A stretch of 64,000 nucleotides of DNA. Origin: Callorhinus ursinus. Taxonomy: Eukaryota; Chordata; Mammalia; Carnivora; Otariidae. Numbering within the stretch: the first letter of the stretch is position 1; each line of letters starts with the position of its first letter. This document shows positions 1 to 64,000 of this stretch, in pieces. The notes under the pieces were generated by a model. It did no database searches and was not told where the DNA came from. It saw nothing but the letters and a program-made list of their open reading frames with translations. A program made the position numbers and the translations under genes. Where the stretch lies: assembly GCF_003265705.1 (NCBI RefSeq), contig NW_020312848.1, forward strand, positions 56,153,707 through 56,217,706, in the 5' to 3' direction.

Positions 1-1700
1 AGTCCAAATCCTTCAATTTATCAATGAGAAAAATTAGCTCAGAGAGACATTAAGCTTTTGGCTCAAGAGAGAGCAAATCTGATCCCTAGATCTTTTCTAG
101 GAAGAAGTGTTCCACTTAGAAGAAATTGAGAGGCAAAGGGAAGAACTTTAGTTGCAGTATGTTTATGTAATGGTTTTATACAACACTGACATAGAATCCA
201 AAGTATAGTTTGCAGCTTCTTAATGTCGAGAAGGTACAACTTAGCATTTCACCAATTTAACAGTAGAACAGAAAAAATAAGAATTTCAAGAACTAAGCCT
301 TCTTTTTACAACCTTAGTTTTAGGAGCATTGCTGATTATTAATCTAGCCACCTGGAGACACAAATTAATTGCACTTATTGGGTTATTATATAAACATTGT
401 GAATCCAAGTTATCATGTTACTTTCATTTTTTTCTAATGGAGTTATTATACTATTATCAACTTATTTCCATGCAGTAACTTACATTATTTAAACAACACT
501 GCTTAAAGCCCATGGTGAAGCACTGAAATTCATGCCCATCTGGAAAAAGCTGAATGCCAAGAAGGATGCTTTGCATCAGGTCATTCCTACTGTTATAAAG
601 CATGAAAAAGAATGTAACAACAAAGAGTCATGGTTGTATGAATGCCTTTATGGGTGATAAAGTTTGAATTAGCATATGCAGAGCATTCTAAGACAATTAA
701 TGTCCACTCTGTTAGTTAATTGGTCGGGGTGAATTCTTTCTTAGTGTTTCATTTGCCTTATAATTAGCTGTAGCTCAGCAATTAAATCATGTCACCAGCC
801 CACTGTGGTACTGAAGGATGGTGATAGTGCTTTGGTGGGTGGCGCAGCTCCATGCAGACTGTGCATATTAAATCAGAGTTGCCAGACTTCTTAAATGGCT
901 CTCCTTCTTGGGCTTGGGAGCAGTTTTTTAAGTTCTTGAATAATCTGTGTGTTATCCATATACAGTCGTAAATGCACTGAAACAATTCCATGTAAGATTT
1001 TGACTAGCAAGACTGTACCTTTGTAAACGTTAAAAATCGTCCTCACGTACCGTCTTTCTGAAACTGGAATTCAGGTACATATAAACATATATAACTCCTC
1101 CTATTTATTTCTCCTAGAAAACTTCCTAAGAAAGGTAGGAGAGTTGTGTTGCTGTTGTTGCTGCTGCTAACATATCCTTAAATATCTCATTTAAACTAAA
1201 ATAAATTGAAATATTCTTTTAAAAATTCCCCTAAATTGCTGCTTTAAAAAATGTCTCATTCAAGGAAATAAAAAATAGCATGCATTAGTTGTTTCTAAAT
1301 CTATGTATATATTGATTGGTTACCAGAATAACACATGTGCATAACAGATCTCAGACTACCGAGAATGTAAAAAGTATAAAAGTTCATGTAATCCCACCTC
1401 TGAAGATTACTATTTTATGATTTCTAGTTTTATGTCATGTTTTGAAAATCTTTACTCCCCCCCCGCCCCTGATTAAAAAAACAACAGTGCATATAGTTGA
1501 AAATTTCAAGTCTACAGTGAAGGAAAAAAAAAATCCCATGTAGTTCTTCCATTCAGAGGTGAGCACTACTGGAGTGTTTGCCTTGTAACTGCCACTTTTT
1601 TTTCTGTACTTAGAAACTGTAGCTACATTGATAGCAAATGTATCATCTATGAATTTTTAAATAAAAGGTGTCGAACTATTAAGTTGTATATTCTGCTTTT

Positions 1701-1898
1701 TTTTTTTTTTAAGATTTTAATTATTTATTTGACAGAGAGAGACACAGCGAGAGAGGGAACACAAGCAGGGGGAGAGGGAGAGGGAGAAGCAGGCCTCCCG
1801 CCGAGCAGGGAGCCCGATGCAGGGCTCGATCCCAGGACCCTGGGACCATGACCTGAGCCGAAGGCAGACACTTAATGACTGAGCCACCCAGGCGCCCC
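1701..1898 (-). mobile_element. Can-SINE (tRNA-Lys derived), first of an adjacent pair
   Basis: On the - strand it has the carnivore SINE head (GGGGCGCCTGGGTGGCTCAG), the internal promoter-like CTTCGG..TCATGATC block, a GA/CT-rich tail region and an A-tail seen here as poly-T. The target duplication tatattctgctttt is at 1687-1700 and again at 1901-1914. The gagacacagcgagagaggga block is typical of arctoid SINEs. Confidence 0.92.
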
Positions 1899-1915
1899 TA
1901 TATATTCTGCTTTTT

Positions 1916-2104
1916 AAAAAGATTTTATTTATTTGAGAGAGAGAGAGCACGCAAGCATGAGCAGAGGGAGGGGCAGAGGGAGAGGGACAAGCAGATTTCC
2001 CTGCTGAGCAGGGAGCCCGACATGACACCGCCAGATCCCAGGACCCCGAGATCATGACCTGAGCCAGAGTCAGACACTTAACTGACTGAGCCACCCAGGT
2101 GCCC
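1916..2104 (-). mobile_element. Can-SINE, second of an adjacent pair
   Basis: Same orientation and structure as the SINE just before it, but more diverged internally, with its head ending ..ccacccaggtgccc at 2104. It is flanked by further copies of the same target word (tatattctg followed by T-run) at 1901-1915 and 2105-2119. Confidence 0.9.
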
Positions 2105-3549
2105 TATATTCTGTTTTTTATACTAAAAGGTGGTGATCATTTTTAATGTCATTATAATGTGATTTTTAATGGCTGGTACTATTTCATAATGGGCATATAA
2201 TGTTTAAACATTTTTCCTTTTGGATAGTTTTATTTTTTTGCTCTTAAAGTAGTATATTTATAAACATATTTTGCTGAATATCTTGAATTCCTGGATGTGT
2301 AGTGATTTAAAAAAAAAACAACAGAAATGTGCTCAATTCACATGTACAAAACTTCTAAGATGGACAAGTGGATGAACAAGATTTCATCATATTTTTAGGA
2401 TGATGTTAACACTAAATTTGAAAATTCCAAGTTTAAGGCTTTTAATTTATATAGATAATATTCTAGGTTTAAACATTCTGGGTCTAGGTATTCAAACTCT
2501 TTAGTTTAATGTATAGTCACCCCATTTGTGCAGGGGAGGCCTTGCAAGGTGTATGTTTTAATATATTCTTGTTTATGTCCCTGAGTTTTATATTCATTGA
2601 ATGTTTGGAGCTGTGTGTACATATCACAGCAGAACCTAAATCCAAAGTGAAAGAGTCAAACACAGGATTTATGGGATTCTCAGTAACAAGTATGACAGGC
2701 CTTCTTGGGTATGGTAACTTTAGGATGCTTTCGATTTCCTTCTTGTTTTAGCAGACCTCACTCTAGGAGTAGAAAATATATTAGTTATTTTGTTTCAAAA
2801 TAAAAGCAAAATTATTATTATTTGAAAATGTAAAAGGATACTACCTCAAGTGTTGATTAAGGCAGTAATTATGTGATTAGAACAGAACCACAGTTTTGTA
2901 GATATAGTAACTGTAATAGGTGTTGTATAAAGAGCTGATATGATTTGGTATCCAACACTGCCCTAGGAGCTTCTTGCCACTCTAATGAATCCTCACTAAG
3001 GCCAGGATAATAACATATGTGTGGCAGGTCTGAATACTTTGATTTTAAACATTAGACAGTGCTGCCTCTTTCTGTGTGAAATATCTGGCCCTGCTTTTAT
3101 CTTGACCCAAAGTGAGATAAATGAACAAGACAGAGAATAAAATAGAATACAGAATAGAATGCATCAGAATGTGCAGACATCATCCATCCTTCATGGCTAA
3201 TAATAGCCTTAAGGGAGAGTCAGTTATTTAACATGAGGTTTGTGTGGTAATGAATGGCTCAGTAATCAGCCGCCATCCTCCCTTACCCTCAACTCAGGAG
3301 GAAGTCATTGTCAGGCCTGCATGCCCTAGACTGAGACCGTGGTTTGGGGCAGCCCTTGCTCTCAGATCCCAGAGGGCTTCCTGAGCCCAGCCATCGGGCC
3401 TGGCTTTGGAGCAAGCACCAGATTGCCGTTTCAGAAGAGGCAGTGAGCATTGGAACCCTCAAAAAGCAAATCTGAAACTTAGACATTTCTCTTTGTTTTG
3501 TCTCCCCAAATGTGGGGTTAGTTATCCAGAAGAAAGATATGTTCCTAAG

Positions 3550-3812
3550 GGGAAAGAGCACAGGCTTTGGGTTCAGGTAGAGCTGTGTTCAAATTAGGGC
3601 TCAGCCCTTAACAGCTGTATGTCCTTGGGGGCGTCATTTAACCTCAGTAAGCTTTAGTTTCATCCATATAAAATCCATGTAAAATTCATGGGTAATCTAA
3701 CTTTGCAGGGCTGTGGTGGGAATCAAATGATTAAAAATATACATTAAACACCCAGAATAGCGCCTGACACATAGTAGCCCGTGGTAGATGGTCAGTAACT
3801 ATTAGCCCTTCT
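3550..3812 (+). mobile_element. MIR SINE fossil
   Basis: MIR core order: tgtgttcaaattagggctca, acagctgtatgtccttgggg, ggctgtggtgggaatcaaat, gcctgacacatagtag. Confidence 0.75.
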
Positions 3813-4490
3813 CTCCACAGTATTTATTTGTTGAAGTGAAACAAGTATTTAAAAGTACGGCCTGATAAGACTTTTTTTTTTTGGCCCCATAACAATGATG
3901 TTGGACATTTTACAGATAATGATCTAAATGATATTGAAGGTGGCATTTTTGCAAATCACGTGTTTACTGAGTAGTCATGTTAAGTATTTCTTTATGCTTT
4001 GGTCTTTACGTCTGTCAGTTAGCATTATTTTATCTTAGCAAATTATTCCCAAGAGAAACTTAGCCTTTGCGTGTTATCATTAGAAGTGCTGTGTGTGCTA
4101 GTTTTTCTTTTTTTTTCCTTTTGGCAGTGCTGGGTTGGGGGTCGTGGTGGTATTTTTAAAAAAATTTTTCTGTGGTAATTTTTAGAATGTTTTGGAAAAA
4201 CAACTTTGAAAATCCACTTTTTTCTTTTAAAATGGGCTTGTTTCTTTTAAAATAGTAACATGGTGCTTGGCCTTTCAGTGGTAGTACGGTTTGTAATACA
4301 GCTAGTCAGGGGTGCCTTCTGAGCTTGTGGCACAGGATTTCTTGGTGTGAGGTTGACTGACTCAGGTCAGGTCAGACCCAGGACTGTGGCCTCATTAACT
4401 TTGGATTTTAGCCGACTACTGATCCACCTGGAGGTGAACTGCCTGGGCTATGAGGATCTGTGCTTTAGACAGTTGCTAATTAAAAACATG

Positions 4491-4638
4491 TCCCTCCCTC
4501 CCTCCCTCCCTCCCTCCCTCCCCTCCTTCCCTTTCTCTCTCTTCTTTCTTTTTCTTCCTTCCTTCCTTCCTTCCTTCCTTCCTTCCTTCCTTCCTTCCTT
4601 CCTTCCTTCCTTCCTTCCTTCCTTCCTTCCTTTCTTTT
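4491..4638. repeat. Pure polypyrimidine tract, (TCCC)n then (TTCC)n
   Basis: 148 consecutive C/T bases on the + strand: about seven TCCC units, a mixed CT stretch, then about twenty TTCC units. The open reading frames across it, on both strands, are artefacts of the repeat. Confidence 0.97.
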
Positions 4639-5456
4639 GCATTATAGATGAATGGGTCATTCACAGTGAGATATGACAATGTCTGAAAACTATTCAAGAT
4701 AGTAAGAATAGATTCAAAAGGGAGAGAGGGATTGGGAGCATTGTATTTTAGGGATTGGAAGCATTTGTATTAGGGATGACAAAGGGCTTCTGGAATTTAG
4801 ATGCATGTTTTAATACATTTAAGAAAAACTAGCTTACCGAAATTTGAAAATACCGGTGCTCCAGTTTCTGTTTACTGTCACCTATAGACCTTACTTAGAG
4901 CTAGGTGTATTTGTGATTTGCCACTTATAATTTGCTGCCAGCCCTGGATGTGGGGAGATCATTTTAGGTGCCCTCTGGAGTATTAACCACTCATTTGATG
5001 CAAATGCAAAGCCAAATCGAGTTACTGGAATTGAAAATAATGAAGCCAGCCTTTGAACAACTGGGCAGTTGGAACAGCTGAATACTTAAAATATTGGTCT
5101 GTCTAGTGGTTTCCCCTGCGGTTTCTTATCTCTCTTGGTTAGGCATCTCACCCAGAGAGAGACAGCCATCACACAGCTTCCAGAAAACCATCTATTGTAG
5201 GGCAGCTTTTCACTCATAAGAGAAGTAAATTAGTCATTGAACTTTTAGAGAATGTAATGAAAACAAAAACCTAACTTAGAATCATATTTGAATTTTACTA
5301 CCCCATGAATTACAGTTGCTTCTTTGGCCCAAACTAATGTCTTCCTTTAAGGCAAACTCTTCAGCTGTAAGTTAGCAGAGGGTTTCAAAACAAAGCAAGT
5401 AAAGTAATAGAGAGTGCAAAAATCAGAATCAATAGAGTAGAAAATAGATTTATTTT

Positions 5457-5582
5457 TGTTTTGTCATTTTGTCATTTTGTCATTTAATCTCAACTGATAA
5501 AACAGAAATATACATATGTAAGGTTCAAGCTTCTGTCACTTAAAGTGTTTCTGTCAGGTTCAAGCTTCTGTCACTTAAAGTG
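5457..5582. repeat. Short tandem and direct duplications
   Basis: Repeated ttttgtca units (5457-5484) are followed by a 27-nt word starting aggttcaagcttctgtcact at 5521 and again at 5556 (period 35). Confidence 0.9.
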
Positions 5583-7179
5583 CTTCACTCTAATTATTCT
5601 TTAAGATCTACATAAAAAGAAGAATCTCAGAGAAAGTAAACACATTGCCAGTGATTATCCTATGTCTTTAAAGGTTTGGTATAAGAGTGACTCATTGTTG
5701 GATTTCTCAGGGTGGATCTTGTTGCAGTGGAATAAAGGTTTAAATTTTATTCCTAATTCACTTACTAGTTCATGCGGTGCCATTTATATTTTCTTTTAAC
5801 TTCAGTCCCACTTAATGATAAATTCTCTTCTTCTCTTTCCTGCCAGACTTCCTGTAGAAGTAGCCTGTGCTTGCTGCCATAATTCCTTACCACTTACTGT
5901 CTGGAATCACTTGCAATTTGACTTGGGCCCCACTTTGCCAACGGTTCTCCAGACTCTCACCCTTTATGTCACACTGTTAAGAGCCACAGTGTTGAATTTA
6001 CCTCTGCAAATCTGATATGCCCAACCTCCCACCCTGATAGTATTACAGGAGCTTCCCTCTGAGGTAACTCTCAGAGCTGTATGTTTCCCACACTATTTCA
6101 CTATTACTAGACATGTGTCTTACTCACATTGCTGTTCAGTGAGTATTTTCTAACTGTCTCTATAGAAAGTGTGATTTTTCTCGACCTGACATTTGAGCCA
6201 GCATAATCTCCCACTGCTGCTCCTCATCCTACCTACAGTACTCCAACCCAGTTCTTTTGTGTATGCGCTGGTATCTATGTGGCATCTGTACCCTCTCTTC
6301 ACTTCTCTCCAATCTAATGATAAAAGCTTATCCTTCTTTCAAAGCCCTTAAGGGCTACTGAAGTTTGTATGTGACCAGGCTTTGGACATTCCTTCATGGC
6401 TTGACAGAAGCAAGGGACAAGGAGCCTTGAAGACTGAACACTCTGATATAGTTTCCCAGATCACAGTTGAGAGAAGAAAGAAGGAATGTGCTTGCTCTAC
6501 TCCTCAGTGGAGCCAGATGCCCAGTAAAGCAGAAATAGATTACCTGTAAAGTTGCCAAGGCAACATCAAGGGTAGAGAGAAGAGTAGACAGAATGATTTA
6601 TGAGGATTTCTTGCCATTGGAATGGGTCTAAAATTATACTTCCATGTCTTCCTCACCAGGATAAATTCCACAGGATTTATCAAGGGAATTGTAATGCATA
6701 AAAGCTTGAGATGCTATCAGAGCTCAAGGAGACTGGGGTGAAGGGCAAGGAGAGGAGAAGCAAAAGCAACAAATAAGAAAATGTGCTTACAGTATGTTTT
6801 TAATCTTCTCTTGAACTGATGCTGTGCTCAGATGTAAAACTGATTTTTTGGGAACATGCAAATGTTGTATATTTAAAATGTGCCTAGAAAAAAGCAAGTC
6901 CATTTACTAGAGTAAAATGGAGATGCTTGATTTCCATATTAAAAAATTACTCTGGGCTTCTACTTTAATATTAGTTGATTTACAAAGACAATTATGGATC
7001 AGCATGTGGAATGACATGTTGTTATGGCACCAGAGTTGAAGTTGCATTTTATTTATGAACAGTGGGAAAAGAAGCTCTGGGGCAGATAGAATTGGCATAT
7101 CTTAACACCCTTTCTGGGCATACTGCAGTTAGCCACAGTTATCAGATATCCACACTGATTTACACTTTCATGAATTATA

Positions 7180-7705
7180 CATGATTGCATCAATTTTATA
7201 TTGCTGCATAACAAATTACCACAAATATAGCAGCTTAAAACAACACACATTTATTATCTCATGGTTTCCATGGGTCAGGAATTACAGGCACAGCTTAGCT
7301 GGGACTTTTGCTCTGGGTCTTACAAGGCCATAATCAAGGTGTCAGTTAGGCTGTGATCTTACTTGCAAGCTCAGCTGAGGAAGAATCTGCTTCCAAGTTA
7401 ACTCAGACTGTTGGCAGAAACCACCGTTGTTGAACTGAGGGCTTCAGTTTCATATTGGCTGCTGGCCTCAGTCCCTAGAGGCTGCTTATAATCCATTGCC
7501 ACATAGCCCTCTCAACATGGTCACTCTCTTCATTACACTAGCAAGGAGAATCTCCAGCATGTCTGCTACTGAGAGAGTATCTTACATATCTGTTTGCTAG
7601 AAGCAAGTCACATGTCCCACCCACATTCAGGGGGAGAGTTACATAAAGATATGAACACCAGGAGGCAGGGATCATTATGGGTCACTTGAGAGTTTATCCA
7701 TCATA
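7180..7705 (-). mobile_element. MaLR-like (MLT1 group) solo LTR
   Basis: The + strand starts attgctgcataacaaattac and caacacacatttattatctc, and ends ..accaggaggcagggatcatt..catcatagtg. This is the antisense layout of an ERVL-MaLR LTR with its polyadenylation region at the left. It is old and diverged, with no coding content. The subfamily is uncertain. Confidence 0.65.
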
Positions 7706-8748
7706 GTGTCATTGTGAGAAAAGAGCAAGTTTTTTTTCATTTTAAAAGCTGTGCCATCTGGAAATCTGTTCAAAATTAGCATATGTGTAAGTTAAAATAT
7801 TAAAGCTTACATTTTTCATTTTCTTGTCCTTTGGTAAATGAGGAAGAGAAGTGAAGTTGCAACTCTACTTAATGGAATCTGATGGGAGGGAAGAGGTTAG
7901 CACAGTTGAAAGAACAATAAAATGAAAGAAGAGAATATTCCCTGTACTCACATAGAAAAATGCAAGTGATGGATTAAACTCTTCCTGTGTGTTCCTTACC
8001 CACTTTGGAGGTCTGAGAAAACAGTTTGATAGAAGGTTCCTGCAAGGCTAGCATGTGCCTTAATGCATCTTATGTAGACATGGAACTCTGTGTACTTTCT
8101 GTAATTAAATCAGAAATGTTGCTTTGCATGAAATGGATAATTTTCTAGTGTATCTTGATATTGCTGTCTCAGGGCGTGGAAGGTCCTGTGGCCTTAATTA
8201 TTTGTTATTTGTATTTAAAACATTTGTAAACCCTCATGCTTAGGTTATAGTTTAGGCTTTAATACAGTGTATGTCCTAAGCCACACAGGGACTTGAAGAA
8301 AACTAAGGAACAGGATTGTAGGTTTCCACGTGGCCTGTGGCTGAATTGATTGTTCCCACAGCATCTAGTAAGGCAGAGATCAGAGATTTAGAATCATATG
8401 GTTGAGTTAGGGGATTCAGTAATTTATTTGCCTTCTAAAACGGCTGCTTTCAAACTCACCCTCCAGTTTATTACCACCTCTAGCAACTAGAATTCAGTTA
8501 AAAGGACCCTTTTACTTCCTGGTGCTTCATTTATTTTGTAGGGCATAGGACAAATCACAGTGCAGGTGATTTATTTCTTGGGCTGTGATCTGTACCACAG
8601 TGGCTGGCACACAGAAGCGGGTGCTCAGTAAATGCTGGTATACTGCAGCCGCTACTACTATTAATATTAACTCGGTCAGCTGAGTTTCTTCTGTTTTTTA
8701 CAACTGGACCAGTATGAGATGTCACATCACAAAAGGAAGAATAACATA

Positions 8749-8939
8749 GGGCACTTGGGGGGCTCAGTGGGTTAAGCATCTGCCTTCGGCTCAGGTCATG
8801 ATCCCAGGATCCTGGGATCGAGTCCCGCATCCGGCTCCCTGCTCCGTGGAGGGTCTGCTTCCCCCTCTTCCACTCTCCCCCCCCCATTCTCTCTCTTTCT
8901 CTCTCTCTCTCAAATAAATAAATAAAATCTTTAAAAAAC
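8749..8939 (+). mobile_element. Can-SINE
   Basis: The head region (..cttggggggctcagtgggttaagc) is slightly diverged. It has a CT-rich tail, AAATAAATAAATAAAATC and a poly-A tail. Target duplication gaagaataacata at 8736-8748 and, with one mismatch, at 8940-8952. Confidence 0.9.
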
Positions 8940-8981
8940 GAAGAGTAACATAAACATAAATAACGACAACGATACACATAT

Positions 8982-9105
8982 TATTTGCTGAGGTTTGCTG
9001 TGGTAGGCACTTTATTTATACTAAGGTATATAGTCCTCACAGCAGCCCTGTAACAAGACAGATGTTATTTTATAGACAGTGAAACAGCCTCAAAAGTACA
9101 GATTT
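8982..9105 (-). mobile_element. MIR SINE fossil
   Basis: Antisense MIR pattern gtggtaggcactttattt .. tagtcctcacagcagccctg. Confidence 0.65.
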
Positions 9106-9479
9106 GGGCCTTTGTTGAGATAAATGTTACTTTATTTACTAAGAAAAGTAAGTAAAGCAGAGTCCCTTATTCCTTAAGTGTTTTTTAGCTAGGCTGCATT
9201 GTACATCTACTCATTGCATGTAGTTGGTAGTGAGAAGTCCTCTGTAGGTAATCTTGGAGACCAAATAGCAGGGAACACCCTTAAGTTTTAGAAATCCAAT
9301 TTGGACCCATTCGAATTTGTCTCATCTGAGAAGAGCCATTTGCTGTTAGTCAGCATTCCATGTATTTGTATAGCAGGCACTTTAGAAGGTAGCTTCACAT
9401 CTTTAGTACGAATCCCCACCAGTGCCTCAACGCGCACAAGTAAGTCTGTGGCACTTGTACTGCCTTTCCCTTGCCTTCC

Positions 9480-9845
9480 GTGTCCTTGTACCTTCAGGCC
9501 CCTGAGCTGCAGTACTCTGCGTGGAATGCTCTGCAGCTCTACCTCTCACGGTCCCTTCACCCCTGCAGCTGCAGGCAACATCTGGACAACTCCTAATTCC
9601 TCTTACAAGTCTTAGATGGGATGCTTTTTCTTGGCAGAAATGTTTCTTGATGTCCTAATCCCTTTGCGTACCCTGTGTTTTTATAATTCCCTGACGTGTC
9701 CTCTTTGATATTTGCTTCTCCATTTCCTTGCTTCTCTCACCATTGGATTGTGAACCGTCGGAGGCAGGACCCGTGCTTCCTGCATCTGGCCCAGGGTAGG
9801 CCCCTAGAGAGTCTGTGCTGGAGTACTGAGGGAACGCGCATTTCA
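9480..9845 (+). mobile_element. L2 3'-end fossil
   Basis: Contains the L2 3' region pattern (tgcgtggaatgctctgcag, later ggattgtgaaccgtcggagg and caggacccgtgcttcctgca). Diverged, with approximate borders. Confidence 0.6.
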
Positions 9846-10557
9846 TCTGCGCCTCACAGCAGCCCTGGGAGGGTGTGGGGCTTTCCCGGGTCCTCCACAT
9901 CATAGCTGACGTCACAAGTTACAGTCCGAGGCTCCTCACCCTGGTCTCTCTCCCAGGGATAATGCTGTTCCTTAAAATCTCTTCAGTTTTTTTTTTTTTT
10001 TTTTTTTTTTCCCGCCCAGCCTAAATAAACTTAGTTTCTTTAACTTTTCTTCCTAGGGACTTTATTTCTAACATTTTCAATGGTGGATGATTGTTATTTT
10101 ATAACTTCTTAAAGTTTTTCTATTTCACATGCCATATTTTAGAAAGACATTAAAAGAGACACAGGACAATAACTTTGGGTGTTGTAGACTTTACCACACT
10201 GCTTATTCAGTTCTTTCTAGTCAGTACCTCCAAGTCTTTGATGCTGCCTTAGCCTTTTCATTCCAGGGCTTCTCTGTGTGAGGTAGAATATGTCCGAGGA
10301 GACAAACACAGGGTTGTGTGTTCGCCCTGTTTTGCAGAGGTCTTTTCCAGGAGTGTGGTTTGGGGTTTGCTTGTGCTCTAAAGAATATGAAAGAAGGCTG
10401 GTATTGTCTTGAGAGACAGAAATGTGGCTGGCTCCTCACAGACACAGCCTCACAGGGCCATTCCTCATGAGCCCTGCTCATAGAAGTGATCCCTTGCTTC
10501 CCATAGCAGACCTATTATCTCCTCTCTTCTGTGATCTAGAGAGGTCATTTAATTTTC

Positions 10558-10673
10558 TTTAAAAAAACTTTTTTTTTTTTTATTAAGTAATCTTTACTCC
10601 CAACATGGGACTCGAACTCAACCCCGAGATCAAGAGTCACATGCTCTACTGACTGAGCCAGCCGGGCACCCTT
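10558..10673 (-). mobile_element. Older short Can-SINE
   Basis: About 115 nt. On the - strand the tRNA-like head continues with the ..GACTCTTGATCTCGGGGTTG block and no CT-rich tail, the form of older carnivore SINEs. A 16-nt target duplication (aggtcatttaattttc) lies at 10542-10557 and 10674-10689. Confidence 0.85.
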
Positions 10674-11344
10674 AGGTCATTTAATTTTCAATCCATGTTC
10701 CCATCCCTCCTACCTAGTTTCTTCTCAGGGCCATGCTTTATTCCTTCCCATTTGCTCATTAGTTAAATGAGGAGACTATACTATGTTGAAGTTGCGCATC
10801 ATCAGAATGCCCTGTGATTCAGTCCCTGAGGCTGCCCTTGACTACCGCGGTGTTCTTGGAGCAGTGACCAGTTAAGGAGTGCCCTGCTGGAGCAGATGAA
10901 AAGTTTTCTGATTTATTAATTTTTGTCTCTAGGTTGAAACAGGACATTATTGAAATTTTATGAATTTATTCTTCACAAAGCTAGATTAGTCTTTGTTTTT
11001 GAATTTGTTTTGCCTAGCCCCAGCAGGTATGGAGGAAACAGTTGAATAGGTCTATAGCAGGAAAATCCTGTTTCAAAGCATATACCCCACAGTTTTCTGC
11101 TGCAGTTTTTAGATTCTCCCTTCTTTCTAGATGCCTACCTGCCTTTCCCCACCCTGGGGCTGCACACGCCAATATTAGATAACAGGGAACTTATCTTTAA
11201 AGGTCAGAGGTAAAAATAAGTACAGTATTAAAAACATCCAATCTTTTAGTATGATTATTTAGAGTTCTCCTTTTGAAAGGAAAGGCTTTCCATTTACTAT
11301 TTTGTTTTTTCTTGCTTGTCAGCAATATCCGCACGCACCCTGTG

Positions 11345-11490
11345 ATGCCATGAGCCTGAACTTTGGGGGCAGGACTGCTGGCGTTCAGGTCTTTGCCCGC
11401 CTCCAGCTGTGAAATACCATGAATAATAATATTGACCTCATGGAGCTGAAGTGAGAATTAAACTCTCTAATATGTGAAAGTGCTTTGTTA
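11345..11490 (+). mobile_element. MIR SINE fossil
   Basis: Diverged MIR pattern: ggactgctggcgttcaggtc .. cagctgtgaaat .. gtgagaattaaactctcta. Confidence 0.5.
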
Positions 11491-11868
11491 TTAACTTTAA
11501 ATACATAGATAGATGGAAATGGCAAGTATTAAGTGTTGATATTTATGCCCAGAATTGCCAAATGCCATGTCTTAGTGATTTCAGCCAGGATATTCAGAAA
11601 GACCATAAAGTTAATAGATTATTAAAGGAAGACCTCCCACTCTCTGAAGTGTTTCTGTTTCTGCTACTGTCATTCTCTGTGTGTGTCTCTATTTCTTTTA
11701 ATGACTTCCCATGATCTCTCAACTCTAGTAGCTTTCTACAACTGGATATAACAGAGAAGAATCTTTTAATTATTAATTACCGCTGCTATGTAATCTTAAG
11801 TAAGTGAAACCAAATGGGAACACTGTATAGTTTTATCTCTTTAGATAACTCACATAATTTTCTTTTTC

Positions 11869-12063
11869 TTTTTCTTTTTTAAAGATTGTATTTACTTATT
11901 CAACAGAGAGAGAGAGCACAAGCAGGGGAGCAGTAGAGGGAAAGGAAGAAGCAGGCTTCCCACTGAGCAGGGAGCCTGATGTGTGGGGCTCGATCTCAGG
12001 ACCCTGAGATCATGACCTGAGCTGAAGGCAGACGCTTAGCCATCTGAGCCACCCAGACGCCCC
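11869..12063 (-). mobile_element. Can-SINE
   Basis: Antisense copy ending ..ccacccagacgcccc. Target duplication aattttctttttc at 11856-11868 and 12064-12076. Confidence 0.9.
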
Positions 12064-12353
12064 AATTTTCTTTTTCATTGATCAATTGATTCTTGAGTTA
12101 ATGATTTTCAGTAGATCTTTCCCCTCCATTGACTTGTGCTTTTGTTGCTGGGGAGTTATAGCAGGGCTACTAAAGCACTTTTCTAATTCAGGCACATCTT
12201 TTCCTCTTTCTTTTAGAAATGGAGTTCGTAGAATTTTATACTCAATTTGTCCCTAGAAACCTACTGAAAAGTATATGATACAGATATGAGAGTTCATAAC
12301 TATAAAATAAAGCAAATAGTCTGTTAGGATGACCTTTTAAAAAAATAATGGGG

Positions 12354-12541
12354 AGGGCGCCTGGGTGGCTCAGTTGGTTGGGCGACTGCCTTCGGCTCAG
12401 GTCATGATCCCGGAGTCCCGGGATCGAGTCCCGCATCAGGCTCCCTGCTCGGCGAGGAGCCTGCTTCTCCCTCTGGCCCTCCCCCCTCTCATGTACTCTC
12501 TCTCTCATTCTCGCTCTCTCAAATAAATCTTTAAAAAAAAA
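12354..12541 (+). mobile_element. Can-SINE, GGTTGGGCGACTGCC subtype
   Basis: A young-looking full-length copy with head GGGCGCCTGGGTGGCTCAGT and the word ggttgggcgactgcc. Target duplication ending ..aaaataatgggga on both sides (to 12353 and after the poly-A). The same subtype occurs at 20708. Confidence 0.92.
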
Positions 12542-13175
12542 ATAATGGGGAATGTGGGGTCATTTATAGTGTGAGGATGGGAATTTGGAGAATTTTAGGT
12601 GCTTCAGAATCAGACTGGCATTTACAAGCTCTAGGTTTGTTTGTTTAATTTTCTCCTTTTAAAAAATCTTCCTTTTTCCACCAAATTGCTTGGGAAATGA
12701 CAAATCACCACATCTTTGGGTTTTTAATGGCCAAGCAAACCCAGCCTTAACTCAGCTGTACCTCTACAGGCTTGGCTGATTGCATCTTCTGTGCCTTTCT
12801 CTATCTCCCCAAAAGAGTGACTATCAACTGAGCACATTGTGTTGGTTCAGACTCTTGAGATTACAAATGATAGCCCGCAAGTCAAACAAACTCAGTTAAG
12901 AGTGGGTGCAGGGGAGGGATGGCGGGCAGCCAGGAAGGATGGAATCCGTGCGCCCTTCTACATCTGCATCTCTGCGAAGGGTCCACAGCTCAAGCTGCTT
13001 CCCTCCTCAGCCTCTACAAATGTTTGGAAAGGCTGTGATCTTTTCTCAGCACCTCAAAGCAGCCCCCTTATTCTGCTGACCTTTCCCTCTGTCTGTCCCT
13101 CCTCCTGCCTGCGCTGGTCTAATTAACTCCTGCTTATTCTCCTGGACATCTTTTCCAGCCTTCAGCCTGAGGTGC

Positions 13176-13221
13176 ATCCCTTTTGTGTGTGTCTGTGTGT
13201 GTGTGTGTGTCTGTGTGTGTG
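13176..13221. repeat. (GT)n microsatellite with CT interruptions
   Basis: tgtgtgtgtctgtgtgtgtg-type run immediately before an L1 3' fragment. Confidence 0.9.
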
Positions 13222-13290
13222 TTTAATTTAAATTCAATTAGCCAACCTATAGTACATCACTAGTTTCAGATGCAGCGTTCAACACCTTTA
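13221..13290 (-). mobile_element. Short L1 3'-end fragment
   Basis: The words ttaaattcaattagccaac and agtacatcactagtttcag match the antisense L1 3' end seen at 15290 and 60360. It follows a GT repeat directly. Confidence 0.6.
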
Positions 13291-13485
13291 ATGTGTTTTT
13301 ATAACATCCTATGCTCAGGACTTGTCTATGCACTTATCAGACTTTATGGTAATTACTTATTCATTTCCCAATTAGACTGTGGCCTTCTGGATGGTGGGAA
13401 CTGTGTCTGATTCATGCTTCCATTCCTGTCCATGGTCTCATTCATAAACAGAGAGAAGTATTTGTTGAATGAGTGAACATGGGAT
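13290..13485 (+). mobile_element. L2 3'-tail fossil
   Basis: The words gtgggaactgtgtctgattca and tatttgttgaatgagtgaac are the common L2 3' tail. Confidence 0.55.
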
Positions 13486-14029
13486 CTGTGGTCATGTTGG
13501 TGACTTGGCTTTCTGGGCCGAGCTCAGGACAAATGCCAAAGCCTTTTCCCCTAATGATGTCAAAGCCCTACTTCTAACATCCTTCATTCTAAAACCAGAC
13601 AATGTGATACCCTTCCACAAACAGACTCAGTAAAGAAATGTGAATATGCATGCAAAAAGCTCTTTAGGTCAGTTGTTGTTTTGGTAATAATCAAAGTTTC
13701 ATGCAATACTAGGTACAAATGATAATGACTTAATGTATATTTATAAAATATGGAAGTGAACCTTACTTAATGGATAGCCAGATCAACTGTATAGTTGATA
13801 TGAACAGAGTGGCAGAAATTGGTCAGAAAAGTTCTTGACTGCACATTCCTTTTTAGTGGTTTATTTTTTATCTTTTTTTTCAATGACTCCAGTTATTTTG
13901 ATGAGCAGTCTAACAGCCTTTTAAGTAAGGTGAAAAAACTTTTACTAATGCATGCTAACTTTGTCAATTTGTCCTTCCTTCTTAGGAGTAATAATAGTAT
14001 TAAAATCTTTAATAACTGCCAAAAATATA

Positions 14030-14362
14030 TAGTTGACCCTTGAACAACATGGGATTGAACCTCCTGGGTCCACTTATACATGGATTTTTTCCAATAAATA
14101 CCGTATAGCATTGAAAATGTATTTTCTTTTCCTTATGGTTTTCTTAACATTTTCTTTTCTCTACTTTATTTTATTGTAAGAATACAGTATTCAATGCAAA
14201 TAACATGCAAAATACATGTTAATTGACTTTATGTTACTGGCAAGGCTTCGGGTAATAGTAGACTATTAGTAAAGTTTTGCGGGGGGAGTCAAAAGTTATG
14301 TGCTGATTTTGACTGTGTGGAGGTTTGGCGCCTCTAATACCCACACATTCAAGGATCAACTG
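14030..14362. mobile_element. Tigger-type non-autonomous DNA transposon (MER8-like)
   Basis: About 333 nt with inverted ends (agttgacccttgaacaac at 14031 and, inverted, caaggatcaactg ending at 14362), flanked by TA at 14028-14029 and 14363-14364. The interior is AT-rich with a conserved GTCAAAAGTTATGTG-type block. It is known as a mariner/Tigger-class mobile element; the exact subfamily name is from memory. Confidence 0.8.
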
Positions 14363-14789
14363 TAGTTATTTTCCATTTGTTCTAAGGTTGAAGTATTCCT
14401 TGTTGGTTCATCAAGAACTCTAATGTGTGGTTCTGACAAAATATATAAGATCTTCTCTTTCTGACTGACAGTTTAGTAATAGTTTTGATTAGATTCCTCA
14501 GTGGTTATGAATCCATGAAGACCATTCACAACAATAGTTTTGGGAGGCAGAAACTTTTTAAAAAGCTGCTTTTTTCTCTTTTATGTGGCTATTTTCTCTC
14601 AGGATATAGCGCTTGACATCTAGCATTCTGAGCCTTGGTGATGCTGAACCATTTTAATGGGACTTTGTTATGGTTCTAAGAATTGTCATCAGAAACAAAT
14701 GATTTCACCAGAGAGAAAAATAGGGAACCCTCTGTTTTATTGACATACTTATGCCTTCCTTATTCTTCTCCTTCTCTCTTTTTTTTCAG

Positions 14790-14872
14790 TGAGCATGTTT
14801 TTGAACACATTGACACCGAAGTTCTACGTGGCCCTGACAGGCACTTCCTCACTAATATCAGGGCTCATTTTG
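14790..14872 (+). CDS. ST7: ST7 coding exon, probably exon 2 (83 nt)
   Basis: The acceptor is a T-rich tract ending in CAG at 14787-14789 and the donor is gtaagt at 14873. The first two bases (TG) complete a Val codon begun in the upstream exon. The next 27 codons start [10 protein letters not shown] and end at ..GLIL in phase 0. The segment [17 protein letters not shown] is hydrophobic and, with the start of the next exon, forms a membrane span. An in-frame ATG at 14795 could serve as a start for transcripts with another first exon, but nothing in the window shows such use. Human ST7 has an N-terminal segment before this point, so the true start lies upstream of the window. Confidence 0.93.
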
Positions 14873-15276
14873 GTAAGTGGTAGAATCCTTTTTTGAAAGT
14901 ATGCTGATTACTAATATGTTAGTATATGTACAGGAAATAATTCTGGAAGAATATATACCAGCAGCTTATGGTGATTTATCTTGCATGTGTGTATATGTTG
15001 GGTAGTTGGACTTATAGAGCCTTCCACTGCCCAGGTTACATATTTCTAAAATATTTGAAAAAATTTAAATAGTCATATATTACTTTTGTTGAAGGTGAAA
15101 AACAAAATATAAATAAAATGGAAAATAAAGGAAGACAATTCTATGTCAAATTCTAGTGTCTGAGATACTATAAAATACATGTGACTCAGTTCAACTAAAA
15201 ATGTTTTTCTTCATTCTTTTCAAAATGGATTATTGGCCATAATCAAGATAAGTAGAAATATAGCCCAGTTTCTTTA

Positions 15277-16072
15277 TTTTTTAATAAATTAATTAATTAG
15301 ATTCTATTTAAATTCAAGTTAGTTAACATACAGTATATTATTAGTTTCAGGGGCAGAATTTAGTGATTCAGCAGTTGCATATAATACCCAGTGCTCATTA
15401 AATCAAATGCCCTCCTTAATGCCCATCACCCAATTACCTCATCCCCACCACCTCCCGTCTAGCAACCCTCAGCTGGTTTTGTATAGTTAAGAGTCTCTTA
15501 TGGTTTGCCTCTCTCTGTTTTTGTCTTATTATTCCTTCCCTTCCCCTATGTTCATCAGTTCTGTTCCTTAAATTCCACATGAGTGAAATCATGGGGTATT
15601 TGTCTTTCTCTGACTGACTTACTTTGCTTAGCATAATACATTCTAGTTCCACCCCCGTCATTGAAAATGGCAAGATTTCATTCTTTTTGTTGGTTGAGTA
15701 CTATTCCGTTGTACATATGAACCACATCTTCTTTATCAATTTGTCCGTTGATGGACATCTGGGCTCTTTCCATAGTTTGGCTATTGTGGACATTGCTACT
15801 ATAAACACTGGGGTGCAGGTGCTCCTTCGGATCCCTATATTTGTATCTTTGGGGTAAATACCGAGTAGTGCATTTCCTGGGTCATAGGCTGGTTCTATTT
15901 TTAACTTTTTGAGGAACTTCCATACTGTTTTCCAGAGTGGCTGCACCAGTTGGCATTCCCACCAACAGTTTAAGAGGGTTCTCCTTTTTTCACATCCTTG
16001 CCAACATTTGTTGTTTACTGAGTTGTTAATTTTAGCCCTTCTGACTGGTTTTAGGTGGTATCTCATTGTGGT
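15277..16072 (-). mobile_element. 5'-truncated L1 with ORF2 C-terminus remnant
   Basis: The - strand carries an L1 3' UTR and the end of ORF2. Peptides at 15701-16066 (GIYPKDTNIGIRR, STIAKLWKEPRCPS) and 15434-15673 (ELECIMLSKVSQSEKDKY) are typical of the L1 ORF2 C-terminus, with frame breaks between them. Target duplication tagcccagtttcttta at 15261-15276 and 16073-16088 defines the ends. Only about 0.8 kb was inserted, so the copy is inactive. Confidence 0.92.
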
Positions 16073-16173
16073 TAGCCCAGTTTCTTTAAATGTATGAGGT
16101 GAAGATGGCAGTTCTGAGCTTTTCTTCCCTTTATCTTCTTTTCTTTTAAAATTTACATTTCCCTGTTTCTTTT

Positions 16174-16383
16174 CTTTAATTTCTTTTTTTTAAAGATTTT
16201 ATTTGTTTATTTGACAGAGAGAGAGAGAGAGAGAGAGCACAAGCAGGGGGAGTGGCAGAGGGAGAGAGAGAAGCAGGTTCCTGACTGAGCCAGGAGCCCG
16301 ATGTGGGGCTCTATCCCAGGACCCTGATATCATGACCTGAGCCGAAGGCAGACGCTTAACCAAGTGAGCCGCCCAGGCGCTCC
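16174..16383 (-). mobile_element. Can-SINE
   Basis: Antisense copy with an expanded GA run at 16218-16238. Imperfect target duplication (catttccct[g/a]tttctt) at 16156-16173 and from 16384. Confidence 0.9.
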
Positions 16384-17100
16384 CATTTCCCTATTTCTTT
16401 GTTTCAAAAATTCCAAGTAGGCAAAAGCAATGATAATCATCTCTATGGCTCCATTAGTTTATGCTCTAAATAATTACAAGTGTGTTAAATTGTAACGCCC
16501 GAAGTAGGTTTGTTTGTTTGTTTGTTTTTTTAATTTAAGTGACCTTACATAGGGCCATCTAATTTACTGTAATCATGCTAATATAATTAAATGGCCTTTA
16601 AGGAGAAAGAAGTTTTAGAATGTTTTGTTGTTTTGTTTTGTTTTTTTGTCTACACATAATACTGATTACCTATTACTAATTTTTATAGAGATAAGAATAA
16701 GAAAGATATTACAGAGTTGATGTTAAGAGAAGAGCACTAGAAAAACACAAGTTTTAGGGGAGAAGGGCACAAAAACGTGGAACAAATACATATATGAACC
16801 TAGAGCAATGTATACAGGACAGAAACCTGCAAACAGCTTAAAGGAATGGTGGTGGCTTGGGGAGCAATTTTTTTTTTTTTGTGGTCAAAGCATATTCAGG
16901 TTAATCTTGCTCTGTGTATCACATGGGTTGCTGGATTCAAGGGAGGAGATGTTTTAACTTGATACTACTGGGCCAGGAATGTGAAGAACATCAGCAAGAA
17001 CCACTCCAAGATGGTTATATAAATGGAAGTCTGCATAGAAAGCCCAGTACTGAGCAGAGACCAAGCCAAGGTGAAAGGAAGCATATTAAAACTTATCCTT

Positions 17101-17297
17101 GGGGTGCCTGGGTGGCTCAGTTGTTAAGTGTCTGCCTTCGGCTCAGGTCATGATCCCGGGGTCCTGGAATTGAGCCCTGCGTTGGGCTCCCTGCTCAGCA
17201 GGGAGTCTGCCTCTCCCTCCCCCACTCCCCCTGCTTGTGTTCCTTCTCTCGCTGTCTGTCAAATAAATAAATACAATCTTAAAAAATAAATAAATAA
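17101..17297 (+). mobile_element. Can-SINE
   Basis: Sense copy ggggtgcctgggtggctcag with an AAATAAATAAATAC tail. Imperfect target duplication aaaacttatcctt / aaaacttctcctg on either side. Confidence 0.9.
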
Positions 17298-17884
17298 AAC
17301 TTCTCCTGACATGGGTTGAAATAAGGTGTGTATAGTAATTTGTACCCTATTGCCTCTTAAATGCGGATCTGCACACCCATCAGTGTCTCTAAGTCTTCTC
17401 TGTTCTGTGGCGACATGTGAAAAATAGGGATACTGGAAAGAATTGTTCACAAAGCTATAAGGTGATTTGCTTTAGCTCATGTTAGTTTGTGGCAAAGCCA
17501 GGCCTAGAACCTATGTCCTCAGGTTCCCACCTTGATATTCTTGATGGACTGAAGAAACTTCAAACTTAGAAAATGCTTTCAAATGCTTGATAAATGATTA
17601 ATAAATATGTGCTGAACATGGCAGCCTTTTAGCACGTGTATTTTTGGGTGAGAGGAGAAGGTATTCCAAGTCCCCATCTAATAATTATTTACATTTAAAA
17701 TAATATTTTAATATTTTCTTTCTAAAATATCTTTGAAATATTTTTTGATTAAACAAACCAAAAAAAGTGAACTTTTAGGTACAATTTGAATAGCAATTTC
17801 ATGCTAAAATCAGTAATTCACTCTGATGCAGAAAGTAGCTTTCCGTTTGTGTATTCTTCTCTCAGGGATGTTTACTTAAGAACG

Positions 17885-18140
17885 TTTACCCACTTCGATG
17901 GTGCTTATTGTGTGCCAGGCACTGATCTAAGCACTTTACATGTGAATTCATTTACTCCTCACAACAGTAGGAGGAGGTAATTGCCAGCCTTGTGTCCATT
18001 TTACTACCGTATAGGCTGAATAGGTAGCCCAGGCAAGGAAGTAACCTGCCTGAGGTCACCTTGCTGGCAAATAGTGAAAAGCAGGGTTTCCGCCCAGGCC
18101 CTTGCTGGCAAATAGTGAAAAGCAGGGTTTCAGCCCAGGC
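17885..18140 (-). mobile_element. MIR SINE fossil with internal tandem duplication
   Basis: Antisense MIR: tgtgccaggcactgatctaa, cactttacatgtgaattcat, tactcctcacaacag, then the tgaggtcaccttgctggcaa segment, which is duplicated with a 41-nt period. Confidence 0.8.
18059..18139. repeat. 41-nt tandem duplication inside a MIR
   Basis: The unit beginning ttgctggcaaatagtgaaaa occurs at 18061 and 18102 with one visible substitution (tttccgccc versus tttcagccc). Confidence 0.93.
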
Positions 18141-19814
18141 AGGCTCTCACTCATTTCACCACCTTCTGGTTCAGTTCTCAGCTGTTTTCCTAGCTTGCTG
18201 AACAAATGGCAGGCTGGATTTTATCTTGGTGTGGGGGTTCGCTAGACTATAAATTGATTGCTAGAGTGTGGGTGATTTCCTTTTTCTTGGTAAGCTAGGT
18301 CCAGCAGTCATTTTACCTGCTAAGTCAGGGAGGTGAAGTCCCATCCACTTACTTTTCGTGTTCTCCAAATGAAGGGATTTCAGTAGAGCGGGACCCCCTG
18401 TGCCGGACCCCCTCTCCCTGTGTGCGGAGGGCAGCTGCTGAAACCTGACGGGCACTGCGGTGCGTCTCAGGCAGTATCTGTCCTGCAGCCTTCTCAGGAG
18501 GTACAGGAAGTGCCTGCTGTGGAACTTGGAGCATTGGAAAACCTCTGATGTTTGAAGATTTTGAAAGACCTTTCTCAAAAATGCTTGGTCTGTACTGAGG
18601 GCAAAATCACTAGATGCGGGAATAGTTCTTGATAGCTTTAGACTCCTGCTTTAGAGATTATGGGCATTGGTGTTGTCCTGCCTTTGAGGACTTAGCTTTG
18701 CTAGCCCTTGAAATGTACCCAGGGTTGAGCTTTCTGTTTAGCCACTATTCTTTTCGGCCCAGAGCATTCATGGAGAGGCAGCATTGAGGTAAAGGATCAG
18801 GTAGGTGCTTAGCGGTTTGTTTCCTGGCACAGAGAGACAATTACCTAACTGCTCTCCCCTGAGCAATGGAAGGGGAGCCAGACAGTGAATGCTGAAAGTA
18901 CAGGGATGCCCCTGGGGACATGGTTGTTTGGGGACCTTAGGATTCTTACGCTGGAGACTGAAATTGTCATGCAGTGTGATGTCTTAGGGGAAGAGGGGTA
19001 AATAAAAACAAAAACACCCTGAAAAAGTCATCTGACTGAACAAATATACATAAAAATAAAATGTCTTTGGCAAAGGCTACTGTCTTTTATACTAACGTGT
19101 TTAAAAATAAATGAGGACTGATCCTAATCCGTATGTATTTTCCTAGATACCACTGCTAGTTCTTAATTTTGCAGGTTGAAAGCCAGCAAAGAGTTTGGTC
19201 ATACCACCTACCTTTCACTCTTCCCTTTTCGTCCTGTGCCCACATACCCATCCGGCCAGCTCTCTCCCTTGCTTAACTCCAAGCGGCCCCTCTGCCCTCT
19301 TGGCACAAGCCTCCCGATCTCAGTCCAATTCCAGCCCCAGGAACTGCACCTGTCATCACAGTCCAAACCCACCAATTTAGTCTTTTAGTTGCTCTAGCAA
19401 GGACATGCCCAGTCTGCTTGAAGTAGCCTCTCAGAATAATGTTAATTTCAATGGAGAAAATTTCTGGGTTTTGTTTTTGTTTTTGAGAGTGGTAAGGTGG
19501 TTACGTGGAGAAAATGCTACCCTTAATTTTTTCAAAATGTTGGTAGAATGGAGAAAATGCTGTATGTTATATTGACATTTATACACAGATCCCAATAACA
19601 TGGATGTAGATATGCTCCTATACCTACATTTTACACACATATTAGATATAAAAAGAGGCATCTGAGGCATAATTTTAAAAAGTGAGAATCAAGAACTACA
19701 AAAGGAGGAACTTAGAATAGTAAATAAAAGATTTAATTCATAGATTACATGTAAAAAATTATGTTTTTGGGAAAATGTAGAAGAGATGATAATTAGGAAT
19801 AAGTTGAATCAAAA

Positions 19815-20000
19815 GGTCCATTTATTGAGTTCCTACTCTATGCCAGATATTAAGCACTTTGTATATATTACTTCATTTAATTCTCTTTAAAATTATAAGT
19901 GGTAGAGGTAGCAGTGGCTTTATGCTGCTGAGTATAAACAGACACAAGCATTAAATAATGTGACCAAAGTTATATAGTAGACAAATGGTAAGATTTCAAT
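19815..20000 (-). mobile_element. MIR SINE fossil
   Basis: Antisense pattern tattgagttcctactctatg, ccagatattaagcactttgt, aatgtgaccaaagttatata. Confidence 0.7.
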
Positions 20001-20707
20001 CTGGATCTCTTTGACCATGTCTCCATCCCCTCCTGTTCAAAAGTAAGGGAGTGGGACTGGAAGGTTGTTATGGATCCTTTCAGCTTTTCCTTGTCCATCT
20101 AAAGAACTTGACTTGCACTTGAGATTGCACTTTAGTTGACAGACATGTGGATCACCCTAATGCTGGTGATTCTGGAGGTAAGAGTAAAAAAAGACTGAGG
20201 GAAACTTGATTGGAAGGGCTCTTTGGGTGCAGGAAGCTGCATATAACTGTCAGGCTGTGTTGATTTATGAGGCAAGTTATCTCTTGTCTCTAGAATAAAG
20301 AAGGAGAGATGCTGTGGGGATCACATGGTAGGGGAGCCTGCAGATAATTGGAGGAAACCAAGGCTCATTCAGCTTTATCAGATTACAGTTTCTTGGGGTC
20401 ACCATGAATAATGATTTTCCACAGGAGACCAAGCAAAGTGCCAGGCGAGACAGTAGACATATGCCTGTCGGGGTCTGACTGTAGACAGGAGTATCTGAGT
20501 GGATCACATTAATGATTAGATGGGCAGAAGTGAAGAAGGTGAGGAAGAGAATGGCAGATAAAGGGACAAAACTACCCTTTTGGCTTTATCAGTTTGGATT
20601 TGAGCACAATTTGAGAGGCTTGAAAATCATGTATTTACAGGGCTGGGGAAAGGAACCCTCAGAAGCCATCCAGTTTAAACCAGTAAAGACTTAAAAACTA
20701 GGCATCC

Positions 20708-20928
20708 TGGGGGCGCCTGGGTGGCTCAGTTGGTTGGGCGACTGCCTTCGGCTCAGGTCATGATCCTCGAGTCCCGGGATCGAGTCCTGCATCGGGCTCG
20801 CTGCTCGGCGGGGAGTCTGCTTCTCCCTCTGACCCTCTTCCCTCTCATGTTCTCTATCTCTCATTCTCTCTCTCTCAAATAAATAAATAAAATAAAATCT
20901 TTAAAAAACAAACAAACAAACAAACAAA
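20708..20928 (+). mobile_element. Can-SINE, GGTTGGGCGACTGCC subtype
   Basis: A sense copy of the same subtype as the one at 12354, with a complex tail (AAATAAATAAATAAAATAAA, then repeated CAAA). Target duplication aaaaactaggc[a/g]tcc before 20708 and after the tail. Confidence 0.92.
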
Positions 20929-21169
20929 AAAAACTAGGCGTCCAGAAAGCTTATGACTTAACTCAGGTTACTTTAGTAGGTAAGGGTGGAGTGAGGACCG
21001 GAATTTAAATTTCCACTGCTTTGCCATAGTATCATTCTGTGTCTCATAAAGGTGTTGATTAAGAAGGTGGATAGAGAGTGGGTCAGGTAGATAAGAAAGG
21101 GGGTAGAGGGAACATTTTTTCTTTATCCAATTGGCCGTGGATACTTACCATAATTTATGTTTTATTTGT

Positions 21170-21300
21170 GTCATCATTTATAGCCTTTGTTCTCTGTATA
21201 ATGGAAGCTTCACAAAGACTGGGACCGTATCTGTGTTTTTGTATATAATAGTATAATGCCTGGGTAGACTCTTACAAAATATTTGTTGAAAGCACAGAGA
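21170..21300 (+). mobile_element. L2 3'-tail fossil
   Basis: Pattern tggaagcttcacaaagactgg .. aatgcctgggtagac .. aatatttgttgaaag. Short and diverged. Confidence 0.5.
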
Positions 21301-21324
21301 TCCAGTGAGTGAATTAATTAACCG

Positions 21325-21425
21325 ATTGTGTCAGAATTATCTGGGGGGCTTGTTTAAAGTGATGGATCCGACCACCACTCCAGACCAACTGAATCAGAAT
21401 CTCTAAGAGAGGGACCACAGAATAG
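21325..21425. mobile_element. MER5-like hAT fragment
   Basis: The words gtcagaattatctggggggc and aactgaatcagaatctctaa are typical of MER5 elements. The borders are approximate. Confidence 0.55.
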
Positions 21426-24413
21426 CTGCCACCACAGCATGAGCTGACAGGGCCTGAGGCACATGGTGCAGGATGACTTCTTCCCATGTCAGTACTCTTC
21501 ATGATTTTCCCTCAGGAGAGTGACGCTCCTTTCCAGGCCATACACATTAATGCTACAGTGGAAAATTTAATCCTGTGCATATACAGACACGGAGGTGGGG
21601 CTGGATCATTGACTGTTGACCTTGAAGAGAACCTCACTTTTCTGTCTTCTCTCTTTTCTTAAAACTGTGGTGATATGTGGCCAAGAAAAGAGCATGAACA
21701 CCAGTTCCACACACAGCCCCCTCAGTTGTTGAGGGGAACAGTGACTGAAGAGGGACTGGCTGAGACCAAGGAAGTGGGAAGCTAAGACCCCTTCCATAAC
21801 ACGTCAGTATTCCTAAACAAAACATAACAGGAACCCAAAAGGAAAAAACAGTCGTCATGTGGAGCTGGGTGGGGTGTGTGTGGGGGGGCACGCTGAAAGA
21901 GTCAGTGGGTACAGAGACAAGGATAATTTGAGAATTCTAACAAGAAGCTAAAAAGATTATAGATATTATAAAATCCATGCCCACTGCCTTGATTTATCTC
22001 ATTTAAGCCCAGAAATTACCCTGTTGCCAAAAAACTGTTCACCACCAGATATATTTCTGAAGACTTAGAGCAGGTGTCAATTTTGCAGTCTTTCCATTTG
22101 GGAGCAGACTGCGGGAAAGTTTCATATTTCCTCTTTAATCTCCAGCATCACTATCTATTCTCCTGTGATATCATCACCTACTCTAATCCTTAGGAAGCAC
22201 TTAGCCAATTTCAGGCTGAGACATCATTGTATTTCCTGTGGGTTTAATGGAACTGGTGTGGAATTACTAGGGTGCTGCTGTATGGGAATCTTGAAGCATT
22301 TTTAAGTGTGGTGTAGGGTATAGGGAAGGCCCTGATTCACAAGAAGTGTTTTATATATAGAACATGCAGTTCAAGAAGAAGAGGGCTTATCGGCTAGGAA
22401 GAATCTAGGCATCTTCAGGGAAGACTCAGCTTTTAGGTTTGCAGGGTAGATGGAAGGGTCTTGTTTGTTTATCCCTTTGCCAGATTTTTGTTCCTTCCCG
22501 GTGGGGCAGTTGTACTTTAGGCCAGCTCCAAACCTGGATCTCCACCCCTAGTCCCAGTGCTTTTTGATCATTCTCTCTGCTTCTGCCAAATCGTATGGAG
22601 GAGGTCACAAGGCATTGCTAATGGGCTCCTTGACAAATGTGTCTTTATTTTAAATATAATCTGGGTCTCAAGTATAGTTTTTGGTCCTTCTGTCCTGCAA
22701 GGTATAGATCCAAACTACCGCTTCAACTCTCACATTCCCAGTTCCATCCCCACTCTCCTTATTCTCAGAAGGCAAGCCTTACCCACATCTCCACTGAGAT
22801 CAGTGTCACCCACTTTATCCCTTTGTCGCCTTCTTACTGGTGAAACAGCTCATATCACACCCTATTTTCCAAAATAGACTGTTCCCCTCTATTCATTCAT
22901 CCTTCCTTTTCTTCCTGTCTCAGGGCAAGAAATGGTAGGGTACCTTTTGGAGGCGGGGTGGGTGTGCTTTCTGGGCTCTTGGCATCATGCCTCTTGGTCA
23001 TTTGTACTCTTTTGTATCTTTAATGTCTCTCTTTTTGCTGGATTCTTTACCCTTCCACAAATATGTGTAAGTCTATCTTTTTTATAACAAATAAAAAGAA
23101 CACAAGAACTTTCATTGGTCCTGCTGTTGATTTAGACTATCTTCCATTAAAGCACTGGGCCAGCCCTTGTCATCCATCTGTTTAATTCTCCAACCGTCCA
23201 TCCATCCAGTCTTGTAATCATTCATCTGTGTATCCATCCAACATTAACTGAGTGGTTACTGTGACATTATTTTGCATATCAGATAATTGAGCCCTAGAGA
23301 ATTAGGAGAACCAAACAAAGTCACAAAACTTGGCTATCATGGAATGTATGGGTTTTGAATTCAGCTAGATGGGAGGGCCACTGTTGATTTCCTAAATGCC
23401 AAGTCGAATGGATGCTTTTTAGTTCTCATCTTACTTCATCTGTATAATCTTTGGGGTGAAGCATGAGTTGGAAAAAAAGCACTAGAGGGATTATGCATTT
23501 AAGACTATGAAATAGTAAATTTGTATTTTAATGCTATGGTTGTCAGATTAAAACCTGTTTTATTCCACTGAGGCATGCCCACTAAGCTACTAGCATGTGC
23601 AAGGACTAATTTTTAAAATCTAAATTTGTTTATGAGAGCTTTGCTGTTTACATTGTCGGTTATGCACCAGGGAGAAGAATTCAAAGTGACACCAAATATG
23701 TGTGTGTTAAATAACACCATCTGCCCACTTGGATCTGTGCAGATATTTAAAAATCCTGTGAGGTGCTGGCCCAAAGCCTGTCATGTTTTGGGGTAAGGGG
23801 CAAATTATTTTGCTAACCCCAAATTAGAAGACTTAGTTTGAGGTTTAAGAGGGCTTCAAGTCCTTTCCTACTTTCTTTTGCTAGTTGCTCCTTCAACACG
23901 TATTAGAGTCCCCAGTACCCTATGGGAACATTCGTATAGTACAAAGAAGGACCATGATAGATAAGAAGCCCCATCTACTGCTGTGAAAAAGACAGGCCTG
24001 AGAAGACCCTCCCCGACCCCCCCAAATAGCTGCATGAATAACCCAGTCTTTACTGAGATCTGTTAATCCTGCGTTAGAAATACTGGGTGGAAGGTCTGTC
24101 TCCTATTATAATGCAAATACCTCATTAATATGAATCATTTAGAATGAATTATCCAGTCCCACTTGAGCGACTACTTCTGGATTGGTTTGGATAGCTGAGA
24201 AAGCAAAGGGACAGTGGAGTCATCAGAAGGCACTAGGAAATAAAGATTTGAAAGGGGAAATGATAGGCTACATCTGTCTGTGTTTCAATGCGCAACAGAG
24301 TTACAAAAAGATGTCTTCTTATAGAGCCCTGGTGAGATTAGTGGCACAGAACTGTGGCTTTAGGCTCAGCAGCTACTTAATTTGCTGTGTGACTTTGGTC
24401 ATTCCTCATTCTT

Positions 24414-24611
24414 TATTTTTTTTTAAGATTTTATTTATTTATTTGACAGAGAGAGACACAGCGAGAGAGGGAACACAAGCAGGGGGAGTGGGAGAGGGGG
24501 AAGCAGGCTTCCCACTGAGCAGGGAGCCCGATGCGGGGGCTTGATCCCAGAACCCTGGGATCATGACCGGAGCTGAAAGCCGGATGCTTAACTGAGCCAC
24601 CCAGGCGCCCC
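24414..24611 (-). mobile_element. Can-SINE, arctoid form
   Basis: Antisense copy with the gagacacagcgagagaggga block. Exact target duplication cattcctcattctt at 24400-24413 and 24612-24625, so it is a young insertion. Confidence 0.93.
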
Positions 24612-24716
24612 CATTCCTCATTCTTAAATGGAGTTAGTGCATGGTCCTTTAAGGTCCCTTTTAGTACTGACATTCTGTGATTCTTCTGGAGAAACTGAGA
24701 AATCTGGAGTTCCAAA

Positions 24717-24739
24717 GTGTGTGTGTGTGTGTGTGTGTT
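24717..24739. repeat. (GT)n microsatellite
   Basis: About eleven GT units. Confidence 0.9.
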
Positions 24740-26920
24740 GTGATGGGTATAGGCTACGTCAAGAGCAACCTGTGAGAGGCGCTGTGGTCTGTGGCATGGA
24801 CTGGTGGTATCAGGGGCCACATGTGCATTATATAACCCTGGAGCACAGCTCTTGACTGGTGTGGAGCACTTCCTGTATGTGACTGTGAGTGAATGAACGA
24901 AGGCCTGGCAGGTGCCCAGCAGCATAATATAGAAAGCCGAGCAAAGGCTTAGGGCAACAAAAGCTCTCCGCCACAGTGATTGAGAGCCATTGCCAGTTCT
25001 GTGCCCAGTGTTCTTGGGTTTCTTGGAGCCTCCTTCTCTTCTAATAAAGGCGAAGCCACGGATCTCTTAAGGGCTTTGTTGGGTGGGCAGAACTGAATGG
25101 TGAGCAGTACCCTTTTTCACAATGATTTCTTGGCGTTCAGCCTACAACTTAGTAACAGACAAGAAGATGCTGTACTGGCCTGAATCATAGACTAGTGAGA
25201 GTGGAGTGCATCAGTATGTCAGGTGATGTGATGTCAGGTCCTGTGCAGGAGAGGTATATATACCAATAAATGGTAGCTCTGCTATTACTTTTGAGAACAA
25301 AACATGTAATGGGCATTGAACTGGGGATTTTACATGGGGATTGAAACTAGGTGTTTTACATGGCTGTGAAAATGGAGGACCCTTGAGGATAAAGAATGAA
25401 TATGATTTCCAGTTTAGAACTGAAGAAACTGATGTTCAAATAGGTGAAATAACTTGCCTGAGGTTACAGACTCCTTGGATTCATGGTTTGTAAATTTATC
25501 ATTCTTGAGCTTTGTTCTTCAAGCAAGATCCCTTATTCCTAGCATTCCAAATGTTATAGACTAGTTCTGTCCCTTTTTAGCTTTCATATCAGATTCTCTT
25601 CCCTGTCTGCCCAGTGAAGTTACTTGAATGTCTTAACACATGAAAATTCATATAGTCAGAGGGGTAACTTTTTGGAATTAAGTTAAAGTTGTCATAGAAT
25701 TGGAAACATTTGGTTTAATTGATGCCTCCTTCTGGTCATTCATAGATGTTCCTTTTGTCTTAAAAAAAGGTGTGTTGTTTTTTTTTGTTTTTTTGGTAGA
25801 GCAGAAGAGAGAGAACATTGATTTTTAAATAATAGCCCGAAGTCCCTGCCAGAGTAGGTAACAAAATCTTGTTTTTTTGTAAGCATAAAGGTAATTAATT
25901 CTATGTTAGTTCCACATTCTGTATTATATTATAAAAATATGGTATAGTTAATCCTATGAGACTCTGGGATATAGTTGATTTTTAAATTTCTTCTGTGTGA
26001 TGATTTGTGGCTGCTTAAGGAACAAATCCCAAATCAGGCAGGGAGGAGAAGAAAGAATGTGGAAGAGAGCAGCTTTGAACAGTGGTAGGAAAGTGTTCGC
26101 TGGAGGGACCAAGGGGCCAGGGAAGCAGGCTTGGGGAAGGTCGCTTGCTTTCCCAGTGCTTAGAAGTCATGATTGCAGCCTAGTCATATGAGTGTTATTG
26201 CTTCTTTCCTTTTATTAATGAAAATTATCTCTTTTCTCCTTGGCAATGCATGGTATATAATAATTGGTAAGCTGGTGAACTAGGAAACCTTAATGGTGTT
26301 CAACAGATGCTTATGTTTATAAAGCACTTCTTAGCAGGTGGGACATTGCTAAGTCTCTCAGTAGTGGAGTACCATCCATACAAGAAATGGGATGCCTTTC
26401 ATTCTTTCTGTAAAACCAGCATTTCTCTAAGGAAATGCTTGTTTTTAAAATAAAAATAAAATTTTGCTATCTTAAAAATTTTATGCAGATATGGCTTTAT
26501 CAGAATGTAAGGTGCCAAGAATTGGAATATTTCATAAGCCATACTTCTAAAACTTGCTTATTTGTATACATTTCTGGAGTTGTCTTTCAGCCATGGTGAT
26601 TTTGTTAGAATATTATGTAAATTTGGAGGAAAATAATATTGAGCAGCTCTTAACAGTGTTCTTTTATCCATGATTGTAGTTGTGGATTTTCTTTGACAAC
26701 TAGTATTAAGTGGAGGGAACTACATTGAGAATTTAAAGAGTAATTGGTATTTTAATTTTATTAAACTCTTTGATTTTTAGAATAAAGCAAAATTTTTGGA
26801 GTAAAAATTAAGTATTTAAGGTAGATGTAATTAGTAGATGCAGCATATTTCATGGGCATGTGTACAAAATCACGAACAGTAACAAGGACCATAATCACTC
26901 TTAAAATTTTTCTATTCTAG

Positions 26921-27080
26921 ATATTTGAATGGTGGTATTTTCGCAAGTATGGGACATCATTCATTGAACAAGTCTCAGTAAGCCACTTGCGCCCCCTCCT
27001 GGGAGGGGTTGACAACAACTCCTCCAACAATTCTAACTCCAGCAATGGGGACTCAGATTCCAACAGGCAAAGTGTCTCAG
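26921..27080 (+). CDS. ST7: ST7 coding exon, probably exon 3 (160 nt)
   Basis: The acceptor is tctattctag at 26911-26920. The donor is gtatgg at 27081, weaker than the gtaagt consensus. The exon starts in phase 0 with [17 protein letters not shown], completing the membrane span begun in the previous exon. It continues [14 protein letters not shown] and then a low-complexity Asn/Ser stretch at about codons 36-47 of the exon, with several N-x-S/T sequons (for example NNSS and NSS). It ends with the first base of a Glu codon (phase 1). The Asn/Ser stretch is probably a flexible loop. Whether its sequons are glycosylated depends on topology, which the sequence alone does not settle. Confidence 0.94.
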
Positions 27081-27329
27081 GTATGGAAAGTCCTTCAGCT
27101 TGAACATGATTTGCTTATTTTTACTAAATTATTATGACTATAACGCAGTAATAATGTTGTTATTTAAATATTAGTCTCCGGAGAAAAATGCAGTTTATTT
27201 TCCTAAGGTGTTGACAGCTTCTACCAGGGAAATAGAATATAAGCATCACAAGGAAAGGAAATATTTATTTTACTTTTTCTCCAATTTGGTTTAGCTAAGG
27301 ATCATTTATATAGGTCGGTATTCCCAGCC

Positions 27330-27860
27330 TGAGTCTCTGGGCTCCTTGTCCCTAGTTTCTCGAACTTTATTGAATGTGTCCATTCTCTTCCATGCTAACT
27401 GCAGAACCTTCTGTCTAACTAGATGTGATCACATCTCTCCTTTGCTTACAAGGCTGCCTTGGTTTCCATTCCACTGAAGATAAAGCCCAGATTCCTTAGC
27501 ATAGCATAAGCTGCTTTCACCTTTCTTGGCAGCTTTGACTTTAGTCACAATCCTGTCCCTTTCCTTTTCATTTCTAGAACATGCCATGTTTTCTCAAGGC
27601 CCTTTTCCTAGAAGTCTGTCTCCCTCTCTCGTGTGTTTGCCCGTCTTTTGTAACCCAGCTCCAGGGTTACTTCCTGGGAAGCCTTCTCCGATAGGTTGTA
27701 CAATATCTCTCCACCTTTGTTGACTTGTAACATTTCTATCTTTAGCAACATTTATCAAATTGCACTGTAATGTTTAAGCAGGCTGCTTTATTGCAGTATT
27801 TCTAGCATTTTGCACAGTGTCTGCTCCATCATTGAAACTCAGTGAATGAACAAATAAGTG
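27330..27860 (+). mobile_element. L2 3'-region fossil
   Basis: The words gtgatcacatctctcctttg and gataaagcccagattcctta, with an ending cagtgaatgaacaaataagt, follow the order of the L2 3' region. It begins 250 nt after the 160-nt exon. Confidence 0.65.
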
Positions 27861-27949
27861 CATGCAAGGCCTGTAATTTCTCCATTCATAAAAGAAGAGG
27901 GAAGAATATGGTCTCTTAGCTTGGTCTCTTTATCAGCTCATTAAACATT

Positions 27950-28220
27950 TCCTAAGTCACTAATATGAACCTGGCCTTATACAGGTTCTTATGAATATTA
28001 TGATTGGAAAAAAAAGCCAAAGTCCTTGTCCTCATGGAACTCTCATGTCTACTGAAGGAGACACAGTGGTGAGTGCTGTGATTACATGAGGGAACACACA
28101 GTGCTATGGAAAACAAAGGAGGGGTTCCTGACCCAAACTGGAGGAAGAAGTTTGCTTCTTGAATGGGAGGGTACTAGTTCTGATACTTGAAGGATGAAAA
28201 GGAAGAAATTAAGGAACTAG
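27950..28220 (-). mobile_element. L2 3'-region fossil
   Basis: Antisense pattern ccttgtcctcatggaactct, agtgctgtgattacatgag, ggttcctgacccaaactgga. It lies next to a sense L2 fossil. Confidence 0.6.
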
Positions 28221-29850
28221 ATTAGATTTTTTTTTTTTCTTTCTCCTAGAATAACTCAGTCTACTTTTCATAACTGTTTCGCCAGGTGATAAGCATCAAG
28301 GAGCATTGCACATATATTTTATTCCTGTTGCTAATCTTGTGCCCTTTCAATAGACCCTTTGCCAGCCATCTGTGAGTGGCAGGGGGCACCACCGGGTACA
28401 CATTTTTTTTTTCATCCTAAAGGGTACCAGAGATGGCACCATTCAGGTAACAGAATTGTCTGGGACTTTGAAAACTTACCCATTTTGTGAAAGAAACAGA
28501 GAGTTGAGCAAAGTGAAACATTAACCACTATTCTGACAAGTGTAGCACATTATTCTAACGGGGGGTCTTGATCATTCAGCCATCGTCATATAAGACATTG
28601 TCGATAACTGCCCTCACTTTGCATCTGCTGTGAAGACCTCTTTTCCGATTAGAGTTACTATAGTCTTTGGATGGTGTAAAACATTGTAGGAATAACAGAT
28701 TAGAAATGGAAAGCAGCCTTATTTAAAGCCATTCTTCATTGTGAGTACATTTTTATTTGCATTAAAATTCTCTCTCTACCCAGTTTAAATTTCTTGACAT
28801 CATTCCTTAATGCAGTGAAGAATTCTTCTTACTGTCACTATTATTTTGCTGTCTCTCTTTATGGCTACCTTGAAGTACACCTTATGCATTATATAAATCT
28901 TGGTGCTATTCTTAGTGCTTTTATGGCAGTTTTAAAAGGGAGGACCTAAACCCTTTATAAAAATATATTAAAAAATAATAATCATGGAAATTCCCAGTTT
29001 TATTTGTACTGAGTTTTCACCTGGCTAAGAATGAGTTTTTGAATATCATTATTAATTCAGTTCCACTAGTATTTGCTGAATGTCTACTACTATGCATGCA
29101 ATATTTCTATTCATTTCCTATGTAATAGATACAGCATTTATGATCTGATCTCATAACAATGTTCAAATAGTTACATTTAGCAAAGGGGAAATTACCTTAT
29201 CTAAGTATATTTAGGGCTCAGTCTGCCCTCTTCTCCTTGACAGTTGGGTTTCTAAAATTGGGCTAACTCAGCTCAACAAACATGTATGCCAGTATGAAAG
29301 TACCAGATAACAGTGGGACTAATACTATTTTCCACTTCTCTTTTCCTGTAGTGATTTTTATTTTTGAATAAGAAAAATATTATTAAAGTACATTGTCTTT
29401 TATCTCTACTCTTAATCACTTTCTATTAAATAGTCTGGTTTCAACTAAGTAAAGGAAAAAGAAAGTCTAAAGCTGTGAGGGTAATTAATAATACATTTCT
29501 TAAAATAGAGGAATTTGTTTAACAATTCCTATTCCCTTAATAATATTAAAATGGCTGTTGCCTTAATAACAAAAGGGTGAATCTTTTGATTTTCTTGGAG
29601 AATGACAAGACAGCTCTTTGGTGAAACTTACATGAAATACAACATGGCTAACAAAGTCCCACAGATATTGGCAAAGGCGGTTTAATTGCTTATTTGAGAA
29701 AAATCATTGAAAAAGCTTCAAAAAACCCCTGAAAATACCAGTTACAAACATTGATCTATATGAAAACTGATAGTGTAGCTCTTTTCTTAAGGAATCATAT
29801 CTTTTGATTAAGAGCTGAAAGACCTGGCCTACTTAAGAATGATTTGGGGT

Positions 29851-30063
29851 GGGGCACCTGGGTGGCTCAGTCGTTAAGCATCTGCCTTTGGCTCAGGTCA
29901 TGATCCCAGGGTCCTGGGATCGAGCCCCGCATCGGGCTCGCTGCTCAGTGGGAAGCCTGCTTCTCCCTCTCCCACTCCCTCTGCTTGTGTTCCCCTTTCT
30001 CGCTATGTCTCTCTCTGTCAAATAAATAAATAAAATCTTTAAAAAAATGTATATATATAAAAA
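29851..30063 (+). mobile_element. Can-SINE
   Basis: Sense copy, tail AAATAAATAAATAAAATC then A-rich with a TATA run. Exact 16-nt target duplication (aagaatgatttggggt) at 29835-29850 and 30064-30079. Confidence 0.93.
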
Positions 30064-30814
30064 AAGAATGATTTGGGGTAGGGGAATGGGGAGTGGGAGG
30101 ATTGTGATTGTTACAGGGTGGGCTGTCCATACCTTCTTTAACTTTTGTTTCTGTACAAATTGGACTGAGTGCAGACTCTTTTAAAATCTGTAGTAATGTT
30201 GATCTGTGGATCAGAGAAGAAATGTAGCTAACTATAAAGCTTCTTAAGCTAGCCAAATTTTAGATGGTTTGGCTTAGGTTAACATTTATGAGCATTTTAC
30301 TCGTTTTGCTTTTTTTGGGAGCTAACCTGCCATTTTTCGTCATAAACCCTGCTCATGTATTTGCTATGTCACCATGTTCTCACTGCCATTTCTTAATTCA
30401 ACTCAGCTTTTGAGCTGATGATGTATAGGGATTTAAAATGTGGCCAACTTCTCCCTGTCTGAAGGGAGGGGATTCTCAGGGACCAGTAATATTTCGAATT
30501 TGGGTTCATGGGAACATCCGTTTGATAATTTGTCCTGTTCTTGAGTAAGGTGTCATAAAGACAAAGGTTGGTAGCATTCATCTTCAAGATATTTGGAAAA
30601 GTACAGGGTGCTTCATCACATGAAAAGTATCCTTGTCAAAGTCAAGTTTAAATTCTCTGAGATACCATAGAACTGGATCTTTAGATAAACTCTGCTTATG
30701 GTTGCTTCTCTTCCTGTTTCAAATAATTTCATTTTAGTCTCATTTAATCTTAATATATATCTTATATATGTACATAGTATATATGAGTATATATATAAGA
30801 AGCAGGTAGTGTTA

Positions 30815-30905
30815 TTGTCTCTGTTATATGGTTGATGAAACTGAGGTACAGGCAAGTTAAGTCATCTGCCCAAGGTCAGTCCAAGGTCATATGGCTGGTA
30901 ACAAC
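30815..30905 (-). mobile_element. MIR SINE fragment
   Basis: Antisense pattern gatgaaactgaggtacaggc, aagttaagtcatctgcccaa, ggtcatatggctggtaac. Confidence 0.65.
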
Positions 30906-31119
30906 CTAGGTGGTCTTGCTTTGGAGTCCAAAGTCTCAAGCCTCAACTAAAAAATTTAGTCTAGATCCTCTGTGAGGTCTATAAACTCAGTACTAATGTA
31001 ATTACTAAACTGCTAAAGTAAATAATTTCATTAAAAACCTGTACTACCATACATGACATCATTACTTCAGAAGTGACATTAACCAAACTTACTTAGAAAC
31101 GGCTCACTGGTAGGATTGC

Positions 31120-31320
31120 TGATGGTTGAGAGCTCAGGCTCTGGGGTCAGACAGATGTTGCCCTAATCTTGGCTCCATCGCTTACAGTGTGTGACCTTGG
31201 GTGAGTCACTTAACCTTCCTTTGTATCTTAATTTGCATACATGGTAGTAACAACAGTATCTGCTTCACAGAGTACTTTGAGGAATAAATGAGGTCATTCA
31301 GAAATAGCAAGTCAGAGGAC
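31120..31320 (+). mobile_element. MIR SINE fossil
   Basis: Well-preserved MIR: gctcaggctctggggtcaga, gtgaccttgggtgagtcact, taaccttcctttgtatctta, ggaataaatgaggtcattca. Confidence 0.8.
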
Positions 31321-34271
31321 AACCATCAGGCAGTGTCCTCCAGATGAACTGACTTCTTTATGAATATGATGGGGACCAGCCCCATGGAGTTATGGCTGTG
31401 GGTTCAATGAGGTTTACTCATCAACTCAGTGACTCACTTTTATGCCCAGTCCTTTCAGTGCTTGCATTTCAAATATATTCCTTGGCAAAATTGCAAATTG
31501 CTACATGTCCAGGACTTTTGGGGTTGCTCTTTAATCATCTCAATTAGGGGAACTCAGTTGTCGTTGCCACATCTATATGTGTTGAAGTGATTCTTTTAGC
31601 CAATGCTTATTACATCTTTTAAAATCTTTTGCTACTAAAATTTATGTTTTAGTATAGATTTGATCTCCAGTTGAATGGTGAAAATGCCTAAAACAGTTTT
31701 AGTCCCTGGTGAACATTTATTTAATAAACTTATTTCACAATTTCCACATTATTTGGTTGAGTTGATTGACTTAGGTCAGAAATAATGAGAAATGTATGAG
31801 AGATACAATAAAGATTTAATCATCTCAGCAATACTTGGAGTAGTACACTCTCTTGAATAGAGCAGATCAATAAAAATGGTCTTGAAACTCATCATTTTTT
31901 ATACCTAGTCTCATTCTGTAGAATTTGAGGGAATAACATATTTGTTGAGTTGAAGGCTACCTACATGTTACTTTGTGCTTTTACTACTACTTATTAAACT
32001 TCCAAAAGAATTATTTCAAAGGTTATGAAAACAACTAAAGCCTAATTACTTAAGAAAATGGATAGTGTTACTCTTAATGATTAAGAATAACTTGTATGAA
32101 ATAGAGAATTGGGTATTCATTTGTGAGATATCAAAGCTAATAAATATATGGCAGAATCATGTGTCAGACATTGACTGACAGTGGGGTTAATCTTGATTGT
32201 CATAATACATCTGATGAAACTTTATCTAGGGCCCTTTTCTGTTGTACTTTGGAACCAAAATGTTTAAAAGTATTGTTTAAAAGTGCCTAACATTTCCCCA
32301 GAGGAGTTTTTGAAACTGTTTTTCTAGTGGAAAATTTAATCGATGAAGTCATAGGATTTTTGAAATATGATGTTGCAGGATAATGGGTCTGTTGCATACA
32401 GTGGGTGGTTGTTGGTTAGTCCGGACACCAGCCCTTAATCTCATTTACTATGAACTGTGGGGAAATTACACAGCTTTTCTATGCTTTACTCTTCTGTAGA
32501 AAGGGCCTACTATAGGCCCCTTATTAGTGTATGTAAGAAATATAGATGACTTGAGCTTTAAAACTTCTTCTAGAAAGGCTCCATGAAAATCAGGTTGTTA
32601 ACTAGGACAAAGGTTCCTATTGCTGCTATTTGTAATAATAATATTACCATCATTATTAGATTTTAGATTCTGGGAAGAGGTGGTAACTTTTTAGTAAAAC
32701 AAATCTTCCTAGGCTATGAATTAATAATTTATATATTTGAAGGCCCTAGAAGTGAAGATTTTATATCTTTTTTTTTTTTAATTTTTGGGACGAGAGGTTC
32801 TCAGAGTTAAATGAATTGGATGTAGAGAATAATATTTTCTTATGTGAATAAAAGCTCTGTGACTTCGGAGCCTCTTGGTTTTTCTGAGAATTAAGTTCTC
32901 TTTTTCTTTGAGGACTGTGACAAAGGGAAAGTCTGTGGTTCTGTCTGCATTATTCCTTCTGTAGAGCTTCTTCAGCTGGATGCCCTTTCTATTTTTCTAC
33001 CAAGGCTGTAAGCTCCTCTTTTTTTTTTTAATTTAATTTTTTAAATTTAATTTAATTTTATTACCCAGGGTCCAGCCTCAGACTAATGCAAAATAGCCAT
33101 TCTATATATGTTTAAACCACACAGTCCTGTGAGTGGTGGGGTGGGGATTCTAGAGGAGTGACTGAGTACAAAAGGCATGATATAACTGTCACTGGGATGG
33201 CAAGTTTTAGTAGGGAATGGTGAGAGGGAAGGCTGAAGACAAGATTGGTGCTTGATTTTAGAAGTCCTTGGTGGCAGTAAGAATGATTTTTTTTTTTTAT
33301 TTTCTTTGTCTCCCACATAAAAACTTATAATCATCCTGTTATCACAAAGGGGGAAATCTGTTCTGCAGACTTGGGGAACTAAACAAGTACTATTCCAATA
33401 TTTATTGCTTCTCTTCCTCTTGAACTACATTCCTTCATGCATGCTGAGGTCTGAATACGTCTGTCAGGATTTGTAGATTGAGACTCTTCTGTGGGCTGCT
33501 ACAGATGGAACCATAGACAGTATGTTTGTTGTATTGGGGCATGTTTTTAATTGGACTATTAATGTCAGCAAGCCCTTGATGGAGTCCCTGTCAACTTTTA
33601 GGTCTTCTAAAGGGCACTGAAATTGTTGATATTAATGGAGAATGCAAATTTCCTTTTGGAAGTAAAATTTTAATTCTGACTTAAAGAATTTATTCCTCAA
33701 AGACATGAATAAGGTAAGAAACTGGACCTCATGTGGAAAAACTTTTACCCTCTGGATATCTGAGTTGAACTTCTTGACTTAAATCTTCACATTCTAATAC
33801 ATTTGGCATTTACAGCCTCTGTCCATATCACGAAACCATCAGGCAGTCTGATATTTATGGGTTATGTACTCTAGAGTAATTCCAGACTGAGTTTTTGTAG
33901 TAGTGGTAAGATTATGAAACAGAGTAGCAAAGAAGAAATTTAACATAGCTGTGACCTAATTTGAGGTAAAACTTTGATGTGTTCATATTCGACCTCTAGT
34001 TGCTTATTTCTTTAAAAAAATTATTCCTGTTTTGCACCAGTTTGAAGGATACAGCTAATGAAAACATTTCTTATATAGTTCTGTGTCACATATTTTTTCT
34101 CATTCAGAATATTTTACATCTGTTAAAGTTACTTAGATCCTCATTTCTAAGTTTCAGAGATAGTTAAAGAAACTGAATACAGACCACATGTATGACACTA
34201 ATATTAGCAGTGACTTTTTTAAAAGTTCAGTTTTCTGTTACAAGCCGTAAAAACATTTCAAAATGTTTGCG

Positions 34272-34286
34272 GCACCCCCTGCTGGC
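34272..34286 (-). promoter_or_regulatory. Candidate CTCF-binding site
   Basis: gcaccccctgctggc on the + strand differs from the reverse-complement core of the vertebrate CTCF motif (GCGCCCCCTGGTGGC) at two positions. It lies in a stretch free of recognised repeats. Sequence match only; occupancy is unknown. Confidence 0.4.
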
Positions 34287-35246
34287 TATATTGTGGCACT
34301 TCCTAAAGGAATATCGCATCTTTAGATACTGCTCAAAAATACTTTAGGTATATACACCATCTCTCTTGCAGTCATTTTTATTTAGAAATAATTTCATTTG
34401 TATCCAACATATAATAGAATTGAAATATTAGTTGAAGACATTTTGCTTTATAGTTTGTCAATTGATATTTGAACAGTGCTTGTCCTTCGAGGCAAATAGA
34501 ATAATGTATTCACTGGAGACAAATTATTTGCCATAACCTTTTTACTAATATTTCAGATGAAATTCAGTGGGGCAGAGGCATCTCCCCAAATGCTTCCATT
34601 TTCTTGCAGATAATTCCACTACGAGCATCCTTTGTACATAAATATGTGTGCATGTTTGTTATATGCTAAATTCTGACCTTGCAATATCCATAATGCTTTA
34701 AGAAGAGCACTTTGGATCTTAAAAGACAACCTCTGAGGAGATGGTGGGAATGATGGTTGTTTAGCTCACTGGTGTGATTCAAGCCATGAGCTCTGATCGA
34801 GTTCATTAGTGACCCCTCTAAGGGCCTTTACATCTGGAAAAAGAGTAATTATTTAAGAAAAGCATAATTTTCTAGTTAGTACCATATGAAGTGACAGCCA
34901 TTGAATTTCAGTTTCTCAGGAACAAAATTCAAAGATGCTGAACTAAGTGAGCAAAGATCATTTCCTAAATGTCGAGTTAAGCTAAGTGTCAGAAAATTTA
35001 CTGCCATTATTTATAAACATTGAGCAAATTTTAGACGAGCTCCAGTCCTAATTTAAAGATAAATTTATCTTCTTCAAATGAAAACATGTCTTCCTGTTAT
35101 ATGTATACCCTTCGTTCACTATTTTAACAAGAATGTATTGAGATTACACACAGTGTTTCTATAGTGTTTTATGTTCTTCATTTTCATGCTGTATTGTAAT
35201 AGTGCTTTGCTTGTTTGTTTTCCCCATTGAGTGCTGAGTGCTCATT

Positions 35247-35290
35247 GGATGGATGGATGGATGGATGGGTGGCTGGGTGGAAGGCTGGAT
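35247..35290. repeat. (GGAT)n microsatellite
   Basis: Five GGAT units, then degenerate GGGT/GGCT units to 35290. Confidence 0.88.
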
Positions 35291-36284
35291 GTTGCATATA
35301 ATAGGACTGAGAATCTTAATGAATCACTCATGGCCTTTAATGTTCTTTTGATTTCTGCAATAATCGTTCACTTTTGTATATATATGTCTTTGGGTGTGTT
35401 TTTTGGTGGACTACACACACACAGATATTTTAAGTACTGTTAACTGATTTTATTTTCTAATAAAACATTATTCATTCAAAGAAATGTATTCTGAATCAGT
35501 AGAAAGCCTTAATCATAGGCTGTTTAAAAAGAATTGTAGCTTATTAGCTACACACTTATAAGATAGTCTTAAAAATTAATGATTGACTTTTCTAAGTCCT
35601 GTGGTTCTAAATTTCTGCAGTCTTTGTATAAGAAAGATGTATAATCTATTAGTACATGCTAGAATTGTAATATTAGTATAATGGTTAATACATGTATCTA
35701 TATAAGCAAATAGTGTTAATGCTTACAGTTTCATAGCATTTCTCCCTAAAATAATACCTTTATTAATTTTCTAATTACTACTTTATGGCAATGTAAAAAA
35801 CAATCTGGTGAATTATTACAAGATCAGTATTAACAAAGACCCTAAATAAAAATCTTGCATATTATACTCTAGAGCTTAAGTTAGGCTTATTTAGGAGTTA
35901 TTTTAAGATATATTTTGGAGTAATAGAAAGTAGTTTTACTTCTACCTATACCTTCTACCTGTAATTTTAGAAGTAAATTCATAGAATTTGTTTAGACCTC
36001 TTGATGACTACTGAGGTTATGAATTAGCTGATTTTGGCTTATACCTTAATTTAGCAAATGAGGAAACTTAGGCCCAGAAAGATTAGGAGAAACTTTCCAA
36101 AGTCCTGGTGCCTGAGCTATGTTTCCTGATTTAGCCACTCAGAGTTTTTGCATATTGCTTCCCATGTGGAGGATAGAGAATAAAATTATCTTATCAAATG
36201 GCCAGGAAGGGTGGTTTGCTGAATTAATTAGCTTGTAATGTCTCTGGACTATGTGTAACATTTTCATATTTCTCTTTGTTGCAG

Positions 36285-36339
36285 AATGCAAAGTATGGCG
36301 AAATCCACTAAATTTATTTAGGGGTGCTGAATATAATCG
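36285..36339 (+). CDS. ST7: ST7 coding exon, probably exon 4 (55 nt)
   Basis: A short exon, with acceptor tctctttgttgcag ending at 36284 and donor gtaagc at 36340. Two bases (AA) complete the split Glu codon from the previous exon. Seventeen whole codons follow, reading [17 protein letters not shown], and the last two bases (CG) begin an Arg codon finished in the next exon. The encoded sequence is one of the most recognisable ST7 segments. It is too short to be found by ORF length alone and was placed by splice borders, phase and homology. Confidence 0.93.
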
Positions 36340-36981
36340 GTAAGCGTTTTGACAGGTTGGGAAACAAATGGGTCTAGTTCAGAGAGTAGACAGCAGCAAA
36401 TGCTTTTGCTGGTTCATTTAGGGGTCATTGTTACAGCCTGGATAGTGCTTCTATTTTTTGATACAATCCTCAAATGTTTTGATTTTTCTGTTTTATAAAT
36501 ATTTTTGGGATTGGAATTGGGATAACATATAAAGATGTGTAGTTTTTAGAAATTTTCTATTGCAGTTATTCATTTCATTATGCATTATACAATCAAAATA
36601 TTTTGAAGTTTACCTAGAACATGGTTATGAAGATGTCACAGAAGTTATGTTGGAATTTAATTTTGCAGAGTAATTAGGCGTATCAGAATTTTCATGGCTT
36701 TTGAAAAATGTCTATTCATGATATAACTAGGGAAAGTTTTCATTAGCTAGTGCTAGTAAAATTTTTAGACAAAAATATAGAGGAAAATGTTTACTTCTTT
36801 CCTGCTGATATACTTCCTAAAGGGAGAACAGGATGATTAAAAATTTTTTTTTCATTCATTGGCAAAGCTGTTTTAATATTCTAGTTAATGTTTTTCTAGT
36901 TCAACTCCTATGCAGCTTAATATTTTGTAGGTCTTGCTTTCTTCTCTCAAAGTGTCTGACCATCTATTTCCCCTTTACCAG
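36340..36981 (+). other. ST7: ST7 short intron (642 nt)
   Basis: The donor is gtaagc and the acceptor ccctttaccag. It is AT-rich with no repeat that I recognise. Confidence 0.85.
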
Positions 36982-37097
36982 GTATACTTGGGTGACAGGA
37001 CGAGAGCCTTTGACTTACTATGACATGAATCTCTCTGCCCAAGACCACCAGACATTCTTTACTTGTGACTCAGACCACCTCCGTCCTGCAGATGCAA
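36982..37097 (+). CDS. ST7: ST7 coding exon, probably exon 5 (116 nt)
   Basis: The acceptor is ccctttaccag ending at 36981 and the donor is gtatgg at 37098. One base completes the split Arg codon. Thirty-eight codons follow ([18 protein letters not shown] then [20 protein letters not shown]), and the final A begins an Ile codon. Reading continues open for about 35 nt past the donor into the intron, so an unspliced reading frame overruns the exon; the splice site is supported by the exact joining to the next exon. An antisense SINE begins at 37115, only 17 nt beyond the exon end. Confidence 0.93.
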
Positions 37098-37114
37098 GTA
37101 TGGACAATCTTTTA

Positions 37115-37330
37115 TTATTTTTTTATTTTTAATTTTTTAAAATAGTTTATTTATTTATTTGACAGAGAGAGAAGCACAGCAAGAGAGGGAATGCAAGCAG
37201 GGGGAGTAGGAGAGGGAGAAGCAGGCCTATGGCCAAGCAGGGAGCCCGAAGCGGGGCTTGATCCCAGGATCCTGGGATCATGGCCTGAGCCAAAGGCAGA
37301 TGCTTAACGACTGAGCCACCCAGGCGCCCC
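37115..37330 (-). mobile_element. Can-SINE adjacent to the 5' splice site of the 116-nt ST7 exon
   Basis: Antisense copy, so the transcript carries its long T-rich stretch first. Exact target duplication tggacaatctttta at 37101-37114 and 37331-37344. The duplication starts at the fourth base of the intron, and the SINE starts 17 nt after the exon end at 37097. Confidence 0.94.
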
Positions 37331-38180
37331 TGGACAATCTTTTAGATAGTTGCTGAATGGAATGGCTTTTTGGTTTAAGTACTTAAGGTTACTCCTTTTA
37401 GAATATCTGCTCTACAAAAACCCCAATATATAAAATATTAAATTGAAGATTGACTAGTGGAACCCAGAATTCTGATACTTAAATAAAGGATTTATCACAA
37501 TGAAGTATCAATGTAGAGCTTGTTATAATTTAAAATACCCTTTAGAAAAATATACTGACATTGGATTTACATATTTTAAAGAAATATAAATCTTATATAA
37601 GGCTAACTAAATCCTTGGTTGAGGTAGGATGAAGGGTCATGTCTCTTTGATGATATTATAACTAGAAATTGGGGATTCAGTGAATCCAAATGATAAATGA
37701 ATATATTGTAATGATTTGTATGCCTATTTATAGGTTCACTATCACTGAATGGGGGCATGGCTTTAGCTATTAGAATCCATATTTGTTTTCCATCCTAGTA
37801 AAGGCTTTGTTTGGCATGCATTTCACATTGTTTGAGGTCCAAATAATTCCACTGATACTGTTTATATTACCAAAATTAAATAGGTAAAAAAAAATCTTTA
37901 AAAAGGGGAATATGTACATGCACCTAAGAAACTAACTTAGAATATACATATTTATAAAACAAATATGGAGATTGTTGCTCTTTTTTTAAAGTTACTCCTT
38001 GCCATGGTGGAACATAAATATTCCAGGCATTGAGCTTTCCACAATATATATAAAAACTGCTCTGGTATATGAAAACTGTGTTTGCAGCAAACTTTGGGAA
38101 CAGATAGACATGTTAAATAAAAGGCTAAAGCACTTTTTTTTTTTTCCCTGATCCAACTCCTAATTCTTCAAATGGTTTTA

Positions 38181-38376
38181 TTTATTTATTTATTTAAAGA
38201 TTTTATTTATTTATTTGAGAGAGAGGATGAGATAGAGCATGAGAGGGGGGAGGGTCAGAGGGAGAAGCAGACTTCCTGCTGAGTAGGGAGCCTGATGCGA
38301 GACTCGATCCCGGGACTCCCGGATCATGACCTGAGCCGAAGGCAGTTGCTTAACCAACTGAGCCACCCAGGCACCC
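38181..38376 (-). mobile_element. Can-SINE
   Basis: Antisense copy with a TTTA-repeat tail. Target duplication tcttca[a/c]atggtttta at 38165-38180 and 38377-38392. Confidence 0.92.
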
Positions 38377-38599
38377 TCTTCACATGGTTTTAAAATGTCC
38401 TAATACCCAGAGCCTGTAGCGTTCAGGAAAATGATCAATAGAAATTATGTTTTGTCTAAGTAGAAGGAAGAGATTAGTAGCACTCTCATCTCAAAAGGGG
38501 TAAAATAATATATGTTTCTTAACAACAAATGACACGGATGAGCAAAAGAAATATTAAATCTCTTTTAGAATGTCTTATCCTTAAGAAACCTTAGTCAGT

Positions 38600-38705
38600 A
38601 TGGTGAGCATAGCATAACATGTAGACTTGGAGAATCACCATGTTATACACTTGAAATTCCTGTAACATTGTATATCAACTAATACTTCAGTAAAAAAAAA
38701 AAAAA
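38600..38705 (+). mobile_element. Probable L1 3' end
   Basis: The words accatgttatacacttgaaa and attgtatatcaacta followed by a poly-A of 14 resemble the 3' end of carnivore L1 copies. No clear target duplication was found. Confidence 0.5.
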
Positions 38706-38991
38706 TCTTGATCAAGATTAAGTCTCTAAAATTATAGACCATGGGTTAGTCTATAAGATTTAGATCTGTAATTTTATGAGCTCAAGAAAGGTTTTATATC
38801 ATCTCCTGAAGGGCAGTGGAATAGCAAATTAGAATATTTGTGTGACTTTGGAGATTTGGGCTGACTTTTTTGGTAAGTGAAATACTGTCTTGTATTCAAG
38901 CTGAAAGCTATTAATTTAACTGTTGTCCCATGTTGAGTCTTCCAAATTATGTGTATTGATGGACTTGCTTTTTTCTCTTTTTCTAAAATAG

Positions 38992-39067
38992 TAATGCAGA
39001 AAGCCTGGAGAGAAAGAAACCCCCAAGCTAGAATTTCTGCAGCTCATGAAGCCTTAGAGATAAATGA
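38992..39067 (+). CDS. ST7: ST7 coding exon, probably exon 6 (76 nt)
   Basis: The acceptor is a T-rich tract ending ..aaaatag at 38991 and the donor is gtaagt at 39068. TA completes the Ile codon from the previous exon. Twenty-four codons read MQKAWRERNPQARISAAHEA then LEIN, and the last two bases (GA) begin a Glu codon. The Glu is completed by A if the optional exon at 41251 is included, or by G if splicing goes directly to 43239. Both choices keep Glu and the frame. The helical, charged sequence suggests the start of the cytosolic repeat region. Confidence 0.92.
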
Positions 39068-41250
39068 GTAAGTGGGGGAAAATCTTGCTTTTAAAAAGGA
39101 AATCTCATCCTTTGCTGAATGTATTCAGTTGCCATTAATAGAATACTTAAGTTAAATTATGCATTTGAACTTGAGGATTGTTTTGGGAGTTATTAATTTG
39201 TCAAAAATTTTTTTTGTGAAGGACATCCATGTGATGGTGGTTTTAGTCATCTTAGAGAGCAATTCAGTGGTTTTGCTATGACCCTAACTTAAATAGCTTC
39301 CAAGGGCTATTCCAAGGCTTCCAAGCCCTTTTAAGGACTACCGGTGGGATATTGTAAGGACATAAAATAAATACAGTTCTTTACATATCTAAAACATATT
39401 GACAGGGAGATTTTTTTCAGATGTAGAATGCTCATCTCTGCCATCATATTTTTTAGGTAGAGCTTCTGCTAGTGGGGAAAAGAGAACAAAAACATAAGGT
39501 GAAAAAAATTGCACTTTAAAAGTATTTCAAGATCAAGACAAAGATAAGACGAAATGCTGTCGTTAGTGTTGTCAAACATGCTGTGGGTTACCAAGGAAGG
39601 CTGGGAAATATCTTCTGGAGATCTCAGAAAATGGGAAAGATTCTTAAAATTGGAGTCATAAAATCTCAGGGTTGGCAGAGGCCTTAAAGGTCATTTAGCT
39701 CAACCACCCATCTGGTGTTTGAATCACCTCGACACTCTCCCTTCCAAGTGGTCATTGTTAAACTATTTTATGATTTTTTTGAAGAAGGTTACAGAATCTT
39801 CACTGGAGGTCTTAGAAAAAAAGATTCACTTGAGAGTTGGAAATCCTGCCATTGTAACCTGTTGATCTATTTGGTTTCTGCTTCTGTCATACAACGTATT
39901 TATTTTCCAGTTTCTTGTCATCTACAAATTTGATATGCCTGCCTTCTGTGTGTCATCCATGTTTCTGATAAAAATGTCAGGATCAGGGACAGAACCCGGT
40001 GACATGACATATACAGACTATCCTCCAGGTTCATGTCTTCATGACTCATCATCCCTTGGTATTGTTCAACCAATTACTAAGCCACCCAAGTTACACTGTG
40101 ACTCAGCTCATATTTCTGCATTTTGATCTTAAGAATGCCAGTTGTAGCTATGGATCTTTATTGTGTAGTAAATTCTTTAAAGTAAATTAAGCTAGCACAA
40201 CCTGATTTATTTATTCTTAGTGAATTAAAGCTAGCTTCTATTTTCACTACTTTCTTTTAAAACTGCTTGGAGACCATCCCTTTAATAATCCATTAGAATA
40301 TCTTTACAAATCACTGTTCTGTAGTTTGGGAAGTCTGCCTTCTTCCCTTTTTGAACATTTTTACTGCATTTGTCATCTCATCTTCTAGCACCTGTCCATT
40401 CTTTGTGATTCCTTAACTATCCACAGAGAGCACTTCCCTGCCTGTGGGGTCTGGTTGGCTTCCTGGGATTTGCCTATCCCAGTACAGTAATTCATTTAGG
40501 ATAGTTCAGTTATTTGCTATCTTACATCTTTTTACCCATGTTAGAGTTTAATTTCTTCTCCCTTTTTCAGCCCGACAATCATGCTCCTTGATAGAGAAGC
40601 CAGGAAAAAAATAGGAGTTACGGAGTTTTGCTTTCTCTTTATTATCTGCTGTTACTAACTACAAACTTTTCTTGTTTTCATGTGGTTGTTGTGTTGTTTG
40701 TCTTTTTTGCTTATTTATTTTTGCGATGGTTGTAGAGAAATGGGGGTGGTAATAGGGCTTTAAAAGTAATTTAAAAACAGGGAATAGATGGTTGTCTTTA
40801 GCATTTTGTTGTGTCTTTATTTTGCTTTGCAAGCTTCAGCTAATTTGGAATTTTAGCTCTCCTGACATTATTCTTATTAGCTCATTCCACTCTCTTGTAG
40901 TCCTTCATTACATGCCCTCTTTCCATCTTTTTTTACATGTCCTTTAAGAATCTGACCTTGTGAGAGATCTCTGTGCAGCCATATTGGTTACTTAATTGTC
41001 ACCCCTCTTTTCTTCCTGAGAGGCTCATTTGTGACTATGGTGATAGTTGGACATTTGGAAGCTGCCCGACCCTCTTAAACCATTTTTTTCCTTCAGAGTC
41101 TCATGCCATTGATTCATACCTCTTTTCTTTGAAGTTTTTGAAGTCCACATTACCCTCTCTGATTATCCTGAATCCAAAATGACATAGTAACTCTCTCTGA
41201 ATGTTCCTATCAATTTTCATTTCACCAACTATTTTTTTCTTCTTGGTCAG
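39068..41250 (+). other. ST7: ST7 intron upstream of the optional exon (2.2 kb)
   Basis: The first 570 nt hold nothing assignable. From about 39645 onward the intron is an antisense CR1/L3-type LINE fossil that runs through the optional exon. The intron ends in the LINE-derived acceptor ttttttcttcttggtcag. Confidence 0.75.
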
Positions 41251-41900
41251 AATTAGGTCCAGAGTTGAAGTTCCCCTAATTGCTTCCTCTACCATCTGGG
41301 AGATAAAATTGTTACCAAAGTAAGTCAAGAACCTGTCGGGTGCCCTACTTCTAACCAAATGAGACTTCTTCTAGCAGATATCTGGATGGTTGACACCCCC
41401 ATCACCATACTTTCTTGCTTCTGTCTGTGTATTGTGTTGTGACAAGGATGCATCATCTATATCTTCCATCGAGCTGAGCCGTCGTTCTGTACTCCCCAAC
41501 CATTAGCACTTCTATTGCTCTTTCTCCTTCACTCACAAGCTCTTAGCATGTTTCTACCCCAGACTCATGACTTTCCACATAGATATATGTTTTCTTGGCT
41601 AGTAGTGCTACTCTGCCTCTCCTCCTAAGAATACTATGTGAAATATAAATAAAGAAAGCACGTAACTTGCCCCCACCTGTCTTGAATTCCCAGCCCACTA
41701 ACTATAATCTTATAGCTAATTCCTCTGATACTATATCCACCACTCAGTATTATAATCTCAGTTTTCACTTCATTACCCTTGACCCATATGTATATGTCAG
41801 CATCTGAAGCCTTAAGTAGTGCTTCCTGATGCCTGTCCCAGTTATTTTCTCTAGTGAATCGCTGGGCAGTTTCAGCATCATTATTGTTCTTTCTAAGTCC
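39645..41900 (-). mobile_element. Ancient CR1-clade (L3/CR1-type) LINE fossil, antisense to ST7
   Basis: Read on the - strand, 41230-41400 contains the endonuclease signatures NHPDIC (followed by a stop where Trp is usual), RFLTYFGNNFISQMVEEAIR and TLDLILT. Near 39955-40010 a degraded reverse-transcriptase block reads PGSVPDP..IFI, corresponding to the family's PQGSVLGP..IFI. The + strand start at 39645-39700 has the antisense CR1 3'-end pattern (ggttggcagagg..aaaggtcatttagc). The order of 3' end, RT and endonuclease along the + strand fits a single antisense copy with internal deletion. The outer limit near 41700-41900 is uncertain. It contains the optional ST7 exon at 41251-41319. Confidence 0.78.
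41251..41319 (+). CDS. ST7: ST7 optional (cassette) coding exon, 69 nt, 23 added residues
   Basis: The acceptor is a strong pyrimidine tract (ttttttcttcttggtcag) ending at 41250, and the donor at 41320 is a perfect gtaagt. The exon enters and leaves in phase 2. Its 69 nt insert I-R-S-R-V-E-V-P-L-I-A-S-S-T-I-W-E-I-K-L-L-P-K between the residues ..EINE and CATAY.., with no stop. The insert matches the extra segment in the longer human ST7 isoform as I remember it, so it is a real conserved alternative exon. The same DNA read on the other strand encodes a fossil CR1-type LINE endonuclease (NNFISQMVEEAIRG), so the exon arose within an antisense retrotransposon copy. Confidence 0.88.
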
Positions 41901-42424
41901 TATATCTGCTGCCCTCCATAGTAATTGGTTTTACAGCATTTTTCTGGGCATTTTTTCTCCCTACTGCCCCACATTGTGTTTAAAGCCCCATTGATCAGTC
42001 CTGCATGTAATTAGAGGGACTGACCAAAGAATTGACAAGACTCCTCCTCAAGGCTAAGATTAACTAGTCACCCCAAATCTCCCATTGGCTGTAAGTTCAG
42101 CCTCATTTTCCTAGCTGGGCTGTTGCAGTTTATGAATGGTAAAAGTAACATTTGGTTTCACTTTCTGTTTATTTTCTCTCTTGTGGTCTGATGGAGGTTC
42201 TGACAAGTAGGGAAATGACCACAAGAGAGGCAGTGGGGAAGAAGGAAAGCAGAGGGATCTATGCAGTTTGGGACCTGTATGGTCGGCTCCGGCCTCACTG
42301 TTTCCTATCACATTCCCTTTCTTTGGCAGTCGGGTTGTTCTGATATGATAGGGAAGGTTGAAATTTCCAAGAGTTCCCCTTGTTTGTTAGTTAACTGCTT
42401 ATCCTTTCCAGCTTCCTAGCTTAG

Positions 42425-42520
42425 AGGTTGTTGAAAGGATTAAATGAGACGATGTATGTTGAGTGCCTGGTACAGTGCTTACTATATACTGAGCAACAGG
42501 TGGTGGTAGCTATTACTGTT
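42425..42520 (+). mobile_element. MIR SINE 3' fragment
   Basis: Pattern ggattaaatgagacgatgta .. agtgcctggtacagtgctta. Confidence 0.65.
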
Positions 42521-42834
42521 AAAGGTGTGAGATGGAACTCTTGTTCGCTGCTGAGGCTGAATCAGATTTTGAGCTCTTCAGAAGTAACACTACCTGTAGG
42601 TTCTTCTAGTGTTCTTCTCTGACCCAGAAAATCAGTGCTGACTGTAATGAAATGTTGAAGCGCTGTTTTTTTAATGAGTAATCGATCCGATTTAATGAAC
42701 TTCTGATTCTGAAGAAATCCTTAGATTCCAGAGAATCCATATTTAGTGAATAGAAGGAAACTTGTCTGTAGGATCTCTAACTTGGAGAGCTGGAAGGAGA
42801 TCTTTCCCAACAGCTCTTGTCATTGCCATTGTTG

Positions 42835-43015
42835 GTTGACACTGACTGAGTATGTACCCCATGCCGGCTACTGTACTGAGCACTTCACATGCATCACCTT
42901 ACTTAACCTTTGCAACAACACTGTGAACAAATCAGTTTCATGTTGTGCTCCATCAGGGAGGCAGAGTAATAACTTGCCCAAAGTGACACACTAATAAGGG
43001 GCAGAGTCCATTTGT
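42835..43015 (-). mobile_element. MIR SINE fossil
   Basis: Antisense pattern actgtactgagcacttcaca, tgcatcaccttacttaacct, acttgcccaaagtgacacac. It ends about 220 nt before the 155-nt ST7 exon. Confidence 0.75.
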
Positions 43016-43238
43016 GAGCCCCACGTTCCTAACACTACACATCCTACCTTTCAAGCTAAAATATAGGCATTTCTTTTGTGTCATTATTTTGTGTCAACAA
43101 CTACAAACCAGGGGTGCATGAACCAGTTGGCCACTCTGCATGTTTTGGCATAACTCCTTGCCCTTCTGCATGCACTCCTCCAGCTGTGACAATATCCTTG
43201 GATTTGTAATTGATGGTGGCTATTATCTGAATGGACAG

Positions 43239-43393
43239 GTGTGCGACTGCTTATATTCTCTTGGCTGAAGAGGAAGCAACAACCATCGCGGAAGCAGAAA
43301 AACTGTTTAAGCAGGCCCTGAAGGCTGGAGACGGCTGTTACCGGCGTTCTCAGCAGCTACAGCATCATGGATCCCAGTACGAAGCCCAACATA
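43239..43393 (+). CDS. ST7: ST7 coding exon (155 nt), CATAYILLAEEEA region
   Basis: The acceptor is ..atggacag ending at 43238 and the donor is gtaagg at 43394. One base completes Glu (or Lys, if the optional exon is included). Fifty-one codons follow, including CATAYILLAEEEATTIAEAE, KLFKQALKAGDGCYRRSQQL and QHHGSQYEAQH. The final A starts an Arg codon. The Ala/Glu-rich paired-helix pattern (AEAEKLFKQAL) is TPR-like and is a conserved core of the ST7 family. An open frame from 43231 to 43437 overlaps both splice sites; the exon borders are set by AG/GT and by phase. Confidence 0.94.
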
Positions 43394-45561
43394 GTAAGGT
43401 TTTCTCCAGGCTGACGTGTTGGGGGTCAGAACTGTAGCATGATTAATCAGAACAAATGTTCAGGCCAGTTCAAAATATGGTTGTCTGAGATGAAAATAAA
43501 GACTAGTTTTTGCCTTTCTGTTATTTTTTTTCCTTCCCATAAAAGCACAGTATGTAATTAACTTATAGCTTCATTACTGTTCACATTCATTTTCAGATTC
43601 TTTCCTAATCTTTAGATCCTTAACTCTAGAAATAAATGGTAATAACCTTTAATGGTAACCTTTTTTTCTCCTCAGAATTCTTATATATTTCTGTTTATTA
43701 GTTGTTTCTCTGCCCCATAACCTAAGGCCTACTTGGGAAACAGGACTTAAATTTATGTTAATGTAATCAGAGTTTTTCTCTTACAAGTCTTCTACAGCAT
43801 GGGTTGAAATAGGACAACTAAGAATATCATAGTTATTGGTGATTATCTCAGTATTTAGCTTATTGGTATTGGCTTCCAGAGATTAAAAAAGTCATGAGTT
43901 TGTAATTATTTATCTTTTTTATATTAAAAATAGTGGCTGCTTTTATTTAAGATAACTCTTTAAAATGAGGCCTTTCACTTTAGTACACTAAACAGAGGGT
44001 CAGTGATATTTTGGGGGAATGGTATAGAAACAAGATAAAAAAATTGTTTCTGGAATTCCTGGAGCTGACTTGTCAGTTTTTTGGTTGTTTAAGTAGAAAT
44101 TTAATAATCATTTCATTTTCCATTCAGACTTTAGGCTGTTTCCTTAAAGTGGAATTTCTCAACATATTTTCCCCTCCTGCATCTTGGAGAGTAGGATTGC
44201 ATCTCCTTCATATTTGAGATTATAAAATTAAATTTTAATGCTAAACTTGGATTTGGTGCAGAGAATGAGTGCATTAGTCCTTATGACTAAGGTACAGCAA
44301 GATCTTTGATCTTTGTGTGTATACATGAGTATGTCCACCCAACACAATAATACATGAGTTTTTATTTGCATTCTGCAGTATGTATGTTAATCAAGCCTCG
44401 AACCATATATCTATTGCTTTTTTTAAAAAAAAAATTATAACAATGAATTTTGAAGGCATTTGTATCATAATGTCTATTTTGTGAACTAAATGAGAATTAA
44501 CACATAAAATTACATTACCTATAATATAACTTAAGAAATTTTCTTTATTTCTTTTCTTCTGTAGATTAAATCCTTTCAACCTGTTACCTAAATCTATCCA
44601 AAAAATATAATCACATCTTTAAAATAATTTGTAGGCCCTTGGCAGATTTTCAGCACACATCTTGTTCTCATTGTTTAAAACTTGAAATGTTAGGACTTTG
44701 GTCTTAACATCTTTTAATAGCTGCATATTATACATGTACTTAATCTATAACAGGTGTGTCATATTTTTCTAAAACATGGTAATTTTATTGAGGATTAAAT
44801 GCATGCATGTTCTCACTGGTCTAGAAACATATGCAAAATGACATATAATTAAATAAAAGATTAAGATGAGAAGTTGTTAATGTACTTTTTAAGAGCCGTT
44901 TTAGTGACTATTATTATAACTAGTTAGCTTGTCAGTGCTTTCTCTAACACTAGGGTAGTTTTCATTTTGTTGCGTACTCTATTGTCATATCTGGAATGTG
45001 TTATATTGCCATCTAAAATAGACTGCTTTGGGGACCTGGAGATGATTATGATGTCACTAGTTTTAGGGAAAGAATAATATAAAACAGAAGTTCAAGATGA
45101 GGCTTCTCCAGACTTAATGTCAAGAAGGAAAAAAAATAGTTCATCAAGATGCAACCTGAGATTCACCTCTTTGCATCTCCACCAAAAGCATGCAGACTTG
45201 AAGAATATGGAATTCTTGCTTATAAACCACATTCAATGTGGGTATGTTCATTTTCCCAGCACTTTGTGGCAGATGATTTTATTTATCAAATACTCAACAT
45301 TCTAACTCAAAAGCATGGATTAGGTAATCAGTCACATGATTTGACCTTTGGAAATCTAAGTATTTTGACTACACTGTATGCATTTTACTATTAGCAAAGT
45401 TGTCAGTGTGCCTGGCAGTAAGAAAAAGCCAAAGGAGCGCTTTGTTCTCTCTGAGGTTTTCCTTTAAGGGCATCGCAAATGGGCCTCTGTATTTTTTTCT
45501 TGCTGCTCAGCTGAAAGCTTTTGTATTTTTAAATTTTGGTATTTTATATTTCCTTCTTCAG
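43394..45561 (+). other. ST7: ST7 intron between the 155-nt and 98-nt exons (2.2 kb)
   Basis: No SINE, L1 or other named repeat is visible. It is AT-rich. An open frame of 81 codons at 45149-45394 has no recognised homology and no clear splice context. Confidence 0.75.
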
Positions 45562-45659
45562 GACGAGATACTAATGTCTTGGTCTACATCAAAAGAAGGC
45601 TAGCAATGTGTGCCAGAAGACTCGGGAGGACCAGGGAAGCAGTGAAAATGATGAGAGAT
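45562..45659 (+). CDS. ST7: ST7 coding exon (98 nt), last exon in the window
   Basis: The acceptor is tccttcttcag ending at 45561 and the donor is gtgagt at 45660. GA completes the split Arg codon. Thirty-two codons then read [20 protein letters not shown] and [12 protein letters not shown], ending in phase 0. In human ST7 the protein continues LMKEFPLLS.... I searched the remaining 18.3 kb by eye for that segment and did not find it, so the next exon lies downstream of the window. The Arg-rich helix pair continues the TPR-like region. Confidence 0.94.
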
Positions 45660-45764
45660 GTGAGTTTGAATTTGTGTTTGGGAACAGTAGCAATGTACCT
45701 GACTTAGAGAAGGAGGAGCCAACTGCATGGCCATAGCGGAGAGCGCCAGTGACGGTGCGGTGGT

Positions 45765-46030
45765 CCCACGGGTGCTAGAGCCGGCCAGTCTGGGGTTCAG
45801 CTCTAGCTCCCAGTGTACTGGATGAGTGGTCGTGGGCAAGTGACTCACCGGCTCTGGGCCTGCTTCCTCATCTATAAAATGGGAATAGATAACAAGAACT
45901 TTAACAATAACAATATTAGTAACAAAAGCAATTACTGCCTAGGATTGTTGTGAAGATTAAATGAGCTAATACATGGAAAGCTGTCCATAGAGTGGCTGGC
46001 ATAGTAAGGAAATTCCAATACGTGACCTTA
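45765..46030 (+). mobile_element. MIR SINE fossil
   Basis: Pattern gtggtcgtgggcaagtgact, cttcctcatctataaaatgg, gattgttgtgaagattaaat, gagtggctggcatagtaagg. It begins about 105 nt after the 98-nt ST7 exon. Confidence 0.8.
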
Positions 46031-46654
46031 TTATTCAACCTCTGGAGCTGTAGCCAGAAGCCAAGAATGAGATCAGCCATTTTAGCTGACTGACTTTTTT
46101 TGTGCGGATTGGTGTTAGGAAGATTTGAATAAACTGCTACTCTCAAATGTAATAATAGTATGATCTAATCTGACAAGTCATTTCAAGCATTTTCCTAGAT
46201 TCTTGAATCAGGATATTTTATTAGTAGTAGTCAACACAGGAAGAGAGGAAATAGGTAAGAGTTTTAAAAGGAAAGAGAACCAAGAGAGATTATTATTCAG
46301 TAATCAAAACGGTAGTTTTAAGGGAAACCGGTAGAGGAAATTTTACTTCCATGTTTTTTAAAATAAATACTTTTTCATAAAGAAACTGACACCAGTGGAA
46401 ATTGTATTTATAAACCATTTTCTTTTTAAAAACAATTTCAAAAGACTTTTGCCAACATTTCAGGCCTCTGCTGTCTTCCTGAAGTCAGGAGACAACGGGT
46501 AACCACCCCTTATAAAAACGAAAGAACCAAGGGTCAAGATAAGAGTGGTGTCTTGCCCAGTTCTCAGGTTTTGGGTTTGAGAACAGGACTGTGTAAACCT
46601 AGTGAGCCTTTTGTCGGTTTATCTTTGGAAAGGCAGTTATTCATACGAGTCCCC

Positions 46655-46775
46655 AGTTACTCTGGCACGGCGGGGGGCGGGGGGCGGCTGCACTCCAGGC
46701 CCACCGCTAGTTATTTCTGTAAGTTGCAGCGTAATGGGGAGGTCCGAGTGAGATCCGCGCCTGGGTTAGGCTCCT
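46655..46775. promoter_or_regulatory. GC-rich patch with G-runs and GC boxes, possible regulatory element
   Basis: In otherwise AT-rich intron, 46669-46687 reads ggcggggggcggggggcgg, with two runs of six G, overlapping Sp1-type GC boxes and G-quadruplex potential. Several CpGs follow to 46760. No transcript evidence is available from sequence. Confidence 0.3.
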
Positions 46776-47454
46776 CCATTAAGCAGCAGGATAGCCCCCA
46801 GACCTGATGAGAGCAATGAGAGGAGGGAGATTCCAAGGTAATTCTGTTTGACCGCAGGTGATAGATGCTCAATGGGCAAAGCTACTGCAAAGGGGATGTT
46901 CCAGGAGTAAATTCTTTTGGTTGAGGGAAGAATTTAAAGAATGTTTGTTATACAGTATAAGTGCTAATTTTTATAAAAGGAGAGTTCTGTAGAGACATGA
47001 ACTTGCTCTCAAAGCTTTTTAAGTTGCAGAAATTCCATCTTTTGATCTAGTGAAAAAACTCTACCAGTCAGTCCCTTTGTCTCTAAAAGAGCTGAGAATT
47101 TTATGAAGGATGGGGCTATTTATCTTAAACTGGCCCAGCCACATTCAGCCTTTAAAAAGGTGTTTGAAATTTATCACTTCTTCTTAACCTTAGTTAGCCT
47201 GGGACAGGCATGCATGGAGGAGCAGATTTTGGTGATTTTCTTTATTATGTGCTTAAGCAACTTCACAGGAGAAACAAACTGGAGTGATTTCAATTCCAGT
47301 TTTTTTCTGTCAGTCTCATTCTGATGATCATCAGTTTTGGTATCATCAGTTTTCATGTGATTAAGACCAGTGCAGCTATGCTGTGGTTTGACTTTTATTT
47401 AACATTATTTTATATTTACAATTCCATTTATTGTCTTAGTCCAAATTTAGATCT

Positions 47455-47690
47455 TGGGGGGAAATCTGGGATGCAGTGGAATAAATGCTGGGCAGAGAGT
47501 AAGAAAACGTAGATGTGAATCTCAGCTTTGCCCTTCACTAGCTCTGTGACCCAGGGCAACTTTCTTTCTTTATGGGCTTTTCATTTGTGTTCTGTAAATT
47601 GTGGTGAGTGATTCTTAGCTAAAAGGGTAATTGATGGAGCAGTGGAGAGAATGAAATAAAATAATATGAACACACTTGGCATATGGTAGA
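47455..47690 (+). mobile_element. MIR SINE fossil
   Basis: Pattern gaatctcagctttgcccttc, actagctctgtgacccaggg, later acacttggcatatggtagac. Confidence 0.65.
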
Positions 47691-49216
47691 CATGCTTACA
47701 TTTTCCCCCCTATTTTCTCTCCATTATGTAAGCATGATGTAATTTGCTTGCCCATTCCCCTGATGGGCATTTTGGGATATTTCTGATTTTTTTTTTCTTG
47801 AATGAGTCAATAAGTCAAGCAATCTCTCTTTCTCTCTACATATGTATATATACATACACATACACAGATTTATATATGTGTATCTGTATTTATATATGTG
47901 TTTCTTGGGTTATTTTCCTTAAAAAATCAGTTATGTTATTGGAATATCAATACATGTTGCCTTTTGACTGGGTTTATAGATATGGGCCCTACTCTTGTAA
48001 CAGTCCTGGGAGAGATACTGTCGGACATTGTGGAGATGTGTTTTGAAGAGAAATATTTATAGTGCTCTTTTCTTCACAAACTCCTGGCACCCGAATGGAG
48101 GAGCGGAGGTTGAGGATCCCTATGTCTGTTGAAGCTACAGCTGGTCTCAGCCTTGTGGGAGACAACTGATGGTCAGGTCTGACTCCTCTCAGGGCATACA
48201 TACATGGGAACTTCAGTGGGGGTTTACTCCTTTAATAACAGGCATATAAACCATTTTGCTGCAAAGGTTCCTCTGATAAAACAGCACACTGGATTCCAGG
48301 CAGCCTGCTGATAAAGCACAGAGGCAGAAGGATCTAATTTCTCATTAAGACACAGCAATCCTACCCCATATGCATTGGTTGAAACTTCCCTAGAGCAGAT
48401 TTTAAGGTGGAACTAGAAATGGTAGAGTCGGAATGCCTTCCGTGTAGAGAGTAGACTCTTCAGAACAATTCTCTGGAAACCCCTTAAGGAAGGGAGAACT
48501 GTTAATTGGTGAGATAACCTGAAAGAGAATGAATGGGAATTCTGGGAAGTCCAACTGTAGATGATTATTGATCTAATAAAATATTGATACTATAAGTAAA
48601 TATTGATGAGGTAAGAACACGTAAGCTCCTTAATGTCAAGATTCATGGCTTCTAATTTTAAAAGCAACAACATTAATATGAAAAAATAAAAGCAACACAT
48701 TAATTATTTTGAATTCCCAAGATGTTTTCTCAAAAAACTCACTTTAATTAGCTTCCTTTCGCAGTCAAGAATATGGAGCACTGTACTGGAAGAATGTTTT
48801 GGCAGTGGGTAGAACTAAGAGAGCATGCTGGCTTTTGAATTTTACTACATGGTATTATTTATTATTCAAAATGAAAAGAGTTGTATTTTCTGCTTTCTTA
48901 AGTTGAAAGAAAAGTCTTTTTGCTTGTTCTCATTTTAATCTTGCCTCTTTAACATTGATATACGACACAATTTTTTCTTTCTTTTTAACTTTTACTATTT
49001 TACTAACCTTAGCTTTGTTTGTTTGTTTTTTCCCCTAGTTTTCCTGGTCCTATTTGAGTAGATTTGGAATGGAATTCATAAGGCTCACTGTTTGGTCTGG
49101 CCCCTTAGCCATACCCTGTCAGAACTGGTGTAGAGAAACTGGTATGGGTGGGATTGCTTACCCATATGAAAGAACCTAAGAGCTCCTCTTGCCCCAGGTC
49201 ATTTGGTCTGGAGTAG

Positions 49217-49437
49217 GGTTCCTCAATCTCCATTTTATTGACATTTTAGGCCATGTAAGTTTTTGTTGTGGGTGTCCTTTGCATTGTAGGGTATTTAGCA
49301 GCATCCCTGACCTCTACCCACTAGATACCAGTAGCAGCCTGCCCCCTTGTTGCTCTCCAATGTGACAACTAAAAATATCTCTTGCTATCTCCTGGGGGGT
49401 GGGGGGCAAAATCATTCCCCATTAAGAACCACTGATG
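49217..49437 (-). mobile_element. MER20-like hAT-Charlie element
   Basis: The words ttattgacattttaggcca, tttagcagcatccctgacct and ctacccactagataccagta, ending ccattaagaaccactg, match the antisense of this non-autonomous hAT family as I remember it. Confidence 0.75.
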
Positions 49438-50017
49438 TGGAGAATCCTAAAGCGAGTGGATCTGTTTTGGGGCAGGCATTCGGTTTTTATTCAGTCTTAT
49501 TTGTTGGTAGTCTGATCTTCTACTATGAACACAGTGTTCTAAAGCATCCCTAGAATTGATCAGTTCCTGGGACCAGGCTGGTTTGGGAGGCTGTTTGTCT
49601 TGGATGGGAGTCCCTGAAGAGATACCCTGGGGGCATGAAGAGTAAATGAACTTGAAGATTTTGGTAGGGTCCTGGTCGGAGCAATGAGAGAAAAGGGAGA
49701 ATGTGAAGGCCTGATGTGGGGTAGTGGTCTTTCTTGTCCCTTGTGCATACTTCCCGAGCACTATTTGCCACTTTTCCCTGAAATCTACAGCTCCTTTGAA
49801 AGTTGACCATAGGCTCTCAGACTTTATCATCTGTCTCCCCTCTCTGTTGTAGTTTTCTGCAGAGCTCTGTGATATTCTCCCTCGTTCTTTCACTCTTTCT
49901 CTCTCCAGCACTGCCTCTTTCAATATCCTGGCCTCTCAGTTGACACAGATCATCACAACCTTCTTGAAACATTTTGTTTACTTGATTTTAGGAGACCATG
50001 CTCTCTTAGTTCTCCTA

Positions 50018-50442
50018 AAATGTCATAGTCCATAAGAAAGCACCACCAACTAGGTGGCTCAAACAACAGAAATATATTCTCTCACAGTCATGATATCAGA
50101 AGTCTGAAATTGAGGTGTGGGCAGGGCCATACTCTCTCTGAAGGTTCTAGGAAAGTGTCCTTTCTTGCTGGCCATCCTTGGTATTCCTTGATTTATAGGC
50201 ATATCACTCCAATCTCTGCCTCATGTGGCATTCTTTCTCCTTGTTTATCTGTGTCTTTGTGGTCAAATTTCCATCTTCTCATAAGGACACCAATCATGTT
50301 GGATTTAAAATTGGATATATGACCTCATCCTAATTTGATACATCCACAGAGACCCTATTTCCAAATAAAGTCACCTTCACAGAAACCAGGGGTTAGGACT
50401 TCAGAATTTCTTTTTGGAGGACATAGTTCAATCCACAATACC
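50018..50442 (-). mobile_element. MLT1-like (MaLR) solo LTR
   Basis: The + strand has aggtggctcaaacaacagaa at the left, ttctcataaggacacca in the middle and gaccctatttccaaataaag with ggttaggacttcag at the right. This is the antisense MLT1A/B pattern. No internal retroviral gene is present. Confidence 0.75.
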
Positions 50443-51013
50443 AGGTCATATATAAAAGCAAAATGTAGGTATTCTGTATATACTTTCAGTCTCCCTAAAA
50501 ATGGGGTAGACATGGGAAATGTGGATATCAAAGAAAAAAGTCCACCCACCTAAAATTTGAAACAAACGTGTGACTTGTTTATTACCACATGTATATATTC
50601 CCTAGGGAAGTGGTAACATTTATTTTTAAATTAATGTAAATTAAAATGAGTTCTAGTTAGAAAATTATTGTAGATGTTCATTATGTATCTCTTTTAGGTC
50701 ATTAGAGGTATCCTATGGTGTGAGCAGTTGACCTTTGAGGATTAATTTAACAGCATTAATAGTAAGAGGATGCCCTTTAGATGATTTGTGAAGAGTAGCA
50801 CTTCTGTTGAAAGCATACTTTAGAAAATATACACCTCTGGGACTAATCAAAGCCTTTGGAGCATTAAGGACTGTTGATTTGCATTTTTCCCTACTTATGT
50901 TCATGAAGAAAAACCTTCATGAAATCAGTAATTTGTAAAAGAGAACCGGTATGCCATTTCCAAGTTGTTTTAAAATTTCATTTAGGGAATATTCTGCAAC
51001 ATGAATTCTATTT

Positions 51014-51203
51014 TTTTAATTTTAATTTTTTTATTTTATTGTTATTATTTTTTTAATTTGACAGAGAGAGAAAGAGTACAAGCAGGGGGAGCAGCAGGCA
51101 GAGGAAGAGGGAGAACCCCCCTGTGGGGCTGGATCCCAGGACCCAGAGATCATGACCTGAGCTGAAGGCAGATGCTTAACCATCTGAGCCACCAAGGCGC
51201 CCC
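51014..51203 (-). mobile_element. Can-SINE (internally shortened)
   Basis: Antisense copy lacking part of the middle (the ..gagcagggagcc block is missing near 51110). Flanks gaattctattttt / gaaattccattttt form an imperfect target duplication. Confidence 0.88.
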
Positions 51204-51592
51204 CAGAAATTCCATTTTTATTGCATTGGTTAAAAAAAAAAAAAATCTTTCTAGGAGGAAAAATTTAAATGAATATTTTGGGAGTTCATTTATATTCCCT
51301 TTTATCATTTTCCTCATTCTTAAATTCTAATTTTGCTCCTATTTTTTTTGTCTTTCTATTCCGCAAGACGCATTATTTCCCTCTTATCAATATCCCTTTT
51401 TTTTCCTTAAAATTGTCATGAATTATTACAGATAACTTGGCTAATGAATAAATTTAGAAGTTGTTCAGTTGATTGTTGAAAGAAGTAACATTATGTGGGG
51501 GAGGGGCATGGGAAGAGTAGTTTTTAATACCTTCAGGCAACCAAGTATCACTTGAGCACAGTTGCTTTCAAGCTCTTAAGATAACCAGATGG

Positions 51593-51790
51593 GGGGCGCC
51601 TGGGTGGCTCAGTCATTAAGCGTCTGCCTTCTGCTCAGGTCATGATCCCAGGGTCCTGGGATCGAGCCCCACATCGGGCTCCCTGCTCCATGGGAAGCCT
51701 GCTTCTCCCTCTCCCACTCCCCCTGCTTGTGTTCCCTCTCTCGCTGTGTCTCTCTCTGTCAAATAAATAAATAAAAACTTAAAAAAAAAA
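51593..51790 (+). mobile_element. Can-SINE
   Basis: Sense copy with a poly-A tail. Exact 15-nt target duplication aagataaccagatgg at 51578-51592 and 51791-51805. Confidence 0.93.
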
Positions 51791-52739
51791 AAGATAACCA
51801 GATGGATCGTTGGACTAAAGACTATACAGTGAAATATGTTCATTTCTAGTAAGTCTTCCTATGGTGATTATTGACATGTTTCTAGATTCTATCTTTGCTA
51901 TACTTACAAATAAAGAAAAAGTGGATCTTAGAAGCAAATGCTGTCACTAATAACTCACTGATCTTCCAAATTAGACTTTATATGAACCCTTGCTTTTTAT
52001 CATGATTTGTTTTTCTGGATTTGCCTGAAATGTTGTTTAAGTTGACTTATTTAGTAAATTATTGGCAATTAGTGATTTACATAGAAAGGAAAAGTATTTA
52101 ATTAATAAGAGCAAAAAATGGATTTGTTATTGATTTACGTACTTGCATCAGTAAGGATGAACCATGGTTTTATCAGCCTTGGACTCTGTATTCACTATAG
52201 AAACGGCAGGTGGTAAATAGTCCCTGATGCAGATGAGAATTTTGTCTAGAAATAGTGTTATTTTATTTAGTATTAGCTATTATCATTTACACAAAAGTCT
52301 TACTTGGGACATAATAAATACATGACTGGCACGTTAACTGTCACTATCAGGATTTTTCAAATGCTGGGTGCACATTTTTCAGTGTGGTGAATAGTATTCA
52401 CTGCTGAGTAAAGCCTGCAGTATATATATGGCTGGCCCACGAGCAGGTCTAGACATGGCAGTGCCTGTCATCTGATTCACTTCCCTCCTCCCAGTTCCTC
52501 TTCTTGATCTCCTTTCCCAGTCATTGATCTGCTTCTGCTTTACAGCTATGTCTCTGAACAGTTCTTTCCTTGGATTCCTGCTCTCCTGCATTTCACCTTC
52601 CTAGGACTCAGACCTGGTTCTGTCCAGTGGCTCCATTCATGCCCACTGTTTCTCTGGTTCCACATCTTCTCTCTCTCTTTTTACCCTACAGCCTTGATTT
52701 TAGTCTTGCTATACCCAGACTGTACTAAACCATTCATCC

Positions 52740-53620
52740 TTTCATTCATTCAATGAAAATGTATTGAACCTCCATTTCATGTCAGGTATCAGTGAAAACA
52801 CAAAGACCCTGACCTTATGCAGTTTACATTCTAGCAGGGAGAAAAGACAAAAAAACAATAAACACAGTAAGTGTGTATTTTTGTAATATATTAAAAATTG
52901 ATAAATGCTGGTGGAAAACAAAGTAGAGCAGGATAAGGAAGATTAGGAAAGCTAGTTGGCAGAGAATGAGGAGGCCATGGAAGTCACAGATTTAATAGGA
53001 TGATTTGGTATGTGTCATTTTCCCGATCATCCTATTTAAAAAGATGACATTTTACCAAAGACTGAAGGAGGTGCAGAATATAGTCATGTGGTGTATGCTC
53101 AAAGGCTGTGAGGCAGGAGTATGCAAAAGAGTCCTGGGTGTATAGAACAGAGTAGTCCCAGGGAAGTGGGGTGGGTTACAGATCATGTAGGGTTTGGGGA
53201 CTGTAGTAGGCATTTACTCTGGCTGAAATGGGGAGCTTTGCAAGGTTTGAGCAGAGGCACAACTAGGCCATTTTTAATTTTTATAGGCTGCTGTGTGGCA
53301 AGGGAGAAACAGGGAGGTTGATCAGAAGGCTCTTGTATTAATCTTAGTGAGAGACGGTCGTAATTCAGGCCAGAGCAGTAGCAGAGCAGGTGGTGAGAAG
53401 TGGTCAGACTCTAGATGTATTTTGAATGTAGGGCCAGTAGTATTTGCTAAGCGATTAATATGTGCTATGAGAAAAAGTCAAGGATGGTCCTAAGGTTTTT
53501 TTCTTGGAAGGCGAAGAGTTTTTATCAATTAAGATGTGGAAGTCTGCAGGTAGAACAGTGTTTGAGGGGGTAGGGAGGAAGCTTAGGAAGGTTAGTTTTT
53601 AACATGTTATATTTGAGAGA
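52740..53620 (-). mobile_element. L2 fossil, antisense
   Basis: Antisense L2 pattern: 3' end (ttacattctagcagggagaa), then agatcatgtagggtttgggg, then tactctggctgaaatgggg. Moderately complete over about 0.9 kb. Confidence 0.65.
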
Positions 53621-53934
53621 ACACATACTCATTTTTTATCTTAAATAATCACTTCTTGATCTTTCTGTGGACCATAGCAAATTTTTGCTTTGTTGAGGTG
53701 AGGAAACCATTAAAAAGACAAAGTAATGGGACATCTGGGTTTGATGGAATCCCTTCTAAAATATAGCTGGTGAGGAACTCCTATTGTAGTACCATTCATT
53801 TTTAAAATGCCAGCAAGATAAAACTTAATTAATTGCAGAGAAACCATGACCATAACAATCTTGTAAAATGTATAATACAGTGGCATGTGTATGTTTAATT
53901 TACATGTCTGTGGATTTCTGTTTCTTACCATTTT

Positions 53935-54260
53935 CACTGAATACTGTTTTTCAGGTTTATCCATTTTTGCTCTATGTACCTCTTGTATATAATTTATAGT
54001 TTCTAACTGCTGCATCATATTCTATATTATGCTCTTAATCTATTTTACTTAACATTTCCCCTAGTGAAGGACCCCCAGGTTGCCTCCAACCTTCCATTGT
54101 CCCAGCAGCACTGCAGTGAACATCCATAGAGACATGTGGGAAGCTTTTACTAGGGTGTATACCCAAGAGTGGGATTGCTGGCTGTTACAGCATATGCGTG
54201 TTTGATACTGATATGCCCTGCCATTGCATTCTCCAGAGTGGCTGCCTGTGACTGTTTAAC
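53935..54260 (-). mobile_element. Old L1-like fragment
   Basis: The words aactgctgcatcatattcta, ggtgtatacccaagagtggg and attgctggctgttacagcat resemble the antisense ORF2 end/3' UTR region of old L1 families. Confidence 0.5.
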
Positions 54261-54346
54261 TTCTCATCAGTAATACATGACTATGCCCTTATATCTCACT
54301 ACTAGACTGTTTTAAGCACTATATATGTTATGTATATTTCAAATTT

Positions 54347-54580
54347 ATTTATTTATTTATATTTTTAAATGTTTTTATATACTTATGTATGTATGTATGT
54401 ATTTACTTATTTATTTGACAGAGAGAGAGAGAGAGCAAGAGAGCACAAGTAGGGGGAGCTGCAGAGGGAGAGGGAGAAGCAGATTCTCCGATGAGCAGGG
54501 AGTTGATGTGGGGCCCAATCCCTGGGGTCATGACCCGAGCTGAAGGCAGACACATAACTGACTGAGCCACCCAGGTGTCC
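54347..54580 (-). mobile_element. Can-SINE with long TA-rich tail
   Basis: Antisense copy ending ..ccacccaggtgtcc. The tail side (54335-54415) is a mixture of TTTA and TATG repeats, so the start is approximate and no clean target duplication is visible. Confidence 0.82.
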
Positions 54581-55639
54581 CAGTTACAAATCTTATAATC
54601 AAGTTTTCTATGACTTTTTGATGGACCATTTGGATCTGTAAACTTTTTGCCAAATACTGTCTTTATTAATTGTAGAGTTTTGTACTTTTGGTTGATATGT
54701 TTTTCCCATTTGTGTTTATTGCCATTATTATTTTGTTTAGAGTCATTTTTGCTGTTTTTCGTGTTTTGTATCTGTCATACTTTCCCTCTTCCTTTCCTTT
54801 CTTCTCTTCCACTGAATGGATCTGCTGTTTAAGCATTTAAAAATTTTATTTCATTCTTTTTGTTACTACTTACTAAGATCCATACTTATATTTATGTTTC
54901 TTGATCAATTATTAAGCTTACCAATATTTGTTATCTTCTCGCTAATGATACACTTAACTTAGCCTATGATTGTCCCCTCTCTAGACTCACAGAGCCACCA
55001 GGGAAATTTATAAGCAGCTCTTTTGTCTGTGAGATGTACAGGAAGGAGCGATATCTGAGTGTTGGTTTGGCTGGGCTGCCCCTCTGACCAGGAGCCAGTG
55101 CAGCTGTTGGCTTCTAGGGTGAACAGAGAGATGATCACTAGAAACACATACTGGCTGACCTGGCCCAGCAGGAGCAGAAACCACAGAGGCAGCAAAGCCA
55201 ACAATGCATGTGGTGACCAGAGAGGCCAATGAACTGGGTCTCCTGGGTTTCCCTTTTTAATAATCGATGCAAAAGTATTAAATTTATCTCCTTCCTGGAC
55301 AGTTGTCTGTCCTACTTCTTAAGAGCATATACTGTGACAGCCGTCTCCCTCTCCATGGGCCAGGGGATACTACCTTTGTGACTCAAGAGTCCACTGGTGC
55401 GTAATCGTACTTTCTGAGACCTGAGTCTCATTGAGCCCTTTAAATATAAGCTTAGTCTCTAGTAGGGCACCTTGCTAATACTCTCCCACCAGTAAATTTT
55501 TTACTGCTTAAGTAGAGTAAAAAAAGTTCCCAAATGCCCTAGACTCCTCTCTTTGCTTCACCTTTCACATTCAGGTAATATGTACAGGTCTTGTAGGCTT
55601 TTCTGCCAAAATGTGTACACAGTTGTACAAGTGCACTGC

Positions 55640-56130
55640 TTTGATCCTCACTCAGGTCACTGTTATCTTTTATCTGAACTATGCAGTTTGTCTTCAGGGT
55701 CCCTTCTGCTGTTGCTCTTGTAGGGTCCCTTCTCAGAAAGTAGTGAGACAAGTTTTAAAACTCAGATCAGAACTTGTCACTTTCCTACTTAGAAGCCTGT
55801 GGTGATTTACTATTGCATTTAGAATGAAATGCAAACTCTTTACAAGGCCTGTAAGGTCCTATATAATCTGCTCCCTGCTTACTCTTCCAAACTCAGCTTA
55901 TGTTACTGTTTTTCCTCACTCACTAGGCTATAGCCACATTGGGTTCTTTTTGAGTACACCAAGTTTGTTTGTTCCTTTCTTAGGGGCTTTGCACAGACAC
56001 TTCTCTTTGCCTGGAATATGCTGCTCCAGATCCTCACTGGGCTGGGTCCTACTTGTCATTTAAGTTCAGCTAGAATATCACCTTAGTAGAGCTTTCAGTG
56101 ATACCCAGCTGGAAGAAGCACTGTGCATCT
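55640..56130 (+). mobile_element. L2 3'-region fossil
   Basis: The words aaatgcaaactctttacaag, gcctgtaaggtcctatataa, tctgctccctgcttactctt and tttgcctggaatatgctgct follow the L2 3' region. It probably continues past the CT/CA repeat to about 56400. Confidence 0.7.
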
Positions 56131-56132
56131 TG

Positions 56133-56180
<48 letters not shown>

Positions 56181-56188
56181 GCACACAC
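56131..56188. repeat. Compound (CT)n(CA)n microsatellite
   Basis: CT run to about 56166 followed by CA units with one CG interruption. It lies within an L2 fossil. Confidence 0.93.
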
Positions 56189-57579
56189 ATAGATACTCAC
56201 ACACACTATCATTCTCAATCATATCACTTATTTTTTTGTTGCCCTTCCACTTTTGAAATCTCATTTATTTATTTGTTTACCTGTTTATGTCTACATTGCC
56301 TACCTCCACCAGAAAGTAAACTCCACAAGGGCAGGAACTTTATTTAGTTCCCTGGTACATGATAGATTCTCATTTAATTTTGTTGAATGAGTAGACGGAT
56401 GGATAGATGCCTGGGTGGGGGATAGACAGGAGTATTTCCTACCCCACATGCCACCAAATGCAAAAGAGGACTTGACTGAGAATCCACAACCCCATTAAGA
56501 GCTCTTTTCCATCCTGAACAATTCTTAAGTTTCTTTAGCAAATGCTTGTCTGTTTATAGATTAGGCAGGATTTCATTTCTGTTGATCTCTCCAGTAGGTA
56601 TGAGAACTCCTCAGCCCAGCTGTTCTGTGGCTAGGTGTTCAGTTACGTGTGGTTACTGCCCAAGAACCCACTCTTGCTCGCTGTCTCTGCCAACTCCAAA
56701 TGTGGAGCCTTCTTTCTCTGCTGTGGTTTAATCAAGTCTCATTTGTAGTTTGTCTTAGGGAAATGTGTTAAAATTCCTCCCTCAATGGCTCTGCCAGCCA
56801 TTCCTCCTATCCCTTTTCTTATTTTCATCACAAGTATAGATTTGACTCCTTTTGTACCACTTCCCTATCATTTTAATAGGTTTGTGGGACAGAGAGGAGA
56901 TAGACCTATTTGTTCAGTTTTTCATCTCAATTTGTAAGTACTTTGCCTGAGTTTTTTTTACCACAGTGATGTGGGATGCATAAAGGCTTCTTATGTAGAC
57001 TTGGAGTTGATGTGTTAATACATAACTCTGTCTGGTATTCTCATACATCCCTGATTTCAAAAAGGGAAATTTATTTAGACCTTTCTCTAAAGAGTAAGAG
57101 TTCATTTTATGCTATTGCATCTGAGCCTATGTCCCTTTCACAAACATAGAAGTGTTACTCTTGTCTGGTGTAATTTCTTTTTTCTACCTTGCCCTCTATT
57201 CTTCAGTAATAGAAACACTCACGTCCAAATGCTCTCTGGGTTTAATTTAATGGGTTTTGGTAGAACAACCTCAGTGGACTGTAGGTCCAATTTTAGAGAT
57301 TTAAGAGATAGAGTTGAAAGAAGTTGGAGATTTATTGGATAAATTTCTTCTGTTTTTGTTTTTACTTTCAGGGCGCTGGTTGTGTGAGGGAGAGAGCATG
57401 AGCATACAGGAAAAATCATGGATGACTTTGGAATTTCTAGCTTGGGAAACTGGAGAGGCAATGGTACCATCATGGGGATTGAGATTGTAGTATAAGTACC
57501 TGGTTTGGGGGAGGTAGGGAGGATAGGAGGAATTTAGATATGCTACTTTTGCAGTACCTGCAGATCATCAAAATAGAAT

Positions 57580-58790
57580 TATTTAGTAGGTGGGGTGATG
57601 TACAGACCTTCAGCTCAGGAGAGAGACCCGGGCTGGAGGAAGTCCCAGGAATGATCAGCATGGAAAGTCATTAAGATCTTGAATGAAGATGAGTTCATCT
57701 AGGGAGAAGTGAATAAAGCTTAAAGGAAAAAAAAAAAAAGGATTGGAGGGCAGTGCAGAATAGGTTGATCAAAGGAGACTTGAAAAGAAGTGACCAGTGA
57801 AGTAGGTAGAAAATCTAGGAGAACATTCTATTATGAAAACCATAAAGAAAGGAAAATGAATATGAGATCAGAACAATTCTTAGCATAGTACTTGTCACAC
57901 ATTACATATTCAGTGAATATTTATCATGGAGAAAATATTTGTTACATTTTGCTCCAAAGAGGTGGTTGGTAATTTGAGTAAAGCAAGATCAGTGGGATGT
58001 AAAAGCTATAAAATAGATTGCATTGCATTGTCTCCTGATTATGAGGTAGTGTGTCTGCTGGAAATGACTCTTTCAATAGGCATATATATATAAAAGGAAA
58101 AGAAAGAGGTGATTATAACTAGAAAGGACCATGTAAGCAGTAGAAGACCCGAGCATGTTCAGATGTTGATGGAAAAAGACTGAGAAGAAAGGGAGTTGAA
58201 CATATATACAAGATAGACGGCATCATTGATAGAGTGAAGTCCCCAGGAGTGCAGAGTGTTGCATTCCAGAGCACAGGAGGGAAAGAAGGTTCTAAAGGAG
58301 GGGTTCCATGTGTGGCTGGCAGGGATACACAGATCTGGATGCAGATGGGGGTTGTAGTAGAGAGATAGGGCTGAAGAATAGAAGGGGGTCCTTCCTGTTG
58401 ACTGGTTTTTTTGATTGAATTAGATGAATTAGATGACAAGATGTTCTGCTGAGAGTTAACTGGGAGGAGTGTGAAGGGAGTTGTGGAATGCCAGAGAGAA
58501 GTCACCAGGGAAATTTACTAGGTTTACTAGGCAGTTTCAGCCCAGCAGAAGTTGGAGATCATTATATTTTTGTTCTTCCAAACCTTACGGTTGTGTTCTT
58601 CAGCCTGAATATTGGGGCAGAAGTGGTAGACATCTGGTTTGACCCAAGGTCAGGTGTTGCTGGGTGAGTGAAGTGGACAGATAAGGAAGTCGGGAACTTG
58701 AGGGATTGTCAACGAAGTGGTAAGATGATGAGCCATGGGCTCTAGGTGGGAGAGAGGTGGGAGGGAGGGATGGAAGGTAACAAGGGAAGA
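57580..58790 (-). mobile_element. L2 fossil including degraded ORF2, antisense
   Basis: Antisense L2: ttcagctcaggagagagacc at 57608 and gagttcatctagggagaagt at 57690 correspond to the region around the RT active site. From 58020 on there is more 5' material (ggtgttcc..gatgcagatgg). There is no open reading frame of note. Confidence 0.6.
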
Positions 58791-58809
58791 TGGATTCAGT
58801 GTTTCTAAA

Positions 58810-59470
58810 AACAAGGGTGTACTGAGGGCCTGCAAGGTGGTAATCCCAGTTCTAGGCACTCAGTACATAGTAGAGAACAAGACAGCCAACCATTACAGCT
58901 GCTGTGGAACAATTATTACTGGCGGGGGGACATGGGTGGTAAGACAATCACAGACTGTGGTGAGCACTATGATAAAAAAAAAAAAAAGGCTGATATGATA
59001 GAGGGTAACCAGGAGGCGCTGCAGAGGAGCATGTTACAGAAGAAGAGCTCATTCAGATACCCTGAAACTGGAAAGAATTTGACAAGAATGAAAAGGAGTC
59101 CTGGGTGAGTGAAAGGAAGGTTGGAATGAGATGAACTGGAAAAGGCAGGCAGGAGCTTTGTCACTTCTTTCCTGCAGGGCTTTGCCGGAAATAGTAAGGA
59201 GTTCTGATTTACTGTTAAGTACAGTAGGAACCCATTAACATATGTAAAACAGGAAGGGTATAATCTCACTGATGTCTATAAGATTACTGGGTACATGGTT
59301 GAGAATGGAGGGTGAGGATGGGAACAGGGAGTCCAGGTGAGCAGTTATAATAGCAGTCTCGGCAAGACCTGTTGAGGGGTTTAGAATTAGGAGTGGTCAT
59401 GGAGAAATGAATGATTTTGAGATATATTTGGACCCAGAATCCATAGGCTATTACTAATGCAAATTTCATT
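58810..59470 (-). mobile_element. Second L2 fossil, antisense
   Basis: Starts with an L2 3'-end pattern (ggcactcagtacatagtaga) and runs through gagtccaggtgagcagttat and gagatatatttggacccaga. Confidence 0.55.
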
Positions 59471-59499
59471 GGCTCTACCTTTAAAATATATTTAGAATC

Positions 59500-60116
59500 C
59501 TATACTTCCTACTGTGTCCACAGCCATCCCTTTGGTCTAAACCACCACTATCTCACACTTGGATCATAATAGCCTTCCAGCTGGCGTCCTGATTTCACTC
59601 TTGTCCCCTTGCACCCACTTTCCACAGAGCAGCTAGAATGAGCCATTTAAAACATAAGTTAGATCATGTCATTCTTTGGCTTCAGACCTTCCATTCCTCT
59701 CTTATCTCAGAATTTAAACTCTAAAAGTAGCCTACTAGGCCCTCCATATTAGCCCTCATTTCTGCGCTGGGTTCACTGTGCTCCAGCCACACTGGCCTTC
59801 TTGCTGTTTGTTGAACATGCCTGACTGACTCACTCTCACCTCAGGATCTTCACACTTGCTGGAATCTATCCCCAGGAATGCTCCTTTTCCAGACACACTT
59901 AGGACTAGCTCCCTTGCCTGCTTCATTTTCTTATTAAATGTCACCTTCGCACTCCCACCTTTCCTGCCCTGCCTTCACTGACTACTGTTTTTAAAATAGC
60001 TTCTTCCTGCCATTCCCTTCCCTACCTTATTTATTCTCCTTAGAACTTACCACCACCTGACAGCCTCTCTATATATTTATTTGCTTATTTTCTGTCTCCA
60101 CTAGAATGTCACTTTC
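59500..60116 (+). mobile_element. L2 3' region, host of nested L1 and SINE
   Basis: Sense L2 3' region: gttagatcatgtcattcttt, ctgtgctccagccacactgg, tcctcttctcc-type block, then ctccactagaatgtcacttt. It is interrupted at 60117 and resumes at 60583-60690 (tttgtatctgtttactgatg .. cacataatagcttctcaata). Confidence 0.75.
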
Positions 60117-60132
60117 AGGAAAGCAAGAATTT

Positions 60133-60335
60133 CTTTTTTTAAAGATTTTATTTATTCATTTGAGACACAGAGTTAGAGAGAGAGAGAGAGAGAGAGCATG
60201 AGCAGGGGGGAGGGAGAGGGAGAAGCAGGCTCCCCGCGGAGCCAGGAGCCAGACGTGGGGCTCGATCCCAGGACCCTAGGATCATGACCTGACCCAAAGG
60301 GAGACGCTTAACCATATGTGCCACCCCAGCGCCCC
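60133..60335 (-). mobile_element. Can-SINE nested beside an L1 inside an L2
   Basis: Antisense copy with a GA run at 60176-60197. Target duplication aggaaagcaagaattt at 60117-60132 and 60336-60351. A third copy of aggaaagcaaga occurs at 60568 after the adjacent L1. Confidence 0.92.
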
Positions 60336-60352
60336 AGGAAAGCAAGAATTTT

Positions 60353-60567
60353 TTTAAAAAAATTATTTAAATTCAATTTAGTTAACATATACTGTACTAT
60401 TAGTTTCAGAGGTAGAATTTAGTGATTCGTCATTTGCATATAACACCCCGTGCTCATTATATCAAGTGCCCTCCTTAATGCCCATCACCCAGTTACCCCA
60501 TTCCCCCACCCATCTCCCCTCCAGCAGCCCTCAGTTTGTTTCCTAGAGTTCAGCATCTCTAATGGTT
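60353..60567 (-). mobile_element. L1 3'-end fragment
   Basis: Antisense L1 3' end (aaattcaatttagttaacat.., agtgccctccttaatgccca..) truncated after about 215 nt. It is flanked by aggaaagcaaga at 60336 and 60568, taken as its target duplication. Confidence 0.85.
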
Positions 60568-60582
60568 AGGAAAGCAAGACTT

Positions 60583-60690
60583 TTTGTATCTGTTTACTGA
60601 TGTATTCCAGTAGAACAGTGTGTCTGTCACATAATAGCTTCTCAATAACTAATTGAAAAATGAATTGCTGAATATATTGGGTATAGAAAG
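60583..60690 (+). mobile_element. L2 3' tail, continuation after the nested insertions
   Basis: Continues the L2 interrupted at 60117, giving the usual tail of the family. Confidence 0.65.
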
Positions 60691-60739
60691 AAAGAAATTG
60701 TATACTCAATACGACATGGTATGAGTCCATGGATTTTTA

Positions 60740-60992
60740 GCCAGAGCAGCTTGGTGATGGTTGGAAAGGGAGATGACTAGGAGAGAAACAGATTTTAGAG
60801 GTGTGCAGGGATTCTGTTTTGGAATGTTAAGTTTGAGGTGCCTATTTTACCTCCAGGTGAAAATATCAGGAAGACAGTTCAATGTGTGTCTAGAACTCAA
60901 GGACGAGGAGTTTGAGATTTCTCTCTCTCTCTCTCTCTATATATATACATATATATATATATAGAGAGAGAATATATATATATATAGGATCC

Positions 60993-61037
<45 letters not shown>

Positions 61038-61550
61038 TTTCAGGCTGTGGTGTTGAGTGAGATTATATATGTAGAGACGTAGATAGAGAAGAAAGAAGTT
61101 TAAGAAGTGAGCCCTGGTGGTCTTTAACATTGACAGGTGAGGTAGAAGAGAAGCATCCAGTGGAGCATCTGGGAAGGGAGGAGGAAAACCAGGAGAGTGT
61201 GATATCATAGAATCTAAAAGAAGAAAAACATTTCAGAGTAATAGGAGTGTCCTGAGAAAGTTAAGGACAGACAGTAAGTGAATAGGGTAAGGCACTAGTT
61301 GTCTTAGTAAAATTAAAGAGGAAGTTGAGTGTGAGCAATGGTGTAAGATAACTGGAGGTCAGTACGTTATGGTCTGAGTTGCATATTTCATATGGGACAT
61401 ATATGTCTAGATGTCAAGGTCTGGAGTTTGGCTATGATCTTGGGTTACCTAATGCAGTGGAGGGATAATCTTTTGCTCTGAGACAGTAAAACAGTTGAGA
61501 GTCTAGCATAGTAGAATGGAGCTTTTACATGGACTATTAAAAGTAAGAAT
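60740..61550 (-). mobile_element. L2 fossil including RT region, antisense
   Basis: The words gttaagtttgaggtgcctat, ctccaggtgaaaatatcagg, agatagagaagaaagaagtt and ccaggagagtgtgatatcat fall in the antisense order of L2 ORF2. It is interrupted by CT/TA/CA microsatellites at 60921-61035. Confidence 0.65.
60921..61035. repeat. Compound (CT)n(TA)n(GA)n and (CA)n microsatellite
   Basis: A CT run (60921-60938), TA-rich stretch (to 60962), GA run (60963-60970), second TA run (to about 60986), then about twenty CA units (60994-61035). The CT-TA-GA part is self-complementary. Confidence 0.93.
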
Positions 61551-61555
61551 ATACA

Positions 61556-61754
61556 GGGACACCTGGATGGCTCAGTCAGTTAAGCATCCGATTCTTGATT
61601 TTTGGCTCAGGTCATGATCTCAGGGTCATGAGATGGAACCCTGCATTGGACTCCACAGTCAGTTGGGAGTCTGTATGAGAGTCTCTCTCTCTCCCGTTCC
61701 CTCTGCCCCTCCTCATGCAGTCAAATAAATAAATAAATAAATTTTGGGGGGGGG
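61556..61754 (+). mobile_element. Can-SINE (older, diverged)
   Basis: Sense copy with head acacctggatggctcagtca and the gattcttgatttttggctca variant. Tail AAATAAATAAATAAATAAAT then a G run at 61745-61754. Target duplication aaaagtaagaata on both sides. Confidence 0.88.
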
Positions 61755-64000
61755 AAAAAGTAAGAATAGGTAGCCAAGTGACCAAATCTTTAGTGTATGA
61801 GGGTCTTTTACCTGATAGAAAACATGACTGAAGGATGGTGGCAAGTGCTGGAGCATTATGACATGAGCTTCAGAAGAGCAGGAACTGCTACCCAAGGGCA
61901 GGACTGAGCAGTAATGGTCTAGATGTGCTTTGGGGAACTAGGAGAAGCCAGCCTTACATCCTTCCAGATAGACACAAGTTTGGTGGGGGAAATTAACAGC
62001 TACAAGAGAAGCAGTGAACTCAGTTTCATGTTGCATAAATGGTTCGTGGATGTGTCCAGGAATTTGTATATCATGGACTCAGGTTCCAGCAGGATAGACT
62101 GGAAAGACTTGGGGAGGAAAAGGAGCACCAGAAGGCAGAGTGATGACAGAGCAGTGTGGGGATTAATGTCAAAGGTTGAGGTATTGACCTTCTGCCCATT
62201 GCTATAAAAGAATCTTTCATAATACTTAACTTTCAGCATGACCCTGCTGTGAGATGCCTGCCAGGGCGAGTATTTGTTAACTGTGCCCCAGATAACCAAA
62301 TGAGTTAATCTCCTGAATAGGGTTATTTACCATGACCCATGTGAATGTGGAAGGGTGTGTGCCAAACATAGTTATTGTGGTTTTGGCATAAAAAGTTCTT
62401 TCTGACAGTAATTGTTGGCTGATATGTTCAGTTGCTCGTTGAGGCCACTCCTGGAACAGGAGAGCAATGCCATGTCATCACAGAGGGAAGGATGCTTATC
62501 GTCCTGTTTTCCGTTCCTGGGCCTGCTTCCAAGCCATTTGAAATATGCATTAAATTGTTAAGATTTGTTCATGATCTCCAGGCCAGGGTATAGCCCTATT
62601 TAAATCTGTTTAAGATGATAAAGAAAATGTTTTACTCAAACTGTTACCTGTCAGTTTTGAGGAGGGTACAAATCATTCTTTCCCCCCAAACAGGATAAGG
62701 CTGACTTCTTCCCTGCCCTGGTCTCCAACTTCACCCTTGCGGAAATTTTACACACACACGATAACATAGATAATACAATGGTGCTATCAGACCCTTGCTT
62801 TTGGAAAGGAAGGTTCCTAGATGTCTTGAAGTGAGGCAAAGAATTGCCACTGAGGAGAGTAGAGGTTGAAGAAGAGAATCTTCTTAAAGAACATTCCTAA
62901 ATTCTGACCAGAGTTATGCTTGCTTTATCCTTATCTGACTGAGGATCAAATGGAAGAGGGCCTTTCATACTGAAAATATTTTTGTTAGGATCTGTATAAA
63001 TGCAAAGCTTGTCTTGTTCACTAGAAAATTTAAGGAAGATTTCTCTTCTGGGAATGAGTGGAGTGTAATTTTGATGAGAAAAGTAGGTAAGTATGTAGGT
63101 AGCCTTCTAGCCCTCTGAGTCATTACAGAGCTGCCATCGGATGATTTGCATCATGCCTACAACTGTTATTTCTCTCCTCAATCGGTGATGCGTGTATTTG
63201 CATCATGTGCTCAGTTCCATGAAGAACTAGTTAACTGGTGATATCATTGTCCATACAGGTCATGTATTGATCATGTCACTTTTCAATAGATACTGCTTAA
63301 TATTTTCCTTTAGATTAGCTCTGAAAATGACATTTTCTATTAATATTGGTTTAAGCCTCTCACGAGTGCATTTTATAGTGGTCTGTGTAAATGGAACTCT
63401 CAGGGGTCTCTCAGGACTCTGGTAAACAATTCCTTCTTTCCTTCATGGCCCTTAGTATCAGTAAGAATCACTGACTAGATAATAGCCATGCAATACAGAG
63501 TGTCTTTTCTATTTTCTGTTTATGCCTTTATTTGAAACTGTAATTAAATAATGTCAAACTTACAAATATAACAAAATAGTATCTGCTGTTTGAATATAAT
63601 ACAGGCCAAATCCTATAAACTTTAATTAAGTCAAGCTTGCATTGACCTCAGTAGGAATCTGGTTGAGGATCTCTTTTAATTACCTCTGCCTTAAAATATG
63701 TAAGAATTTTCACTTTGCTTTTCTCAGTCCTAGAACAATGCATGGATAGCTAAACTAATAAAATGTTTAAATAGATACAAATCAAACTTGAAAGGTTTAA
63801 ACTGTTGTTTTCATCCTGTAAATCAGCTGAGAAAAAGCATACAGACTGTAGTTCTAAATTATGTCCATAGAGTATTTTCAAATTCAGTGAATTAACTCTT
63901 TCTTTTTTTTTTCTATTTGAGCTCGTAAATGTTAACCTCAGAAGTGCCTCAGATTCTTCCATTGAAATAAACCTGAACTGACAATAGCCAGATGATGTAA

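Follow-up and report, generated by a model that had tools for sequence, protein, structure and literature searches.

An optional coding exon of ST7 lies antisense within a CR1-type LINE endonuclease fossil and encodes an identical insert in the placental proteins that carry it

An optional 69-nucleotide coding exon of ST7 lies entirely within the fossil of a CR1-type LINE, on the strand opposite the element's endonuclease gene. On the basis of a 64,000-nucleotide stretch of the Callorhinus ursinus genome (the window), we hold it very likely that, ahead of the placental radiation, an intron of ST7 received a CR1-type LINE in antisense orientation, and that part of it became an in-frame cassette exon that likely tunes a tissue-dependent interaction. 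The anatomy of the exon, its homology to CR1 and its identical sequence among the placental representatives are shown here, and tissue-dependent splicing in mouse is in print; the date of the insertion, selection on the protein, the placement in a loop and the effect on an interaction are inferred. The existence and alternative use of the exon were already known.

Comparison of a human ST7 protein with the window gave eight collinear segments on the plus strand, with IRSRVEVPLIASSTIWEIKLLPK at 41252-41320 and 100% identity. The exon, called exon 7 in the literature, occupies 41251..41319 (+) and encodes these 23 residues between an upstream exon at 38992..39067 (+), which ends in EIN(E), and a downstream exon at 43239..43393 (+), which begins with (E/K)CATAY and both of whose ends we read by hand. 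At the first junction the upstream ..AATGA is joined to A and gives E; at the second, ..CCAAA is joined to the G of the next exon and gives K, followed by CATAY. The window sequence thus confirms what the preliminary description had read from it: a length of 69 nt (a multiple of three), phase 2/2, 23 residues between EINE and CATAY, an acceptor AG and a stop-free reading frame. Only one of the three sense frames of the exon is open, and it is the frame that continues ST7. The exon is preceded by CAACTATTTTTTTCTTCTTGGTCAG and followed by GTAAGTCAA. The polypyrimidine tract and acceptor AG (41226..41250, +) end in ..ttcttggtcag, with 83% pyrimidine across the 18 nt ahead of the acceptor CAG, and the donor (41320..41325, +) reads gtaagt. 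This donor had been called perfect; it is so at positions +1 to +6, but the final base of the exon is A, where the consensus has G.

The antisense strand across this exon is a degraded CR1-type endonuclease with its following linker, interrupted by stops and frameshifts (40810..41626, minus strand; tblastn 41499-40810, frameshift-aware alignment 41626-40812). A bait search gave 120 CR1-type proteins, those named being from birds and three turtles. The best E value in tblastn (6e-16) belonged to the antisense match of a Pelodiscus protein (P0110) at 41499-40810, while a Caretta protein (P0102) matched antisense at 41400-41200 with 46% identity over 67 columns (E 4e-14), in an alignment that spans NHPDIC and the LDLxLT motif and whose single gap falls outside the ST7 exon. 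P0102, P0098 and P0110, which are the turtle proteins with names, gave the top three local alignments to the fossil, and P0110 has PF14529/PF03372. The fetched CR1-type proteins align throughout the exon, the polypyrimidine tract and both splice sites, so that the exon and both its splice sites lie inside the antisense element, as had been proposed. NHPDIC and LDLILT do flank the antisense reading NNFISQMVEEAIRG.., which is also real; in the fossil, though, an in-frame TAG stands directly after NHPDIC and keeps this stretch from being a single open frame. A Pfam scan of four antisense fossil fragments returned no families. Just past the endonuclease match, at 41634-41930 (minus strand), we observed a 98-codon antisense ORF running from stop to stop, without a Pfam family.

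These matches are far above chance. When the window was searched by tblastn with the 120 CR1-type proteins, the top score was 70.9 bits, compared with at most 32.0 bits in 50 dinucleotide-shuffled windows and 25.8 bits in the reversed window; other places in the real window all gave 38 bits or less. In frameshift-aware alignment, P0110 scored 256 over 41626-40812, and the maximum over the full fossil region was 67 in 100 shuffles with four EN proteins and 64 in 8 shuffles with all 120 proteins. The exon with its flanks (41190-41380) scored 124, against maxima of 50 (200 shuffles, four EN proteins) and 53 (40 shuffles, all 120), and the 69 nt alone scored 65, against maxima of 37 (200 shuffles, four best proteins) and 41 (40 shuffles, all 120). 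The first nulls were made with four EN or six RT proteins, mostly chosen for their fit to the real sequence; nulls with all 120 proteins cover five of the six regions (that is, without 41401-42500), with 40, 40, 40, 20 and 8 shuffles. The region 41401-42500 alone gave a CR1 score of 51, which was matched by 11 of 200 shuffles with the picked-protein set and is not significant. Plus-strand scores fell inside the null range in 6 of 6 regions tested. The preliminary description had allowed that no CR1 match might be found in the exon region; there, both the tblastn and the frameshift-aware matches exceed all shuffles, and the CR1-type proteins together with the shuffle controls support a CR1-type endonuclease on the antisense strand as the source. 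Better preservation of the exon than of its flanks relative to CR1 was considered and rejected: identity is 38% in the exon and 36% outside it (104 of the 120 proteins covering).

The splice signals can be read against the CR1 coding sequence. Opposite the acceptor CAG is the LDLILT leucine, a residue common to all 14 aligned CR1-type proteins, and opposite the pyrimidine tract is the run of lysines after it, at the place of N-x-E in CR1; tract and acceptor AG together are antisense to fossil L-T-K-K-K-K (L-T-N-x-E in CR1), and the donor is antisense to the fossil codons ACT TAC. The idea that CR1 antisense offers a ready-made acceptor was judged from protein sequence alone. CR1 DNA was sought in viral_contigs and genome_contigs, giving 30 and 37 pattern matches, none of them a relative. 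The 120 proteins yielded 88 with the motif, from which 23 without a scorable leucine were dropped to leave 65. Prediction of the acceptor from CR1 protein gave a purine fraction of 0.68 versus 0.58 and placed the site among the three best leucines in 14 of these 65 proteins. A pyrimidine-rich acceptor thus appears moderately favored by CR1 protein sequence, a signal on which we rest no conclusion; because the tract is only moderately favored, the exon probably needed later mutations.

The distribution of the insert points to an insertion older than the placental radiation. A search with ST7 residues 165-290 gave 1344 proteins, and we compared the best 120, which are representatives of 90% identity clusters: 27 have the exact insert, 68 have none, 14 have a shark-type insert and 11 have other sequence at the junction. 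The exact insert stands directly at the junction in 26 of these; in the remaining one, an Ursus arctos isoform, an extra exon precedes it. All 27 insert-bearing representatives among these best 120 are placental, and all 23 residues are identical in every one, across elephant (Elephas, Afrotheria), rodents, rabbit, bats, carnivores, whales, camel, deer and primates. This supports the earlier claim that the element was inserted before the placental radiation and its product kept as in-frame protein. The group without the insert takes in Sminthopsis (P0230, the one marsupial in the list), Gallus (P0233) and some placental forms, while the 11 other junction sequences (Emys, Buteo, Naja and eight fish models) may be gene-model errors. 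The exact insert occurs in no non-placental cluster among the best 120 of 1344, a set that has one marsupial cluster and in which merging at 90% identity could conceal a copy in marsupials; a recognizable insert in another representative should outscore the no-insert level and therefore be listed.

The exon is present in transcripts, as judged from 27 of the 120 listed ST7 clusters, which are largely predicted proteins, and from published mouse RT-PCR (PMC2687791). In that work St7 exon 7 is alternative, with tissue-dependent inclusion by RT-PCR, and its inclusion across tissues is correlated with that of Kifap3 exon 20 and runs against that of Map3k7 exon 12; the paper notes that Vincent et al. 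had already seen alternative use of exon 7. The mouse forward primer spans the window junction 37097/38992 with one mismatch, and the reverse primer matches at 43320 with two. These primers bracket 41251..41319, and thus the variable exon of that study is the one lying between 39067 and 43239, in agreement with the optional use claimed for it. Could the exon derive from CR1, yet encode a neutral peptide, so that splicing or RNA-level regulation is what is kept? Many forms lack the insert (68 of the 120 listed clusters, placental ones included), and the peptide is dispensable in those isoforms. We nevertheless consider this reading improbable, because all 27 insert-bearing clusters, which range over elephant, rodents, bats, whales and primates, have the same 23 residues, and because the frame and phase of the exon are kept. 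Judged from this protein identity, which is among representatives of 90% clusters, the insert may be under purifying selection.

The weak TPR matches that Pfam gave on P0145, at 300-327, are below cut-off, and PDB sequence searches with ST7 and with an 89-residue antisense ORF gave no matches. Two AlphaFold2 models of ST7 are poor, with mean pLDDT of 39.8 and 41.7. The placental model has the insert at 215-237, where it leaves the end of helix 199-219 as coil and reaches helix 239-248, and in the shark model the insert (216-241) lies between helix 200-219 and helix 243-252. In both, the insert is mostly coil between two helices, with pLDDT below 50 over most of its length. The models offer a lead, namely that the insert may form a loop between two ST7 helices.

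The element extends well beyond the endonuclease. Frameshift-aware alignment traces the fossil from about 41626 to the FVDD box of the reverse transcriptase (RT) near 39910, and the heavily decayed CR1 RT part (39910..40800, minus strand) ends in KFVDDKKL (the FADD box). A Caretta protein of the RT set (P0346) scored 144 over 41172-39910, in an alignment that closes on KFVDDKKL; this fossil-aligned relative has RVT_1, and RT lies downstream of the endonuclease in the same orientation. The RT part (39000-40800) scored 109 with six RT proteins, against a maximum of 65 in 200 shuffles, and 118 with all 120 proteins, against a maximum of 56 in 20 shuffles. By tblastn, 120 RT proteins gave weak pieces at the locus, with a best E of 0.008 and bits no better than elsewhere in the window, and a single CR1 RT sequence gave nothing at this locus; tblastn without frameshifts sees the RT part weakly, and it stands out only under frameshift-aware alignment. 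On these sequence comparisons we regard the exon and RT parts of the CR1-type fossil as secure.

CR1 elements have an octamer repeat motif, ATTCTATG, at the 3' end. A search of the whole window for two tandem units with up to three mismatches found no match, and a repeat search of 39500-43500 gave short pairs only, with nothing readable as element ends. Absence of the octamer is also expected for a decayed, truncated or L3-type end, and we therefore call the element CR1-type (CR1/L3 group) rather than CR1 in the narrow sense. The same absence, together with baits that were both CR1-type and a comparison set without L2 or Rex proteins, is what favors a source in a sister LINE clade such as L2 over CR1/L3; against the identity to the Caretta CR1-type protein, which includes NHPDIC and the LDLxLT motif, such a source seems quite unlikely. 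Elsewhere in the window, copies of CTGGGTGGCTCAG occur at 12361, 17108, 20717, 29858 and 51600 (+) and at seven minus-strand places; we take these to resemble carnivoran tRNA-Lys SINEs, which makes a carnivoran source of the window probable.

Sharks, rays and skates also have an insert at the ST7 junction corresponding to window 39067/43239. It is a conserved segment of 24-26 residues, IFYHWRPLLQPLQAKRRTQNGIKFTI and near variants, in 14 of the 120 listed clusters (P0152-P0159, P0162-P0164, P0168, P0200 and P0208). Shark and skate inserts are alike (score 86, reached by 0 of 1000 shuffles), whereas homology of the shark and placental inserts is not supported (score 15, reached by 520 of 1000). 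The similarity of the placental to the Buteo insert was reached by 25 of 1000 shuffles and, as one of 15 comparisons, is no surprise. Thus, although these cartilaginous fish share the junction, it is exceedingly improbable that the placental exon is an ancient vertebrate cassette with no connection to LINEs and that its antisense CR1 resemblance is coincidental, given that the two inserts are unlike and that CR1 homology is above the nulls at the exon and runs on for about 1.3 kb to one side. We also observed that the Acipenser sinensis ST7 model (P0121) has IMQKAWRERNPQAR..YEAQH twice in tandem, either a duplication or an assembly error.

The brown bear isoform has a further segment at this junction. 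Ursus arctos P0148, alone among the 120 listed, adds PKIMLLDREARKKK immediately before the CR1 exon. The counterpart of this extra 42-nt exon lies at 40571..40612 (+) in the window, preceded by AATTTCTTCTCCCTTTTTCAG; the acceptor is present, and the donor position reads AGGAGT rather than having GT, so that this genome would not splice a bear-type exon alike. The counterpart lies opposite a collinear CR1 match, LVTxDxEKAxxLNxFFASVF, at the RT start of the fossil. The segment 40540-40680 scored 52, which none of 200 shuffles reached with six RT proteins (maximum 47) and 1 of 40 reached with all 120 (maximum 57); its putative CR1 match is weak by itself and rests on collinearity. We therefore put forward only tentatively, and as the less probable view, that the phase-2 helix-to-helix loop junction of ST7 is a repeated site of exon birth, having received the antisense CR1 exon in placentals, an unrelated conserved segment in sharks, rays and skates and, in bears, another exon out of that CR1 fossil. 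Our estimate is lowered by the weak match of the bear segment under the 120-protein null and by the shark insert being at most putatively optional. Repeated exon birth at this junction, if true, would suggest selection for an adjustable insert there, and the unrelated shark insert provides a comparative test of why the site takes inserts.

For the placental exon, our preferred reading of an exonized antisense CR1-type LINE would proceed as follows. The element would have entered the ST7 intron in antisense orientation ahead of the placental radiation, and mutations would have made a cassette exon from part of the antisense of its endonuclease gene. The acceptor and pyrimidine tract would have arisen across from the conserved L-T-N-x-E motif, and the donor across from the codons just before the G-D/N-N-F motif. 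Having a length divisible by three and matching phase, the exon adds 23 residues when included and leaves the downstream frame unchanged. The insert would likely lengthen the loop between two ST7 helices and thereby tune a tissue-dependent interaction.

We found no paper that names the ST7 exon as CR1- or L3-derived, although an unnamed table or a RepeatMasker track may already hold this origin. The background of PMC2394776 names MIR and CR1 as possible contributors to human proteins; in the parts of that paper covered here, Sela et al. (2007) count 12 CR1 exonizations in coding genes in human and 0 in mouse, and describe six human-mouse orthologous TE exons, four from MIR and two from DNA elements, none from CR1. 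Among 241 human-mouse conserved skipped exons in UNCOVER (PMC1185642), one derives from an L3/CR1 LINE in a gene that the portion covered leaves unnamed; it may or may not be the ST7 exon. UNCOVER also reports an ST7 exon without prior EST evidence, which is presumably different from the 69-nt exon, and PMC4365034 deals with ST7 exon 11. Ancient LINE-derived coding exons that are common to placentals with unchanged protein are seldom documented, and this one is easily missed, the element being both old and antisense. As a case in which a transposon's noncoding strand turned into protein, it can be put to the test.

The ST7 exon is a case of a known process, transposable-element exonization, and is marked by its unusual age, its position on the strand opposite a LINE gene and its constant protein sequence. 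Like the exonized MIR, Alu and other elements of PMC2394776, it is an intronic transposable element turned cassette exon; unlike the cases in the parts of that paper covered, it reads a LINE endonuclease gene antisense and gives the same protein in all insert-bearing placental representatives. It shares with the L3/CR1 exon of UNCOVER (PMC1185642) the status of a conserved skipped exon from an L3/CR1-type LINE, and it is the same exon as St7 exon 7 of PMC2687791, where the parts covered do not mention a transposable-element origin. As in L1TD1 (PMC4161310), LINE sequence has been kept as mammalian protein; L1TD1, however, keeps LINE-1 coding sequence, whereas the ST7 exon is the strand opposite the LINE gene.
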